Positions 1 through 39,992 of a stretch of 39,992 nucleotides of DNA are shown here, in pieces. A program made the position numbers and the translations under genes. The notes under the pieces were generated by a model that worked only from the letters and a program-made list of their open reading frames with translations, did not search any database and was not told where the DNA came from. Every line of letters begins with the position of its first letter. Position 1 is the stretch's first letter. Origin of the DNA: a virus; the IMG/VR virus record IMGVR_UViG_3300049783_000585, positions 1 through 39,992 of that record, one strand, 5' to 3'.

Positions 1-31
1 CATTGTGTATTCCTTTTTTGCTTACTCGTTC

Positions 32-60
32 TTTATAGCAGCAAGGCGTCATGGTGTCAA
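32..60 (-). promoter_or_regulatory. Early-type sigma70 promoter for a gene running off the left edge
   Basis: Read on the minus strand, TTGACA (55-60) is followed by a 17-bp spacer and TATAAA (32-37). Downstream are an AAGGA ribosome-binding site and an ATG at 3..1 that opens a gene lying outside the window. The TGA stop of the gene at 57-281 is inside the -35 box. The -10 and leader (TATAAAGAACGAGTAAGCAA) are also found at 22183-22211, so this is a repeated promoter cassette. Confidence 0.75.
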
Positions 61-281
61 CCATATTTTAACTTCATCATGACTTTTTCTTCGTCAGTCA
101 ATTCTTGATTTTTGTCAAGCCATTCATTAAGTGTCAGTTTGTCGTTGTCCAAGTACCAAGACTTACGGCCATCTACATATTCAATTGCAGGACCATCAAT
201 GCGGTGAATTCTGCTGCCGTGTGTAAACCAAACCTTGTCGCCAGCGTCGGTTTCAATCATTTGAGGGTTCATGCTATCCAT
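57..281 (-). CDS. DGPA-repeat (MORN-variant-like) small protein, copy 1
   Basis: A 74-aa protein of unknown function. It carries about two units of a 20-22 residue repeat of the form hRxDGPAiEyxdGxkxWyL, here HRIDGPAIEYVDGRKSWYL, followed by the family's shared C-terminal tail (LNEWLDKN, then EEKVMMKLKYG). Aromatic-glycine repeats of this shape resemble MORN-variant repeats, which usually mediate protein or membrane contacts; that comparison is from memory. There is no signal peptide or membrane segment. Its start overlaps the stop of the paralogue at 274-489 by the 8-nt sequence ATGGATAG/ATGGATAA type junction, and its stop lies in the -35 box of the next promoter. Part of its DNA is nearly identical to the copy at 10444-10806. 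The coding call is strong, the function unknown. Confidence 0.85.
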   Translation of the reverse strand: MDSMNPQMIETDAGDKVWFTHGSRIHRIDGPAIEYVDGRKSWYLDNDKLTLNEWLDKNQELTDEEKVMMKLKYG

Positions 282-489
282 GTTCCAATTTATACATAAC
301 TTTTTGTTCGTCGGTCAATCCCGTGGTCTGGTCAAGCCATTCATCAAATTTATAATGTTTGCCGTGCAAATACCACAATCTATCACCGTCTGGCCACTCA
401 ATAGCATGACCATCAGTGCGATGAAATTCACCATTTACACGCCAAACCTTGGTGCCATCTTTATATATTTGCATGATTTTATTTTGCAC
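274..489 (-). CDS. DGPA-repeat small protein, copy 2 (GTG start)
   Basis: A 71-aa paralogue of the gene at 57-281, with HRTDGHAIEWPDGDRLWYL as its repeat unit and the conserved tail ending KLEHG. The DGPA core is changed to DGHA. The best start is GTG at 489, which gives an N-terminus (MQNKIMQ) like that of the copy at 20584-20808; an ATG at 474 is the alternative. Neither start has an ideally spaced ribosome-binding site. It is the first gene after the promoter at 510-538, and the gene at 57-281 follows by a short overlap, so the two should be translated together. Function unknown. Confidence 0.8.
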   Translation of the reverse strand: MQNKIMQIYKDGTKVWRVNGEFHRTDGHAIEWPDGDRLWYLHGKHYKFDEWLDQTTGLTDEQKVMYKLEHG

Positions 490-509
490 CCTCTGTTATA
501 TTTTATGTG

Positions 510-538
510 ACTATACCCATGAAGTTGCAACTAGTCAA
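510..538 (-). promoter_or_regulatory. Sigma70-type promoter for the left DGPA-repeat pair
   Basis: On the minus strand TTGACT (533-538), a 17-bp spacer and TATAGT (510-515). It follows the U-tract of the terminator at 541-566 within a few bases, so one transcript ends and the next begins almost at the same place. Confidence 0.7.
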
Positions 539-540
539 GA

Positions 541-566
541 AAAAAGCGGCATTGCTGCCGCCTTTT
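541..566 (-). terminator. Rho-independent terminator after the 588-764 gene
   Basis: On the minus strand a GCGGCA/TGCCGC stem (546-551 with 556-561, loop 552-555) is flanked by A and T runs and followed by six T residues. It ends transcripts that have passed through the small gene at 588-764. The A/T flanks are symmetrical, so it may also act on the other strand. Confidence 0.8.
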
Positions 567-587
567 AATAATCATCGTTAGGCTGGA

Positions 588-764
588 TCAACTCAAGTCT
601 TCGTAAATTTCCACTAAGTCTCGGTCTGCCATGTTGACCGCATGGCTACCAGCAAATGATTTGTACCAAATTTTGGCATGCTGTAGAGTAGCTGGGTCAA
701 TGCGATCTTTGGAAGGAATTAATCCCTGTACAAAGGATTGGAACGGTGTGTCTGTTGCGATCAT
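588..764 (-). CDS. Small hypothetical protein (58 aa)
   Basis: The frame is open to 860, but the ATG at 764 has a strong ribosome-binding site (AGGAG, 8 nt upstream), and a promoter sits at 814-842, so the 58-aa form is preferred. The protein has no recognisable domain; it is mixed charge with an acidic C-terminus and no membrane segment. It is the last gene before the terminator at 541-566 and has its own early-type and late-type promoter motifs, so it is probably a monocistronic unit. Function unknown. Confidence 0.65.
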   Translation of the reverse strand: MIATDTPFQSFVQGLIPSKDRIDPATLQHAKIWYKSFAGSHAVNMADRDLVEIYEDLS

Positions 765-802
765 TATTACTTCTCCTGCTAAATGCATGAATGCATGTTG
801 TT

Positions 803-842
803 TATTTAGCCTTATCTTACCTGAGTTGGTATGTGCCGTCAA
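803..842 (-). promoter_or_regulatory. Tandem early-type and late-type promoter motifs with a leader hairpin
   Basis: TTGACG (837-842), 17 bp and TAAGAT (814-819) form a sigma70-like promoter whose -35 contains the TGA of the gene at 839-1255. Immediately downstream is GCTAAATA (803-810), matching the late-promoter core seen elsewhere. GCTAAAT pairs with ATTTAGC next to the AGGAG of the following gene, so a readthrough RNA could fold while a late RNA would lack the 5' arm. Confidence 0.55.
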
Positions 843-1255
843 TAAAAATTGTTCAACCAAAGCGCCACGCTTCCGGCCATCTTACACATCACCATATTTT
901 CATTACTGAACAGGGTGATCTTGTCACCGTTGATATAGAATGGTGCTGACATATGGGTACTAAGGGTAAGTATCTCACCAGTATAAAATGGACGCTCATG
1001 CTTAAATTCCTCATGCTCAAAATACATTTTGAGCAACTTAAATCCCGCCGCCCGTAACCGAAGGCTGTCTGGTTGCGTGAAATAATCTGAGCTGGTGTAC
1101 TTGCGGCTACCGAACACCTGCATGATTGCCGGATCACCAGTGTTAGCTATCTCTTTTTGGAGCCAATCCGTAATCTCGGATGTCAGTATCTTCTTTGATT
1201 CGTTCGCCTGTGACAAGTTTTTCCACCGTAAATTCTGTTGTTTTAAATTTCGCAT
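839..1255 (-). CDS. Conserved-looking hypothetical protein (start uncertain, overlaps the upstream gene)
   Basis: Up to 138 aa. From about residue 27 the sequence looks strongly coding (for example EITDWLQKEIANTGDPAIMQ and FGSRKYTSSDYF). It overlaps the gene at 1143-1472 by 113 nt in the +1 frame, and the first 25 residues look like a shadow of that gene. Possible true starts are a TTG near 1222 preceded by GGTGGA, or the ATG at 1123. Alternatively the two frames are one gene joined by a +1 frameshift; see findings. Function is not recognised. The stop TGA lies in the -35 of the next promoter. Confidence 0.6.
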   Translation of the reverse strand: MRNLKQQNLRWKNLSQANESKKILTSEITDWLQKEIANTGDPAIMQVFGSRKYTSSDYFTQPDSLRLRAAGFKLLKMYFEHEEFKHERPFYTGEILTLSTHMSAPFYINGDKITLFSNENMVMCKMAGSVALWLNNFY

Positions 1256-1472
1256 TCAGTCGTTCGGCCAAATTAAAAGCATGTGCAGGATTGCTGAACG
1301 ACGTTTTCTTATATTTTGCACTAGGCATGTCTACGAGAATGTTAAAACACTTGAGATTAATCGGAGTGTTTTTATAAAATACTGCGTAGATGGCCTCAGC
1401 TGCAAGAACTTGCTCGCATCTGAAACTATTGTCTGTGTATTCTTGTAACACAGTTGGTTTGGGTCTGGCCAT
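1143..1472 (-). CDS. Conserved-looking hypothetical protein (109 aa)
   Basis: The ATG at 1472 is preferred over 1484 because GGAG lies 6 nt upstream of it. The protein is soluble and of mixed charge, with an internal stretch (SFSNPAHAFNLAERLN) that looks like a conserved amphipathic helix. I recall similar small proteins in cyanophage-like myoviruses but cannot name the family. It sits downstream of a 10-bp inverted repeat containing a late-promoter motif (1486-1516), and its 3' third overlaps the next gene in another frame. Confidence 0.65.
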   Translation of the reverse strand: MARPKPTVLQEYTDNSFRCEQVLAAEAIYAVFYKNTPINLKCFNILVDMPSAKYKKTSFSNPAHAFNLAERLNAKFKTTEFTVEKLVTGERIKEDTDIRDYGLAPKRDS

Positions 1473-1485
1473 AATTTTCTCCATT

Positions 1486-1516
1486 AACTCTAGCTTTAAC
1501 TTATTTAGCTAGAGTT
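1486..1516 (-). promoter_or_regulatory. Late-promoter motif inside a 10-bp inverted repeat
   Basis: Arms AACTCTAGCT (1486-1495) and AGCTAGAGTT (1507-1516) are perfectly complementary. GCTAAATA (1502-1509) lies across one arm and the loop. With T4 late spacing the predicted start is near 1496, which removes the 5' arm from late RNA. The GGAG of the gene at 1143-1472 begins a few bases beyond the 3' arm. There is no U-tract, so it is not a standard terminator. Confidence 0.5.
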
Positions 1517-1526
1517 GAAGAATTTG

Positions 1527-2522
1527 TTAGCGACCAGTGCGCTTTGCATATGAAGCACTCAAATACTTCGCGTGATCATCTGCCATATCACCTACCTTGA
1601 ATAGGTTGTTAGCCCCACAAAATTGCAGCAGACGCATACCAACCTGTCCCTTGTGTTCGGCTTGCACAGCTTCCACAATAGCGGTATCTAATACATTCTT
1701 AATGTCTTCAGGCTGCAACGTCAAATCGATCATGATTTTATTACGTAAGTAGTCATCTCGGACACGGTGTTCTTCGCCGTGGTGATCAGTCCATGTTTGT
1801 AACATATAGTTGTTCCAATTGAAACCCTTTGTGGTACGATCAGAAAATGCTTCCTCCATGCCAATCTTATTCTTGGTGCCCTTTGTGCGGGTGCCAGGAT
1901 ATGCACTGAAGATGTTGTCGCTTGTATCGCCTCGGATACATTTTTCAAACAGCAACCACTCAGGATCACCAATAAGCTTTGGTTCACCTGATTTCTTATC
2001 AATTACAGGACGACCTCTATCGTCAACGATAGAATCAATTGTCATATGCTGGTTGCTAACACCGTTATACTGTGATACGTTCTCATTGATAAGTTGATAG
2101 AAGTCAGAGTCAGACGAAATTATAACATGTTTGTCGTCAGGGTGTGTTTGAATCCAACGGGCAATAAAGTCATCAGCCTCACAGCCTGCTGCTTGCAGAA
2201 CGGTGACATTGGTTTTTTCGTGCAAAAATTCTTGGAAGTTGTTAAACGCCTCGAAGAATAGTACATCGTCGTCAACGTCGGACTGTGACCGCTTGTTTTG
2301 TTTGATTGCGCGGTTAGCTTTGTATGGAGCGTAGAAGTCTTTACGCCAACTTCGCCCTTCAAATGCGATGACTACATGGGTGCCACCCAAGTCGCGCCAT
2401 GTTTTATTAATGCTGGCAAAAATGATGTGCATCGCCATCCCAATTTTAGTGTCGATGTCGCCGCGAACAACGTGTTTCGCGCGATGGAACATATTAGCCG
2501 CATCGACCAAAATATATGTCAT
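1527..2522 (-). CDS. 5'-3' exonuclease / RNase H of the FEN (PIN-like) family
   Basis: A 331-aa flap-endonuclease-type nuclease, the role T4 RNase H plays in removing RNA primers from lagging-strand fragments. Acidic metal-binding positions are visible in order: VDAANMFHRA (about 6-15), AFEGRSWRKDFYAPYKANR (about 53-71), GCEADDF (113-119), ISSDSDF (135-141) and RGDTSDN (198-204). T4 RNase H is about 305 aa, so the length fits. A ribosome-binding site AAAGGA precedes the ATG at 2522. Two acidic clusters plus a RGDxSDN helix-hairpin-helix entry support FEN rather than a generic PIN domain. It lies with other replication genes in the left third of the window. Confidence 0.88.
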   Translation of the reverse strand: MTYILVDAANMFHRAKHVVRGDIDTKIGMAMHIIFASINKTWRDLGGTHVVIAFEGRSWRKDFYAPYKANRAIKQNKRSQSDVDDDVLFFEAFNNFQEFLHEKTNVTVLQAAGCEADDFIARWIQTHPDDKHVIISSDSDFYQLINENVSQYNGVSNQHMTIDSIVDDRGRPVIDKKSGEPKLIGDPEWLLFEKCIRGDTSDNIFSAYPGTRTKGTKNKIGMEEAFSDRTTKGFNWNNYMLQTWTDHHGEEHRVRDDYLRNKIMIDLTLQPEDIKNVLDTAIVEAVQAEHKGQVGMRLLQFCGANNLFKVGDMADDHAKYLSASYAKRTGR

Positions 2523-2541
2523 GAATATTCCTTTGTTATTG

Positions 2542-2814
2542 TTAAAATCGTAATTTGAACATGATAGCTTTTTCTAAGTCACGGACCCGTGTTATCTTCC
2601 AGCAATGATCGTATCCTCTCACTAAGCCGTCTGATGCACGCATTATGACGGTCGAATTCTTTATTTCAATGCCATAACATATACTGAGCCAGCGCATTAG
2701 TATATCACTTGCGCAATGTCGGTCGTCAGGTTCGGTTGTTGGAGTTTTATATCTCCAGCGTATCACATGCTGTTCAGCTTCTGAAATCGCATCTAATAGG
2801 TTACAATCTGCCAT
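2542..2814 (-). CDS. Small hypothetical protein ending in KAIMFKLRF
   Basis: A 90-aa soluble protein. Its C-terminus (DLEKAIMFKLRF) is of a type shared by several roughly 100-aa phage proteins, including those at the right end of this window, where a strand and helix end in F/I-M-x-K-L. It starts 3 nt after the stop of the gene at 2818-3180, so it is probably translated by re-initiation; its own ribosome-binding site is weak. Function unknown. Confidence 0.7.
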   Translation of the reverse strand: MADCNLLDAISEAEQHVIRWRYKTPTTEPDDRHCASDILMRWLSICYGIEIKNSTVIMRASDGLVRGYDHCWKITRVRDLEKAIMFKLRF

Positions 2815-2817
2815 GGC

Positions 2818-3180
2818 TTAGATATTGTCGCCAATGACACCGCGACACAGGTCATTGAACCACTGGTCGATAACTTCGTCGTCACTGCGTCCACTATAAC
2901 CGCTTTCGACCAATTGATTTACGAATTGTTTGTTCCAGTCCAACTCAAAATAGCCCGTTGCAGGATTATCGGGGTCTTCAAACGTGGTTTCAATCACGTC
3001 TACCCATGGCTCGTCTGCTTCTGTCGCCAGTTCTTTGGGTGTCTTAGCCTCTTGAATAGCCTTGAGTTCTTCGGCTAATCGCGCATTTTCTGCGGCAGCT
3101 TCAGCTTTTTCAGCTTCTAGGGCAGCAAACTTAGCCTCAAGTTTGTCCATCTTGCTTTCGCCGAATAATTTTTTAAACAT
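2818..3180 (-). CDS. Conserved T4-like phage hypothetical with N-terminal coiled coil
   Basis: A 120-aa protein. Residues about 10-45 form an Ala/Glu/Lys-rich coiled coil. The C-terminal 70 residues are acidic with a conserved-looking core (EPWVDVIETTF, GYFELDWNKQFVNQL, DEVIDQWFNDLC). I recall this C-terminal pattern in small proteins of cyanophage-type myoviruses, but no function is known to me. The ATG at 3180 has an AAGGA site at good spacing. It is downstream of the coiled-coil gene at 3206-3448. Confidence 0.8.
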   Translation of the reverse strand: MFKKLFGESKMDKLEAKFAALEAEKAEAAAENARLAEELKAIQEAKTPKELATEADEPWVDVIETTFEDPDNPATGYFELDWNKQFVNQLVESGYSGRSDDEVIDQWFNDLCRGVIGDNI

Positions 3181-3205
3181 TGTTTTTCCTTATTTGTTTC
3201 TCTTG

Positions 3206-3448
3206 TTAAACGCGATAAACTGTCACAGCGTCTTTGAGCAATGCAACCTGTTTTTCAGCAGAACGCACTGCGTCCTTGTGTAATTCAAGCTGTTTTTCAG
3301 CGGATTGTATGGAGTTGTTGAGCCATTCAATCCGCCGCTCAGTATCAACCGTGCGGTGATTTGCTTTTTTTACCTTTTCTTGAAAATAAGCAATGTCTTC
3401 TGTAAGCTCTTGGTCAGATAATTCGGCTGTGCTTGTAGTTTTACTCAT
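3206..3448 (-). CDS. Small coiled-coil protein
   Basis: An 80-aa protein that is helical over almost its full length, with two related segments (QSAEKQLELHKDAV and RSAEKQVALLKDAV) that look like an internal duplication. It has no membrane segment. Its AAAAGGAATTACAAATG start is clear. It is the first gene after a promoter whose spacer is a near-perfect palindrome (3463-3491), so it may be under repressor control. Function unknown. Confidence 0.75.
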   Translation of the reverse strand: MSKTTSTAELSDQELTEDIAYFQEKVKKANHRTVDTERRIEWLNNSIQSAEKQLELHKDAVRSAEKQVALLKDAVTVYRV

Positions 3449-3462
3449 TTGTAATTCCTTTT

Positions 3463-3491
3463 ATTATATCACACAATATTGTGTGACGCAA
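3463..3491 (-). promoter_or_regulatory. Promoter with an 18-bp palindrome filling the spacer
   Basis: Minus strand: TTGCGT (3486-3491), 17 bp, TATAAT (3463-3468). The spacer is essentially the perfect palindrome TCACACAATATTGTGTGA (3469-3486), an arrangement typical of an operator for a dimeric repressor. The -35 directly follows the TGA stop of the deformylase gene. Confidence 0.65.
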
Positions 3492-4052
3492 TCATTTCAT
3501 TGAATTGATAATACGTTCTGCGGCTCTGTTCATCAACTTGCGTTGCTTCGTGCGCCCCATTTTTAGTTTGGTCACTCCTGCACGATCTGAAAACATAATA
3601 CCTTGCAAGTGATCCATTTCATGAAGGAATATGCGGCAATCCATGTCAACCAATGTGGCCTGTGATCGTTCGCCCATTTCATCTTCCCAGCTTGCCAAAA
3701 TCATATCAGGGCGTTTGATCTTTAGGTACAACCCTGGGTCACTCAAACATCCCTCGTTCATCAACACTTTGTCATCGCTTATTTCCAGAATTTCAGGATT
3801 AAACATTGTAACCATGTCTTGTTGAATATGAGTGACAAAAACTGCTGCATCAAGTGCAATCTGATTTGCGGCCATCCCGTGTGCGTTATGACTTCTACAT
3901 AGTGCCTGCATGTGATTAGAGACGGCTTGACGATATCCCCCGTCACCTGAGAGGAATGGCTGCACCTTGGTGTCTAGCGCAATGTGTGGGGCGTAAACCA
4001 GTTGATGCAGTGAAATATCAGTTGTTGGGTCGTGGGGTGTTGAGTTTGTCAT
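3492..4052 (-). CDS. def: Peptide deformylase
   Basis: A 186-aa metallo-hydrolase that removes the formyl group from the initiator methionine of new proteins. All three family motifs are present: GMAANQ (59-64, for GxGLAAxQ), EGCLS (100-104, Cys metal ligand) and HEMDH (144-148, two His ligands and the catalytic Glu). The length is near that of bacterial enzymes (about 170 aa) and the usual C-terminal helix is kept, while many phage copies are shorter. A GGAACAC site precedes the ATG. Phage deformylases are known in marine myoviruses, where they are thought to support synthesis of phage-era proteins. Confidence 0.93.
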   Translation of the reverse strand: MTNSTPHDPTTDISLHQLVYAPHIALDTKVQPFLSGDGGYRQAVSNHMQALCRSHNAHGMAANQIALDAAVFVTHIQQDMVTMFNPEILEISDDKVLMNEGCLSDPGLYLKIKRPDMILASWEDEMGERSQATLVDMDCRIFLHEMDHLQGIMFSDRAGVTKLKMGRTKQRKLMNRAAERIINSMK

Positions 4053-4082
4053 TGTGTTCCATTATTTTTGAAGTTATTAGAT

Positions 4083-4268
4083 TTATTCCACATCAGAATG
4101 CCCTCGATCATTGCCCAAATCTTGTTGGAATATATCACGCATTTGAGTAGTGGCTTGTTCAATAGACTCCATTTTGATCATCATTCTGTCTAACATCTCG
4201 GCAAGACTATTTAATTGGCTGTCTAACTCTATAACTTTTTTACGCAATTCGTCATCATTCTGGGTCAT
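4083..4268 (-). CDS. Small coiled-coil protein (61 aa)
   Basis: A short, highly charged helical protein (ELDSQLNSLAEMLDRMMIKM) without membrane segments, probably an oligomerising coiled coil. Its start lies inside the 3' end of the gene at 4255-4731 (14-nt overlap), so translation is probably coupled. Function unknown. Confidence 0.7.
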   Translation of the reverse strand: MTQNDDELRKKVIELDSQLNSLAEMLDRMMIKMESIEQATTQMRDIFQQDLGNDRGHSDVE

Positions 4269-4731
4269 TATTTGACTTCAACTTTTCCATTATTTCGCAC
4301 TCGTTTGTCAGTGCTATGTATGCACTGCCCGCACCGATAACTTCATTTATATGTCGTGCGTGTGTGATAACGTGGTCCATGTTTTCACCAGCTTCATGCA
4401 ATTCGGCATATGTACTTTCCAGTGTGGGCAATCTAGTTGCAATGCCAAGCGCGGCTTCTATACGTTCCAACCGTTTAATCAATAATTCAGCGTCAGCCCC
4501 CAATTTAAGTTTCTCAATGGTGACATTTCCGGTGTGATCTTGGCGGACAATGGCACCGATTTCACCACCTGCGCTGAGGCGCTGGTGGCCTGCTGTATAT
4601 CCATGTCCACCTCCACCTCCGCTTTGCATTGTAGGTCCTGTGTAAGCTGGGTGCGCCCCGATGCTCACTGTGGAACATGGATTGGCCACTGTAGTTTGTA
4701 TTGGTGTGGTAGCATTTGTCGTATGATTCAT
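4255..4731 (-). CDS. Hypothetical protein with Gly-rich N-terminus
   Basis: A 158-aa protein. Residues about 1-60 are low complexity (Thr/Ala-rich, then a GGGGGHGYTAGH stretch), and residues 65-155 are predicted helical (LIKRLERIEAALGI). No family is recognised. It overlaps the genes on both sides (4 nt with 4728-5468, 14 nt with 4083-4268), consistent with one translationally coupled operon. The Gly/His-rich stretch is unusual for a soluble phage enzyme and could be a linker or an interaction segment. Confidence 0.75.
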   Translation of the reverse strand: MNHTTNATTPIQTTVANPCSTVSIGAHPAYTGPTMQSGGGGGHGYTAGHQRLSAGGEIGAIVRQDHTGNVTIEKLKLGADAELLIKRLERIEAALGIATRLPTLESTYAELHEAGENMDHVITHARHINEVIGAGSAYIALTNECEIMEKLKSNNDPE

Positions 4732-5468
4732 TTTATATCCTTAATAATTTGCGTCAAATAGAACATAGTATCTCGCCAACTTGTAACAGGAAATACAACG
4801 TCATTAGGGCGCAATCGTTGTAGTATTGCCGCAGCCAATGGATAGTCATTCCCACCAACCGCAGTGCGATCCCCAAAGAATGTCACGTCTCTGTTCACAA
4901 AATCTGTAAGGATTTGTGATTTGACATGATTGGTTTCGGTAATATCTATGCCAGTTTCTCCGCCTATCAGGGCAACACACCCCAATCGACTACCAAAATA
5001 TGTGTTAAATGATTCAACAATACTTGCTCGTTCGCCAGTCTCATTGTCAAATTTAATATATTCTGCACGTTGTTCTGTATTTGCATTACGCCCAACAGTG
5101 CTAAAATTAACTGTGCCAGGACGGTATTCAAAATGATTGCCTGTTTTAGTTGGACATTTGCTATTAAACAGTCTGTCCCGTAAATGATTTTTACCAGCGC
5201 CAGGTAAGGTCCACGCACTGGTAAAAATTTCAATACCATTTTCCCATATACTATTGCCTGAACAACTGTAGACTCGCTTGACAAGGTCGTCTGTGATTTC
5301 CTTGCCAAGCTGTTCTAGGGTCTTTGCGTGATCTGATCCACTAACCAAATACACGTCATGTTCCTGACAGAATTTTGTAAAAAATCCACGAAATTCATCA
5401 GAAATAATAACGCGACTGGGAGTTAACGTACCATCCACATCAAAGATGAAGGCATTTGCATTACGCAT
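4728..5468 (-). CDS. Eukaryotic-type phosphomannomutase-like HAD phosphatase
   Basis: The frame is open to 5597 but the start is the ATG at 5468, which overlaps the preceding stop by 8 nt; this gives 246 aa, the size of eukaryotic PMM. HAD motif I is FDVDGTLTPSR near the N-terminus, with the second Asp needed by phosphotransferases. Motif II is YLVSGSD. The cap contains the PMM signature HFEYRPGTVNFSTVGRN. The acidic end is FFGDRTAVGGNDYPL, as in PMM (FFGDxTxxGGND). Eukaryotic PMM converts mannose-6-P and mannose-1-P; a phage enzyme could act in sugar nucleotide supply or as a sugar phosphatase. The fold assignment is strong, the substrate is inference. Confidence 0.82.
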   Translation of the reverse strand: MRNANAFIFDVDGTLTPSRVIISDEFRGFFTKFCQEHDVYLVSGSDHAKTLEQLGKEITDDLVKRVYSCSGNSIWENGIEIFTSAWTLPGAGKNHLRDRLFNSKCPTKTGNHFEYRPGTVNFSTVGRNANTEQRAEYIKFDNETGERASIVESFNTYFGSRLGCVALIGGETGIDITETNHVKSQILTDFVNRDVTFFGDRTAVGGNDYPLAAAILQRLRPNDVVFPVTSWRDTMFYLTQIIKDIK

Positions 5469-5748
5469 TACACCACGGTGCCGTAAATACCCCAACATGG
5501 ATTTTGAGCTTCTTCGGGCTACGCGTCGGAGACATGCGAATGTTGATATCAAACGTGATAGCATTCGGCCTTGGGCTGGTATCAATAGAGAAGTCATAGA
5601 GCATCTTGTCTTTTTGATGATCTAATAGATAGGCGTTAAATAGCTGCCTAATTGGGCGGGATGATCCTTCAGAAAGACATCCGTCCCAAGGTTCAATAAT
5701 TTTTAGTAGATCGAATTTGATGTCATTTAAGCTAAGTGTGGTTGACAT
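5461..5748 (-). CDS. Small probable late protein, unknown
   Basis: A 95-aa protein. The C-terminal half alternates hydrophobic and polar residues (AITFDINIRMSPTRSPKKLK), suggesting beta strands, and faintly recalls the C-terminal segment of contractile-tail sheath or tail completion proteins; this is weak. A late-promoter motif (GATAAATA, 5816-5823) lies upstream with a GC-rich palindromic leader, which favours a virion or late role. AAGGAC precedes the ATG at a long spacing. Confidence 0.65.
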   Translation of the reverse strand: MSTTLSLNDIKFDLLKIIEPWDGCLSEGSSRPIRQLFNAYLLDHQKDKMLYDFSIDTSPRPNAITFDINIRMSPTRSPKKLKIHVGVFTAPWCNA

Positions 5749-5815
5749 TTTGTAGTCCTTGTTTTGCGCAAATTGTGCGCGTTAATGTTAAGTGCGCACT
5801 TTATTGCGTACTTTA

Positions 5816-5823
5816 TATTTATC
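5816..5823 (-). promoter_or_regulatory. Late-promoter motif GATAAATA
   Basis: Matches the T4-type late core. The 60-nt leader that follows contains the palindrome AAGTGCGCACTT and repeated TGCGC elements that can pair, so the leader RNA is probably folded upstream of the gene at 5461-5748. Confidence 0.55.
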
Positions 5824-6088
5824 AACGTGACGTAGGCAACCCGTCATCATCTATAATTACAGCGTAGCCCTTAGGTTCAGGCTTCCTTGGACGTCCCTCT
5901 TCTGTCATGGAATCATTGTCTTCGTCTTCATCCACATCTACGACTACCATGCTTTGCATAATTTTAAGCATTTCCCATAGTTTCCAATCAATTGCTTTTT
6001 GATAATCCAACATCTGCCGACGATATGATTGGTCGTCGAGCGTTTCTATTGTTGGTTCTTCTTCGATTACTCTAATTTTCTTAACCAT
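5822..6088 (-). CDS. Small acidic hypothetical protein
   Basis: An 88-aa protein with a helical centre (MLDYQKAIDWKLWEMLKIMQ) and an acidic DVDEDEDNDS patch followed by a Pro/Lys stretch. It lies directly downstream of the sliding clamp gene with a good AAGAGAGAG site. No family is recognised. Similar acidic small genes sit between replication genes in T4-like phages. Confidence 0.72.
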   Translation of the reverse strand: MVKKIRVIEEEPTIETLDDQSYRRQMLDYQKAIDWKLWEMLKIMQSMVVVDVDEDEDNDSMTEEGRPRKPEPKGYAVIIDDDGLPTSR

Positions 6089-6113
6089 TATTTCTCTCTC
6101 TTGTTTGTCGTGA

Positions 6114-6857
6114 TTAATTGCTTAGCGCTGGCATGATATAGCTGTACACACCTAGGCCACTGTCTACATCAATCTGACACACACCTTGGTCACTAAATCG
6201 AACCACTATAGTGCCGCCTAACTTGATGATTGATAGGAATTGTGATAGAGGCCAACTCCAAGTAGTGGACAACGTGCCGTCGATATTTTCTGCAAACACG
6301 CGCCGCCCTGTTGCACCGCCTTCAGTGCTACCTACCGTGAACACCAAATTACTGTCTTCTGTCTTCACGCTAAAAGCCGGATCAACGCCAGAATAAATGC
6401 CTGCAACTTCTGACAATTGCATAATCCGCTTAGCCACAGGCGCAACTTCTACGTCCCATTTTGCACCTTTAAAGGTAGCAACTTTCATAGCTTGATCGAT
6501 AACACTACGGCTCATGAAGCGATATTGATCCTTCCCACCTTCTGCGTCCTTGAATACAAGGTTTACTGGCAGTTCTACATCATCTTTTACCTGCCGAATT
6601 ACATCAATGGTGGCATTGGTATCTTGGTAGTTTGATAGGCGCATCATCGAGGTGAGTAACCCCAGATTGCCCATGCCAAATTCACCAACGAATTCGGGCA
6701 CTGCTTCATGCATTTTACCAGTAAGAATTACTGTCTTATTTGCATCCATTGCAGCAATGGTCGTGTCTTCTCCGGTTCCAATAATTTTTACGTTATCAAT
6801 GATGCCGAGTCCGCTAGTGTGTTTGACGATGTCCATTAGGACGGATTTAATATCCAT
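6114..6857 (-). CDS. 45: Sliding clamp (gp45-like)
   Basis: A 247-aa DNA polymerase processivity clamp; T4 gp45 is 228 aa and trimeric. In T4-like phages the clamp also couples replication to late transcription by contacting the late sigma and co-activator. The sequence shows the expected all-through mix of short strands and helices (for example FVGEFGMGNLGLLTSMM) and a C-terminal strand region (SGLGVYSYIMPAL). It has an AAGGAAATATT site. It is the gene immediately after DNA polymerase, separated by an AT-rich 92-nt leader, as expected for a replication module. Confidence 0.9.
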   Translation of the reverse strand: MDIKSVLMDIVKHTSGLGIIDNVKIIGTGEDTTIAAMDANKTVILTGKMHEAVPEFVGEFGMGNLGLLTSMMRLSNYQDTNATIDVIRQVKDDVELPVNLVFKDAEGGKDQYRFMSRSVIDQAMKVATFKGAKWDVEVAPVAKRIMQLSEVAGIYSGVDPAFSVKTEDSNLVFTVGSTEGGATGRRVFAENIDGTLSTTWSWPLSQFLSIIKLGGTIVVRFSDQGVCQIDVDSGLGVYSYIMPALSN

Positions 6858-6949
6858 AATATTTCCTTGTAAGTATTTTTGTATAACCTATTGTAACATA
6901 ACAATAAATTAAAGTATATGAAATTGATTGTAGTAAGGTGGGTTGCTTA

Positions 6950-9664
6950 TTAGAAGCTGAACAAGTCATTAAATGTTGTCTTGGACTCTGCGAGTGACAA
7001 GTTCCAACCCAATGTGCCCAGCAGGTTGCTGATCTTTTTGGTTATGATGATTTCTTCCATCAAGTTGTTGTCGAAAGGTAATTCTTTGTACCATTCTGGA
7101 ATACGTTTTTCATCAGTTGGAATACCAATGCTAGTCATATTCAATGGGTTCTGTTTGAGTTTGCAGACAATAGTTTTCATGCCGTCTACAATTTCCATTG
7201 TGTACTGGTCATTATGCATTTCACGCAAACGATTATAGTTGATCGCTGCTGTGACGTGCCCTACACCACACTTGCCTGTTTTCTCCCACGCCTTTGTATA
7301 CTTGGTTAGGTTGTTAACACGCTTGGGTGTTCCTTTTTCCCAAGCTGGCATATTTTTAAATTCTTGGCGGAATTCAAGAATTCGGGCAATGACATCCTCC
7401 TCTGCGGCACCATGTAACACGGAGGATAGGATTTCTTTGAGGAATTCCTGCATGTAGACTGGCGTATCACTGCGTTTGATCTCAAGGCCAGTGACCTTTA
7501 GTTTGCCACGTGAGGTTGCACTATCCACTCGTTTACCTTCATCATCATATACCAGCAAGCCATAACGTTTCTTACTGATAAACAATCCTTTTTCACACAC
7601 TGACTCTCGTGCCGCTGCAATGATTCGACCGTATTCATATGGACAATTATGTGCCGAAGCCATGAACGCAGGAAAGGTTTCATTGACCTGTGCGGTCACT
7701 GCGTCGTATAACTCCACGATTGTGTCTTTATCCCATTTGAATTCGCCACTGTCGATTTGTTCTTTGAAAATTGGATAGGCACTGAAGTATACACTGTCTG
7801 TGTCACCATAGATAATTGATTTTCCTACGTGATCGAACTCGCCTGTCAAGACTTCATTGGTCATACCAGACATGTGTCGCGCAATTGTGCGTCCTGTTAA
7901 GGTGGTAGACTGCCCAAGTCTGATATCAAAGAAGCGGCTGCCAGGGTTCAATAAGGCCCCGTACAAGGAGTTTAGGTTAATTTTCTTGACAAGCTGTCGT
8001 TTGTCCCAAAATGCATATTCTTCCGGATCAGTTTCCCTGAATTCCTTTGCCTTTGCCTGTAACATTTTACGCTCAGAATACCATCGTGCCAATAAACTCG
8101 GTACGACGCCTTGCTTTTCAAATGTAAAGATAGTGCCGTTGGCAGTAATACACCATGGCTTCCCACCCTGAAATACGAGATCATAGATTTCCGCACCTGT
8201 TGCTGAATAACTATTACCATCTTCAAGGTCAACTATAAGCGGGATGTCTTTATCTTTAGCCATCACTAACTCATATTCGTTGCACGCGAACTTACCTTCC
8301 CAATATTTCGGGAATGGACTATCTTTCAATGACTTGCCAAATCTGAACACTTCGTCCATATTGGTTGGATCGACTACTTTGGTTGCATATCCCTTGCCAC
8401 GTTTAATGAATTCATGTAGACCAGCATTAGTCAAGTCATGTCGGACCTGTCCAATGATACACTCTGGACTCATGTTACACGCCCGCAAAATTGACGGGTA
8501 CAGTGAGTTAAGGTCGATTGATCCAAGCCATTCGTGCATGCCCTTCACAGGCGTTGCTACGTATGCTCCAGCGGCAGGAATATGTTCTTGCCCCCTGACC
8601 TTATCAGGCACGATTAATCCACGGCTGTGGGCCTCGTTGATGATAGCCTGATCAGTCTGTGCAACCGCGCCCATCGTGGTAGGGAGCAATACGCCATTGG
8701 CATGTGCCAACACGTTGCTTAGGTCGATAAATTGCAACTTGTCATCTAGACGCCGTAATAGTACTGTATCTTGAATGTTATATTCGATGAACTTTTTGAA
8801 GTCGTTATTGTACAGTTGGTCTAACGTGCCCTCATATTCAATCTTACTGTCGCCTAGTTCGTGCTCAGCAATTGCATTCAAAGCATAGCTATGCATTTCA
8901 TGATAGGTGTATTTTTTGTAGAGTAACATATAGTCCATGTGAACACGGCCTACAAGATCGTATGTTGCTTGCTCTTTACCAAACGCTTCATATGTACGTC
9001 GCTTTGGGTATTGGTCCCACAGACACATCTTACGCGTGTAATCCTTGCCTAACAACAATGCAATACGATTGGTGGTGTATGGAATATCAAAGCCTTCGCT
9101 GTTCCAACCAGACAATACGTCCGCATCTTCAATCAGGTCTAGGAAGGCGTGCAGAAGTTCTTCCTCTGTATCCATAAGAAACACGTCGTCCATGCCCGCC
9201 ACAATTTCGTTGGCTTCTTCGGTAGACATTTTTTTGGGCTTGATTGCCAAGCAAATGGTTTTGTCCAGCCAGTTAAGGTGGACGCCCACTGCGGTGATCA
9301 TGTTGAATGGGTCTTCGGGTGGGGCAAACCCCAATTCCTTGTTGAAGTCCGTCTCAATATCGAAGAAAGCGACATTCAATTTAGGAACGGGTGCATCCAG
9401 ATAATTATCAGAAATACAACGAAATTCTGGCTTGATGTCACTCTCAAACAATTTCTGTCCGTAGAATGACTTCTTTTCTTTATTAAACGCCTTGCCACTG
9501 GTTGTAGAGAAACGGCCTAACGTATCACCATAGATACTGGTGAACTTGCCTTTTTTGTCTGGGTAATAGAATACATAATGCGCTGGGTATTGGGTAAACA
9601 CACGTTTGCCTGCGTCGTTTCGTTCCACTACTGAAATAAGGTCGCGGGTACGGTCTAATAGCAT
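6950..9664 (-). CDS. 43: Family B DNA polymerase (gp43-like) with proofreading exonuclease
   Basis: A 904-aa replicative polymerase; T4 gp43 is 898 aa. Exonuclease motifs: FFDIETDF (about 100-107), SGWNSEGFDIPY and YNIQDTVLL. Polymerase motifs: SIDLNSLYPSI (A), KINLNSLYGAL (B) and IYGDTDSVYF (C), all with intact acidic residues. The C-terminus (FNDLFSF) looks like a clamp-binding peptide. The ATG at 9664 has no well-placed ribosome-binding site; AGGAG lies 20 nt upstream and would suit an ATA codon at 9674-9676, adding four residues (see findings). No intein or split is seen, unlike some T4-like polymerases. Confidence 0.97.
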   Translation of the reverse strand: MLLDRTRDLISVVERNDAGKRVFTQYPAHYVFYYPDKKGKFTSIYGDTLGRFSTTSGKAFNKEKKSFYGQKLFESDIKPEFRCISDNYLDAPVPKLNVAFFDIETDFNKELGFAPPEDPFNMITAVGVHLNWLDKTICLAIKPKKMSTEEANEIVAGMDDVFLMDTEEELLHAFLDLIEDADVLSGWNSEGFDIPYTTNRIALLLGKDYTRKMCLWDQYPKRRTYEAFGKEQATYDLVGRVHMDYMLLYKKYTYHEMHSYALNAIAEHELGDSKIEYEGTLDQLYNNDFKKFIEYNIQDTVLLRRLDDKLQFIDLSNVLAHANGVLLPTTMGAVAQTDQAIINEAHSRGLIVPDKVRGQEHIPAAGAYVATPVKGMHEWLGSIDLNSLYPSILRACNMSPECIIGQVRHDLTNAGLHEFIKRGKGYATKVVDPTNMDEVFRFGKSLKDSPFPKYWEGKFACNEYELVMAKDKDIPLIVDLEDGNSYSATGAEIYDLVFQGGKPWCITANGTIFTFEKQGVVPSLLARWYSERKMLQAKAKEFRETDPEEYAFWDKRQLVKKINLNSLYGALLNPGSRFFDIRLGQSTTLTGRTIARHMSGMTNEVLTGEFDHVGKSIIYGDTDSVYFSAYPIFKEQIDSGEFKWDKDTIVELYDAVTAQVNETFPAFMASAHNCPYEYGRIIAAARESVCEKGLFISKKRYGLLVYDDEGKRVDSATSRGKLKVTGLEIKRSDTPVYMQEFLKEILSSVLHGAAEEDVIARILEFRQEFKNMPAWEKGTPKRVNNLTKYTKAWEKTGKCGVGHVTAAINYNRLREMHNDQYTMEIVDGMKTIVCKLKQNPLNMTSIGIPTDEKRIPEWYKELPFDNNLMEEIIITKKISNLLGTLGWNLSLAESKTTFNDLFSF

Positions 9665-9723
9665 ATCAATATATATGATAATTCTCCTAGTTAAGGGGGT
9701 GATTTATATCACACAGCTTTATT

Positions 9724-9757
9724 ATTGGGTAGACGGCACTAACGTCATCTACCCAAT
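9724..9757 (+). terminator. Stem-loop with a T-run on the plus strand
   Basis: ATTGGGTAGA (9724-9733) pairs with TCTACCCAAT (9748-9757), with a few extra pairs toward the loop. The T-run (CTTTTTG) follows on the plus strand, and on the minus strand the hairpin is followed by AATAATAAAG. As a rho-independent terminator it would therefore stop rightward RNA, although both flanking genes read leftward. Confidence 0.5.
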
Positions 9758-9795
9758 CTTTTTGCCTAATTTAAAATTTAACCGTCGTGTTGATA

Positions 9796-10047
9796 TTATC
9801 GGCCAACTGCGAGCAAAATATCTTCAATGTCGCTGATTGCTGCGCGTTTTTCTTCAAGGTCAGCCTTGTACGCTGTACGAATTACCTTGTTGAGGATGGC
9901 AGGCTTGATTTCAAGCTCTTCGGCAATTGCCTTTACAGTGTCGCCTAGGGCTTCTTTCAACGTGTCAGTTTCTGTCAGGACTTGGATGCCCTCAGTTACC
10001 AGTGTCTTGAGTTTCGTTTTTTCGGCTTCGGAGAAATTTTTAGTCAT
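9796..10047 (-). CDS. dsbA: DsbA-like double-strand DNA-binding protein
   Basis: An 83-aa helical basic/acidic protein resembling T4 DsbA (89 aa), which binds double-stranded DNA and enhances late transcription. The core LKEALGDTVKAIAEELEIKP, followed by NKVIRTAYK and a C-terminal acidic helix, matches the pattern of the family as I know it from marine T4-like phages. It sits beside DNA polymerase. It has an AAGGATAACAAATG start, its own TTGACT-17-TATAAT promoter and a leader hairpin. The match is by pattern, not alignment. Confidence 0.7.
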   Translation of the reverse strand: MTKNFSEAEKTKLKTLVTEGIQVLTETDTLKEALGDTVKAIAEELEIKPAILNKVIRTAYKADLEEKRAAISDIEDILLAVGR

Positions 10048-10067
10048 TTGTTATCCTTGAGATATGT

Positions 10068-10098
10068 TTGGGGGAATAGTTTTTACACTATCCCCCAA
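10068..10098 (-). other. Leader hairpin between the DGPA array and dsbA
   Basis: TTGGGGGATAGT and ACTATTCCCCCAA (minus strand) form a 12-bp stem with one bulged base and a short loop. There is no U-tract on either side. The GGGGG of the 5' arm lies between the -10 box and the predicted start of the promoter at 10098-10126, so only readthrough RNA from the DGPA genes would form the full stem. Confidence 0.6.
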
Positions 10099-10126
10099 TT
10101 ATATCAAATTTATATAACAAAGTCAA
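10098..10126 (-). promoter_or_regulatory. Sigma70-type promoter for dsbA
   Basis: Minus strand TTGACT (10121-10126), 17 bp, TATAAT (10098-10103). This is a full consensus -10 and one of the strongest promoters in the window. It lies after the stop of the last gene in the DGPA array. Confidence 0.8.
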
Positions 10127-10157
10127 CGAGTTGTGATGTAACCAAAGACGCTTGCTA

Positions 10158-10451
10158 TTATCCATATTGTAGCTTCATCATAACTTTTTCATCATCGGCC
10201 ATATCTGGGTGTTGATCTAGCCATTCATTTAATGACATGCTGACGCCATCCAAGCTCCAATGCTTGCGGCCATCTACCCATTCAATTGCAGGACCATCCG
10301 TTCGGTGAAGTTTGTTGTGCTGCCACCATTCCATGTCGCCACGTATATGCTCGACAGCAGGCCCATCTTCGCGATGATGTTCGCCGTTTAAATACCAAAT
10401 CTTGGTACCACACGGCCATTCAAGTATTTCTGGTTGCATAATATTATCCAT
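10158..10451 (-). CDS. DGPA-repeat protein, array copy 4 (last)
   Basis: A 97-aa paralogue with about three repeat units (HREDGPAVEHIRGDMEWW, HRTDGPAIEWVDGRKHWSL) and the family tail (MSLNEWLDQH, EEKVMMKLQYG). It is the promoter-distal gene of a four-gene tandem array and starts inside the stop of its upstream neighbour (ATGGATAA, 10444-10451). The number of repeats varies between copies while the tail is constant, so the tail may be a fixed docking module and the repeats a variable surface; that is inference. Confidence 0.85.
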   Translation of the reverse strand: MDNIMQPEILEWPCGTKIWYLNGEHHREDGPAVEHIRGDMEWWQHNKLHRTDGPAIEWVDGRKHWSLDGVSMSLNEWLDQHPDMADDEKVMMKLQYG

Positions 10452-10806
10452 ATTGTAGCTTCAACATAACTTTTTCTTCCTCAGTCAATGTTTGGTTCTG
10501 GTCGAGCCATTCTTCAAATGTTAGTCTGAAGCCACCTCTCAAAAACCAACCATAACTGCCGTCAACATATTCAGCAGCAGGACCATCGATGCGGTGAATT
10601 CTGCCGTGTGTAAACCAAGACTTGCGGCCATTTGCATATTCAATTGCAGGACCATCAGTACGGTGACGTTTACCTTTCAAGTACCATTCTTTGCCACCAT
10701 CCGCATATTCGATGGCAGGGCCATCTTCGCAATGAAGTTGACCATGCAATCGCCAATACTTGCCACCAAACGAATTTACAGCCATTATTGGTTTCATGTT
10801 ATCCAT
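10444..10806 (-). CDS. DGPA-repeat protein, array copy 3
   Basis: A 120-aa paralogue with four repeat units (CEDGPAIEYADGGKEWYL, HRTDGPAIEYANGRKSWF, HRIDGPAAEYVDGSYGWFL) and the family tail ending KLQYG. The segment around 10585-10617 is almost identical to 195-227 in copy 1, differing by one in-frame triplet. The start overlaps the previous stop by ATGGATAA (10799-10806). No enzyme motif or membrane segment is present. Confidence 0.87.
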   Translation of the reverse strand: MDNMKPIMAVNSFGGKYWRLHGQLHCEDGPAIEYADGGKEWYLKGKRHRTDGPAIEYANGRKSWFTHGRIHRIDGPAAEYVDGSYGWFLRGGFRLTFEEWLDQNQTLTEEEKVMLKLQYG

Positions 10807-11158
10807 ATTCTAACTTATACATAACCTTCTCTTCACCAGTCAATGTTTGGTTCTGATCAAGCCATTCATTTAATGTCATACGTTTGTCGCGCAAGTGCCA
10901 ACTCTTATGTCCATTTGCATATTCAATGGCAGGACCATCTGTTCGGTGACGGTTGCCATACTGCCACCATTCCTTGCGATTATTTGTCCATTCACGGGCA
11001 GGACCATTCGTTCGATGCAGCACGCCGTGCAAATACCACGAAGTATCACCATTGTGCCATTCAATTGCTGGGCCGTCAGTTCGGTGATATGCGTGATTCA
11101 ACCGCCATACCTTGTCGCCATCTGCATCTATCGTCATTATTGGTTGCATGTTATCCAT
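10799..11158 (-). CDS. DGPA-repeat protein, array copy 2
   Basis: A 119-aa paralogue with four units (HRTDGPAIEWHNGDTSWYL, HRTNGPAREWTNNRKEWW, HRTDGPAIEYANGHKSWHL) and the tail MTLNEWLDQN...EEKVMYKLEYG. It overlaps its upstream neighbour by ATGGATAA (11151-11158). Unit two has lost the Asp of the DGPA core, which shows that the units drift independently. Function unknown. Confidence 0.87.
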   Translation of the reverse strand: MDNMQPIMTIDADGDKVWRLNHAYHRTDGPAIEWHNGDTSWYLHGVLHRTNGPAREWTNNRKEWWQYGNRHRTDGPAIEYANGHKSWHLRDKRMTLNEWLDQNQTLTGEEKVMYKLEYG

Positions 11159-11672
11159 ATTCTAATTTTAGCAAGGTAAACACACTAGGATCGATTGGGT
11201 TTGATTTCCCCCACTCGTCGACATCCTTGAATCGGTTGCCATTGAACCACCATTCAATCTCACGCATAAAATGAGTTACCCTGCGTCGGGTGACAGCAGG
11301 CCCATCTGCTCGATGCAGTCTATTGCATTGGTACCATTTGTCAGTGTCGTGATAAATCATGGCCGGACCGCCGCGTCGGTGTATTTCTCCCGTGGCGTAA
11401 TATATTTGCATTGATGGATCATCCTTAATCCATGCTGGTCCCAAATGTTCAGGACGGTGTCGCAAACCATGGGCGTACCATTGTTGCTCACCGTTGTCTG
11501 AAAATATGATAGCTGGGTGATCGTCAATGCTATGTAGCGAATTTTGCCAGCGCCATTCACGGCGAGGCCGCTCACTGGAACTTAATTGACTGTAAGGCCC
11601 ATCGCCACCAATGAACTCATCATTGAATGTTGTGCATACAAGGTCGTTTATACTGTTGGGTTTAATTGACAT
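11151..11672 (-). CDS. Diverged DGPA-repeat protein, array copy 1 (first)
   Basis: A 173-aa, more diverged family member. Units such as HRRGGPAMIYHDTDKWYQ and HRADGPAVTRRRVTHF are recognisable, and the C-terminus keeps the family ending (LLKLEYG) with a DVDEWGKSN element where the others have LNEWLDQN. The N-terminal 45 residues are unique. Its start codon lies in one arm of a 12-bp inverted repeat and just after the -10 of a candidate promoter (11664-11707), so an early RNA would be nearly leaderless. It is the promoter-proximal gene of the array. Confidence 0.8.
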   Translation of the reverse strand: MSIKPNSINDLVCTTFNDEFIGGDGPYSQLSSSERPRREWRWQNSLHSIDDHPAIIFSDNGEQQWYAHGLRHRPEHLGPAWIKDDPSMQIYYATGEIHRRGGPAMIYHDTDKWYQCNRLHRADGPAVTRRRVTHFMREIEWWFNGNRFKDVDEWGKSNPIDPSVFTLLKLEYG

Positions 11673-11707
11673 GCGCTTATCTTAACGCATGTCAATTGTA
11701 ATGTCAA
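11664..11707 (-). promoter_or_regulatory. Promoter overlapped by a 12-bp inverted repeat
   Basis: TTGACA (11702-11707), 17 bp, TAAGAT (11679-11684). The -35 contains the TGA of the endolysin gene. AATTGACATGCG (11664-11675) and CGCATGTCAATT (11686-11697) are perfect 12-bp arms that span the spacer, the -10 and the start codon, which suits either an operator or an RNA hairpin over the start codon in endolysin readthrough RNA. Confidence 0.55.
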
Positions 11708-12501
11708 GTGCGGCGTAGGTATCCGCTGTGGACCCAACCATCTTCATCAATCTGTGCCCATTCGCCATTGCGGTCGATGACTTCTACGCTAGTTCCACGA
11801 TTAATGTTTCTGAGTGTATCAAATTGTGCACCAGGACCTGAACGAACACGAAGTGAGCTAGCGGTGACTTCATATCTTTCACTATCGTCTCCACGATCAG
11901 ATGCAAGATGACGTTTTAGAAGCTGCATTGGGAACGCTGGGCCAGGATCAGTTTTCCAGCCGCGTGTGTCAATTTCTTCATGTGACACAATATCAATGAT
12001 TGAATACTTGTCACATAACGCTTCTGTCAAGCTGTCAACCGCTGCCATTTGCTCTGGGGTATAACGTGGCCAAGCAAATGTGCCACTGCCTGCGCGAGGG
12101 CTTGCAGCAAACACAAGACCATGTGGGAAGTCTGCCTCGGTACGTGTATTACCGTAAGCGTCCTGAAATTGTCCATTACCTAGTTGTCGTAGCCAACCGA
12201 TGTTAACAATTTCAATTCCGATTGAATAATTGTTAAGACCTTTGTATCCCATATGACGGGATGGTCCGGCGTGCCATGCTTTGACATTAAATGGAACGTG
12301 CTGTGTAATTGTACCGTCTATGTCGATGGTTACATGTGCGCTAACGCCACTGCCTTTACGTGTCAGTGTGTTGATTGCTGAACTTGCAGTATAGCCTGCG
12401 GTGTAATGCTGTACGATGAACAGCGGGGTAATCTCTCCGCTTTTGTTTGGTGATTCAACGTATGCTGCACCATCAATACGATGATTTTTAATATTGGTCA
12501 T
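11704..12501 (-). CDS. Endolysin: N-acetylmuramoyl-L-alanine amidase with SH3b domain
   Basis: A 265-aa amidase_2 (PGRP/T7-lysozyme fold) enzyme that cuts the bond between muramic acid and the peptide stem. Zinc ligands fit H32 (VQHYTAG), H174 (VSHEEID) and D185 (WKTDPG); AWHAG (75-79) is the conserved substrate-side motif. Residues about 208-263 form a bacterial SH3 wall-binding domain (SSLRVRSGPGAQFDTL ... GWVHSGYL). C-terminal SH3b domains are less usual in endolysins of Gram-negative hosts. No signal peptide, so release needs the holin. A late promoter and an RBS hairpin lie just upstream (12511-12533). Confidence 0.93.
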   Translation of the reverse strand: MTNIKNHRIDGAAYVESPNKSGEITPLFIVQHYTAGYTASSAINTLTRKGSGVSAHVTIDIDGTITQHVPFNVKAWHAGPSRHMGYKGLNNYSIGIEIVNIGWLRQLGNGQFQDAYGNTRTEADFPHGLVFAASPRAGSGTFAWPRYTPEQMAAVDSLTEALCDKYSIIDIVSHEEIDTRGWKTDPGPAFPMQLLKRHLASDRGDDSERYEVTASSLRVRSGPGAQFDTLRNINRGTSVEVIDRNGEWAQIDEDGWVHSGYLRRT

Positions 12502-12510
12502 GTTGGGTGT

Positions 12511-12533
12511 CTCCTATTATAGGAGTATTTATT
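12511..12533 (-). promoter_or_regulatory. Late promoter AATAAATA with hairpin over the endolysin RBS
   Basis: Minus strand: AATAAATA (12526-12533), then CTCCTAT-A-ATAGGAG (12511-12525), then 9 nt to the ATG at 12501. The AGGAG is the ribosome-binding site and is paired with CTCCT in any RNA coming from upstream. With T4 late spacing the start falls at about 12520, so late RNA lacks CTCCT and the site is free. Confidence 0.7.
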
Positions 12534-13190
12534 CTATTTGAAGAAGAAGCCCATGCGCGTTATTTCCAAGTGCCCATCAGCATCCTCGAAGTCAATGTGA
12601 TAATCATATCCTAGGCGTGCAAAAATCTCACAATCTGCATCAGACATGTCACTCCAGCGTGGTATAATCTCTGTAGCTTTTGGTGGAAAGTCCACACCGG
12701 ATCGTAAATGTATTTCAATTATTTTATCATGTATGAATTCAATATTAATTCTAGGAACATTAACAAGTTCATTTAACCATTCAGGCAACGCAAACTGTGG
12801 CGGAACAATTTTCTTCCAAGCAGTGAAACGATAGAGATGGTCGCTGGTTCTGTATCCATTAGCTGCAAACACAGGTGTCAACGTCGGGTACGCGCCAGAC
12901 GTCCATACATAATCAATTGTTGTATGTAATCCGTAAAAATATTCGCACCAAAAATAACCAGGTGGTACAGATGAACAGTCATTCTTTTCAAGTTGCATAC
13001 GGCAAGCACTGACGCCCATGCCACTCAAATTCATTATAGGTCGTACAACATAGTCGCCATTATGTGGAACACAAACGCCAGCAGGTCCTGTATTGTATCC
13101 TAGTCTTTCACTTAGTGCTAGCTTATTGTAAACCCAGTGTTGATCAGGATACTTTATATACGCATCACGATCAAATTCACAGTTATACAA
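12534..13190 (-). CDS. Hypothetical protein, possibly ATP-grasp-like
   Basis: A 218-aa soluble protein rich in aromatic residues and Cys. The N-terminal part (HWVYNKLALSERLGYNTGPAGVCVP then YVVRPIMNLSGMGVSA) resembles the lysine-and-glycine nucleotide-binding entry of ATP-grasp enzymes, and similar proteins occur in marine phages, but catalytic acidic residues are not clear. It overlaps the nucleotidyltransferase gene at 13183-13788 by 8 nt, which suggests a shared pathway. No firm function; ligase activity is a guess. Confidence 0.75.
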   Translation of the reverse strand: MYNCEFDRDAYIKYPDQHWVYNKLALSERLGYNTGPAGVCVPHNGDYVVRPIMNLSGMGVSACRMQLEKNDCSSVPPGYFWCEYFYGLHTTIDYVWTSGAYPTLTPVFAANGYRTSDHLYRFTAWKKIVPPQFALPEWLNELVNVPRINIEFIHDKIIEIHLRSGVDFPPKATEIIPRWSDMSDADCEIFARLGYDYHIDFEDADGHLEITRMGFFFK

Positions 13191-13788
13191 TTTTATCTCG
13201 CATTAGTGTGTGAATCTCGATACTGTACTTACCGTATAAGTCTGCAATCATGTCTGTCTGTGTGCTATGATTGGCTGCAACAAACTGGTTCCGAATTTCG
13301 GTTGCGCTATGGACAGGCGAGCCTGCCACGTCAAATTCAAACGTGGGCAAAACCACCACATAGGCATGCTTGTTTACTGGAAGCAAATCATGCTTGTTAT
13401 CGGTATATGATTGGAAAAAACTTGCACTCCCATCTTTTTTGGGCTGGAATTTAAAACGTGGGTTATCTATCATATCTTTTTGACTGATTGCAAAAATAAC
13501 CACGGTTGATGTTGGATCAAACGTATCGACAATTTCAGAAGCAATATATGGGCTTTTGACACAAATAATACTGTCATCAGGGATACCAGCCTGTAACATC
13601 ATTGTCTTCTTTTCATTAAAATTAAATGGCGAACGGAATGCCTCTACTACGTTGCTCGTAGCTATAAAGGCTGAATCAAATTTGGTGTGTAACCATTCCC
13701 ATGCCCGCATATGACCGATGTGAGGTGGTTGAAATCTACCACTCATAATTCCAACAGTTTTATACGTTAGATGGTCTTTGTGGGGCAT
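13183..13788 (-). CDS. Nucleotidyltransferase (cytidylyltransferase / NMN adenylyltransferase-like)
   Basis: A 201-aa HxGH nucleotidyltransferase. GRFQPPHIGH (17-26) is the phosphate-binding motif, and SATEIRNQF near residue 165 takes the place of the C-terminal ISSTxIR motif. Such enzymes join NTP to a phosphorylated head group, for example NMN to NAD or choline/glycerol phosphate to CDP derivatives. The substrate cannot be told from sequence. T4-like marine phages often carry this type of gene. It is coupled to its neighbours (1-nt overlap upstream, 8-nt overlap downstream). Confidence 0.83.
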   Translation of the reverse strand: MPHKDHLTYKTVGIMSGRFQPPHIGHMRAWEWLHTKFDSAFIATSNVVEAFRSPFNFNEKKTMMLQAGIPDDSIICVKSPYIASEIVDTFDPTSTVVIFAISQKDMIDNPRFKFQPKKDGSASFFQSYTDNKHDLLPVNKHAYVVVLPTFEFDVAGSPVHSATEIRNQFVAANHSTQTDMIADLYGKYSIEIHTLMRDKIV

Positions 13789-14111
13789 TACTGGACTCCT
13801 ACGAGCTTTGCGTGTAAACGGGCTTGAAACTTCTGTAACAATTCGACTAGTTTGGTATCTTCATTATCATATGCTTGATCGATTAAACGGGGCATAGTCT
13901 GATATAGTATATACCCCTGTGTTTCAATTGTCAACGGTACTTTCATCATTTTTTCGTCAGATTCTGCACGTTGCATCTGATCAACTAACATGATGTGTTC
14001 TTCTTGGCTTTCAGAATCTACCGAATCCACCTCAGATGCCCATAGCACGTTGAAAATAGCTTCGGGCATCTTGGTGTTTCGTACTTTTTCTTTAATCTCA
14101 ATCAGTTGCAT
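13788..14111 (-). CDS. Hypothetical helical acidic protein
   Basis: A 107-aa protein, helical and acidic, with no membrane segment (QLIEIKEKVRNTKMPEAIFN at the N-terminus). It is joined by TAATG to the 59-aa gene upstream and by a 1-nt overlap to the nucleotidyltransferase downstream. Position at the end of the late gene run suggests a virion-associated or assembly role, but no family is recognised. Confidence 0.75.
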   Translation of the reverse strand: MQLIEIKEKVRNTKMPEAIFNVLWASEVDSVDSESQEEHIMLVDQMQRAESDEKMMKVPLTIETQGYILYQTMPRLIDQAYDNEDTKLVELLQKFQARLHAKLVGVQ

Positions 14112-14290
14112 TATTTACGCGCTGTGGGCTTTTTATTCTTTAGAAATTTATTGATGGCATCAGATGGGTCACGACTTTTTTCGTTGACATTATCGCCATT
14201 CCCAAAACTTTGAATTTTGTTAATATCAGGTTTAGGTTTGTCCGATAGCTTTTCACTTGCTCGGCGCGTTCGCACATCATGGATTTTCAT
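14111..14290 (-). CDS. Small basic protein (59 aa)
   Basis: A 59-aa basic protein (starts MKIHDVRTRRASEKL, ends FLKNKKPTARK), easily missed because of its size. The ribosome-binding site AAAGGGAAAG is well placed, the stop of the upstream gene is 1 nt away and the stop overlaps the next ATG as TAATG, so the fit between its neighbours is exact. Lysine and arginine content suggests nucleic acid or capsid-scaffold contact; this is inference. Confidence 0.82.
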   Translation of the reverse strand: MKIHDVRTRRASEKLSDKPKPDINKIQSFGNGDNVNEKSRDPSDAINKFLKNKKPTARK

Positions 14291-14291
14291 T

Positions 14292-15224
14292 TTATTTCTT
14301 TCCCTTTACATTACGCATCATTCTTTCGTAAATGCGCTTTGCTTCGGTCATGCTATAATATGCATCAACCTTTGGCCCTAATAGTAATACCAATTCTTCT
14401 TCGGCGGTTGCGACGAATTCTTTCATCAAGAGAGACACGTCTGAGCTTCCAGCTACGTCTTCGGGGGATAACATATCTGCCATGCCCTGTGCCATATCAA
14501 AGAGGATTGGTTCTGGCTCTTCATACTGTTGTTGTGATATGATGCCACGTGACTTCGCCATACGCAAGATGTCCATGCCGTCTAATGTTTCTTCTTCGAC
14601 AATGGTAGGGTCAGCGTCAGCCATTAATGGTGCCAACGGTTCAATTTCGCCAGTAGCGACAACCTGTGTATCCATATCGTCGATGTCTGCCATGTCGTCT
14701 GCACCCATTTGATCAGCGGTGCCTTCCGCTCCCCGAACACCTTGGTATTCAAGATAGTGCTTTACAGTAGAAATATAATCTGCTGCTTTTGTAATTTTTG
14801 CTTGCACCCATGGCTCCAAGTTATCGGTGTCTTGGATCATACGGTGCAATTCAACTGCATACTTAGCAAGGTCATATAACTGACGCTTTGCCATGAAACC
14901 ATCGTCATCCATATCGTCGAGGACACCTTCTTTAATAGTCTTCTTGGCCTCATTAGTAGTTGCCTTCTGTGCCAACTTCATTCTAAAAGAGAGGTTATAA
15001 CCGTCTTCGCCTATTTTTTTAAAGGAAATAAGGCCCATACGTTGCAAGCCATATAGTTCGTTGTGTATTTTTTCGCCGAACCCTGTGCGCACGTCAATTG
15101 TGTATTCTTCAACAGCTTTTGCGCCGTCGCGAGTCAAAAATTTCATAACGGCGCTGTTCTTGGCGTCGCTTGCAAGCGTGAAGCCCTCATTAACCTTTTT
15201 CTTGTTTGTTGGTGATTTAGTCAT
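14292..15224 (-). CDS. Conserved myovirus hypothetical, probably virion-associated
   Basis: A 310-aa protein. Residues about 1-85 include a basic, mixed helix-strand region; residues about 100-165 hold a helical module (AKYAVELHRMIQDTDNLEPW then KITKAADYISTVKHYLEYQ) that I recall from large virion proteins of marine T4-like phages. The remainder is acidic, Asp/Met-rich (MGADDMADIDDMD) and probably disordered, with a basic helical C-terminus. It belongs to a coupled run of late-type genes (13788-19064). The function is not known. Confidence 0.75.
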   Translation of the reverse strand: MTKSPTNKKKVNEGFTLASDAKNSAVMKFLTRDGAKAVEEYTIDVRTGFGEKIHNELYGLQRMGLISFKKIGEDGYNLSFRMKLAQKATTNEAKKTIKEGVLDDMDDDGFMAKRQLYDLAKYAVELHRMIQDTDNLEPWVQAKITKAADYISTVKHYLEYQGVRGAEGTADQMGADDMADIDDMDTQVVATGEIEPLAPLMADADPTIVEEETLDGMDILRMAKSRGIISQQQYEEPEPILFDMAQGMADMLSPEDVAGSSDVSLLMKEFVATAEEELVLLLGPKVDAYYSMTEAKRIYERMMRNVKGKK

Positions 15225-15381
15225 TTTTATTCTCCATTGGGGCGCGTTTGATCATTGTCGACTTCTTTTTCTTCGGCTTAACTGCATAAATGCTAGCTGC
15301 TGGATCGCCACCGCCTAACCCCATTGCAACACCTGCAACGGCTCCGGATGTAGTTTCTGATATGATGTCTGTTATACGCAT
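15217..15381 (-). CDS. Small protein (54 aa) of the MRI-DII type
   Basis: A 54-aa protein starting MRITDIISETTSG and continuing with a Gly/Ala-rich stretch (VAGVAMGLGGGDP) and a lysine cluster (KPKKKKS). Short proteins with an MRIxDIIxE start and a Gly-rich centre are common between late genes of marine T4-like phages in my experience. It overlaps the next start by 8 nt (ATGACTAA). A TAATAAATAG late-like motif lies directly upstream. The ribosome-binding site is weak. Confidence 0.75.
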   Translation of the reverse strand: MRITDIISETTSGAVAGVAMGLGGGDPAASIYAVKPKKKKSTMIKRAPMENKND

Positions 15382-15392
15382 AATACTATTTA

Positions 15393-15620
15393 TTACTCTA
15401 AGCGATTTGCACGACGAGTAGCTTCCCGACTGACTTTTCGTTCCATCTTCTTAGATGAGGTTACAATCTTATTTTTCTTTGCACGAAGTGCTCTGCCTTC
15501 GTCTACGGTAAGTTCTTCTTTCGCCCCATAGCCAAGGTAATACATGGCGTCATCCTTGGCTACTGCGTTCATAGGACCGTCAGTGGCGGTTATGTCCTCT
15601 GTTGTTAATCGTTTTTTCAT
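15393..15620 (-). CDS. Small basic protein (75 aa)
   Basis: The start is ATG 15620, because AAAAAAGGAG lies 6 nt upstream of it; the longer reading to 15647 is not needed. The gene begins inside the 3' end of the large multidomain gene (41-nt overlap). The protein is basic toward its C-terminus (KKNKIVTSSKKMERKVSREA) with no membrane segment. Function unknown; like the 59- and 54-aa genes nearby it may be a small scaffold or DNA-contacting protein. Confidence 0.75.
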   Translation of the reverse strand: MKKRLTTEDITATDGPMNAVAKDDAMYYLGYGAKEELTVDEGRALRAKKNKIVTSSKKMERKVSREATRRANRLE

Positions 15621-17571
15621 CTTGGACTCCTTTTTTGTCATTGACAAATTTAACTACCTCCTCTTTAAAGTAATTTAGGTCTTCACGCGTCATTTTTGGC
15701 AAAGAGAACCAATGTGCAAACCAAGCTTTTGTGCCTGGTTCTAAATTCTGTTCACGTTCTTGTTCGTGACGTTCTGTGCCAGTGACGGAAATGTTTTCTT
15801 TATAGATACCGCGATACGTGGTATGCTTGAAGTCTTTAACCAACTGCAATAATTCTTTAACAGGTAGGCTAAATTTGATGATAGGCACTTCTTCTTCTAG
15901 GTTGTATGCCGCCAGCCAACGGTGGTGACCATCGATAATATAATTGTCAGCACTGACAATCAATGGCTTTTTGGTGCCGTCAGCAGTTATCCCGCCTTTG
16001 CGCATCATTTTTTCAACACCTGCATCGCTAAATTCGCCTTGCACGGCCTTTAATTCCGTTGCTGGGACTGAACCTTTGCTTATTGTCGCGCCATTTTGTT
16101 TGAGATAATTGAATAGCTCCGGATAATGACTAGCATGAATCTGTGGCATGTCTGCGCGGGAGACACCTAATGTGTCCTCTGGGCGTGGCTTCTTAATTTC
16201 TTCATTCATATTGTTGTTAGTCAGTTTGAAAATTGTGTCCTGATCTGTGTCTATGAATTTAAAACTCATATCAATTTTCTGTGAAAATTTTGCAACCATG
16301 CGTTTGTACAACGTTATTCTCGAATTTGGTCGACTTGAGCGCGGGTCCTTTTCGGCAGAGAAGGAGAGGGTTTTAGGATCAATCTTTTCAGCATAATCAC
16401 GTATTACGTCCATAACAGTTGCGAAAATACGGAATTGGTCGCCTTCATTTGTAGCGCCAAATGAAAAATTCTTAGCAAAATCAACACTGGCGTTACCACG
16501 TTGTAGATCAAAGCCAACTGCAACTAATTGGCCGTCATGTGTTCTGAAATCTGCGCGGCTCGTAGCGTCCATGGGATCAGGTTCAATTTTCCACTTCCAG
16601 TTGTATTGTTTATCAAACAACTCATTCAATTGCCGTGATTCATTAAGATTGTCTGTTACTTTAAAGCCCACTACTGTGGCAGACGGAACAGTAAACTCAT
16701 TTTCTCGATCAGTTAAGTTGCCACTTGTAATAGTAGCAGGGTCAAATTTAAATTTGATCAAGACTTCGTGGTCATTGTGTCCACTGTAATAATCTTCGAT
16801 ATATTTGCGGTTGGTAGACATAAAAATGCCCTTACCTGGCATCTTCAACGTCATGCCCTTACGTAGCTTAATACCCTTTGTTACGCGGCTGTCCGCACCA
16901 GATGTAATTTCTCCGGTTTCAGGATTGTAGTTCATTGCCTTGTAGCCATACACTTTGTCTTGCATCTCTTCTGTCACCTTTTTGGTTTGTGGATAACGGA
17001 TCATGCTGCTACGAAATACATAGTTTTTATTGCGGCCTTTGTTCTCAATAAAGCCAAAGCGCTTGTAAAACTTGCGCAATCTGGACTGTGAGGTTGTGCC
17101 ATGGTTTTTATCTTTCAACGCAGGGTCTAATACAACAATCTTGTTATTTTTATCAGCATAGGCAATTAGCTCTTGCATTACAGCAGTGCCTGTGCCAGAC
17201 TTTTGGTCGTCTTTGTTTACAATAATGCTGCTAATTTCAAATGCATCACGGGTTGCCATGTCGCTTAACCACAAATCTTTTAGGCTGTATTGACTTGTGA
17301 GTTTCGCTTGCAACTGTTTAAGATCGCCAGCAGGGCTTGCGGCCTCAGCTAGTCCCAAGTTACCCAACACATGTGGGGACGAGTTCTTACGAGCCTTGGC
17401 ATTTAACAATGGCGGCTCACCTTTACTGTTCAACTTGTTTCCAAATTTAGCAGCTTGTCGTTGTGTTTCGCCAGGTTGTACGTCAGCAGTGGTGTTCACT
17501 CCCTTGACAATCTTACCGTCTTCATTAACTTTTGGTCGAGCATTATTGTTTTTGATCGCACTTATTTTCAT
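15580..17571 (-). CDS. Multidomain protein: GNAT acetyltransferase plus ParB-like domain
   Basis: A 663-aa modular protein. Residues about 1-75 are a basic linker. About 80-195 form a GNAT acetyltransferase (FEISSIIVNKDDQKSGTGTA as the acetyl-CoA loop, then FYKRFGFIENKGRNKNYVF). About 200-310 is a beta-rich module (MQDKVYGYKAMNYNPETGE). About 320-460 is a phage module ending in FRIFATVMDVIRDYAEKIDP. About 470-585 is a ParB/sulfiredoxin-like domain with the signature NYIIDGHHRWLA. A C-terminal helical piece follows. Linkers between modules suggest a cleaved or injected virion protein; this is inference. It overlaps the 497-aa gene by 1 nt. Confidence 0.8.
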   Translation of the reverse strand: MKISAIKNNNARPKVNEDGKIVKGVNTTADVQPGETQRQAAKFGNKLNSKGEPPLLNAKARKNSSPHVLGNLGLAEAASPAGDLKQLQAKLTSQYSLKDLWLSDMATRDAFEISSIIVNKDDQKSGTGTAVMQELIAYADKNNKIVVLDPALKDKNHGTTSQSRLRKFYKRFGFIENKGRNKNYVFRSSMIRYPQTKKVTEEMQDKVYGYKAMNYNPETGEITSGADSRVTKGIKLRKGMTLKMPGKGIFMSTNRKYIEDYYSGHNDHEVLIKFKFDPATITSGNLTDRENEFTVPSATVVGFKVTDNLNESRQLNELFDKQYNWKWKIEPDPMDATSRADFRTHDGQLVAVGFDLQRGNASVDFAKNFSFGATNEGDQFRIFATVMDVIRDYAEKIDPKTLSFSAEKDPRSSRPNSRITLYKRMVAKFSQKIDMSFKFIDTDQDTIFKLTNNNMNEEIKKPRPEDTLGVSRADMPQIHASHYPELFNYLKQNGATISKGSVPATELKAVQGEFSDAGVEKMMRKGGITADGTKKPLIVSADNYIIDGHHRWLAAYNLEEEVPIIKFSLPVKELLQLVKDFKHTTYRGIYKENISVTGTERHEQEREQNLEPGTKAWFAHWFSLPKMTREDLNYFKEEVVKFVNDKKGVQDEKTINNRGHNRH

Positions 17572-19064
17572 TATTCGGTCTGCCAGTCATTGTATAACTG
17601 TGCTAATTCTCTTGCAGTGATGATGTCTTTAAGGTTGAATGCCCGTGCAATATCAAATGCATATCCACCAATAGATTGTGTGTCACCATTTGATTTAATC
17701 ATACTATCTAGGTACTGCAATGCTTTGCGTAAGATTTGTTCCCGTGGGTCCATGACACGTTCACGCAGTTGAGTGACTTCCCATGCACCTTTAGTGAGCA
17801 TTTCATTCATGTGAGGCACTTTTGAATAATAATTAGGCATTTCGGCAAGGTGATCAAGTGCGATTTCCATTGCAGTGGCCTTGTCCGAGGTATGTTCCAT
17901 TTCTGCCTTGACACCCTTTTTAAGTTCATTTTCAATCATGGATAGATTGACCTCATGCTTATCGGCAATGACTTCGGGGGTTAATGTTTTTACATCTAAC
18001 GGTGGAGTGTCTAATTCTTCCAGTTGCTCTTTTGCACGAGCATATCCTGGCCATGCCTTGTCTGGATGTTTTTTCTTCCAGTTGCTCTTCGCGCGGCGCT
18101 GCGCGATATACTCAACATCTGATTGTTCAGTGTCACGGTCTCGCTTGTCACCCACCTCTTCGGCTACATTGCCCCATGTGAATTTGTTTCCGGTGAAGAC
18201 ACCCGTCTTACCAGATTCGTCGGTAATGGTCATACCTTCTGGGTTCATGCCGTTCTGTTTAGCAAGTTCGATAAACTTGTCAACCAGTGGGTTACCAGTC
18301 GCATTGGAACTAAAATAATCATTCCATTTTTCTACGACCTGTCCGTCTTTGACCAATTTAATAGAAGCCCAGTTCTCAGAGTAGTCATATTCAATATTGG
18401 CATATGTACTAGGAGTTGCGGCATCTTCGGTCACATCTTTTGACATAACTGTCTTCAAAAACTTGTGTGCCGAATCTGTTCTAATTGATGTGCCGCGACG
18501 TTCAACGTATGCCACAACTTTCCAACCACTATTTAATTTTTGCTGAAATCCAGGAGCCTGTGTGTCATTACTGGCATACGTGTTTCCTTTTTTCATAATG
18601 GCAACAGTATCCAGCTTGTCACTTCTTTTGCGCAGGTATGCGATTGCACTTGTTACAAGTCCCGTTGCTTCGTCTTCTGAACTATCTTCAGTGACGCTTT
18701 CAACTGGAAGTTGGCGGTCAGGCGTGCTGAAATTCTTTTTACGCATAACTGTTTTTGCGATAAGGTCTTTGCCATTACCGTCCTTGTTTATTACAAATGG
18801 AATGTTTAATTCGGTTGACAAATCTTTCATAACTGCCTGTGAATTAATTGGCATCTTGGAAATAGTTCTGCCCCAGCGTTGATATTCTTTGGCGAGAATT
18901 CTACCAAGTTCACCAATTGTGATTTGCTTGTTATTACGTTCGTCGTTCACTCGATCTAAAAAGTGACGTGTAAATTCGATGTCAATGCCTAGTTTGCCGA
19001 AAACTTTGTCTGCGGCTCTTTCTAGTGCGTCGAGTTGTGCTTGTGTGATTAATTGGTCAGTCAT
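17571..19064 (-). CDS. Multidomain virion-type protein with DUF5661-like module
   Basis: A 497-aa protein. The N-terminal module (IDIEFTRHFLDRVNDERNNK, later IAKTVMRKKNF) is common in large proteins of marine T4-like phages. About residues 375-415 (MEHTSDKATAMEIALDHLAE followed by MPNYYSK) match the DUF5661 pattern. In between are acidic linkers and an SH3-like stretch. The ATG at 19064 has AGGGG 7 nt upstream, in the arm of a 13-bp hairpin with a late promoter in its loop (19066-19109). A virion role is likely from the late control and the modular build; the biochemical function is unknown. Confidence 0.75.
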   Translation of the reverse strand: MTDQLITQAQLDALERAADKVFGKLGIDIEFTRHFLDRVNDERNNKQITIGELGRILAKEYQRWGRTISKMPINSQAVMKDLSTELNIPFVINKDGNGKDLIAKTVMRKKNFSTPDRQLPVESVTEDSSEDEATGLVTSAIAYLRKRSDKLDTVAIMKKGNTYASNDTQAPGFQQKLNSGWKVVAYVERRGTSIRTDSAHKFLKTVMSKDVTEDAATPSTYANIEYDYSENWASIKLVKDGQVVEKWNDYFSSNATGNPLVDKFIELAKQNGMNPEGMTITDESGKTGVFTGNKFTWGNVAEEVGDKRDRDTEQSDVEYIAQRRAKSNWKKKHPDKAWPGYARAKEQLEELDTPPLDVKTLTPEVIADKHEVNLSMIENELKKGVKAEMEHTSDKATAMEIALDHLAEMPNYYSKVPHMNEMLTKGAWEVTQLRERVMDPREQILRKALQYLDSMIKSNGDTQSIGGYAFDIARAFNLKDIITARELAQLYNDWQTE

Positions 19065-19065
19065 A

Positions 19066-19109
19066 TGGAAGCCCCTGTCTTTATAGTATTTAGCTTACAG
19101 GGGCTTCCA
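19066..19109 (-). promoter_or_regulatory. Late promoter in the loop of a 13-bp hairpin that holds the RBS
   Basis: Arms TGGAAGCCCCTGT (19066-19078) and ACAGGGGCTTCCA (19097-19109) are perfectly complementary. The loop carries GCTAAATA (19087-19094), placing the predicted late start near 19081. Readthrough RNA would bury AGGGG, the ribosome-binding site of the gene at 17571-19064; late RNA would start after the 5' arm and leave it free. Confidence 0.7.
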
Positions 19110-19125
19110 GTGTTTATTCTAGATA

Positions 19126-19761
19126 TTAAGCGCCCTGAATGTCAATTCCACCGGAAGATGACACACTGATGTCGCTTACGGTACCACTTGGTCCAGTATA
19201 TGTGGTATAACCAGTTGAGTCAATGCCAACAAGTTCAAACGTTGTTCCGTCAAGAACGTTAACAACGTATGCACCATCAGTAACTTCGACCATACCAGTC
19301 ACGCCAGTAATAGTAACTGTTTCGCCTGAAGTCATATTAGCTGTTGAGGCCGCTGTAACAACTGCTGGATTAGCTTCTGTAATGCCAGTAATTGCTTCAG
19401 TTGGAGCACCAATAACAGGTGTAATAGTCCATGGTTCTTTAGAAAATGTGTTGTTTGCCAACCCTAGACGCAATGTACGGTTGTAAAGACGTACAACGTT
19501 GTACGCTACACCGTCTGCATCAACACCGTCAAGACGGAATTCACCAGCAGCAAGTGTGCCAGCATCTTTGTCAACAAGTGTCAATACTTCACTCCATGCA
19601 CTAGAAGTGTCTGATACTAGGAATTTATTTGTTGAACGCTGACTAACGATGAACGTATCATCTTGGCCTGCGGTTTCTGCTCCGCCAACGCGGTAATAGT
19701 TTGTTACCTTGATGCTGTCTACTGCATCACCTAGGTATTTTTTGTTAATTGGTCGACCCAT
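19126..19761 (-). CDS. Probable structural protein with E1-FCCH-like domain
   Basis: A 211-aa protein; the ATG at 19761 has AAGGAG at ideal spacing, so the longer frame to 19785 is rejected. Residues about 1-105 are a beta-rich capsid- or tail-like region with frequent Asn, Thr and Gly. Residues about 110-200 match the phage version of the ubiquitin-activating-enzyme FCCH domain (ITGITEANPAVVTA, GETVTITGVTGM, GTTFELVGIDSTGYT), which is widespread in phage fibre and decoration proteins. A late promoter and a structured leader precede it, consistent with strong late expression. Exact virion position unknown. Confidence 0.82.
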   Translation of the reverse strand: MGRPINKKYLGDAVDSIKVTNYYRVGGAETAGQDDTFIVSQRSTNKFLVSDTSSAWSEVLTLVDKDAGTLAAGEFRLDGVDADGVAYNVVRLYNRTLRLGLANNTFSKEPWTITPVIGAPTEAITGITEANPAVVTAASTANMTSGETVTITGVTGMVEVTDGAYVVNVLDGTTFELVGIDSTGYTTYTGPSGTVSDISVSSSGGIDIQGA

Positions 19762-19778
19762 TTTTTTCTCCTTAATGG

Positions 19779-19863
19779 AGTTCAATGCGGGTTCTAGCCG
19801 CTACGGGGTGGTGTTCCCCATAAGTCCTGCTAATACAGGCCCCTTGAACTACCATTATTTATC
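19779..19863 (-). ncRNA. Cloverleaf-like structured 5' leader after a late promoter
   Basis: GATAAATA (19856-19863) predicts a start at about 19850, which is the first base of the closing stem AGTTCAA/TTGAACT (19844-19850 with 19779-19785). Inside are three hairpins: CCTG/CAGG (loop 6), GGGG/CCCC (loop 7) and GCGG/CCGC (loop 7). The AAGGAG of the next gene follows at once and is unpaired. It looks like a 5'-end-sealing leader; it is not a canonical tRNA. Confidence 0.55.
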
Positions 19864-19904
19864 AGAGATGCCAGATTTTAGCTGTTCATTCTATTTTCCT
19901 TTGT

Positions 19905-20123
19905 TTACAATGATGCCAAAAGTGCGCCTGCGGTGATTCCTATGATAAAGGGGAACCAAAACGGCATACTGAACAACAGCCAGTCAAATTGTTTATTATA
20001 TTCGCTAAAATCCATTTTATCAAGCAGACTGGGATTGCTATACTGGAATCTTGGTATGTCGGTGAACTTTTCTGCGCTAAAATCATAACGCAATGTTTTG
20101 ATTATGTGTGTGATCTTGTTCAT
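19905..20123 (-). CDS. Small membrane protein (72 aa)
   Basis: The ATG at 20123 (GGGAAAATAGA upstream) is chosen over the longer frame to 20186 because that region is the 3' end of the HNH gene. The C-terminal 28 residues (from FDWLLFSMPFWFPFI to GALLASL) form a hydrophobic membrane segment, with a charged N-terminal part. It could be a host-membrane or superinfection-type factor, but nothing specific is recognised. The start starts 2 nt inside the spacing after the HNH stop. Confidence 0.7.
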   Translation of the reverse strand: MNKITHIIKTLRYDFSAEKFTDIPRFQYSNPSLLDKMDFSEYNKQFDWLLFSMPFWFPFIIGITAGALLASL

Positions 20124-20124
20124 T

Positions 20125-20535
20125 CTATTTTCCCGCAATGTTAACTTGGTTGATATGGATGTTGATCGTGTGCAATGAAACGCCAATCGGTCGCTTGGCA
20201 GGACCTGTGCTATAAAACTGTACAGCGTTAAGATAACGTTGGATCAACCATTCTTGCTTTGGAAGTTTATGCCTTTTAACAAACTTGATCCAACATTTGT
20301 TGCCACGGACTTGGTTGCATTTGCGACAAATCATCAATCCATTGTTTGGATGAAATGTGCCGCCTTGGCTTTTTGGAACAAGATGCTCAAATGTAGCTGA
20401 GTTGTCATTGTGTGGCTGGTAAACCAACTGCACACCACAACAAGGGCAACGTCGCTGCCCTAATGCATACCAACGTCTAATTTGGACGCGTGCTCTGTTA
20501 TTTTTGGAAACTGGTGCAACATATGGGGTCATCAT
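20125..20535 (-). CDS. Free-standing HNH endonuclease
   Basis: A 136-aa HNH nuclease with a CxxC zinc pair before the catalytic loop (CPCC, 30-33), the HNH core (ATFEHLVPKSQGG, 47-59), an Asn at NNG and a second CxxC (CRKC, 70-73) followed by RGNK. The basic C-terminus may bind DNA. The gene follows an early-type promoter (20559-20587) with an AAGGAATAC site. It lies between gene families that look recently duplicated, so it could be a homing-type or a recombination-associated nuclease; no intron is evident. Confidence 0.9.
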   Translation of the reverse strand: MMTPYVAPVSKNNRARVQIRRWYALGQRRCPCCGVQLVYQPHNDNSATFEHLVPKSQGGTFHPNNGLMICRKCNQVRGNKCWIKFVKRHKLPKQEWLIQRYLNAVQFYSTGPAKRPIGVSLHTINIHINQVNIAGK

Positions 20536-20558
20536 GTATTCCTTTTGCTTACAATATC

Positions 20559-20587
20559 AATATAAGGCAAGGCGTGTTACTTGTCAA
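20559..20587 (-). promoter_or_regulatory. Early-type promoter for the HNH gene
   Basis: TTGACA (20582-20587), 17 bp, TATATT (20559-20564). The -35 contains the TGA of the DGPA-repeat gene at 20584-20808. The spacer includes ACGCCTTGC, the core also found in the spacer at 32-60 and, inverted, at 22183-22211. A GTAAGCAAAAGGAATAC leader follows. Confidence 0.75.
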
Positions 20588-20808
20588 CCATATTGTAGCT
20601 TTATCATGACTTTTTCTTCGTCCGTCAATCCAGTAGTTTTTGCAAGCCAGTTATCAAATGTGTATTTCGTGGCATACAAATACCAAGACTTGTTGCCATT
20701 TACATATTCAATTGCAGGTCCATCTGTTCGATGAAAGGTATTACCTAGCCGCCAATCTTTATGACCATTCGCATATTCATACATTTTTGGTTGCACGGAT
20801 TTCTGCAT
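20584..20808 (-). CDS. DGPA-repeat small protein, isolated copy
   Basis: A 74-aa member of the repeat family located about 9 kb from the main array. It has two units (HRTDGPAIEYVNGNKSWYL is intact) and the tail ending EEKVMIKLQYG, with TFDNWLAKT instead of LNEWLDQN. The N-terminus (MQKSVQPKM) matches the GTG-started copy at 274-489. The stop overlaps the next promoter. The wider spread of the family supports repeated duplication. Function unknown. Confidence 0.83.
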   Translation of the reverse strand: MQKSVQPKMYEYANGHKDWRLGNTFHRTDGPAIEYVNGNKSWYLYATKYTFDNWLAKTTGLTDEEKVMIKLQYG

Positions 20809-20811
20809 GAA

Positions 20812-20994
20812 TCAAAACTCACATTTTTGGCTGTTACGTCCGTGTTTGTCAAGAAACGCTTGCACCCGTCGGAACTCTGATTCATCATTCCCACGAATGC
20901 TAAACCAATTCCACTTTTCGTTCAGCGTCTCGACATAATCCAGCGCCTCTTCAAGTTCTGTGTTCGCAGCCTGTAGCTGTTCACTTTCGGTCAT
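20812..20994 (-). CDS. Coiled-coil family protein, short copy
   Basis: A 60-aa protein starting MTESEQLQAANTELEEALDY, with ATG at 20994 and an AAAAGGAACATACT site. The N-terminal helix resembles those of the two proteins upstream (LLQATITELEQAKIN), but the C-terminal half is unrelated, so it may be a truncated or recombined third copy. Function unknown. Confidence 0.7.
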   Translation of the reverse strand: MTESEQLQAANTELEEALDYVETLNEKWNWFSIRGNDESEFRRVQAFLDKHGRNSQKCEF

Positions 20995-21011
20995 AGTATG
21001 TTCCTTTTGGG

Positions 21012-21056
21012 TATCCATTAACTTGCAATCGGAAAAACAGTTATTGTTTTCCAACT
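21012..21056. repeat. 45-bp direct repeat, copy A
   Basis: Identical over 45 bp to 21419-21463. It covers the last codons (TVFPIAS), the stop and the intergenic sequence of the paralogous genes. A second similar block is 21343-21413 against 21747-21817, with two or so mismatches. Confidence 0.85.
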
Positions 21057-21401
21057 CTTCATCCCACCGCCATCGTGTCCGTCGTTGACCACAACAGTAA
21101 GCTCTTCGTCAAGGAAGAATTGCACAAATGCATCATCCCACAAATCTTGGTTTCTGGCATTGTTTTTTAGAGCGGTTGTTAACCAATCTTGACGGGCATA
21201 ATCGCTTACATTTACTGACGGCACTTTTCCCGTCGTAATCGCCCGCACAATAGTATCTCGTTTGTTTATCAGCCATTGATGATCTGCCGCGCGGGCTTTA
21301 CGAACCATTAAAAGATCAGCGTTTACTTGTGCTGCCCTGTTGTTAATTTTGGCTTGTTCAAGTTCTGTGATGGTAGCTTGTAGCAGTTTACCCAGTGTCA
21401 T
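21018..21401 (-). CDS. Coiled-coil paralogue B (127 aa)
   Basis: The ATG at 21401 (AAAAGGAATATATT upstream) replaces the longer frame to 21461, which runs into the repeat. The 127-aa protein starts with a coiled coil (LLQATITELEQAKINNRAAQ) and ends in a conserved block (ARNQDLWDDAFVQFFLDEEL, then MKSWKTITVFPIAS) shared with paralogue A. It is probably oligomeric and cytoplasmic. It is part of an early-looking operon from the promoter at 22183-22211. Confidence 0.8.
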   Translation of the reverse strand: MTLGKLLQATITELEQAKINNRAAQVNADLLMVRKARAADHQWLINKRDTIVRAITTGKVPSVNVSDYARQDWLTTALKNNARNQDLWDDAFVQFFLDEELTVVVNDGHDGGGMKSWKTITVFPIAS

Positions 21402-21418
21402 AATATATTCCTTTTGAT

Positions 21419-21463
21419 TATCCATTAACTTGCAATCGGAAAAACAGTTATTGTTTTCCAACT
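21419..21463. repeat. 45-bp direct repeat, copy B
   Basis: Exact second copy of 21012-21056, marking a tandem duplication unit of about 407 bp that contains one full gene. Confidence 0.85.
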
Positions 21464-21805
21464 ATGCATTCCGCCGCCAAGGTGTTCATTGTGGACCACA
21501 ACAGTAAGTTCTTCGATAAGAAAATATTGTACAAATGCGTCCCATAAGTCCTGATTTCTGGCTATGCGCTGTTGAGCGTATCCTAGCCATATTCCACGCT
21601 CAAAATCGCACACAGTTACTGACGGCACCGAATCTAACATAATCTGGTCTACAATGGTATCCCGTGTGTGTTCCAACCATTGCAAGTAGGCAGTGCGAGC
21701 TTTACGATCTGCGGCAAGCATAACATGACGATGCGCCTCCATGTTTTTAATTTTGGCTTGTTCAAGTTCTGTGATGGTAGCCTGTAGCTGTTTACCCAGT
21801 GTCAT
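21425..21805 (-). CDS. Coiled-coil paralogue A (126 aa)
   Basis: A 126-aa paralogue of the gene at 21018-21401. The two ends are almost identical between copies (N-terminal LQATITELEQAKI, C-terminal SWKTITVFPIAS), while the middle (residues about 20-80) has diverged strongly. That pattern, conserved ends and a variable centre, suggests either gene conversion at the ends or selection for variation in the middle. Function unknown. Confidence 0.82.
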   Translation of the reverse strand: MTLGKQLQATITELEQAKIKNMEAHRHVMLAADRKARTAYLQWLEHTRDTIVDQIMLDSVPSVTVCDFERGIWLGYAQQRIARNQDLWDAFVQYFLIEELTVVVHNEHLGGGMHSWKTITVFPIAS

Positions 21806-21815
21806 AATATATTCC

Positions 21816-22154
21816 TTACATTACCATATCATTGATACGGCGTGTTAACGATGTGTATTCACGGTAGTGTTTGATGCTCCATTTTTCAATGACCCAACCA
21901 AACTCATTCTCGTCAGTGATGATGTGTACAACGTTCTTGAGCACTCGCGCATAGCGCGTGCGACGTCCAACAACATCGCCAACCCAAACAAGGTGGCTGT
22001 ATTCGACGTTCCGGCCACCATGTGCTGGCGGAGCAAGGATTGGCTCTGGATTTTGTGAGAACTCAAAAAAGTGACCGTGGTCCTTTTCAATAAACGATCC
22101 GAGGATGCTGCCGTCACCTACGTCGAAATATGATGTTCTATCTGCAAAAGCCAT
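21816..22154 (-). CDS. Hypothetical early protein (112 aa)
   Basis: A 112-aa soluble protein of mixed composition (ADRTSYFDVGDGSILGSF at the N-terminus, SLTRRINDMVM at the C-terminus). It has an AAAGGAACGCACC site and is the first gene after the early promoter at 22183-22211. No family is recognised. As the leading gene of an early-type operon it may act on the host. Confidence 0.75.
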   Translation of the reverse strand: MAFADRTSYFDVGDGSILGSFIEKDHGHFFEFSQNPEPILAPPAHGGRNVEYSHLVWVGDVVGRRTRYARVLKNVVHIITDENEFGWVIEKWSIKHYREYTSLTRRINDMVM

Positions 22155-22182
22155 GGTGCGTTCCTTTGTTGCTTACTCGTTC

Positions 22183-22211
22183 TTTATACGGTAAGACGCC
22201 TTGCTTGTCAA
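22183..22211 (-). promoter_or_regulatory. Early-type promoter with repeated leader
   Basis: TTGACA (22206-22211), 17 bp, TATAAA (22183-22188), then GAACGAGTAAGCAA as at 32-60. The spacer holds GCAAGGCGT, the reverse complement of the ACGCCTTGC present in the other two copies. Confidence 0.77.
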
Positions 22212-22219
22212 CCATTAAA

Positions 22220-22555
22220 TTAGCGGTGGTTTATAAATGTATAGAACTTTGGTGGATCACTAATAACATCAGCGAAGATAAGTTTGATATCTTCGTCTAA
22301 CTGATTTTCCCAAGTGGTAAGAAGGTCGGATGCCTCATCTGGTGTCCAACATTTGTCGGTGCCATCCATAGGTCCCCACCTCGAACTACCAGATGAAAAT
22401 AGAAAAACACCGACTGCAATATTATTGCTGTCCATGCCCTCAAACATAAAGCCTTCTGGTAATTGACAATCAAGTTCCTCTGCCCATTTTTTGCAGGCAG
22501 GGAAGGTGGGTACGAGCCAACCAATAAATGTGTGGACTTCTTGTATAACAGACAT
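22220..22555 (-). CDS. Hypothetical early protein (111 aa)
   Basis: A 111-aa protein with a hydrophobic, Cys- and Trp-containing N-terminal part (HTFIGWLVPTFPACKKWAEE) and an acidic C-terminal half. The segment is too short and polar to be a clear membrane anchor. It follows its own promoter at 22577-22605 and precedes another, so it is a single-gene unit. Function unknown. Confidence 0.72.
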   Translation of the reverse strand: MSVIQEVHTFIGWLVPTFPACKKWAEELDCQLPEGFMFEGMDSNNIAVGVFLFSSGSSRWGPMDGTDKCWTPDEASDLLTTWENQLDEDIKLIFADVISDPPKFYTFINHR

Positions 22556-22576
22556 TATTTAACTTTCATTTCTCAT

Positions 22577-22605
22577 ATGATAGAACAATATGTATTGCTT
22601 GTCAA
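22577..22605 (-). promoter_or_regulatory. Early-type promoter
   Basis: TTGACA (22600-22605), 17 bp, TATCAT (22577-22582), serving the gene at 22220-22555. The spacer starts AGCAA like the promoter at 22183-22211. Confidence 0.7.
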
Positions 22606-22611
22606 TAGATA

Positions 22612-23172
22612 TTAGACAAATAGGTGGGGATATTTTTTGAAAAATGCGGTGGCCTGATCACGATCCATTGGTAGTTCGCGGCGATATTCTTCACGTAAGC
22701 TGTCCCAATCACGCAACCTAGGATTGGTTTTATCTTTGGAGCTTGCATTAATACCGAAGCGCCAACCCTCATGTAGTTGGTCATCTACCCAACGATTGTG
22801 TAGGAATTTACTTGCACGGCGCTGAATTTCTTCATACATCTCATCGTCAATTTCAACATCATCTTCACACTCTGTGTCATATTCAGTACTGGTCTCGATC
22901 TCAAAATCTCGTGGATAAATTCTATCCCACACAGTGACAATCCGTTCTGCGATATTTGCGTCGATATCATCCGACAAATAGACTACGTAGACATATGGAA
23001 ATTCTTCATCACCTTCAAGTTCAGCACGATGACTGGTTAATGTATCTAAAAATTCATTAGGTTGAGTGGCATATTCCGCACCCAGAAACTGCTCGACGCA
23101 GCGGTACCATATTTTCTTTTGTGTTTCATTGAGTTCAATGTCTGTTAGTAATCGCATGTAATGTTGTGTCAT
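22612..23172 (-). CDS. Hypothetical acidic protein (186 aa)
   Basis: A 186-aa soluble, acidic protein (ECEDDVEIDDEMYEEIQRRA in the centre) ending in a helical, basic-acidic region. An AAAGG site precedes the ATG and overlaps the end of the holin gene, so the two are probably co-transcribed from the late promoter at 23511-23518. It could be a lysis regulator by position only; no family is recognised. Confidence 0.72.
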   Translation of the reverse strand: MTQHYMRLLTDIELNETQKKIWYRCVEQFLGAEYATQPNEFLDTLTSHRAELEGDEEFPYVYVVYLSDDIDANIAERIVTVWDRIYPRDFEIETSTEYDTECEDDVEIDDEMYEEIQRRASKFLHNRWVDDQLHEGWRFGINASSKDKTNPRLRDWDSLREEYRRELPMDRDQATAFFKKYPHLFV

Positions 23173-23174
23173 TG

Positions 23175-23480
23175 TTAGCCTTTAAAATTTGTTGAATCAT
23201 ATGATTGGGGTGAAACATTCGACTGGACGTTTTGTGGGGCAGAAGAGTTGGTCCCAGAATTGACATAAAGTCCGAACCAAGCGGCACCTGCACCAATAAT
23301 TGCACTAGCAAATGCTGCCTGTGCTGGATTAGGCACTGGAAGTCCCATGAACCACATTGCAGTTTCCATGCAAAGCCAGAAATAAAATATAATAAATGCG
23401 CGTGGAAAGATTCTCCATGCGTTGAAATATTGTGGTGCTAACCACAGCCATCCGTTTTTGTTCACATTGTTCTCCGCCAT
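23175..23480 (-). CDS. Probable holin, two membrane helices
   Basis: A 101-aa protein with hydrophobic helices at about 26-46 (FPRAFIIFYFWLCMETAMWF) and 55-73 (AAFASAIIGAGAAWFGLYV), joined by a short Pro-rich turn, and a polar Ser/Asn/Gln C-terminus. The WRIFPR...WFM...GAGAAWFGLYVNS pattern is one I know from small holin-like proteins of marine phages. It has a GGGAG site and a late promoter. Holins time lysis by opening the inner membrane to release the endolysin. Confidence 0.78.
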   Translation of the reverse strand: MAENNVNKNGWLWLAPQYFNAWRIFPRAFIIFYFWLCMETAMWFMGLPVPNPAQAAFASAIIGAGAAWFGLYVNSGTNSSAPQNVQSNVSPQSYDSTNFKG

Positions 23481-23510
23481 GAATTACTCCCTTATTAGTG
23501 CTTACAAGGA

Positions 23511-23518
23511 TATTTATC
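23511..23518 (-). promoter_or_regulatory. Late-promoter motif GATAAATA for the holin
   Basis: Located 31 nt upstream of the holin start and immediately after the terminator of the previous gene, so holin expression depends on this promoter. The predicted leader is short and unstructured with a GGGAG site. Confidence 0.65.
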
Positions 23519-23525
23519 AATTCAT

Positions 23526-23553
23526 AAAAAAAGGCGAACCCGAAGGTCCGCCT
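23526..23553 (-). terminator. Strong rho-independent terminator with TTCG loop
   Basis: AGGCGGACC and GGTTCGCCT (minus strand) form a 9-bp stem with one G-T pair closed by a TTCG tetraloop, followed by seven T residues. It isolates the gene at 23583-23966 from the holin unit. Confidence 0.9.
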
Positions 23554-23582
23554 AATTTCGAAGTGTGTTCTTTTAACCTAAC

Positions 23583-23966
23583 TTATGTGTTAGTTTGGTC
23601 TGCTTGGTATACAACGCCTGCTGTGACCGCTGCGCCTGTAAGGACAACAGTGTTAACAGTACCGAGTGCAACGATTTCAGAAGTAAGGAATACTACGAAT
23701 GTTTCGCTGTTTGTGCCATCATACGTGTCAGTAGGGAAGTCGCCTTCAACAAAAACAGTCATCAATTCGCCTGTACCTGTTAGAGCAGAATGTGCGATGA
23801 TAGTTGCATAGCTGCTTACTGTCTGTAGAACTTTAGCGATTGCGCCGTCTGGACCTGTTGAAGCAGAAGCGTCTGCGCCAAGATCAAGTGTCAACTCGAT
23901 CATTGTCTTGCCGTTGAACGCGCGTGGTAGCGTGATGTCGAATGTTGGGTTAATTTTAGTTACCAT
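23583..23966 (-). CDS. Probable virion structural protein (127 aa)
   Basis: A 127-aa Thr/Val/Ala-rich protein with alternating beta-type hydrophobicity (TGELMTVFVEGDFPTD, ALGTVNTVVLTGAAVTAGVV), no Cys and no membrane segment. It has its own late promoter (24013-24020), an AGGAG site and a strong terminator, so it is a monocistronic high-output unit, as expected for a major decoration or tail component. The identity within the virion is inference. Confidence 0.75.
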   Translation of the reverse strand: MVTKINPTFDITLPRAFNGKTMIELTLDLGADASASTGPDGAIAKVLQTVSSYATIIAHSALTGTGELMTVFVEGDFPTDTYDGTNSETFVVFLTSEIVALGTVNTVVLTGAAVTAGVVYQADQTNT

Positions 23967-24004
23967 TAGGTATCTCCTGTTTAAAATATTAGCACTCTAT
24001 CGTG

Positions 24005-24020
24005 CTTATACTTATTTATC
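24005..24020 (-). promoter_or_regulatory. Late-promoter motif GATAAATA with 5'-terminal hairpin
   Basis: The motif is at 24013-24020. The predicted start near 24007 is followed at once by AGCAC-GATAGA-GTGCT, a small stem at the 5' end of the RNA, before the AGGAG of the gene at 23583-23966. Confidence 0.6.
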
Positions 24021-24058
24021 AATTTAGTACATAAGTGTGGCTTTATGCGTGAAGTAAT

Positions 24059-24832
24059 TTACGGGTCTAGTTCACTGAATAATCGCACTTCATGGTTAGA
24101 TACAATATATTCACCAGTTAACAACTTGGCATATATGTAGTCATCTTGGTGTTCAAAATACACCGCCACCGTTTTAGGTGGAAAGCGCAGATGGTATCTT
24201 GTGCCCGAAGCGACATGTCCATGAAATCTAATCAATTGCTTTAAACCAAGTTCACGCCATGATCCTCGTGGCTGATTATATAACAATTCATACAATGTGT
24301 CTGTAATATTTTCCACAAACTCCTGACTGTGAGAGAATTCAATATAATATCTAAATTTATTATGATACAGATTGTTACGAAGAACAATTGTATCTTTTCC
24401 AATAACCGCTGTATGTGCTGAATTAAGCGGCCCTGTTACACTGTTAATCCCATCTTTATAACGATCTACTACCTTCATTACCGTTGCCATATCGCGAAAA
24501 TAAAACAAATTGTTTTCGCCACCTGTACGGGTTTTATATTCAGTTACTGGTATTGACTCGATAAAATCACAGATTTCCTGCCGATAATCAATATTAGCAA
24601 CAACTTTTTCGATTTTGTCATAAAACTCTGCGGCGTCGGCGAGGGCCTTTGCTGGGTTTCCGAGTTTAATAGTGCAATATCGGTCACCAGTTATACCGCC
24701 TAATCCTTTAAATTTTGGACTAAACTCTACTTTGTAAGAGAAATCTGTATAGTAAGTGGTGTCAGCAGGGATAAAAGTTACCCCTGCTGACGTTAGTTGT
24801 GCATGGAACTCACTCGAAGACAATAGCATCAT
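24059..24832 (-). CDS. Hypothetical protein (257 aa)
   Basis: A 257-aa soluble protein rich in Tyr, Phe and His (YYIEFSHSQEFVENITDTLY, IRFHGHVASGTRYHLRFPP). It starts 23 nt inside the end of the ClpA-like gene, so it is translationally coupled to it. No domain is recognised. It could be an adaptor or substrate of the phage Clp system by position, but that is a guess. Confidence 0.75.
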   Translation of the reverse strand: MMLLSSSEFHAQLTSAGVTFIPADTTYYTDFSYKVEFSPKFKGLGGITGDRYCTIKLGNPAKALADAAEFYDKIEKVVANIDYRQEICDFIESIPVTEYKTRTGGENNLFYFRDMATVMKVVDRYKDGINSVTGPLNSAHTAVIGKDTIVLRNNLYHNKFRYYIEFSHSQEFVENITDTLYELLYNQPRGSWRELGLKQLIRFHGHVASGTRYHLRFPPKTVAVYFEHQDDYIYAKLLTGEYIVSNHEVRLFSELDP

Positions 24833-27059
24833 CTTTGACTTTCACCGTAATAGTTTTGTTGACGTCACCAAATAACATTTGACGAGCCAATGGCTTTTTG
24901 ATACTTGAGAAAATTGCGCGTTTCATAGGACGTGCCCCCATTGTCGCATCAAATCCGCGCCCTTCTTGTGCGAGCCATGTGAGAACACCTTTATTCCATT
25001 TTAGCTTATAGCCACGTCCGGCTGCACTGTCTTTAAGTTCATTCATGAACTTAGCTGCAATACTCAGGATAATGTCTTTACCCAGCTTATTGAATGGTAC
25101 CACTGCGTCCAGACGGTTGCGGAATTCTGGGCTAAAGAATTTTTTAACAGCCTCATCACCAGCCACCGTATTGTCGTTATCACCAAACCCAATCCGGTTC
25201 TTTGCCGCGTCAGCCGCGCCCAAATTACTAGTCATGATCAGGATAATGTTTTGTGCGTTCACTTCTTTTCCATTACTGGACGAGATTTTTCCCTTGTCCA
25301 TCAATTGCAACAACACATTGAGTACGTCTGGGTGAGCTTTTTCAACTTCGTCCAACAGCAAGATACAGTTGGGGTTAGTTTCAATTTCCGTGATAAGCGC
25401 CCCGTTACCAGCTTTACCGTCACCGTAGCCAACATATCCAGGAGGCGATCCAATGAAGCGACTGACAGTGTGCTTCTCCATGAATTCACTCATGTCAAAA
25501 CGTACAAGCTTTGTGCCCAGCAACGTTGATAATTGCATGGCTGTCTCAGTTTTACCAACACCTGTTGGTCCTGTGAACAGATAGCAACCCAGTGGCTTAG
25601 ATGGGTCCTTAAGGCCCGCCTGTGCCACGTATACTGCGTCTGCTAGTGTCTCAATTGCACTATCTTGACCAAAGACGCTAAGTTGCAGTCCAGCTTCGAC
25701 GTCAGGGGTTGATCCAGTTTCTTGATCTGCGCTTGTGATAATGCTAAGCGGAATACGTGCCAATCGTGCAGTCTCACGTTCCACCAAGTCTTTAGTGATG
25801 GTGATGTCCCCCGTGGCATAATCTGGATAAGTACGCTGACGCGCAAATGCACTGTCTACGAGATCAAACGCCTTATCCGGCAATTTCTTGCTGTGAATAT
25901 ACTTGATACTGAGTTCGACGGCAGCATCACATGCTTCGTTTGTAATTTCCATGTTGTGGAATGTTTTGTACGCTGGCATAGACGCCCGCAGAATCTGCTT
26001 GGCTTCTTCAACTGTGGGTTCTGCCACGTCAACACGTTCAAAGCGGCGCTTCAATGCAGTATCTTTCTCAATTTTTTCTTGGAATTCGTCTACAGTAGTA
26101 GACCCAATACAACGCAATGTGCCACGTTGTAACGCTGGCTTAAGCAAGTTTGCAACATCCATTGCACTGCTTCCACCGCTGCCCGCGCCCAAGATCATAT
26201 GGATTTCGTCAATAAACAAAATCCCGTCGTCGCGGCCTTCTAGTTCCTTAAGAACTTCCTTCATACGTTCCTCAAAGTCACCACGATATTTTGATCCTGC
26301 AAGCAGCAATCCAATATCCAAGCTGAAGATTGTCATATCTTTAATAGTATCAGGCACGTCATTTTCTACGATGCGTTTAGCTAGTCCTTCTGCAATCGCA
26401 GTTTTACCTACACCCGGTTCACCTACTAGAATGGCGTTATTCTTTTTGCGGCGTGCCAATGTTTGCACGAGCGCCTGTACTTCCCATGATCGACCAATAA
26501 GGTTGTCAATGTCACCTTTTAATGCCTGTTCATTGAGATTTACCGTGTATTGCTCCAACGCGGTTTGCGTTGGACGTTGTCCCCGTCCTTGGGGTTGGGC
26601 GTGACCTGTGCCTGTTGATGTATCCATTTCTTCGTCCTTGATAGTAGACGTGACTGTATCAATCAGGACGTCTTTAGTGAGTCCATGTTTTTCGCAAAAA
26701 TGGGCAGCATGACTATTTTCTTCACTGAGAATACTTCCCAAGATATCCAATGGATCGGTAACTTGACGCCCACTGAATATACCCTGTGCAACAGCACGTT
26801 GAAATACGCGCTCTAGTGCGATAGTTTTCTTGGCTTGTGAGATTTCTTTGGTGACGGATTCAACTTCATGGTCAAGGTAACTGTGAGTATCTATTTGAAT
26901 TTCCTCACTACTAATACCCATTGCATGCAAAAACGTGCGAATTTCGCCATCATCAAGAATGGCAACGAGCAAGTGCTCTAATGTCACATATTCCTGTTGA
27001 CGGGTGATTGCCTCGTTAAATGATGATTGAACGATGCGTTGTAATCTTTCTTCAGACAT
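24810..27059 (-). CDS. clpA: ClpA-like AAA+ unfoldase
   Basis: A 749-aa, full-length ClpA-type chaperone (E. coli ClpA is 758 aa). The Clp N-domain is at about 1-145. D1 has Walker A GEPGVGKT (213-220) and Walker B LFIDEIH (281-287); D2 has GPTGVGKT (497-504) and LLLDEVEKAHPDVL (567-580). There is no ClpB-type middle coiled coil. An IGF tripeptide (623-625) sits where ClpA has its IGL/IGF loop for ClpP docking. It should unfold proteins for the ClpP encoded at 38168-38782. It is coupled to a short DnaJ upstream (8-nt overlap). Confidence 0.95.
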   Translation of the reverse strand: MSEERLQRIVQSSFNEAITRQQEYVTLEHLLVAILDDGEIRTFLHAMGISSEEIQIDTHSYLDHEVESVTKEISQAKKTIALERVFQRAVAQGIFSGRQVTDPLDILGSILSEENSHAAHFCEKHGLTKDVLIDTVTSTIKDEEMDTSTGTGHAQPQGRGQRPTQTALEQYTVNLNEQALKGDIDNLIGRSWEVQALVQTLARRKKNNAILVGEPGVGKTAIAEGLAKRIVENDVPDTIKDMTIFSLDIGLLLAGSKYRGDFEERMKEVLKELEGRDDGILFIDEIHMILGAGSGGSSAMDVANLLKPALQRGTLRCIGSTTVDEFQEKIEKDTALKRRFERVDVAEPTVEEAKQILRASMPAYKTFHNMEITNEACDAAVELSIKYIHSKKLPDKAFDLVDSAFARQRTYPDYATGDITITKDLVERETARLARIPLSIITSADQETGSTPDVEAGLQLSVFGQDSAIETLADAVYVAQAGLKDPSKPLGCYLFTGPTGVGKTETAMQLSTLLGTKLVRFDMSEFMEKHTVSRFIGSPPGYVGYGDGKAGNGALITEIETNPNCILLLDEVEKAHPDVLNVLLQLMDKGKISSSNGKEVNAQNIILIMTSNLGAADAAKNRIGFGDNDNTVAGDEAVKKFFSPEFRNRLDAVVPFNKLGKDIILSIAAKFMNELKDSAAGRGYKLKWNKGVLTWLAQEGRGFDATMGARPMKRAIFSSIKKPLARQMLFGDVNKTITVKVKDDAIVFE

Positions 27060-27684
27060 GGTTGTACCTTTTCTTATCTATTTCTACAATTATTGTAAGA
27101 TTTCCGCGAGTTGTTGAGTTGTTATCATAAAAGCCCGCCCCACCAGTTGTATAAATTAAGCGATCCGCTGTGGTTTCGGGGGAGACCTTGAATGTATGTA
27201 TGATGCCGTCGAAATTTGTTATATTAACTGTTATTCCCAACTCGGCGTCAAGTGTATTTATTAAATGTCTAACTACAATGTTGCTGTCTATCCTTGTATA
27301 TTCGGTTGTTATCATTTCAGTCACCTTAACACGAACTAACTGGCGTGTCGACCCTAAATCGTAAAATTCTATGATTGTGTTTGGATAGGTAAATGGCGGC
27401 ACCTTAAATTCCAATACTGTGCCACGGTATATCCCATGTTTTAATATGGCTGTTGCAGTGCATCCGTATAACAAGTCTGCAAGTGAGATTGGTAATTCAG
27501 TTTCGATCACGGTCTTATTTGACTTATTTTCAATGAGACCGTTGTAGGCTGTTTGGATTCTTTGAAAATCTTCACTATTGCCACCATTATCAGGGTGATG
27601 TTTTTTGGCGGCGGCAACATAAGCCCTGCGAATTGACATTTTGTCATGGGTGGGATCAATGCCCAATACTTTAAATGGATTCAT
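27052..27684 (-). CDS. Short DnaJ-like co-chaperone
   Basis: A 210-aa protein. Residues about 1-55 form a J domain (FKVLGIDPTHDKMSIRRAYV, then HHPDNGG with the HPD motif), which stimulates Hsp70 ATPase. The rest resembles a DnaJ substrate-binding C-terminal domain (LPISLADLLYGCTATAI), without the zinc-finger or the Gly/Phe linker. It overlaps the o-spanin stop by 4 nt upstream and the ClpA start by 8 nt downstream. It probably directs host DnaK toward phage substrates or loads ClpA; the partner is inference. Confidence 0.85.
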   Translation of the reverse strand: MNPFKVLGIDPTHDKMSIRRAYVAAAKKHHPDNGGNSEDFQRIQTAYNGLIENKSNKTVIETELPISLADLLYGCTATAILKHGIYRGTVLEFKVPPFTYPNTIIEFYDLGSTRQLVRVKVTEMITTEYTRIDSNIVVRHLINTLDAELGITVNITNFDGIIHTFKVSPETTADRLIYTTGGAGFYDNNSTTRGNLTIIVEIDKKRYNHV

Positions 27685-28067
27685 TGACTAGAATTGTATT
27701 CAGCAATAGTGCCGTCCGCACGAATATAATATACTTGATACCCGTCTATGACTGCCTGCTGTTGAACAATCACACGCAAAGCTTCTTGTGTGTTAATTGC
27801 TATATTTTCGTAACCAGTTGCGCTCACACTGAACAACACAGGTGCCGCGCCACGTGATTGCATATCCACAAACACTTGCTCTACATTATCTGGTGTTACA
27901 ATTGTCCAGTTAACATTTTGTGATGTTAACCTGTCTACTGGTGGTAGGCTAAGGGTCGGTCTGTCTATGGCTTCACGTTGAATTACCACGGGAACAATAA
28001 GTTCCGGTTCAGATTTTGCGGTACATGCAACTAGTGTCATAATTAAAAATGCGGCAATATATTTCAT
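27681..28067 (-). CDS. o-spanin (outer-membrane lipoprotein)
   Basis: A 128-aa lipoprotein with a short hydrophobic signal (MKYIAAFLIMTLVAC) and lipobox LVAC, the lipidated Cys being residue 15. The mature part is Pro/Val-rich at first (PELIVPVVIQREAIDRP) and then folded, longer than the minimal o-spanins. It follows the i-spanin with a 4-nt overlap, the usual order for separate Rz/Rz1 genes. It bridges to the i-spanin to fuse inner and outer membranes at lysis. Confidence 0.8.
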   Translation of the reverse strand: MKYIAAFLIMTLVACTAKSEPELIVPVVIQREAIDRPTLSLPPVDRLTSQNVNWTIVTPDNVEQVFVDMQSRGAAPVLFSVSATGYENIAINTQEALRVIVQQQAVIDGYQVYYIRADGTIAEYNSSQ

Positions 28068-28576
28068 CTAGTTGTCCTGAAATTTGGATTTGCAATCTGT
28101 GGACATTCTGTGTTAATTTCACTTGGTAGTGTAGCATTAAATTCATCGGCTGTCAATGGGGAACCCGTCACAATCTCAAAACATCGACCAATGTCGTCTG
28201 TAGCGTCATTGATGATGTTTTCAACCAATGATGGTTTATTTGCCGCCAAAAATTCCAATTCATGCTGTCCTAATCTGTTACGTAGCTCACTTACTTGATT
28301 CCGTGCAGTAGTGAATTGTGTGGTTGTATCATTGATAATAGTCGTTTGCAAGGTAATATCAGCCTCTAAGCTAGAAATAGTTTCCTGCTGCTCTGATATA
28401 CCTTGCTGAAGCTGTAACTTATCTGCTGTTAGTATGGCGTTATTTGCTGTTACACGGGTAACTTCTGATTGTAATCCGGTTACAAATTGATAGCCACCAA
28501 AAATAACACCACTTATGGTTGTTAATACAACTGCAAATGCAAGTCCTTTGATCCAACCTATGCCTATACCAAACAT
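28064..28576 (-). CDS. i-spanin (Rz-like, inner membrane)
   Basis: A 170-aa protein with one N-terminal transmembrane helix (about 8-32) and a long periplasmic coiled coil (about 35-115, for example LQLQQGISEQQETISSLEAD), the typical Rz architecture. The C-terminal region (CFEIVTGSPLTADEF) has two Cys that may pair. It precedes the o-spanin and lies within a run that continues into DnaJ and ClpA genes. Assignment rests on topology and pairing with the o-spanin. Confidence 0.8.
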   Translation of the reverse strand: MFGIGIGWIKGLAFAVVLTTISGVIFGGYQFVTGLQSEVTRVTANNAILTADKLQLQQGISEQQETISSLEADITLQTTIINDTTTQFTTARNQVSELRNRLGQHELEFLAANKPSLVENIINDATDDIGRCFEIVTGSPLTADEFNATLPSEINTECPQIANPNFRTTR

Positions 28577-28579
28577 GAA

Positions 28580-29116
28580 TTACAGTCCTTTGTAAGCAAC
28601 TAAGCGTGCCAGCCATTGTTCTTCTAGTTGATCTGGCACAACATCTTTTTTCGGTTGATCCCGCAAATATTCCTTGCGATATTCATACCGACTATCAATG
28701 ACATCCCGTCGAAAGTTTTCAGCATTGAATTCAACTGGTTCTTTTACATTGAATGCTCTATAAGTCCATGAAGTAGTGTTGTCATTTCCACCACTAGTAA
28801 TTTGATCCACACTGCTCAGCATTGCAACAATCTTGTCAAATAATTCATGATCGCGCATAAATTCGACAAATACTTTCCATGTGCCATCGGCATCAGGGGC
28901 ACTAGAAACTTCGACGTCTAAATGCTCAAGTGCACCAGTTTCAATGAACTGGCTCAAGTCTTTGGCTGGGTCTTCGTAGGTAACATCAAATGCCACGACA
29001 ACGGTATCTTCCACTCCACCAATTTTTGGTTTATGTAGATCAATCATGATGTTGTCGTTGATAAGCCCTTTAAGGTCCTCAAACGCCAGTCCTTCAGATA
29101 TTCTCTTCTGGGCCAT
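28580..29116 (-). CDS. Conserved T4-like hypothetical (178 aa)
   Basis: The ATG at 29116 (MAQKRISEGLAFEDLKGLIN) is preferred; the longer frame is a shadow of the acidic end of the upstream gene. The 178-aa protein has a strand-rich core (TVVVAFDVTYEDPAKDL, LDVEVSSAPDADGTWKVFVE) that I recall from a conserved myovirus protein family of unproven, possibly structural, function. It lies directly upstream of the i-spanin with 3 nt between them. Confidence 0.72.
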   Translation of the reverse strand: MAQKRISEGLAFEDLKGLINDNIMIDLHKPKIGGVEDTVVVAFDVTYEDPAKDLSQFIETGALEHLDVEVSSAPDADGTWKVFVEFMRDHELFDKIVAMLSSVDQITSGGNDNTTSWTYRAFNVKEPVEFNAENFRRDVIDSRYEYRKEYLRDQPKKDVVPDQLEEQWLARLVAYKGL

Positions 29117-29666
29117 TTTGTTCTTCTGATTCTTCTGATTCGTCTTCATCATCATTACGTGCATTTCTATCTACGTCTAGTCCTTGGTCATAGGCATCTA
29201 CAACATCGTCTAGGTCGATTTCACCAGTCATCGCGCTGATTTTCTTAACGTTATAGTCAGTAAGTAGGTGACGTGGCATTACAATTTTAACTACGTATAC
29301 TGTCATTTCTTTTGTCTTTGGAATACGCTTGCCTTCGTGATTAGGGTCATTTACTAAGTCGCTTGTGTTTTTAATCTTTACATTTGAGGTAAGGGTGTCT
29401 TTATTAAAAAATACAAAACACCCATGCTTTGCTAAACGGGTGGCGGCTTCGGGATTTGGCATCTGCATTTCTGGATACATAATATAAACTTCAACCCAAT
29501 ATTTTGAAATGATTGGACCTTTGATGACCTCACCTTTAATCCAGTTCTCATATGCATAGATGTTGAGATCGTCTAACACGCCCTCAAATTCGAGTAACAA
29601 GTCGAGTGTGTTGCGGTTTTTCTTTACGCCACTGATTGTAGCTGCAATTTCATTAATGTCAATCAT
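29094..29666 (-). CDS. Conserved T4-like hypothetical (190 aa)
   Basis: A 190-aa protein of T4-like pattern (TLDLLLEFEGVLDDLNIYAY, YENWIKGEVIKGP, YWVEVYIMYPEMQMP). The last 40 residues are strongly acidic (DDEDESEESEEQNGPEE) and probably disordered. It is transcribed from a CATAAATA late-type motif (29688-29695) and starts the long coupled run through spanins, DnaJ and ClpA. A virion or assembly role is likely from the late control, but not proven. Confidence 0.75.
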   Translation of the reverse strand: MIDINEIAATISGVKKNRNTLDLLLEFEGVLDDLNIYAYENWIKGEVIKGPIISKYWVEVYIMYPEMQMPNPEAATRLAKHGCFVFFNKDTLTSNVKIKNTSDLVNDPNHEGKRIPKTKEMTVYVVKIVMPRHLLTDYNVKKISAMTGEIDLDDVVDAYDQGLDVDRNARNDDEDESEESEEQNGPEENI

Positions 29667-29687
29667 GCATGTATCCTGTCTTTCTAT

Positions 29688-29788
29688 TATTTATGCGTTA
29701 ACCAAAAAGGTGCATATCTATGCCGTTTCAGGCTAATCCCACTAAATATGTATGTGAGTTGTTGGGAGGCGTCTGCGCCAATCAACAA
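29688..29788. promoter_or_regulatory. Divergent late-type motifs and a leader hairpin between the minus genes and phoH
   Basis: Minus-oriented CATAAATA (29688-29695) and plus-oriented ACTAAATA (29741-29748) drive divergent units. For phoH a hairpin TTGTTG...GGCG-TCTG-CGCC...CAACAA (29759-29788, two internal mismatches) precedes the AAGGGAG site and a GTG start at 29803. Confidence 0.5.
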
Positions 29789-29802
29789 GGGAGAACAATC
29801 AC

Positions 29803-30534
29803 GTGTCAAAAAACAGAAGAAGAGCCAATAAGGCTCAACAACAAGAACAACCAAACCAAGTAATTGAATTTGGAAAGTTCAAAAAACGCGAAAACAAGGT
29901 TAACATCTTGCCTCAAAACTTAGCTCAGGAAGACTATCTCGCTCTTCTTGATGACCTCAGTGTAGACATCGTATTCGCCACAGGGCCAGCTGGTACAGGT
30001 AAAACTATGATTGCCGTGCTAACAGCTATTAAAGCTCTAAAAGAAGGTGTATGCGAAAAAATCGTTGTAACACGCCCCGCAGTTAGTGTGGATGAACAAC
30101 ACGGATTTTTGCCAGGAACGCTAGTTGAAAAAATGGCTCCTTGGACTCGTCCAATCTTCGATGTCTTCGAAGAATACTATTCCCCAAAAGAGATCGAACA
30201 CATGATCTCAGAAAACATTATTGAAATTGCCCCACTCGCATACATGCGTGGACGCACATTCAAAAATGCTTGGATTCTAGCTGACGAAATGCAGAACGCA
30301 ACACCTAATCAAATGAAGATGTTGCTTACTCGCATCGGTACAAACAGCCGTATCATCGTTACAGGTGATGTCACACAGCATGATAGGGGATTTGAGGCTA
30401 ATGGTCTACGCGACTTTATTGCTCGCATTCCGACCAACAATACTAGGATCGACGCAGTTCAATTTGAACATTCTGACGTCGAACGACACCCCGCTGTGAA
30501 GGAGGTTCTAGCCATTTATGGCGACGAAGATTAA
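29803..30534 (+). CDS. phoH: PhoH-like ATPase
   Basis: A 243-aa PhoH-family P-loop ATPase. Walker A is GPAGTGKT (61-68), Walker B ILADEMQN (158-165), with the PhoH-type segments VVTRPAVSVDEQHGFLPG and VTGDVTQHD. Length matches other phage copies. The N-terminus is basic (KNRRRANKAQ). Start is GTG at 29803 with AAGGGAG. It is the only clear plus-strand gene, converging with the HAD gene at its 3' end (4-nt overlap). PhoH is common in marine phages; linked historically to phosphate starvation, its biochemical role is nucleic-acid-related ATPase activity. Confidence 0.93.
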   Translation: MSKNRRRANKAQQQEQPNQVIEFGKFKKRENKVNILPQNLAQEDYLALLDDLSVDIVFATGPAGTGKTMIAVLTAIKALKEGVCEKIVVTRPAVSVDEQHGFLPGTLVEKMAPWTRPIFDVFEEYYSPKEIEHMISENIIEIAPLAYMRGRTFKNAWILADEMQNATPNQMKMLLTRIGTNSRIIVTGDVTQHDRGFEANGLRDFIARIPTNNTRIDAVQFEHSDVERHPAVKEVLAIYGDED

Positions 30535-31124
30535 TCACTATCTAGAATAAAGTTGCAGATGTCCGACCAACAACTCACACGTTTAGTCCCCCAGACATCA
30601 TCCTGATTATACAAGTGGTCCATTAGATACACGTCTAGGCCCATATTAAAGCCGTCAGTGGCATGTGAAGAGGAATCCTCTACCCAAGGTAGGCCACTGC
30701 CACGATATGGCTCTAGGGCGGCTCGTTTGTCGCCGTTCAACTTTACTACGGTCAGATCAACAAACACATCATGTCCGAACAACCTGTCCAAATTCATTTG
30801 ACGCAACTCTTTGGCATACGGGTCAGTTCCCATTGCCGTGATTGCATGAAACTTGTATCCAGCTTCAACCAATCTAGCTACACCAGACCGTGCATCGCGA
30901 AATGCTGGCAGACTTAGCATCCAGCTTGAACCATTGAATTCAATGATATCACGCATCGCCTGTTCTGCTGACAGTCCTTCGTAATGTTCGTGCAAAGAAT
31001 ACGTATTGCTGTAAAGCTTAACATGGCCACGAGATTGCATCCATTCATGGAAGGCTTGTTCCCACCATAACACTACCCCGTCGCAGTCTGTTAAAATAAT
31101 TTTACTGTCTTTGTTGTATGTCAT
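30531..31124 (-). CDS. HAD-superfamily phosphatase
   Basis: A 197-aa HAD protein with motif I ILTDCDGVVLWW (second Asp changed to Gly-Val context, DCDGV intact), motif II in the Rossmann core (FHAITAMGTD), a Lys in VVKLNGDKRAAL and motif IV WVEDSSSHA. Nucleotidase-type HADs of this form occur in T4-like phages. Substrate unknown; 5'-nucleotide or phosphopolynucleotide are possible. It converges with phoH, sharing a 4-nt 3' overlap. Confidence 0.85.
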   Translation of the reverse strand: MTYNKDSKIILTDCDGVVLWWEQAFHEWMQSRGHVKLYSNTYSLHEHYEGLSAEQAMRDIIEFNGSSWMLSLPAFRDARSGVARLVEAGYKFHAITAMGTDPYAKELRQMNLDRLFGHDVFVDLTVVKLNGDKRAALEPYRGSGLPWVEDSSSHATDGFNMGLDVYLMDHLYNQDDVWGTKRVSCWSDICNFILDSD

Positions 31125-31146
31125 GGTAGGTCCTTATTTGTTTCTT

Positions 31147-31329
31147 TTAGTTAGATTGTGCCGGAACACAATCGTCCCCGACATACTGCATGCCAGACTG
31201 AGTCATACATGCAGCAATTCTTTCAGATATTGGATCATTCGTAAATATGACCATTACACACATAGCGCTAAAAATACCCACCGCCATAATACCAAACCAT
31301 TTTGCATCATTACTGTTGTTACTTGCCAT
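31147..31329 (-). CDS. Small single-pass membrane protein (60 aa)
   Basis: The start is ATG 31329 (GAGGAAG upstream); it overlaps the stop of the upstream gene as TAATG. A single hydrophobic helix (WFGIMAVGIFSAMCVMVIF) is followed by a short domain with two Cys (CMTQSGMQYVGDDC) that could form a periplasmic disulphide. No function recognised. Confidence 0.78.
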   Translation of the reverse strand: MASNNSNDAKWFGIMAVGIFSAMCVMVIFTNDPISERIAACMTQSGMQYVGDDCVPAQSN

Positions 31330-31592
31330 TATACTTCTTCCTCGATCACGTTTTCCCAACGGAAGCTGCGCCAACCCTTAGCATTAATGTCCCAAACACT
31401 TTGTACAGCGGGATTGTCCTTGCGCACAGGCTTGGTTACAGCTTCGGACTGCTCAGTCAACATTAGCTTTGGTGGCAACAGAGTTTCATTCAACGTGCAT
31501 TGCATGTCACGACGTTCACCATTTACTTTGGTAAAGCTTACTGTAACCACACCATCGCGCAGTTGTTCTAGAAGTTTTTGTTTAGTTGTCAT
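31329..31592 (-). CDS. DUF2693 / WYL_2-like small SH3-barrel protein
   Basis: An 87-aa protein matching a widely distributed phage and bacterial family (LRDGVVTVSFTKVNGERRDM, CTLNETLLPP, VWDINAKGWRSFRWENV) annotated as DUF2693, an Sm-like SH3 barrel. Members are thought to bind nucleic acid or act in regulation, without clear proof. It is coupled to both neighbours by ATGA/TAATG overlaps. Confidence 0.8.
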   Translation of the reverse strand: MTTKQKLLEQLRDGVVTVSFTKVNGERRDMQCTLNETLLPPKLMLTEQSEAVTKPVRKDNPAVQSVWDINAKGWRSFRWENVIEEEV

Positions 31593-32119
31593 AAGTTTGT
31601 TTCCAATTTGTACATTGTTTGTGCTTCGGCGTAGTTGTATATATAAGTAGGTAAATCAATATTAGGCTTACCATACACATTTATTGATTGAATCGTCATC
31701 AAGCTTGCGTGGTCGTAATATAACTCAAATACGAATTTGTAGCTATTATTACATTCAATTGCCCATTTGTCAAGCCTAGTTTCGCCCCAGTCTAGAAAAA
31801 TATCGTACATCATGTCAGCAGTTACCACTTTAAACTCATCGTTTAATGCATTTGACATAGATAATAATTCGGCGCGGCTTGGTGTGTCATAAACCTCATC
31901 AAACAGGTCGTAACCCAAACTTGTAGTGCGCGAACACGATCTAAGCTTAAATATCTCCACCATGTCCTCCCCTCCCAGTTTACGGACATACAGGTTTATT
32001 TGGTCATGTCTGGTACCATAAATTATAGCATTAAGTCTGTGGTGACGGCTTTCTTTCGCTGCATATGCAAGCTGTGCTTTTTTGAGAGTTATTATTTGTT
32101 TAAGTTTTGGGTATGCCAT
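31589..32119 (-). CDS. Hypothetical protein (176 aa)
   Basis: A 176-aa soluble protein, basic at the N-terminus (LKQIITLKKAQLAYAAKESR) and otherwise rich in Tyr and Asn. The stop overlaps the start of the DUF2693 gene by 4 nt. No family recognised. It lies in an early-type operon led by the promoter at 32673-32701. Confidence 0.72.
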   Translation of the reverse strand: MAYPKLKQIITLKKAQLAYAAKESRHHRLNAIIYGTRHDQINLYVRKLGGEDMVEIFKLRSCSRTTSLGYDLFDEVYDTPSRAELLSMSNALNDEFKVVTADMMYDIFLDWGETRLDKWAIECNNSYKFVFELYYDHASLMTIQSINVYGKPNIDLPTYIYNYAEAQTMYKLETNL

Positions 32120-32133
32120 GGTCCGTCCTCTAA

Positions 32134-32658
32134 TTAATAGTGCATTAGTTTGGTCATGGTAAATGCACCGCCATATTCTTTGTCAAATTCTGCACGTGAT
32201 GTATTAAGAGGCACGTGAACACTGGTCATCAGTGCGTAATCAGTGTAGGACCCGTTTGACGCGTTCATGTCATTTGTCATACTGACGGGACTCCTATACC
32301 ATTTAGATGTCATCCAATGTTGATCAAATGTGCTTTCCAACCATTCTTCAAAAACAGTTGCTGGCCACTGGTTATCAATGCGCCTACTAAGCCTGCAATC
32401 CATAGAGTCCCGTGTTCGTGTCTCAATCTCAGTGACAAGCCAATCCATTGTTCTTTTAGAATCTTTATACAGGGCGTTGTTTCGCAGCATGTGATATGGG
32501 ATGACTGAACTGATTTTAAATACAAGGGCACTGTCCTGTTGCACTGCGTCGTCATACGTAATCGTTGCATGGGGGTAATATAACCGTTGCCCAGCGAGGG
32601 CAGTGATATATAATTCTTCCTGCAATTGTGCGAGGTCTGGTTCTTCATGGGTCATCAT
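32134..32658 (-). CDS. Hypothetical protein (174 aa)
   Basis: A 174-aa acidic soluble protein (EEPDLAQLQEELYITALAGQ; C-terminal GGAFTMTKLMHY). It is the first gene after an early-type promoter and has an AAAAGGAAAAATG start region. The C-terminal FTMTKL ending resembles the short-family ending seen at the right end of the window. No function recognised. Confidence 0.72.
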   Translation of the reverse strand: MMTHEEPDLAQLQEELYITALAGQRLYYPHATITYDDAVQQDSALVFKISSVIPYHMLRNNALYKDSKRTMDWLVTEIETRTRDSMDCRLSRRIDNQWPATVFEEWLESTFDQHWMTSKWYRSPVSMTNDMNASNGSYTDYALMTSVHVPLNTSRAEFDKEYGGAFTMTKLMHY

Positions 32659-32672
32659 TTTTCCTTTTTATT

Positions 32673-32701
32673 ACTATAACAAAAATTACAGTCTATGTCA
32701 A
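32673..32701 (-). promoter_or_regulatory. Early-type promoter
   Basis: TTGACA (32696-32701), 17 bp, TATAGT (32673-32678). The -35 contains the TGA of the gene at 32698-33132. It drives the run of small genes down to the HAD phosphatase region. Confidence 0.78.
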
Positions 32702-33132
32702 GTGATGAGTTTTAGCACATCTGCGTCTAAACCAGCCATCTTTAGCAAAATCATGATTTCGTCCCATTGTTCTTTGATTTCAGGATGTTCGTCAAGCACC
32801 ATACGCAATTGTCCTGTTTGGCTTTGGTATCGAGTTACAATTTGTTGGGTTTGGAGCAGGTCCAACGCGACTTTGTTGGATTGACGTTTGTAATGGTCGT
32901 GTTCGTTTTGCAGGTTTACCATATCGAGGACCTTCTTGGAATTCATACGCAAATCCCACACTACGTCTTCTGCGGATTGTTCAGTCCGATAATATGGAAT
33001 GCGATCCGATGAAAGCGACCCATGGTACGTGTATTCAGTTCGGCGTTCAGTATGACGGGCATCAAGCACAATAATTCCTGCGTCACTAAGCAAACGCGTC
33101 ATGTGGTCGATTTTATCAGAGTAATTTGTCAT
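32698..33132 (-). CDS. Conserved phage hypothetical downstream of the clamp loader
   Basis: A 144-aa helical protein (AEDVVWDLRMNSKKVLDMVN, then a coiled-coil stretch and QWDEIMILLKMAGLDADV). The pattern is familiar from cyanophage-type genomes but unnamed. It follows the clamp loader with a 1-nt overlap, the position of T4 gp62 (the small clamp-loader subunit, 187 aa), but no gp62 similarity is visible, so replacing gp62 is only a possibility. Confidence 0.75.
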   Translation of the reverse strand: MTNYSDKIDHMTRLLSDAGIIVLDARHTERRTEYTYHGSLSSDRIPYYRTEQSAEDVVWDLRMNSKKVLDMVNLQNEHDHYKRQSNKVALDLLQTQQIVTRYQSQTGQLRMVLDEHPEIKEQWDEIMILLKMAGLDADVLKLIT

Positions 33133-34055
33133 TAAATATTCTCCAATTCACACATTGTGGCTGAGAAGTTAATTTCGGGGTCAGCAACCGACACATGTTT
33201 TACCATACCGTCACGAATGATCATGATAGCCTTGTCTTGTTGTTCCGGTGTTGCCCCAAAGAAATCTAAGTTGCGATACAGAAACTTAAACATATCCTCA
33301 AAATCTTCGGGGGTAGCATTCCTACAAATGAGATCACGTGCTGCACGCAATTTCTTATTACGAAATAATGCAACCATTTGCAAGCGCCAATCGCTAGTAG
33401 AACTATCAGCCGCATCGGGTGGCATCAGTTTGCCATTTGTAACATTTTGCTGCACAGCATTGATGGTCTTGCGCAGGTCTGGATAGGTTGCTCGAACATA
33501 TAAGTCGATGGTCTCCAAGTCAATCTCTACGTTTTCGGTAATGAGAATTTCTGCGACACGAGCAGTGAAATCAGACTGGTCTTGATTGCTGATATAGAAT
33601 TCTTGGCTTCTGCTTTTGATCGCAGGAATGATCTTGTGGGCATAGTTACAGGTAAGAATGAAACGTACCACTGAGGAATATTCCTCCATTACACCGCGCA
33701 ACGCTGCCTGACCGTTTGGTGAGATATAGTCGGCCTCGTCTAGCAGGACGATCTTGAAGTCGCCCCACGCCATTGTACTAGAAAATCGTGTCACACGGTC
33801 GCGGATCAAATCCACGCCATTGTCACGGCTTGCGTTGATATACATGAAGTCTGCGTCTTGGATGCCAAGCTCGCTTACCAATACTCTGGCAAGAGTGGTT
33901 TTTCCTGTCCCAGGCCCACCATGGAACAACAGGTGAGGGATACTTTTATCAGCAACCCAGCCTTCAATAATTTTCTTTTGTTGGGGGTCTTTGAAGACAT
34001 ATTCGTCAACTGTGGTTGGGCGATATTGCTCAACCCATAAAGCATGTATGGCCAT
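33132..34055 (-). CDS. 44: Clamp loader ATPase (gp44-like)
   Basis: A 307-aa AAA+ protein (T4 gp44 is 319 aa) that opens and loads the sliding clamp. The N-terminus has the RFC-family YRP motif (EQYRPTTVDEYV). Walker A is GGPGTGKT (46-53), Walker B LLDEAD (104-109), sensor 1 LTCNYAH (134-140). The conserved SRC box is SRS here (148-150), with Cys replaced by Ser while the arginine finger is kept. It starts 3 nt after the gene at 34059-34259 in a replication and chaperone cluster. Confidence 0.94.
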   Translation of the reverse strand: MAIHALWVEQYRPTTVDEYVFKDPQQKKIIEGWVADKSIPHLLFHGGPGTGKTTLARVLVSELGIQDADFMYINASRDNGVDLIRDRVTRFSSTMAWGDFKIVLLDEADYISPNGQAALRGVMEEYSSVVRFILTCNYAHKIIPAIKSRSQEFYISNQDQSDFTARVAEILITENVEIDLETIDLYVRATYPDLRKTINAVQQNVTNGKLMPPDAADSSTSDWRLQMVALFRNKKLRAARDLICRNATPEDFEDMFKFLYRNLDFFGATPEQQDKAIMIIRDGMVKHVSVADPEINFSATMCELENI

Positions 34056-34058
34056 GGC

Positions 34059-34259
34059 TTATCCTTTTAGTGTGTGTGTAGGTGAAATATCATTGTCATA
34101 TAGTTGAGCCATTTGCCGCCAAAGAAACTCTCTTTCTTCGGTTGTAAATCCTTGGCCCCAGCCGTCTTTTTCTAGGCCATATGAGTGGTCCCACGTGTAG
34201 CACATACCTGTAATAGTGCTTTCACGTGTGGCGGTTGGATTAGGCGAGGGGGTTGACAT
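34059..34259 (-). CDS. Small conserved phage protein (66 aa)
   Basis: A 66-aa protein whose core (MCYTWDHSYGLEKDGWGQGF followed by TTEEREFLWRQMAQL) matches a small family frequently found beside replication genes of marine T4-like phages. It starts 20 nt inside the end of the co-chaperonin gene; an internal ATG (34205, residue 19) is the alternative. Function unknown. Confidence 0.75.
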   Translation of the reverse strand: MSTPSPNPTATRESTITGMCYTWDHSYGLEKDGWGQGFTTEEREFLWRQMAQLYDNDISPTHTLKG

Positions 34260-34554
34260 CTGAGGTTCCCATCAAGGATTCATTGTCAAGCAAGAATAGC
34301 TTGTCTGCCTCACGTAGTGTGCCGTCAATGTCTAGCCCGCGTGACCAGCGACCATGGGGTACAAGCACAAAACTGCCAGCTTGCAGGTCTTTCTGCTCTG
34401 GCCCGACACAAATAACTTCGAACCAACGAGGACGAATAGATTCTTCGCCCAAATTGCGCTCAGTTAAAATGATGCCATTGACGTTGCGCTCTTGGCCGAC
34501 AGGTTCTAGCATTTTAGCCATTACGTTGTCGCGGATTGGTGTAATTTTTCTCAT
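34240..34554 (-). CDS. 31: Co-chaperonin (gp31/GroES-like)
   Basis: A 104-aa GroES-fold protein. T4 gp31 replaces host GroES on GroEL to fold the large capsid protein. The pattern of the phage family is clear: ITPIRDNVMAKMLEPVG, GIILTERNLG, RPRWFEVICVGPEQ, then GSFVLVPHGRWSRGL and a C-terminal domain. The mobile loop region (residues 13-27) is where GroEL would bind. It is coupled to the genes at 34551-34733 (ATGA) and 34059-34259. Confidence 0.88.
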   Translation of the reverse strand: MRKITPIRDNVMAKMLEPVGQERNVNGIILTERNLGEESIRPRWFEVICVGPEQKDLQAGSFVLVPHGRWSRGLDIDGTLREADKLFLLDNESLMGTSDVNPLA

Positions 34555-34733
34555 TTGTCATTTCCTGTATGAAGCTTCGCAATAAATGTTTTGTCTTGGT
34601 AAACTACATTGTAGCAATTAGTATCATTTGTTGGCTTAAATAAAAGCTGCTCTTCAATTAACATTTCCAATGTAGCTTTATCATCAGAAGGGGCATTGCC
34701 ATTCACCCATTCTACTCTTATATTATGTGTCAT
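34551..34733 (-). CDS. Small hypothetical protein (60 aa)
   Basis: A 60-aa soluble protein (IRVEWVNGNAPSDDKATLEM) between the co-chaperonin and the 129-aa gene, overlapping the former by 4 nt and abutting the latter. The compact fit supports a real gene; no family recognised. Confidence 0.7.
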   Translation of the reverse strand: MTHNIRVEWVNGNAPSDDKATLEMLIEEQLLFKPTNDTNCYNVVYQDKTFIAKLHTGNDK

Positions 34734-35123
34734 TTAGATTTCCTCTACTTCCATGCTACCGTCGCCATATTCGATTTCAACGTATTTGGTACCATCGTCG
34801 CGGGTCTTTTCTTTTCGGCTAACTACACTTAGCACTTCGTCTTCAGTCACTGAAATTTCCAAGTCTGCCTTTTTATCACGGGCTTTTTTGGCTGGGGCGG
34901 TTGGCACGTCGCTTAGTTTGCGCATTTCTGGTGCAGTTGTGGTGTCATGTTGAGCACGTGCCTTAGCTTGGACAGTTTGCAGTACATTGCCGCCACTATC
35001 AACACGATCACCTCTGCCATTCATTTTTTCATTACCAGGCGAAACAGCCCGTTCATTTTCATGTTGTTTTGCTAGTGCACCCATGTCGATTACACGGCCT
35101 TTTGCAGTCTTTACTTGCTTCAT
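34734..35123 (-). CDS. Conserved disordered phage protein (129 aa)
   Basis: A 129-aa polar protein with a motif order I know from marine T4-like phages (VKTAKGRVIDMGALAKQHEN, RAVSPGNEKMNGRGDRVDSG). The middle is Lys/Ala/Pro-rich and likely disordered, and the C-terminus acidic with strands (KYVEIEYGDGSMEVEE). Overlap of 4 nt with the gene upstream. Some relatives lie among virion genes; function unproven. Confidence 0.75.
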   Translation of the reverse strand: MKQVKTAKGRVIDMGALAKQHENERAVSPGNEKMNGRGDRVDSGGNVLQTVQAKARAQHDTTTAPEMRKLSDVPTAPAKKARDKKADLEISVTEDEVLSVVSRKEKTRDDGTKYVEIEYGDGSMEVEEI

Positions 35124-35632
35124 TTTAAGAATTCCTTTATATCAAGATCATATTTAATTGAGTCAATTCGATGTACATTTAATAAAAATAACACATATGA
35201 GCTACAGCTGCTGCCACGGCCTACTCCCCATATTTGATTATTTTTACGCAACGTATCTACGAAATATTTCATCCATTTTAGAACACCCATCATATCACGT
35301 TTATCAAACTCTACTAGCTCTAGCTGTACTCGTTCAATTTGGACGGCGTTCGTGCATTTACTTAGCAGATAATTCTCTAGGTCAAATTTCATGTACTCTT
35401 CTGGCAGATACCAATCAGATACATTTTCCTGCATGAATTGCTCTACAGAGCTTGTGCTTTCTTCGGTCCAGTCTTCGACGGGCGATAAGTCATAATTTAC
35501 ACAATGTCGGTTGTATTGCTGTATCCATGCTGGATTATCGACTACTATGCAACTGACGTTTTGGCCACGATACAATACGTCCACCATGTCGTCCTCTGAG
35601 ATAACAATTTGCTGTAATGCGTTAGTTCTCAT
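35120..35632 (-). CDS. Short protein with DNA polymerase III alpha (DnaE) signature
   Basis: The ATG at 35632 overlaps the upstream stop as ATGA; a GTG at 35641 is the alternative. The 170-aa protein ends with IWGVGRGSSCSSYVLFLLN followed by RIDSIKYDLDIKEFL, which matches the GRGSSAGSLVAYLL...I.PIKY.LLFERFL segment of bacterial DnaE, where it is part of the palm/thumb. The DnaE catalytic Asp residues (PDID) are absent, so polymerase activity is unlikely. It may be a remnant or a repurposed DNA- or clamp-binding module. Confidence 0.72.
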   Translation of the reverse strand: MRTNALQQIVISEDDMVDVLYRGQNVSCIVVDNPAWIQQYNRHCVNYDLSPVEDWTEESTSSVEQFMQENVSDWYLPEEYMKFDLENYLLSKCTNAVQIERVQLELVEFDKRDMMGVLKWMKYFVDTLRKNNQIWGVGRGSSCSSYVLFLLNVHRIDSIKYDLDIKEFLK

Positions 35633-35856
35633 ACAATCCACTGTTCTCCGTCATCATTGTCTTTGCTTTCGCGATGACGCTGCATTTCAGTTTCATTATA
35701 TAAGTCCAACTGTAGTTCTTCGATCATACGATCAATTTGCATCATAAGATCGCCGCTTGCGCCGCCGCTGTATGCTTTTAGGCGTTTGCCCAGCAATAAT
35801 TGTAATTTAGCGTCGATCTCTTGAACAGGATTTAATTTGGGTTTCTTTTTTGCCAT
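35629..35856 (-). CDS. Small conserved hypothetical (75 aa)
   Basis: The ATG at 35856 gives MAKKKPKLNPVQEIDAKLQL; the longer frame to 35901 overlaps mazG and is not supported. The protein is helical with an acidic C-terminus. It sits 4 nt after the mazG stop. The pattern is seen in related phages; no function known. Confidence 0.75.
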   Translation of the reverse strand: MAKKKPKLNPVQEIDAKLQLLLGKRLKAYSGGASGDLMMQIDRMIEELQLDLYNETEMQRHRESKDNDDGEQWIV

Positions 35857-35860
35857 GCTG

Positions 35861-36265
35861 CTATACGTCGCCTTCGGCCCGATTTTCTGCACGTTCAACA
35901 CTGAATGATCCCTCAGGATAGCGTGCTTCTAGTTTTGCGACATTTTGCTTGATAACGTCATTGGGGTCAAGGTTCATTGCCTGACAAGACATCATCCAAT
36001 AAAAGATAATGTCACCTAGTTCTTTTTCCATGTGCTTATGCACTTCTGGAGTCAACTCTTTGCCATGCCAATTTAATTTCTTGACAAGCTCAGAAAATTC
36101 GCCGCTTTCGCCTGCAAGTCCTGTGCTGCCTGTTAGTAGCAATACTGGGTTAATACCTACGTTTTGAAGGTCATGAAGACGGTTGACGAATAGGTCAAGG
36201 CTTGTGCTTACTTCGCTTGTGACGCCAGCCACAAATGTGTCATAGCGTGATAAATCTGCTGTCAT
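35861..36265 (-). CDS. mazG: MazG-like nucleotide pyrophosphohydrolase
   Basis: The ATG at 36265 has AAGGAAAACAAT upstream, so 134 aa. MazG proteins hydrolyse dNTPs or (p)ppGpp-related nucleotides. The all-alpha NTP-PPase core is visible: GLAGESGEFSELVKK (about 49-63) and EKELGDIIFYW (about 80-90), which give the EExxE/ExxD metal site. C-terminal KLEARYPEGSF is also conserved in phage versions. Led by a weak sigma70-type promoter (36290-36318). Phage MazG is common in marine myoviruses. Confidence 0.88.
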   Translation of the reverse strand: MTADLSRYDTFVAGVTSEVSTSLDLFVNRLHDLQNVGINPVLLLTGSTGLAGESGEFSELVKKLNWHGKELTPEVHKHMEKELGDIIFYWMMSCQAMNLDPNDVIKQNVAKLEARYPEGSFSVERAENRAEGDV

Positions 36266-36289
36266 ATTGTTTTCCTTATGATATAATGT

Positions 36290-36318
36290 ATTGTACACTG
36301 TAACTCATTGAAATGCAA
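36290..36318 (-). promoter_or_regulatory. Weak sigma70-type promoter for mazG
   Basis: TTGCAT (36313-36318), 17 bp, TACAAT (36290-36295), upstream of an AAGGA site and ATG. Confidence 0.5.
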
Positions 36319-36331
36319 CCACTATTTTAGA

Positions 36332-36709
36332 TTAGTTGGTTGTAACAGTATTGGTTGTAGCTTTTATAATCCATTTTGATACTGCACACTTAGCATAATC
36401 TAAGTTAGACTGCGTGATGCTGTTAATGGTGCAATTATGAAAATTTGTGTTGCGTATCACGTTATGGTTCATATCCAATTGTTCCAACCGGATGTCTGCT
36501 GTTGCGTTGATTGCTGTTAATCCAAACAATAACACAGGAAGTTCTACCGACATTGCATCACGTACATGTATTTCTAACGTGGCGTTGCCATCTTGAAATA
36601 CAGGTGTTATTTTTATGAGGTTTTTGGTTAGTATTATGTCGTCTTTGATGAATACCTTGAATCTATGCGTATAGAACGGCATCAGGGTGTCGAGGTTTTG
36701 TTGTGTCAT
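36332..36709 (-). CDS. Hypothetical protein (125 aa)
   Basis: A 125-aa soluble beta-rich protein (LPVLLFGLTAINATADIRLE) with a Thr/Asn-rich C-terminus. It starts by an ATGA overlap with the 53-aa gene upstream. No family recognised. Confidence 0.72.
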   Translation of the reverse strand: MTQQNLDTLMPFYTHRFKVFIKDDIILTKNLIKITPVFQDGNATLEIHVRDAMSVELPVLLFGLTAINATADIRLEQLDMNHNVIRNTNFHNCTINSITQSNLDYAKCAVSKWIIKATTNTVTTN

Positions 36710-36867
36710 GTATATGCTTCTTTCACTCTAAATATGTTACACATTGGGTACTTGGTCACTGTGCCGCCCTTAAGCACACAATACATGCCACCCTTGGTAT
36801 ATGCATTTTCAATACCTTCCAATTTAATTGGCTGGCTCTGTTCTTGTAGATGTATCTCTATTTTCAT
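36706..36867 (-). CDS. Small hypothetical protein (53 aa)
   Basis: A 53-aa protein that starts MKIEIHLQEQSQPIK and ends CNIFRVKEAYT. TAAGGCACTAA precedes the ATG and the stop overlaps the next ATG as ATGA, so the small ORF fills the gap exactly. It has strands at both ends and could be a small SH3-like or ubiquitin-like fold. Function unknown. Confidence 0.78.
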   Translation of the reverse strand: MKIEIHLQEQSQPIKLEGIENAYTKGGMYCVLKGGTVTKYPMCNIFRVKEAYT

Positions 36868-36878
36868 TTAGTGCCTTA

Positions 36879-37229
36879 CTATTTAAAATTAACGCTCACG
36901 CCACACCCACATCCAGCAGAAGCTAGTGGGTTTGCCACTTCAATATGGCTACCTGTAATGTCAGTTAGATAGTCGACTGATGAGCCGATTAGCATCATCA
37001 TGCTGGCACCGTCGACTACAAATATAAAGTTGTCATATTCTACAACTTCGTCATCGTCGAACAGTTCGTCCTTTGACTCAAGGACTTTCCAGAAGTATTG
37101 GAACCCTGCACAGCCACCACCTTCAACACCAAACTTTACAACTTTCCCTGTTGCGATGTTATCAAAATGTGCAATAGCTGTATCAGTCAGCAAGACGGCT
37201 TGCTTCGTCGGTAGTATAAATTCAGTCAT
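36879..37229 (-). CDS. A-type Fe-S carrier (IscA/ErpA/HesB-like)
   Basis: A 116-aa A-type Fe-S scaffold or carrier with the three Cys that bind the cluster: C40 in GGGCAGFQY, and C107 and C109 in SAGCGCGVS. The fold-defining segments (AVLLTDTAIAHF, VKFGVEGGGCAG) are intact, so it should be functional. It hands Fe-S clusters to apo-enzymes. It is one gene away from the SufT-like protein at 37557-37859, which argues for a phage-encoded Fe-S delivery pair. Confidence 0.92.
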   Translation of the reverse strand: MTEFILPTKQAVLLTDTAIAHFDNIATGKVVKFGVEGGGCAGFQYFWKVLESKDELFDDDEVVEYDNFIFVVDGASMMMLIGSSVDYLTDITGSHIEVANPLASAGCGCGVSVNFK

Positions 37230-37237
37230 GTGTGTCC

Positions 37238-37543
37238 TTAGCCGTATGTTTCTTGTACTGCAAGAAAAGCAGTAATTAAAAATTTCTTTTCGGGTCGGAT
37301 ATTGAGTTCAACCCCATAGTCTTCGAGGCATTGGTCGCATATAGCTCGTTTGGTTTTATTGTTTAGGCTTGCTCTATCCTCGTGTGGCTTGGTAAATGCT
37401 GGCAGACGTGGTTTGATCACGAGTTCAGTTGTGACGTTATCGTCTACAATATCATTTTCGTCAAAATTTTGTTGTCCGACGCTTGCCATAATTACCCTAT
37501 CTCCAATGATCATAAATGCCTTTTCAAGTTGGTTGAATATCAC
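37238..37543 (-). CDS. Hypothetical protein between the Fe-S genes
   Basis: A 101-aa protein. A GTG start at 37543 (GGGGAAG upstream) and an ATG at 37513 (AAAGG upstream) are both plausible. It has two Cys in CDQC (residues about 69-72), close enough to bind metal. No family recognised. Its place between the two Fe-S genes hints at a related job, which is inference only. Confidence 0.68.
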   Translation of the reverse strand: MIFNQLEKAFMIIGDRVIMASVGQQNFDENDIVDDNVTTELVIKPRLPAFTKPHEDRASLNNKTKRAICDQCLEDYGVELNIRPEKKFLITAFLAVQETYG

Positions 37544-37556
37544 TTGTCTTCCCCGT

Positions 37557-37859
37557 TTACAATATGCCCAGCTCTAATTTTCCTTCGTCGGATATATTAG
37601 CTGGTCCCCACTCCGGTTGGAATGTAACGTCAACTTCAACATCCGTCGCGCCCGCACTGTATGATGCACCGACAATGTCGTTTACAATCTCATCAGCTGC
37701 CGGACAAAACGGGCTTGTCAACGTCATAAGGATGTCTACCTTGCCTTCTTTTGAAATGTCTATTTCATATATTAGACCTAAGTCAAATATGTTGACACTT
37801 ACTTCGGGATCGTAGACGTCCTTCAATCTATTTATGATTTCATCTTTAGTTACCGTCAT
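37557..37859 (-). CDS. DUF59 / MIP18 family Fe-S assembly protein (SufT/PaaD-like)
   Basis: A 100-aa protein with the complete family pattern: LKDVYDPEVSVNIFDLGLIY, MTLTSPFCPAADEI with the reactive Cys (C52), GATDVEVDVTFQPEWGPANI and SDEGKLELGIL. These proteins help mature Fe-S clusters in target enzymes (SufT, PaaD, human CIAO2/MIP18). It overlaps the gene upstream by 14 nt. Confidence 0.9.
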   Translation of the reverse strand: MTVTKDEIINRLKDVYDPEVSVNIFDLGLIYEIDISKEGKVDILMTLTSPFCPAADEIVNDIVGASYSAGATDVEVDVTFQPEWGPANISDEGKLELGIL

Positions 37860-38133
37860 AATGTAATTTTAACATAATAAAATGTCCCTCTTCTTTTAAT
37901 CTGATAGTAGCAAGCCCGTTGCTTACATGCCCATAGTTAATAAAACTATCACGTCCTACATCAAATATATAGTCGACATTATTGTTTATTCCAAGTTCGT
38001 CGTATAACATTTTTGCTATATACTTAATTGGGTCTGTTTTGTAAGGCACGTCATACTTAAGAACAACCACTCGCTTGAAAATGGATGTCCCACTTTCAAG
38101 CCAATAGGTTCTGATACACAATTCGTCACTCAT
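37846..38133 (-). CDS. Small hypothetical of the FIMLKL-ending type
   Basis: The ATG at 38133 gives 95 aa (MSDELCIRTYWLESGTS); 38151 is the alternative but has no spacing to its AAAAGG. The C-terminus (IRLKEEGHFIMLKLHYDGN) is like those of the gene at 39739-39987 (HFIMAKLAWDFGNED) and others, so these are probably distant paralogues. Function unknown. A GATAAATA sequence overlaps the start region. Confidence 0.65.
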   Translation of the reverse strand: MSDELCIRTYWLESGTSIFKRVVVLKYDVPYKTDPIKYIAKMLYDELGINNNVDYIFDVGRDSFINYGHVSNGLATIRLKEEGHFIMLKLHYDGN

Positions 38134-38167
38134 TATAATTTTATTTATCATCCTTTTTGGGTGGCAT

Positions 38168-38782
38168 TTACGGACGTTTGTCGATAACCTTGTCTGCTAG
38201 CCCCATTTCTACTGCGTCGGCAGCGGACAAAAACGTGTCGAATTTCATCATCTCGAACAATTCTTTGTACTTTTTCTTCTTGCTGTTATGACGGGCATAA
38301 AGCTCAGTCAATCGCTTATTAAGGCGCTTGCCTTCGTCATGATTCCGGACGTTATCTTCAATTTGCAAATCCTGCACATGGACCGAGCCACTTGTCCCAC
38401 GGGTTCCACCGCTAACACGGTGGATCATAGTGCGTGATTCCGGCAATACAAATCGCTTACCAGCCGCTCCAGCTTGGGCCAAGAAGCTACCCATACTTGC
38501 AGCCTGTCCCATAACAACAGTGGTTACATCTGGTTTGATGTATTGCATAGTGTCATACATAGCTAGGCCAGCAGTGACCGCCCCACCAGGGGAGTTGATA
38601 TAAAGCGTGATGTCACGAGCGGAATCTTCGCTTTCCAGATACAACAATTGGGCGCAGATCGATTGTGCAATCTGATCGTGTACCTCGCCATTAAGAAAGA
38701 CAATCCTGTCTTTCAGCATCCGTGAGTATAGGTCGTATGATCGTTCGCCAGACGCAGTCTTTTCAATTACAAAAGGGATCAT
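38168..38782 (-). CDS. clpP: ClpP protease
   Basis: A 204-aa ClpP serine protease with the full triad: Ser96 (GQAASMGS), His121 (TMIHRVSGG) and Asp182 (FDTFLSAADAVEMGL). The N-terminal segment (IPFVIEKTASGERSYDLYSR) matches host ClpP from the pore loop on, and the handle region carries a basic KKKKYKELF insert. It should form the 14-mer chamber that pairs with the ClpA-like unfoldase at 24810-27059. Sigma70 promoter at 38833-38861. Confidence 0.95.
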   Translation of the reverse strand: MIPFVIEKTASGERSYDLYSRMLKDRIVFLNGEVHDQIAQSICAQLLYLESEDSARDITLYINSPGGAVTAGLAMYDTMQYIKPDVTTVVMGQAASMGSFLAQAGAAGKRFVLPESRTMIHRVSGGTRGTSGSVHVQDLQIEDNVRNHDEGKRLNKRLTELYARHNSKKKKYKELFEMMKFDTFLSAADAVEMGLADKVIDKRP

Positions 38783-38832
38783 GTATTGGTAGTCCTTGTT
38801 TTAATGGTTGATTGGTGAATATGTTAACATTA

Positions 38833-38861
38833 AGTATAACTGTTTTTACAGCTAAAGTCAA
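38833..38861 (-). promoter_or_regulatory. Sigma70-type promoter for clpP
   Basis: TTGACT (38856-38861), 17 bp, TATACT (38833-38838). The spacer includes the small dyad CTGTAAAAACAG. Confidence 0.75.
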
Positions 38862-38872
38862 GTTAAATGTAG

Positions 38873-39178
38873 TTATAGACTGCGACACTCTGAGTCAAGT
38901 TCTGTTATTGACCCCTGTATGGTCACGATGTCTTCTTTGTGGTAGCATCGTATAGTGACAACGTGGACGTCAGTGGTCAACGATCTGCCAGAAATGATAT
39001 CAACATCTGTGATATTGAGTTCATTCAATAGTTGGGTGACATGCGGGCTTTCACATGCTATGGGTTCTGTCATATACTGCAAATCCATGCAATCGGTAAT
39101 AATATCGACGTCGTGTGACCACCAGCCCACGCTACATTCCTTGCCTAACAGATAGCGAATTTTAGCATATATCACCAT
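38873..39178 (-). CDS. Small hypothetical protein (101 aa)
   Basis: A 101-aa soluble protein (SGRSLTTDVHVVTIRCYHKE near the C-terminus). It overlaps the gene at 39172-39459 by 7 nt. Size and neighbourhood suggest it belongs to the loose family at the right end of the window. Function unknown. Confidence 0.7.
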   Translation of the reverse strand: MVIYAKIRYLLGKECSVGWWSHDVDIITDCMDLQYMTEPIACESPHVTQLLNELNITDVDIISGRSLTTDVHVVTIRCYHKEDIVTIQGSITELDSECRSL

Positions 39179-39459
39179 GACTGCACCAGAGGCTCGTGTT
39201 CAGGAAATGTTAGTTTTATCAAGGTGCGAGCATCTTCACATTCAATTGCCATTCGTATGCAACTTGTACTTAAAAATGAAACAACATATGTGATATTATT
39301 TTCTTCTAGCCAATTCTGAATAGTTAACAAGTGACGCCATGAGGTGTCGTGGCAGCTCCAATTTTTGGAATACCTAAAGGTCACTTCGATGTCACGTGGT
39401 GAGCTTTGCACACTAAAGTCTATAGTGATGTCTGGTGACATACCCGTATTATTCGTCAT
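39172..39459 (-). CDS. Small hypothetical protein (95 aa)
   Basis: The ATG at 39459 overlaps the upstream stop as ATGA and is preferred over a TTG at 39465. The protein is beta-alpha-beta-like (VTFRYSKNW, IQNWLEENNITYVVSFLS, IECEDARTLIKLTF), a layout reminiscent of a small ferredoxin-like fold. Function unknown. Confidence 0.7.
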   Translation of the reverse strand: MTNNTGMSPDITIDFSVQSSPRDIEVTFRYSKNWSCHDTSWRHLLTIQNWLEENNITYVVSFLSTSCIRMAIECEDARTLIKLTFPEHEPLVQSW

Positions 39460-39737
39460 GTGCAAAGTTTCCCAAAAATGAGCGCGTCCTCGGTGAGGAA
39501 TACAATTCGTCTAAAATTGGTGACACTATATTCGTCATAATATTCTTGATCTGGTGCTGTATTATGAAACATTACCTTATAATCTATTTCCTGTGTAAGT
39601 GCAACCTCTAATCTAGCGAGTACACTTAATAAATCTTTAGCGAACGATAAATTGACAGAGGGGTTGTGGGCAGAATCTACAACTAGCCAGCCCCATTTAC
39701 TAGGCATAGGGGTATGGTTTGCCGAAATGATCCGCAT
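39456..39737 (-). CDS. Small hypothetical protein (93 aa)
   Basis: The ATG at 39737, directly after the upstream stop, is preferred to upstream candidates at 39749 and 39755. It has the same order of elements as its neighbours and ends RIVFLTEDALIFGKLCT, resembling the other small proteins here. Function unknown. Confidence 0.68.
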   Translation of the reverse strand: MRIISANHTPMPSKWGWLVVDSAHNPSVNLSFAKDLLSVLARLEVALTQEIDYKVMFHNTAPDQEYYDEYSVTNFRRIVFLTEDALIFGKLCT

Positions 39738-39738
39738 T

Positions 39739-39987
39739 TTAGTCTTCATTACCAAAGTCCCATGCTAGTTTTGCCATTATAAAATGTTCTTCTGTTGCAA
39801 ATGTTACGATTAATGGATTGCTGATGTATTCGTCTGCCACAGCGGTGGCGTGTCGTTGTGGTGAAAAATTCCATTCCGGTACGTGATAATGGTTAGTTCG
39901 TGTGAACCCCCGTGAATCCATAAATTTCTCAATGTTATGGATTGCGCTAACACGGGTTGATGGCCTGATCCTAAAGGTGATCGCCAT
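39739..39987 (-). CDS. Small hypothetical protein (82 aa)
   Basis: An 82-aa protein (TFRIRPSTRVSAIHNIEKFM; C-terminus IVTFATEEHFIMAKLAWDF). The C-terminal strand-helix matches the endings of 37846-38133 and 2542-2814. The ATG at 39987 is 5 nt from the window edge, so its ribosome-binding site is outside. Confidence 0.68.
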   Translation of the reverse strand: MAITFRIRPSTRVSAIHNIEKFMDSRGFTRTNHYHVPEWNFSPQRHATAVADEYISNPLIVTFATEEHFIMAKLAWDFGNED

Positions 39988-39992
39988 GCCAC

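Follow-up and report, generated by a model that had tools for sequence, protein, structure and literature searches.

A candidate T4 gene e-type promoter-in-hairpin switch at the endolysin gene of a jumbo-like phage

Organization of the endolysin locus

The window analyzed in this study is the whole 39,992-nucleotide stretch of the viral record IMGVR_UViG_3300049783_000585. On its minus strand, positions 12536-12499 read TAG-AATAAATA-CTCCTAT-A-ATAGGAG-ACACCCAAC-ATG, in which TAG ends the upstream gene and ATG opens the endolysin gene (Table 1). This arrangement, a late promoter box followed directly by a palindrome that includes the AGGAG ribosome-binding site, had been described in a sequence-only reading of the same DNA and was found to be correct to the base. 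The upstream stop codon lies right before the box and 9 bases 5' of the 5' arm of the hairpin, and the genes further upstream (12534-14111) abut or overlap each other. The endolysin matches Amidase_2 (1.4e-26) and also carries SH3_3; with these domains it falls outside the T4 lysozyme family, for which membership was tested, and the claim that the enzyme differs from T4 lysozyme was thus borne out. For comparison, the contigs of seven relatives (G001-G007), whose endolysins are 66-80% identical, were read.

Table 1. Features of the endolysin leader, late transcription genes and predicted leaderless late genes (window coordinates unless a relative is named)
Feature	Position	Strand	Basis or remark
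Late promoter box, T4-type, AATAAATA (-13 to -6)	12526..12533	-	predicted from sequence and comparison with relatives
CTCCT, 5' arm of the local hairpin, between box and predicted start	12521..12525	-	
Palindrome CTCCTAT-A-ATAGGAG	12525-12511	-	
Predicted late start, +1 = A	12520	-	sequence statistics
Ribosome-binding site AGGAG, in the 3' arm	12511..12515	-	stem TAGGAG 12516-12511
Alternative 5' arm TGGGCTTCTTCT, final codons of upstream gene	12542..12553	-	possible partner AGGAGACACCCA (12515-12504)
Endolysin, Amidase_2 + SH3_3, 265 aa	11704..12501	-	start codon 12501-12499
Upstream gene, phrog_3577	12534..13190	-	stop TAG 12536-12534 abuts box
gp44-type clamp loader (phrog_168)	33132..34055	-	
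Probable gp45-like sliding clamp, adjoins polymerase	6114..6857	-	31% identity to Vibrio phage 2.275.O protein of gp45 family
Predicted leaderless late gene, ATAAATA-N5-ATG	15379-15394	-	
Predicted leaderless late genes, ATAAATA-N5-ATG	G002 18598, 56661, 121226, 158437		
Predicted leaderless late genes, ATAAATA-N5-ATG	G003 26844; G004 17850		
Predicted leaderless late genes, ATAAATA-N5-ATG	G007 39216, 40470, 63208, 77868, 92075		

Phage identity and late transcription machinery

The window is a 40-kb fragment whose DNA polymerase is nearest to those of jumbo phages such as Phosso, Atu_ph07, 121Q and RaK2. The T4 gp45 model alone gave no match in the window, and the probable sliding clamp was found only via its Vibrio phage homologue. 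A gp55 gene was not found in this fragment or in G002, which may be incomplete; searches of the longest near relative of the window with T4 or PHROG models were negative for both gp55 and gp45. A gp55-like late sigma factor is encoded by G007 (168 kb; E = 4.5e-91), which shares 46% identity with its counterparts in PA5oct, Phosso and other jumbo phages.

The nearest named endolysins belong to DSS3P8-type siphoviruses of marine alphaproteobacteria (52-58% identity), and the rest of the window is jumbo-phage-like, so that a gene exchange is likely; the shared endolysin may also give a hint at the host. Placing the phage itself with these siphoviruses was rejected, because the polymerase, clamp loader and late sigma factor of the clade point to jumbo phages of the T4 superfamily and because the siphovirus endolysin leaders have no box. 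Two siphoviruses without the box, MAL1 and MD18 (L042, L043), carry an inverted repeat of the GAGGCC...GGCCTC type around the endolysin ribosome site and immediately 5' of the start, complete in MAL1, which might represent another way of control.

Late promoter and predicted transcription start

The 10 copies of ATAAATA in the window are all found on the coding strand. Their number is not enriched (10.4 expected), nor did bare counts of TATAAATA-like octamers exceed shuffles, so the count alone is no evidence; the signal becomes visible only when strand, position and spacing are considered. Boxes are concentrated between genes, and those of the clade are found just 5' of starts. In all eight phages (the window and its seven relatives), a box is present approximately 20-30 bases 5' of the endolysin start, with the form GTAAATA in G003. 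The replacement of the first T of the box by A is a known variant that occurs at nine T4 late promoter sites (PMC2988020). A T4-type late promoter at the endolysin, as proposed from the sequence alone, is therefore a well-supported prediction, based on strand, placement and presence in the relatives. A further late promoter lies upstream of the endolysin at 15394. Elsewhere in the clade, divergent late boxes form large palindromes between oppositely transcribed genes (G007 75565/75600 and G002 67269/67293).

The T4 box occupies positions -13 to -6, its first base being placed at -13 in PMC2988020, so the sixth base past the box is the expected point of initiation. For 17 of the 115 boxes of the window and relatives, exactly five bases separate the box from a following ATG that opens an ORF of 40 codons or more, the other spacings up to ten bases occurring once each or not at all; permuted 7-mers had an ATG at five bases in at most 3 of 238 cases. 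In addition, the +1 base is a purine at 20 of the 21 non-leaderless late promoters of the window and G001-G006 (p = 7e-5). These two regularities make A12520, right after CTCCT, the predicted start, and they lend statistical support to the claim that late transcription begins beyond CTCCT. Located between the box and this position, CTCCT would be missing from the late RNA.

The ATAAATA-N5-ATG units look like leaderless late genes, in which the first transcribed base would be the A of AUG (Table 1). Four such boxes were found in PA5oct, and none in Phosso, Vibrio 2.275.O or RaK2. A gp25-like baseplate gene is among these units in both G002 and G007. The rule of box, five bases and +1 could allow late transcripts, leaderless genes and switches to be predicted in uncultured jumbo-like phages. 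We also detected the Rfam freshwater-2 motif (RF02980) at 19759-19840 of the window (minus strand), as well as in two further contigs (L073, 594-676; L063, 13144-13223). Since it starts about 10 bases after a predicted late start and precedes a tail-protein gene (window, G003, G002), it is probably a 5' leader of late phage mRNA.

Hairpin formation and hiding of the ribosome-binding site

The leader RNA is predicted to fold as CUCCUA-UAA-UAGGAG, a 6-bp stem with a UAA loop and a free energy of -6.4 kcal/mol, which was equalled by 7 of 200 shuffles. A bare palindrome of this kind is not rare, as four perfect 7+1+7 palindromes occur in the window. We examined read-through RNA in four contexts of different lengths, and the predicted pairing probability of AGGAG was at least 0.98 in each of them, the local hairpin being dominant in three and the upstream Met-Gly-Phe-Phe codons taking the lead in one. 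Opening AGGAG would cost 7.1 kcal/mol in read-through RNA versus 1.2 kcal/mol in RNA that begins at A12520. Prediction thus supports the earlier proposal that CTCCT and AGGAG pair in upstream-initiated RNA and that the site is free in late RNA.

When all 1024 5-mers were compared in RNA from the box onward, CTCCT ranked best at hiding AGGAG (weighted P = 0.0016). This advantage diminished (P = 0.067) once the upstream codons were added, since AGGAG can pair with them too. The combination of coding-strand ATAAATA, boxes near starts and an optimal CTCCT exceeds chance.

Endolysin leaders of the relatives

The exact CTCCT/AGGAG pairing, for which the sequence-only reading had suggested a comparison with relatives, is not conserved. 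G001, the closest relative, has no site-hiding hairpin at its endolysin leader, the local stem of G004 contains a mismatch, and in most relatives the site is hidden by other arms, so the exact pairing is specific to the window. In G002, the pairing arm is a non-coding segment 3' of the upstream stop codon, while in G003 and G005 the 3'-terminal codons of the preceding gene serve as the arm. The stem of G006 comprises 12 bp; its 5' arm includes the box, and it covers the ribosome site only in part. The hairpin is strongest in G007, where perfect, non-coding 13-bp arms (AAATTTCTCCTAT/ATAGGAGAAATTT) enclose the box in the loop, as in the leader of T4 gene e. There, the endolysin gene lies directly 3' of a cytidyltransferase-like gene, without the phrog_3577 gene, and about 70 bases lie between the end of this different upstream gene and the endolysin start. 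The earlier reading had left the choice between convergence and ancestry open; the shifted places of the arms suggest repeated independent origin more than ancestry.

Conserved pairing with the upstream codons appeared convincing by eye, yet it did not go beyond a synonymous-codon null: synonymous replacement of these codons did not significantly reduce hiding in any of six phages (combined p = 0.21). The codon arms may therefore have arisen as a side effect, where a conserved Gly-Phe-Phe motif happens to face a purine-rich ribosome site. A covariation analysis based on multiple alignment was discarded, as MAFFT misplaces the boxes and the arms change their location, and no covariation is claimed. 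Independent support comes from G007, from the CTCCT of the window and from the way in which endolysins differ from other late genes.

Endolysins compared with other late genes

We scored every box accompanied by a ribosome site and a start, which gave 48 units in the window and relatives, with the two T4 e promoters serving as a positive control for the hiding score (14.1 and 9.9 kcal/mol). The top four of the 48 non-T4 units were all endolysins, namely those of G007 (12.6 kcal/mol), G004 (6.0 kcal/mol), the window (5.9 kcal/mol) and G005 (5.6 kcal/mol). The fifth-ranked unit, and the best non-endolysin, was a NUMOD3 homing-endonuclease-like gene (G004 18256); homing endonucleases are a gene class known for hairpin control in T4-type phages (PMC2988022). 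In a second measure, the leaders of endolysins showed stronger pairing with the segment lost from late RNA than those of other late genes (p = 0.0013 and 0.0005), and jointly they exceeded shuffles (p = 4e-6), as opposed to other genes (p = 0.26). These values do not come from a fresh test, since the ranking had been seen before this measure was designed, and they refer to a small sample of eight related phages.

Within the window, the site-hiding hairpin that scores next (4.6 kcal/mol), also with a late box, belongs to a small membrane-protein-like gene at 23178-23518 on the minus strand (101 aa, phrog_10198), which is of unknown function and holin-like by eye only.

Proposed switch and alternative explanations

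Computation yielded the box, the pairing, the enrichment of such pairing at endolysins and, in the form of a statistical regularity, the start. Combined with what is known of T4, they suggest the following switch. The endolysin gene would have its own T4-type late promoter, presumably used by a gp55-like sigma factor. Any RNA reading in from upstream would carry CUCCU, fold and hide AGGAG, and the endolysin would be poorly translated from it, to an extent and with a timing that we infer. Late RNA would begin at A12520, after CUCCU, so that the hairpin could not form and translation would be free. With read-through RNA hidden and late RNA free, the lysis enzyme would be made mainly from its own late promoter. 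We regard such a T4 gene e-type promoter-in-hairpin switch as reasonably likely, and as one that probably evolved independently. The sequence-only reading is thus partly supported: its late promoter, start, pairing and different enzyme agree with the predictions, and the exact pairing is not conserved. The gp55-like factor of G007 and the gp45-like clamp and gp44-type loader of the window also count in favor of the switch. Counted against it are this missing conservation, the codon null, a stem that is short compared with those of T4 e and G007, the nearby stop codon and the negative searches for gp55 in the window and G002. The hairpin may also separate the endolysin from polycistronic late RNA rather than from early RNA, given the late promoter further upstream.

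It is also conceivable, albeit distinctly less probable, that the late promoter is real and the hairpin incidental, with a purine-rich site pairing with spacer pyrimidines and Gly-Phe-Phe codons to no regulatory effect. The loss of pairing in G001, codon arms that stay within the synonymous-codon null and the ordinary frequency of 7+1+7 palindromes are all compatible with this explanation. It accounts poorly, however, for the distinctness of endolysins from 40 other late units, for CTCCT being the optimum of 1024 5-mers and for the perfect non-coding arms of G007. Translational coupling, by which ribosomes finishing the upstream gene would open the stem and set a ratio instead of silencing the gene, is a serious rival, since a ribosome that stops at UAG would occupy the 5' arm and could thereby open the hairpin. 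The distance of 9 bases between that arm and a stop codon placed directly before the box, together with the abutting or overlapping genes upstream, agrees with coupling. Nevertheless, we consider it rather improbable, as coupling does not need a promoter inside the hairpin, and in G007 the hairpin is strongest despite a different and more distant upstream gene.

A role of the palindrome as a DNA operator or a transcription terminator, with no action on translation, appears very improbable. The near-perfect DNA palindrome was listed by a scan as terminator-like on the plus strand, but its T tract (TATTTATTCT) is poor, and terminator-like sites are as numerous as expected by chance. An operator would also have to be reconciled with the single copy of the palindrome in the window and with the unrelated sequences by which relatives hide the site, as would be expected of RNA pairing but not of a protein operator. 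This reading was therefore dropped for want of support.

As for the promoter-in-hairpin switch, its arms occupy at least three positions among these phages, lying between the box and the start, on either side of the box, or within it. Tentatively, and with somewhat less than even confidence, we propose that a branch of the RaK2/PA5oct/Phosso-like jumbo lineage has repeatedly re-invented an endolysin promoter-in-hairpin timer, and that the same promoters yield leaderless late mRNAs. If so, the different arm positions would mean that selection on function maintains the lysis clock as its sequence is replaced over time. The T4 answer to premature lysis would then have evolved again, with an unrelated enzyme and in a distant phage group, and a late promoter that cuts off a silencing arm would be a general design rather than a peculiarity of T4.

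Comparison with known systems

The switch logic is known from T4 gene e and from homing endonucleases, and the differences here concern the gene, the lineage of the phage and the place of the arm. In the T4 gene e leader, late promoters lie inside a hairpin that hides the ribosome-binding site (McPheeters et al. 1986, reviewed in PMC3014915), a layout that silences the long e transcripts about 100-fold (PMC3014915). As predicted for the window, the late promoter of gene e is directly upstream, the site is hidden in long RNA, the 5' arm is missing from late RNA, and the product is a lysis enzyme. The enzymes are unrelated (an amidase in the window and a lysozyme in T4), and the 5' arm is located between box and start in the window, whereas in T4 it is upstream of and around the box. 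T4 e also has two boxes instead of one and a stronger stem (-14.9 versus -7.6 kcal/mol).

Hairpin control has also been reported in T4-type phages for the homing endonucleases I-TevI, SegB and MobE as well as for soc and 49 (PMC2988022, PMC3014915). The genes differ from that of the window and the logic is the same: a long RNA hides the site, which is left free in RNA from a late promoter located within or next to the hairpin. For the jumbo phage CBB, excerpts of the published account (PMC5259590) describe an ATAAATA late motif, as in the window, located 5' of structural genes, together with a gp55-like sigma factor; neither gp33 nor gp45 was detected in that phage, and the start position, leaderless genes and a hairpin switch are not described in these excerpts.

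Strong site-hiding late-promoter hairpins were also observed at other genes of cultured jumbo phages. They include PA5oct 134990 (L155), a gene that is endonuclease-like by eye (477 aa, no PHROG match), RaK2 139443 (phrog_8113) and Phosso 73418, a gene that is subtilisin-like by eye (1287 aa) and whose arm directly follows the box, as in the window.
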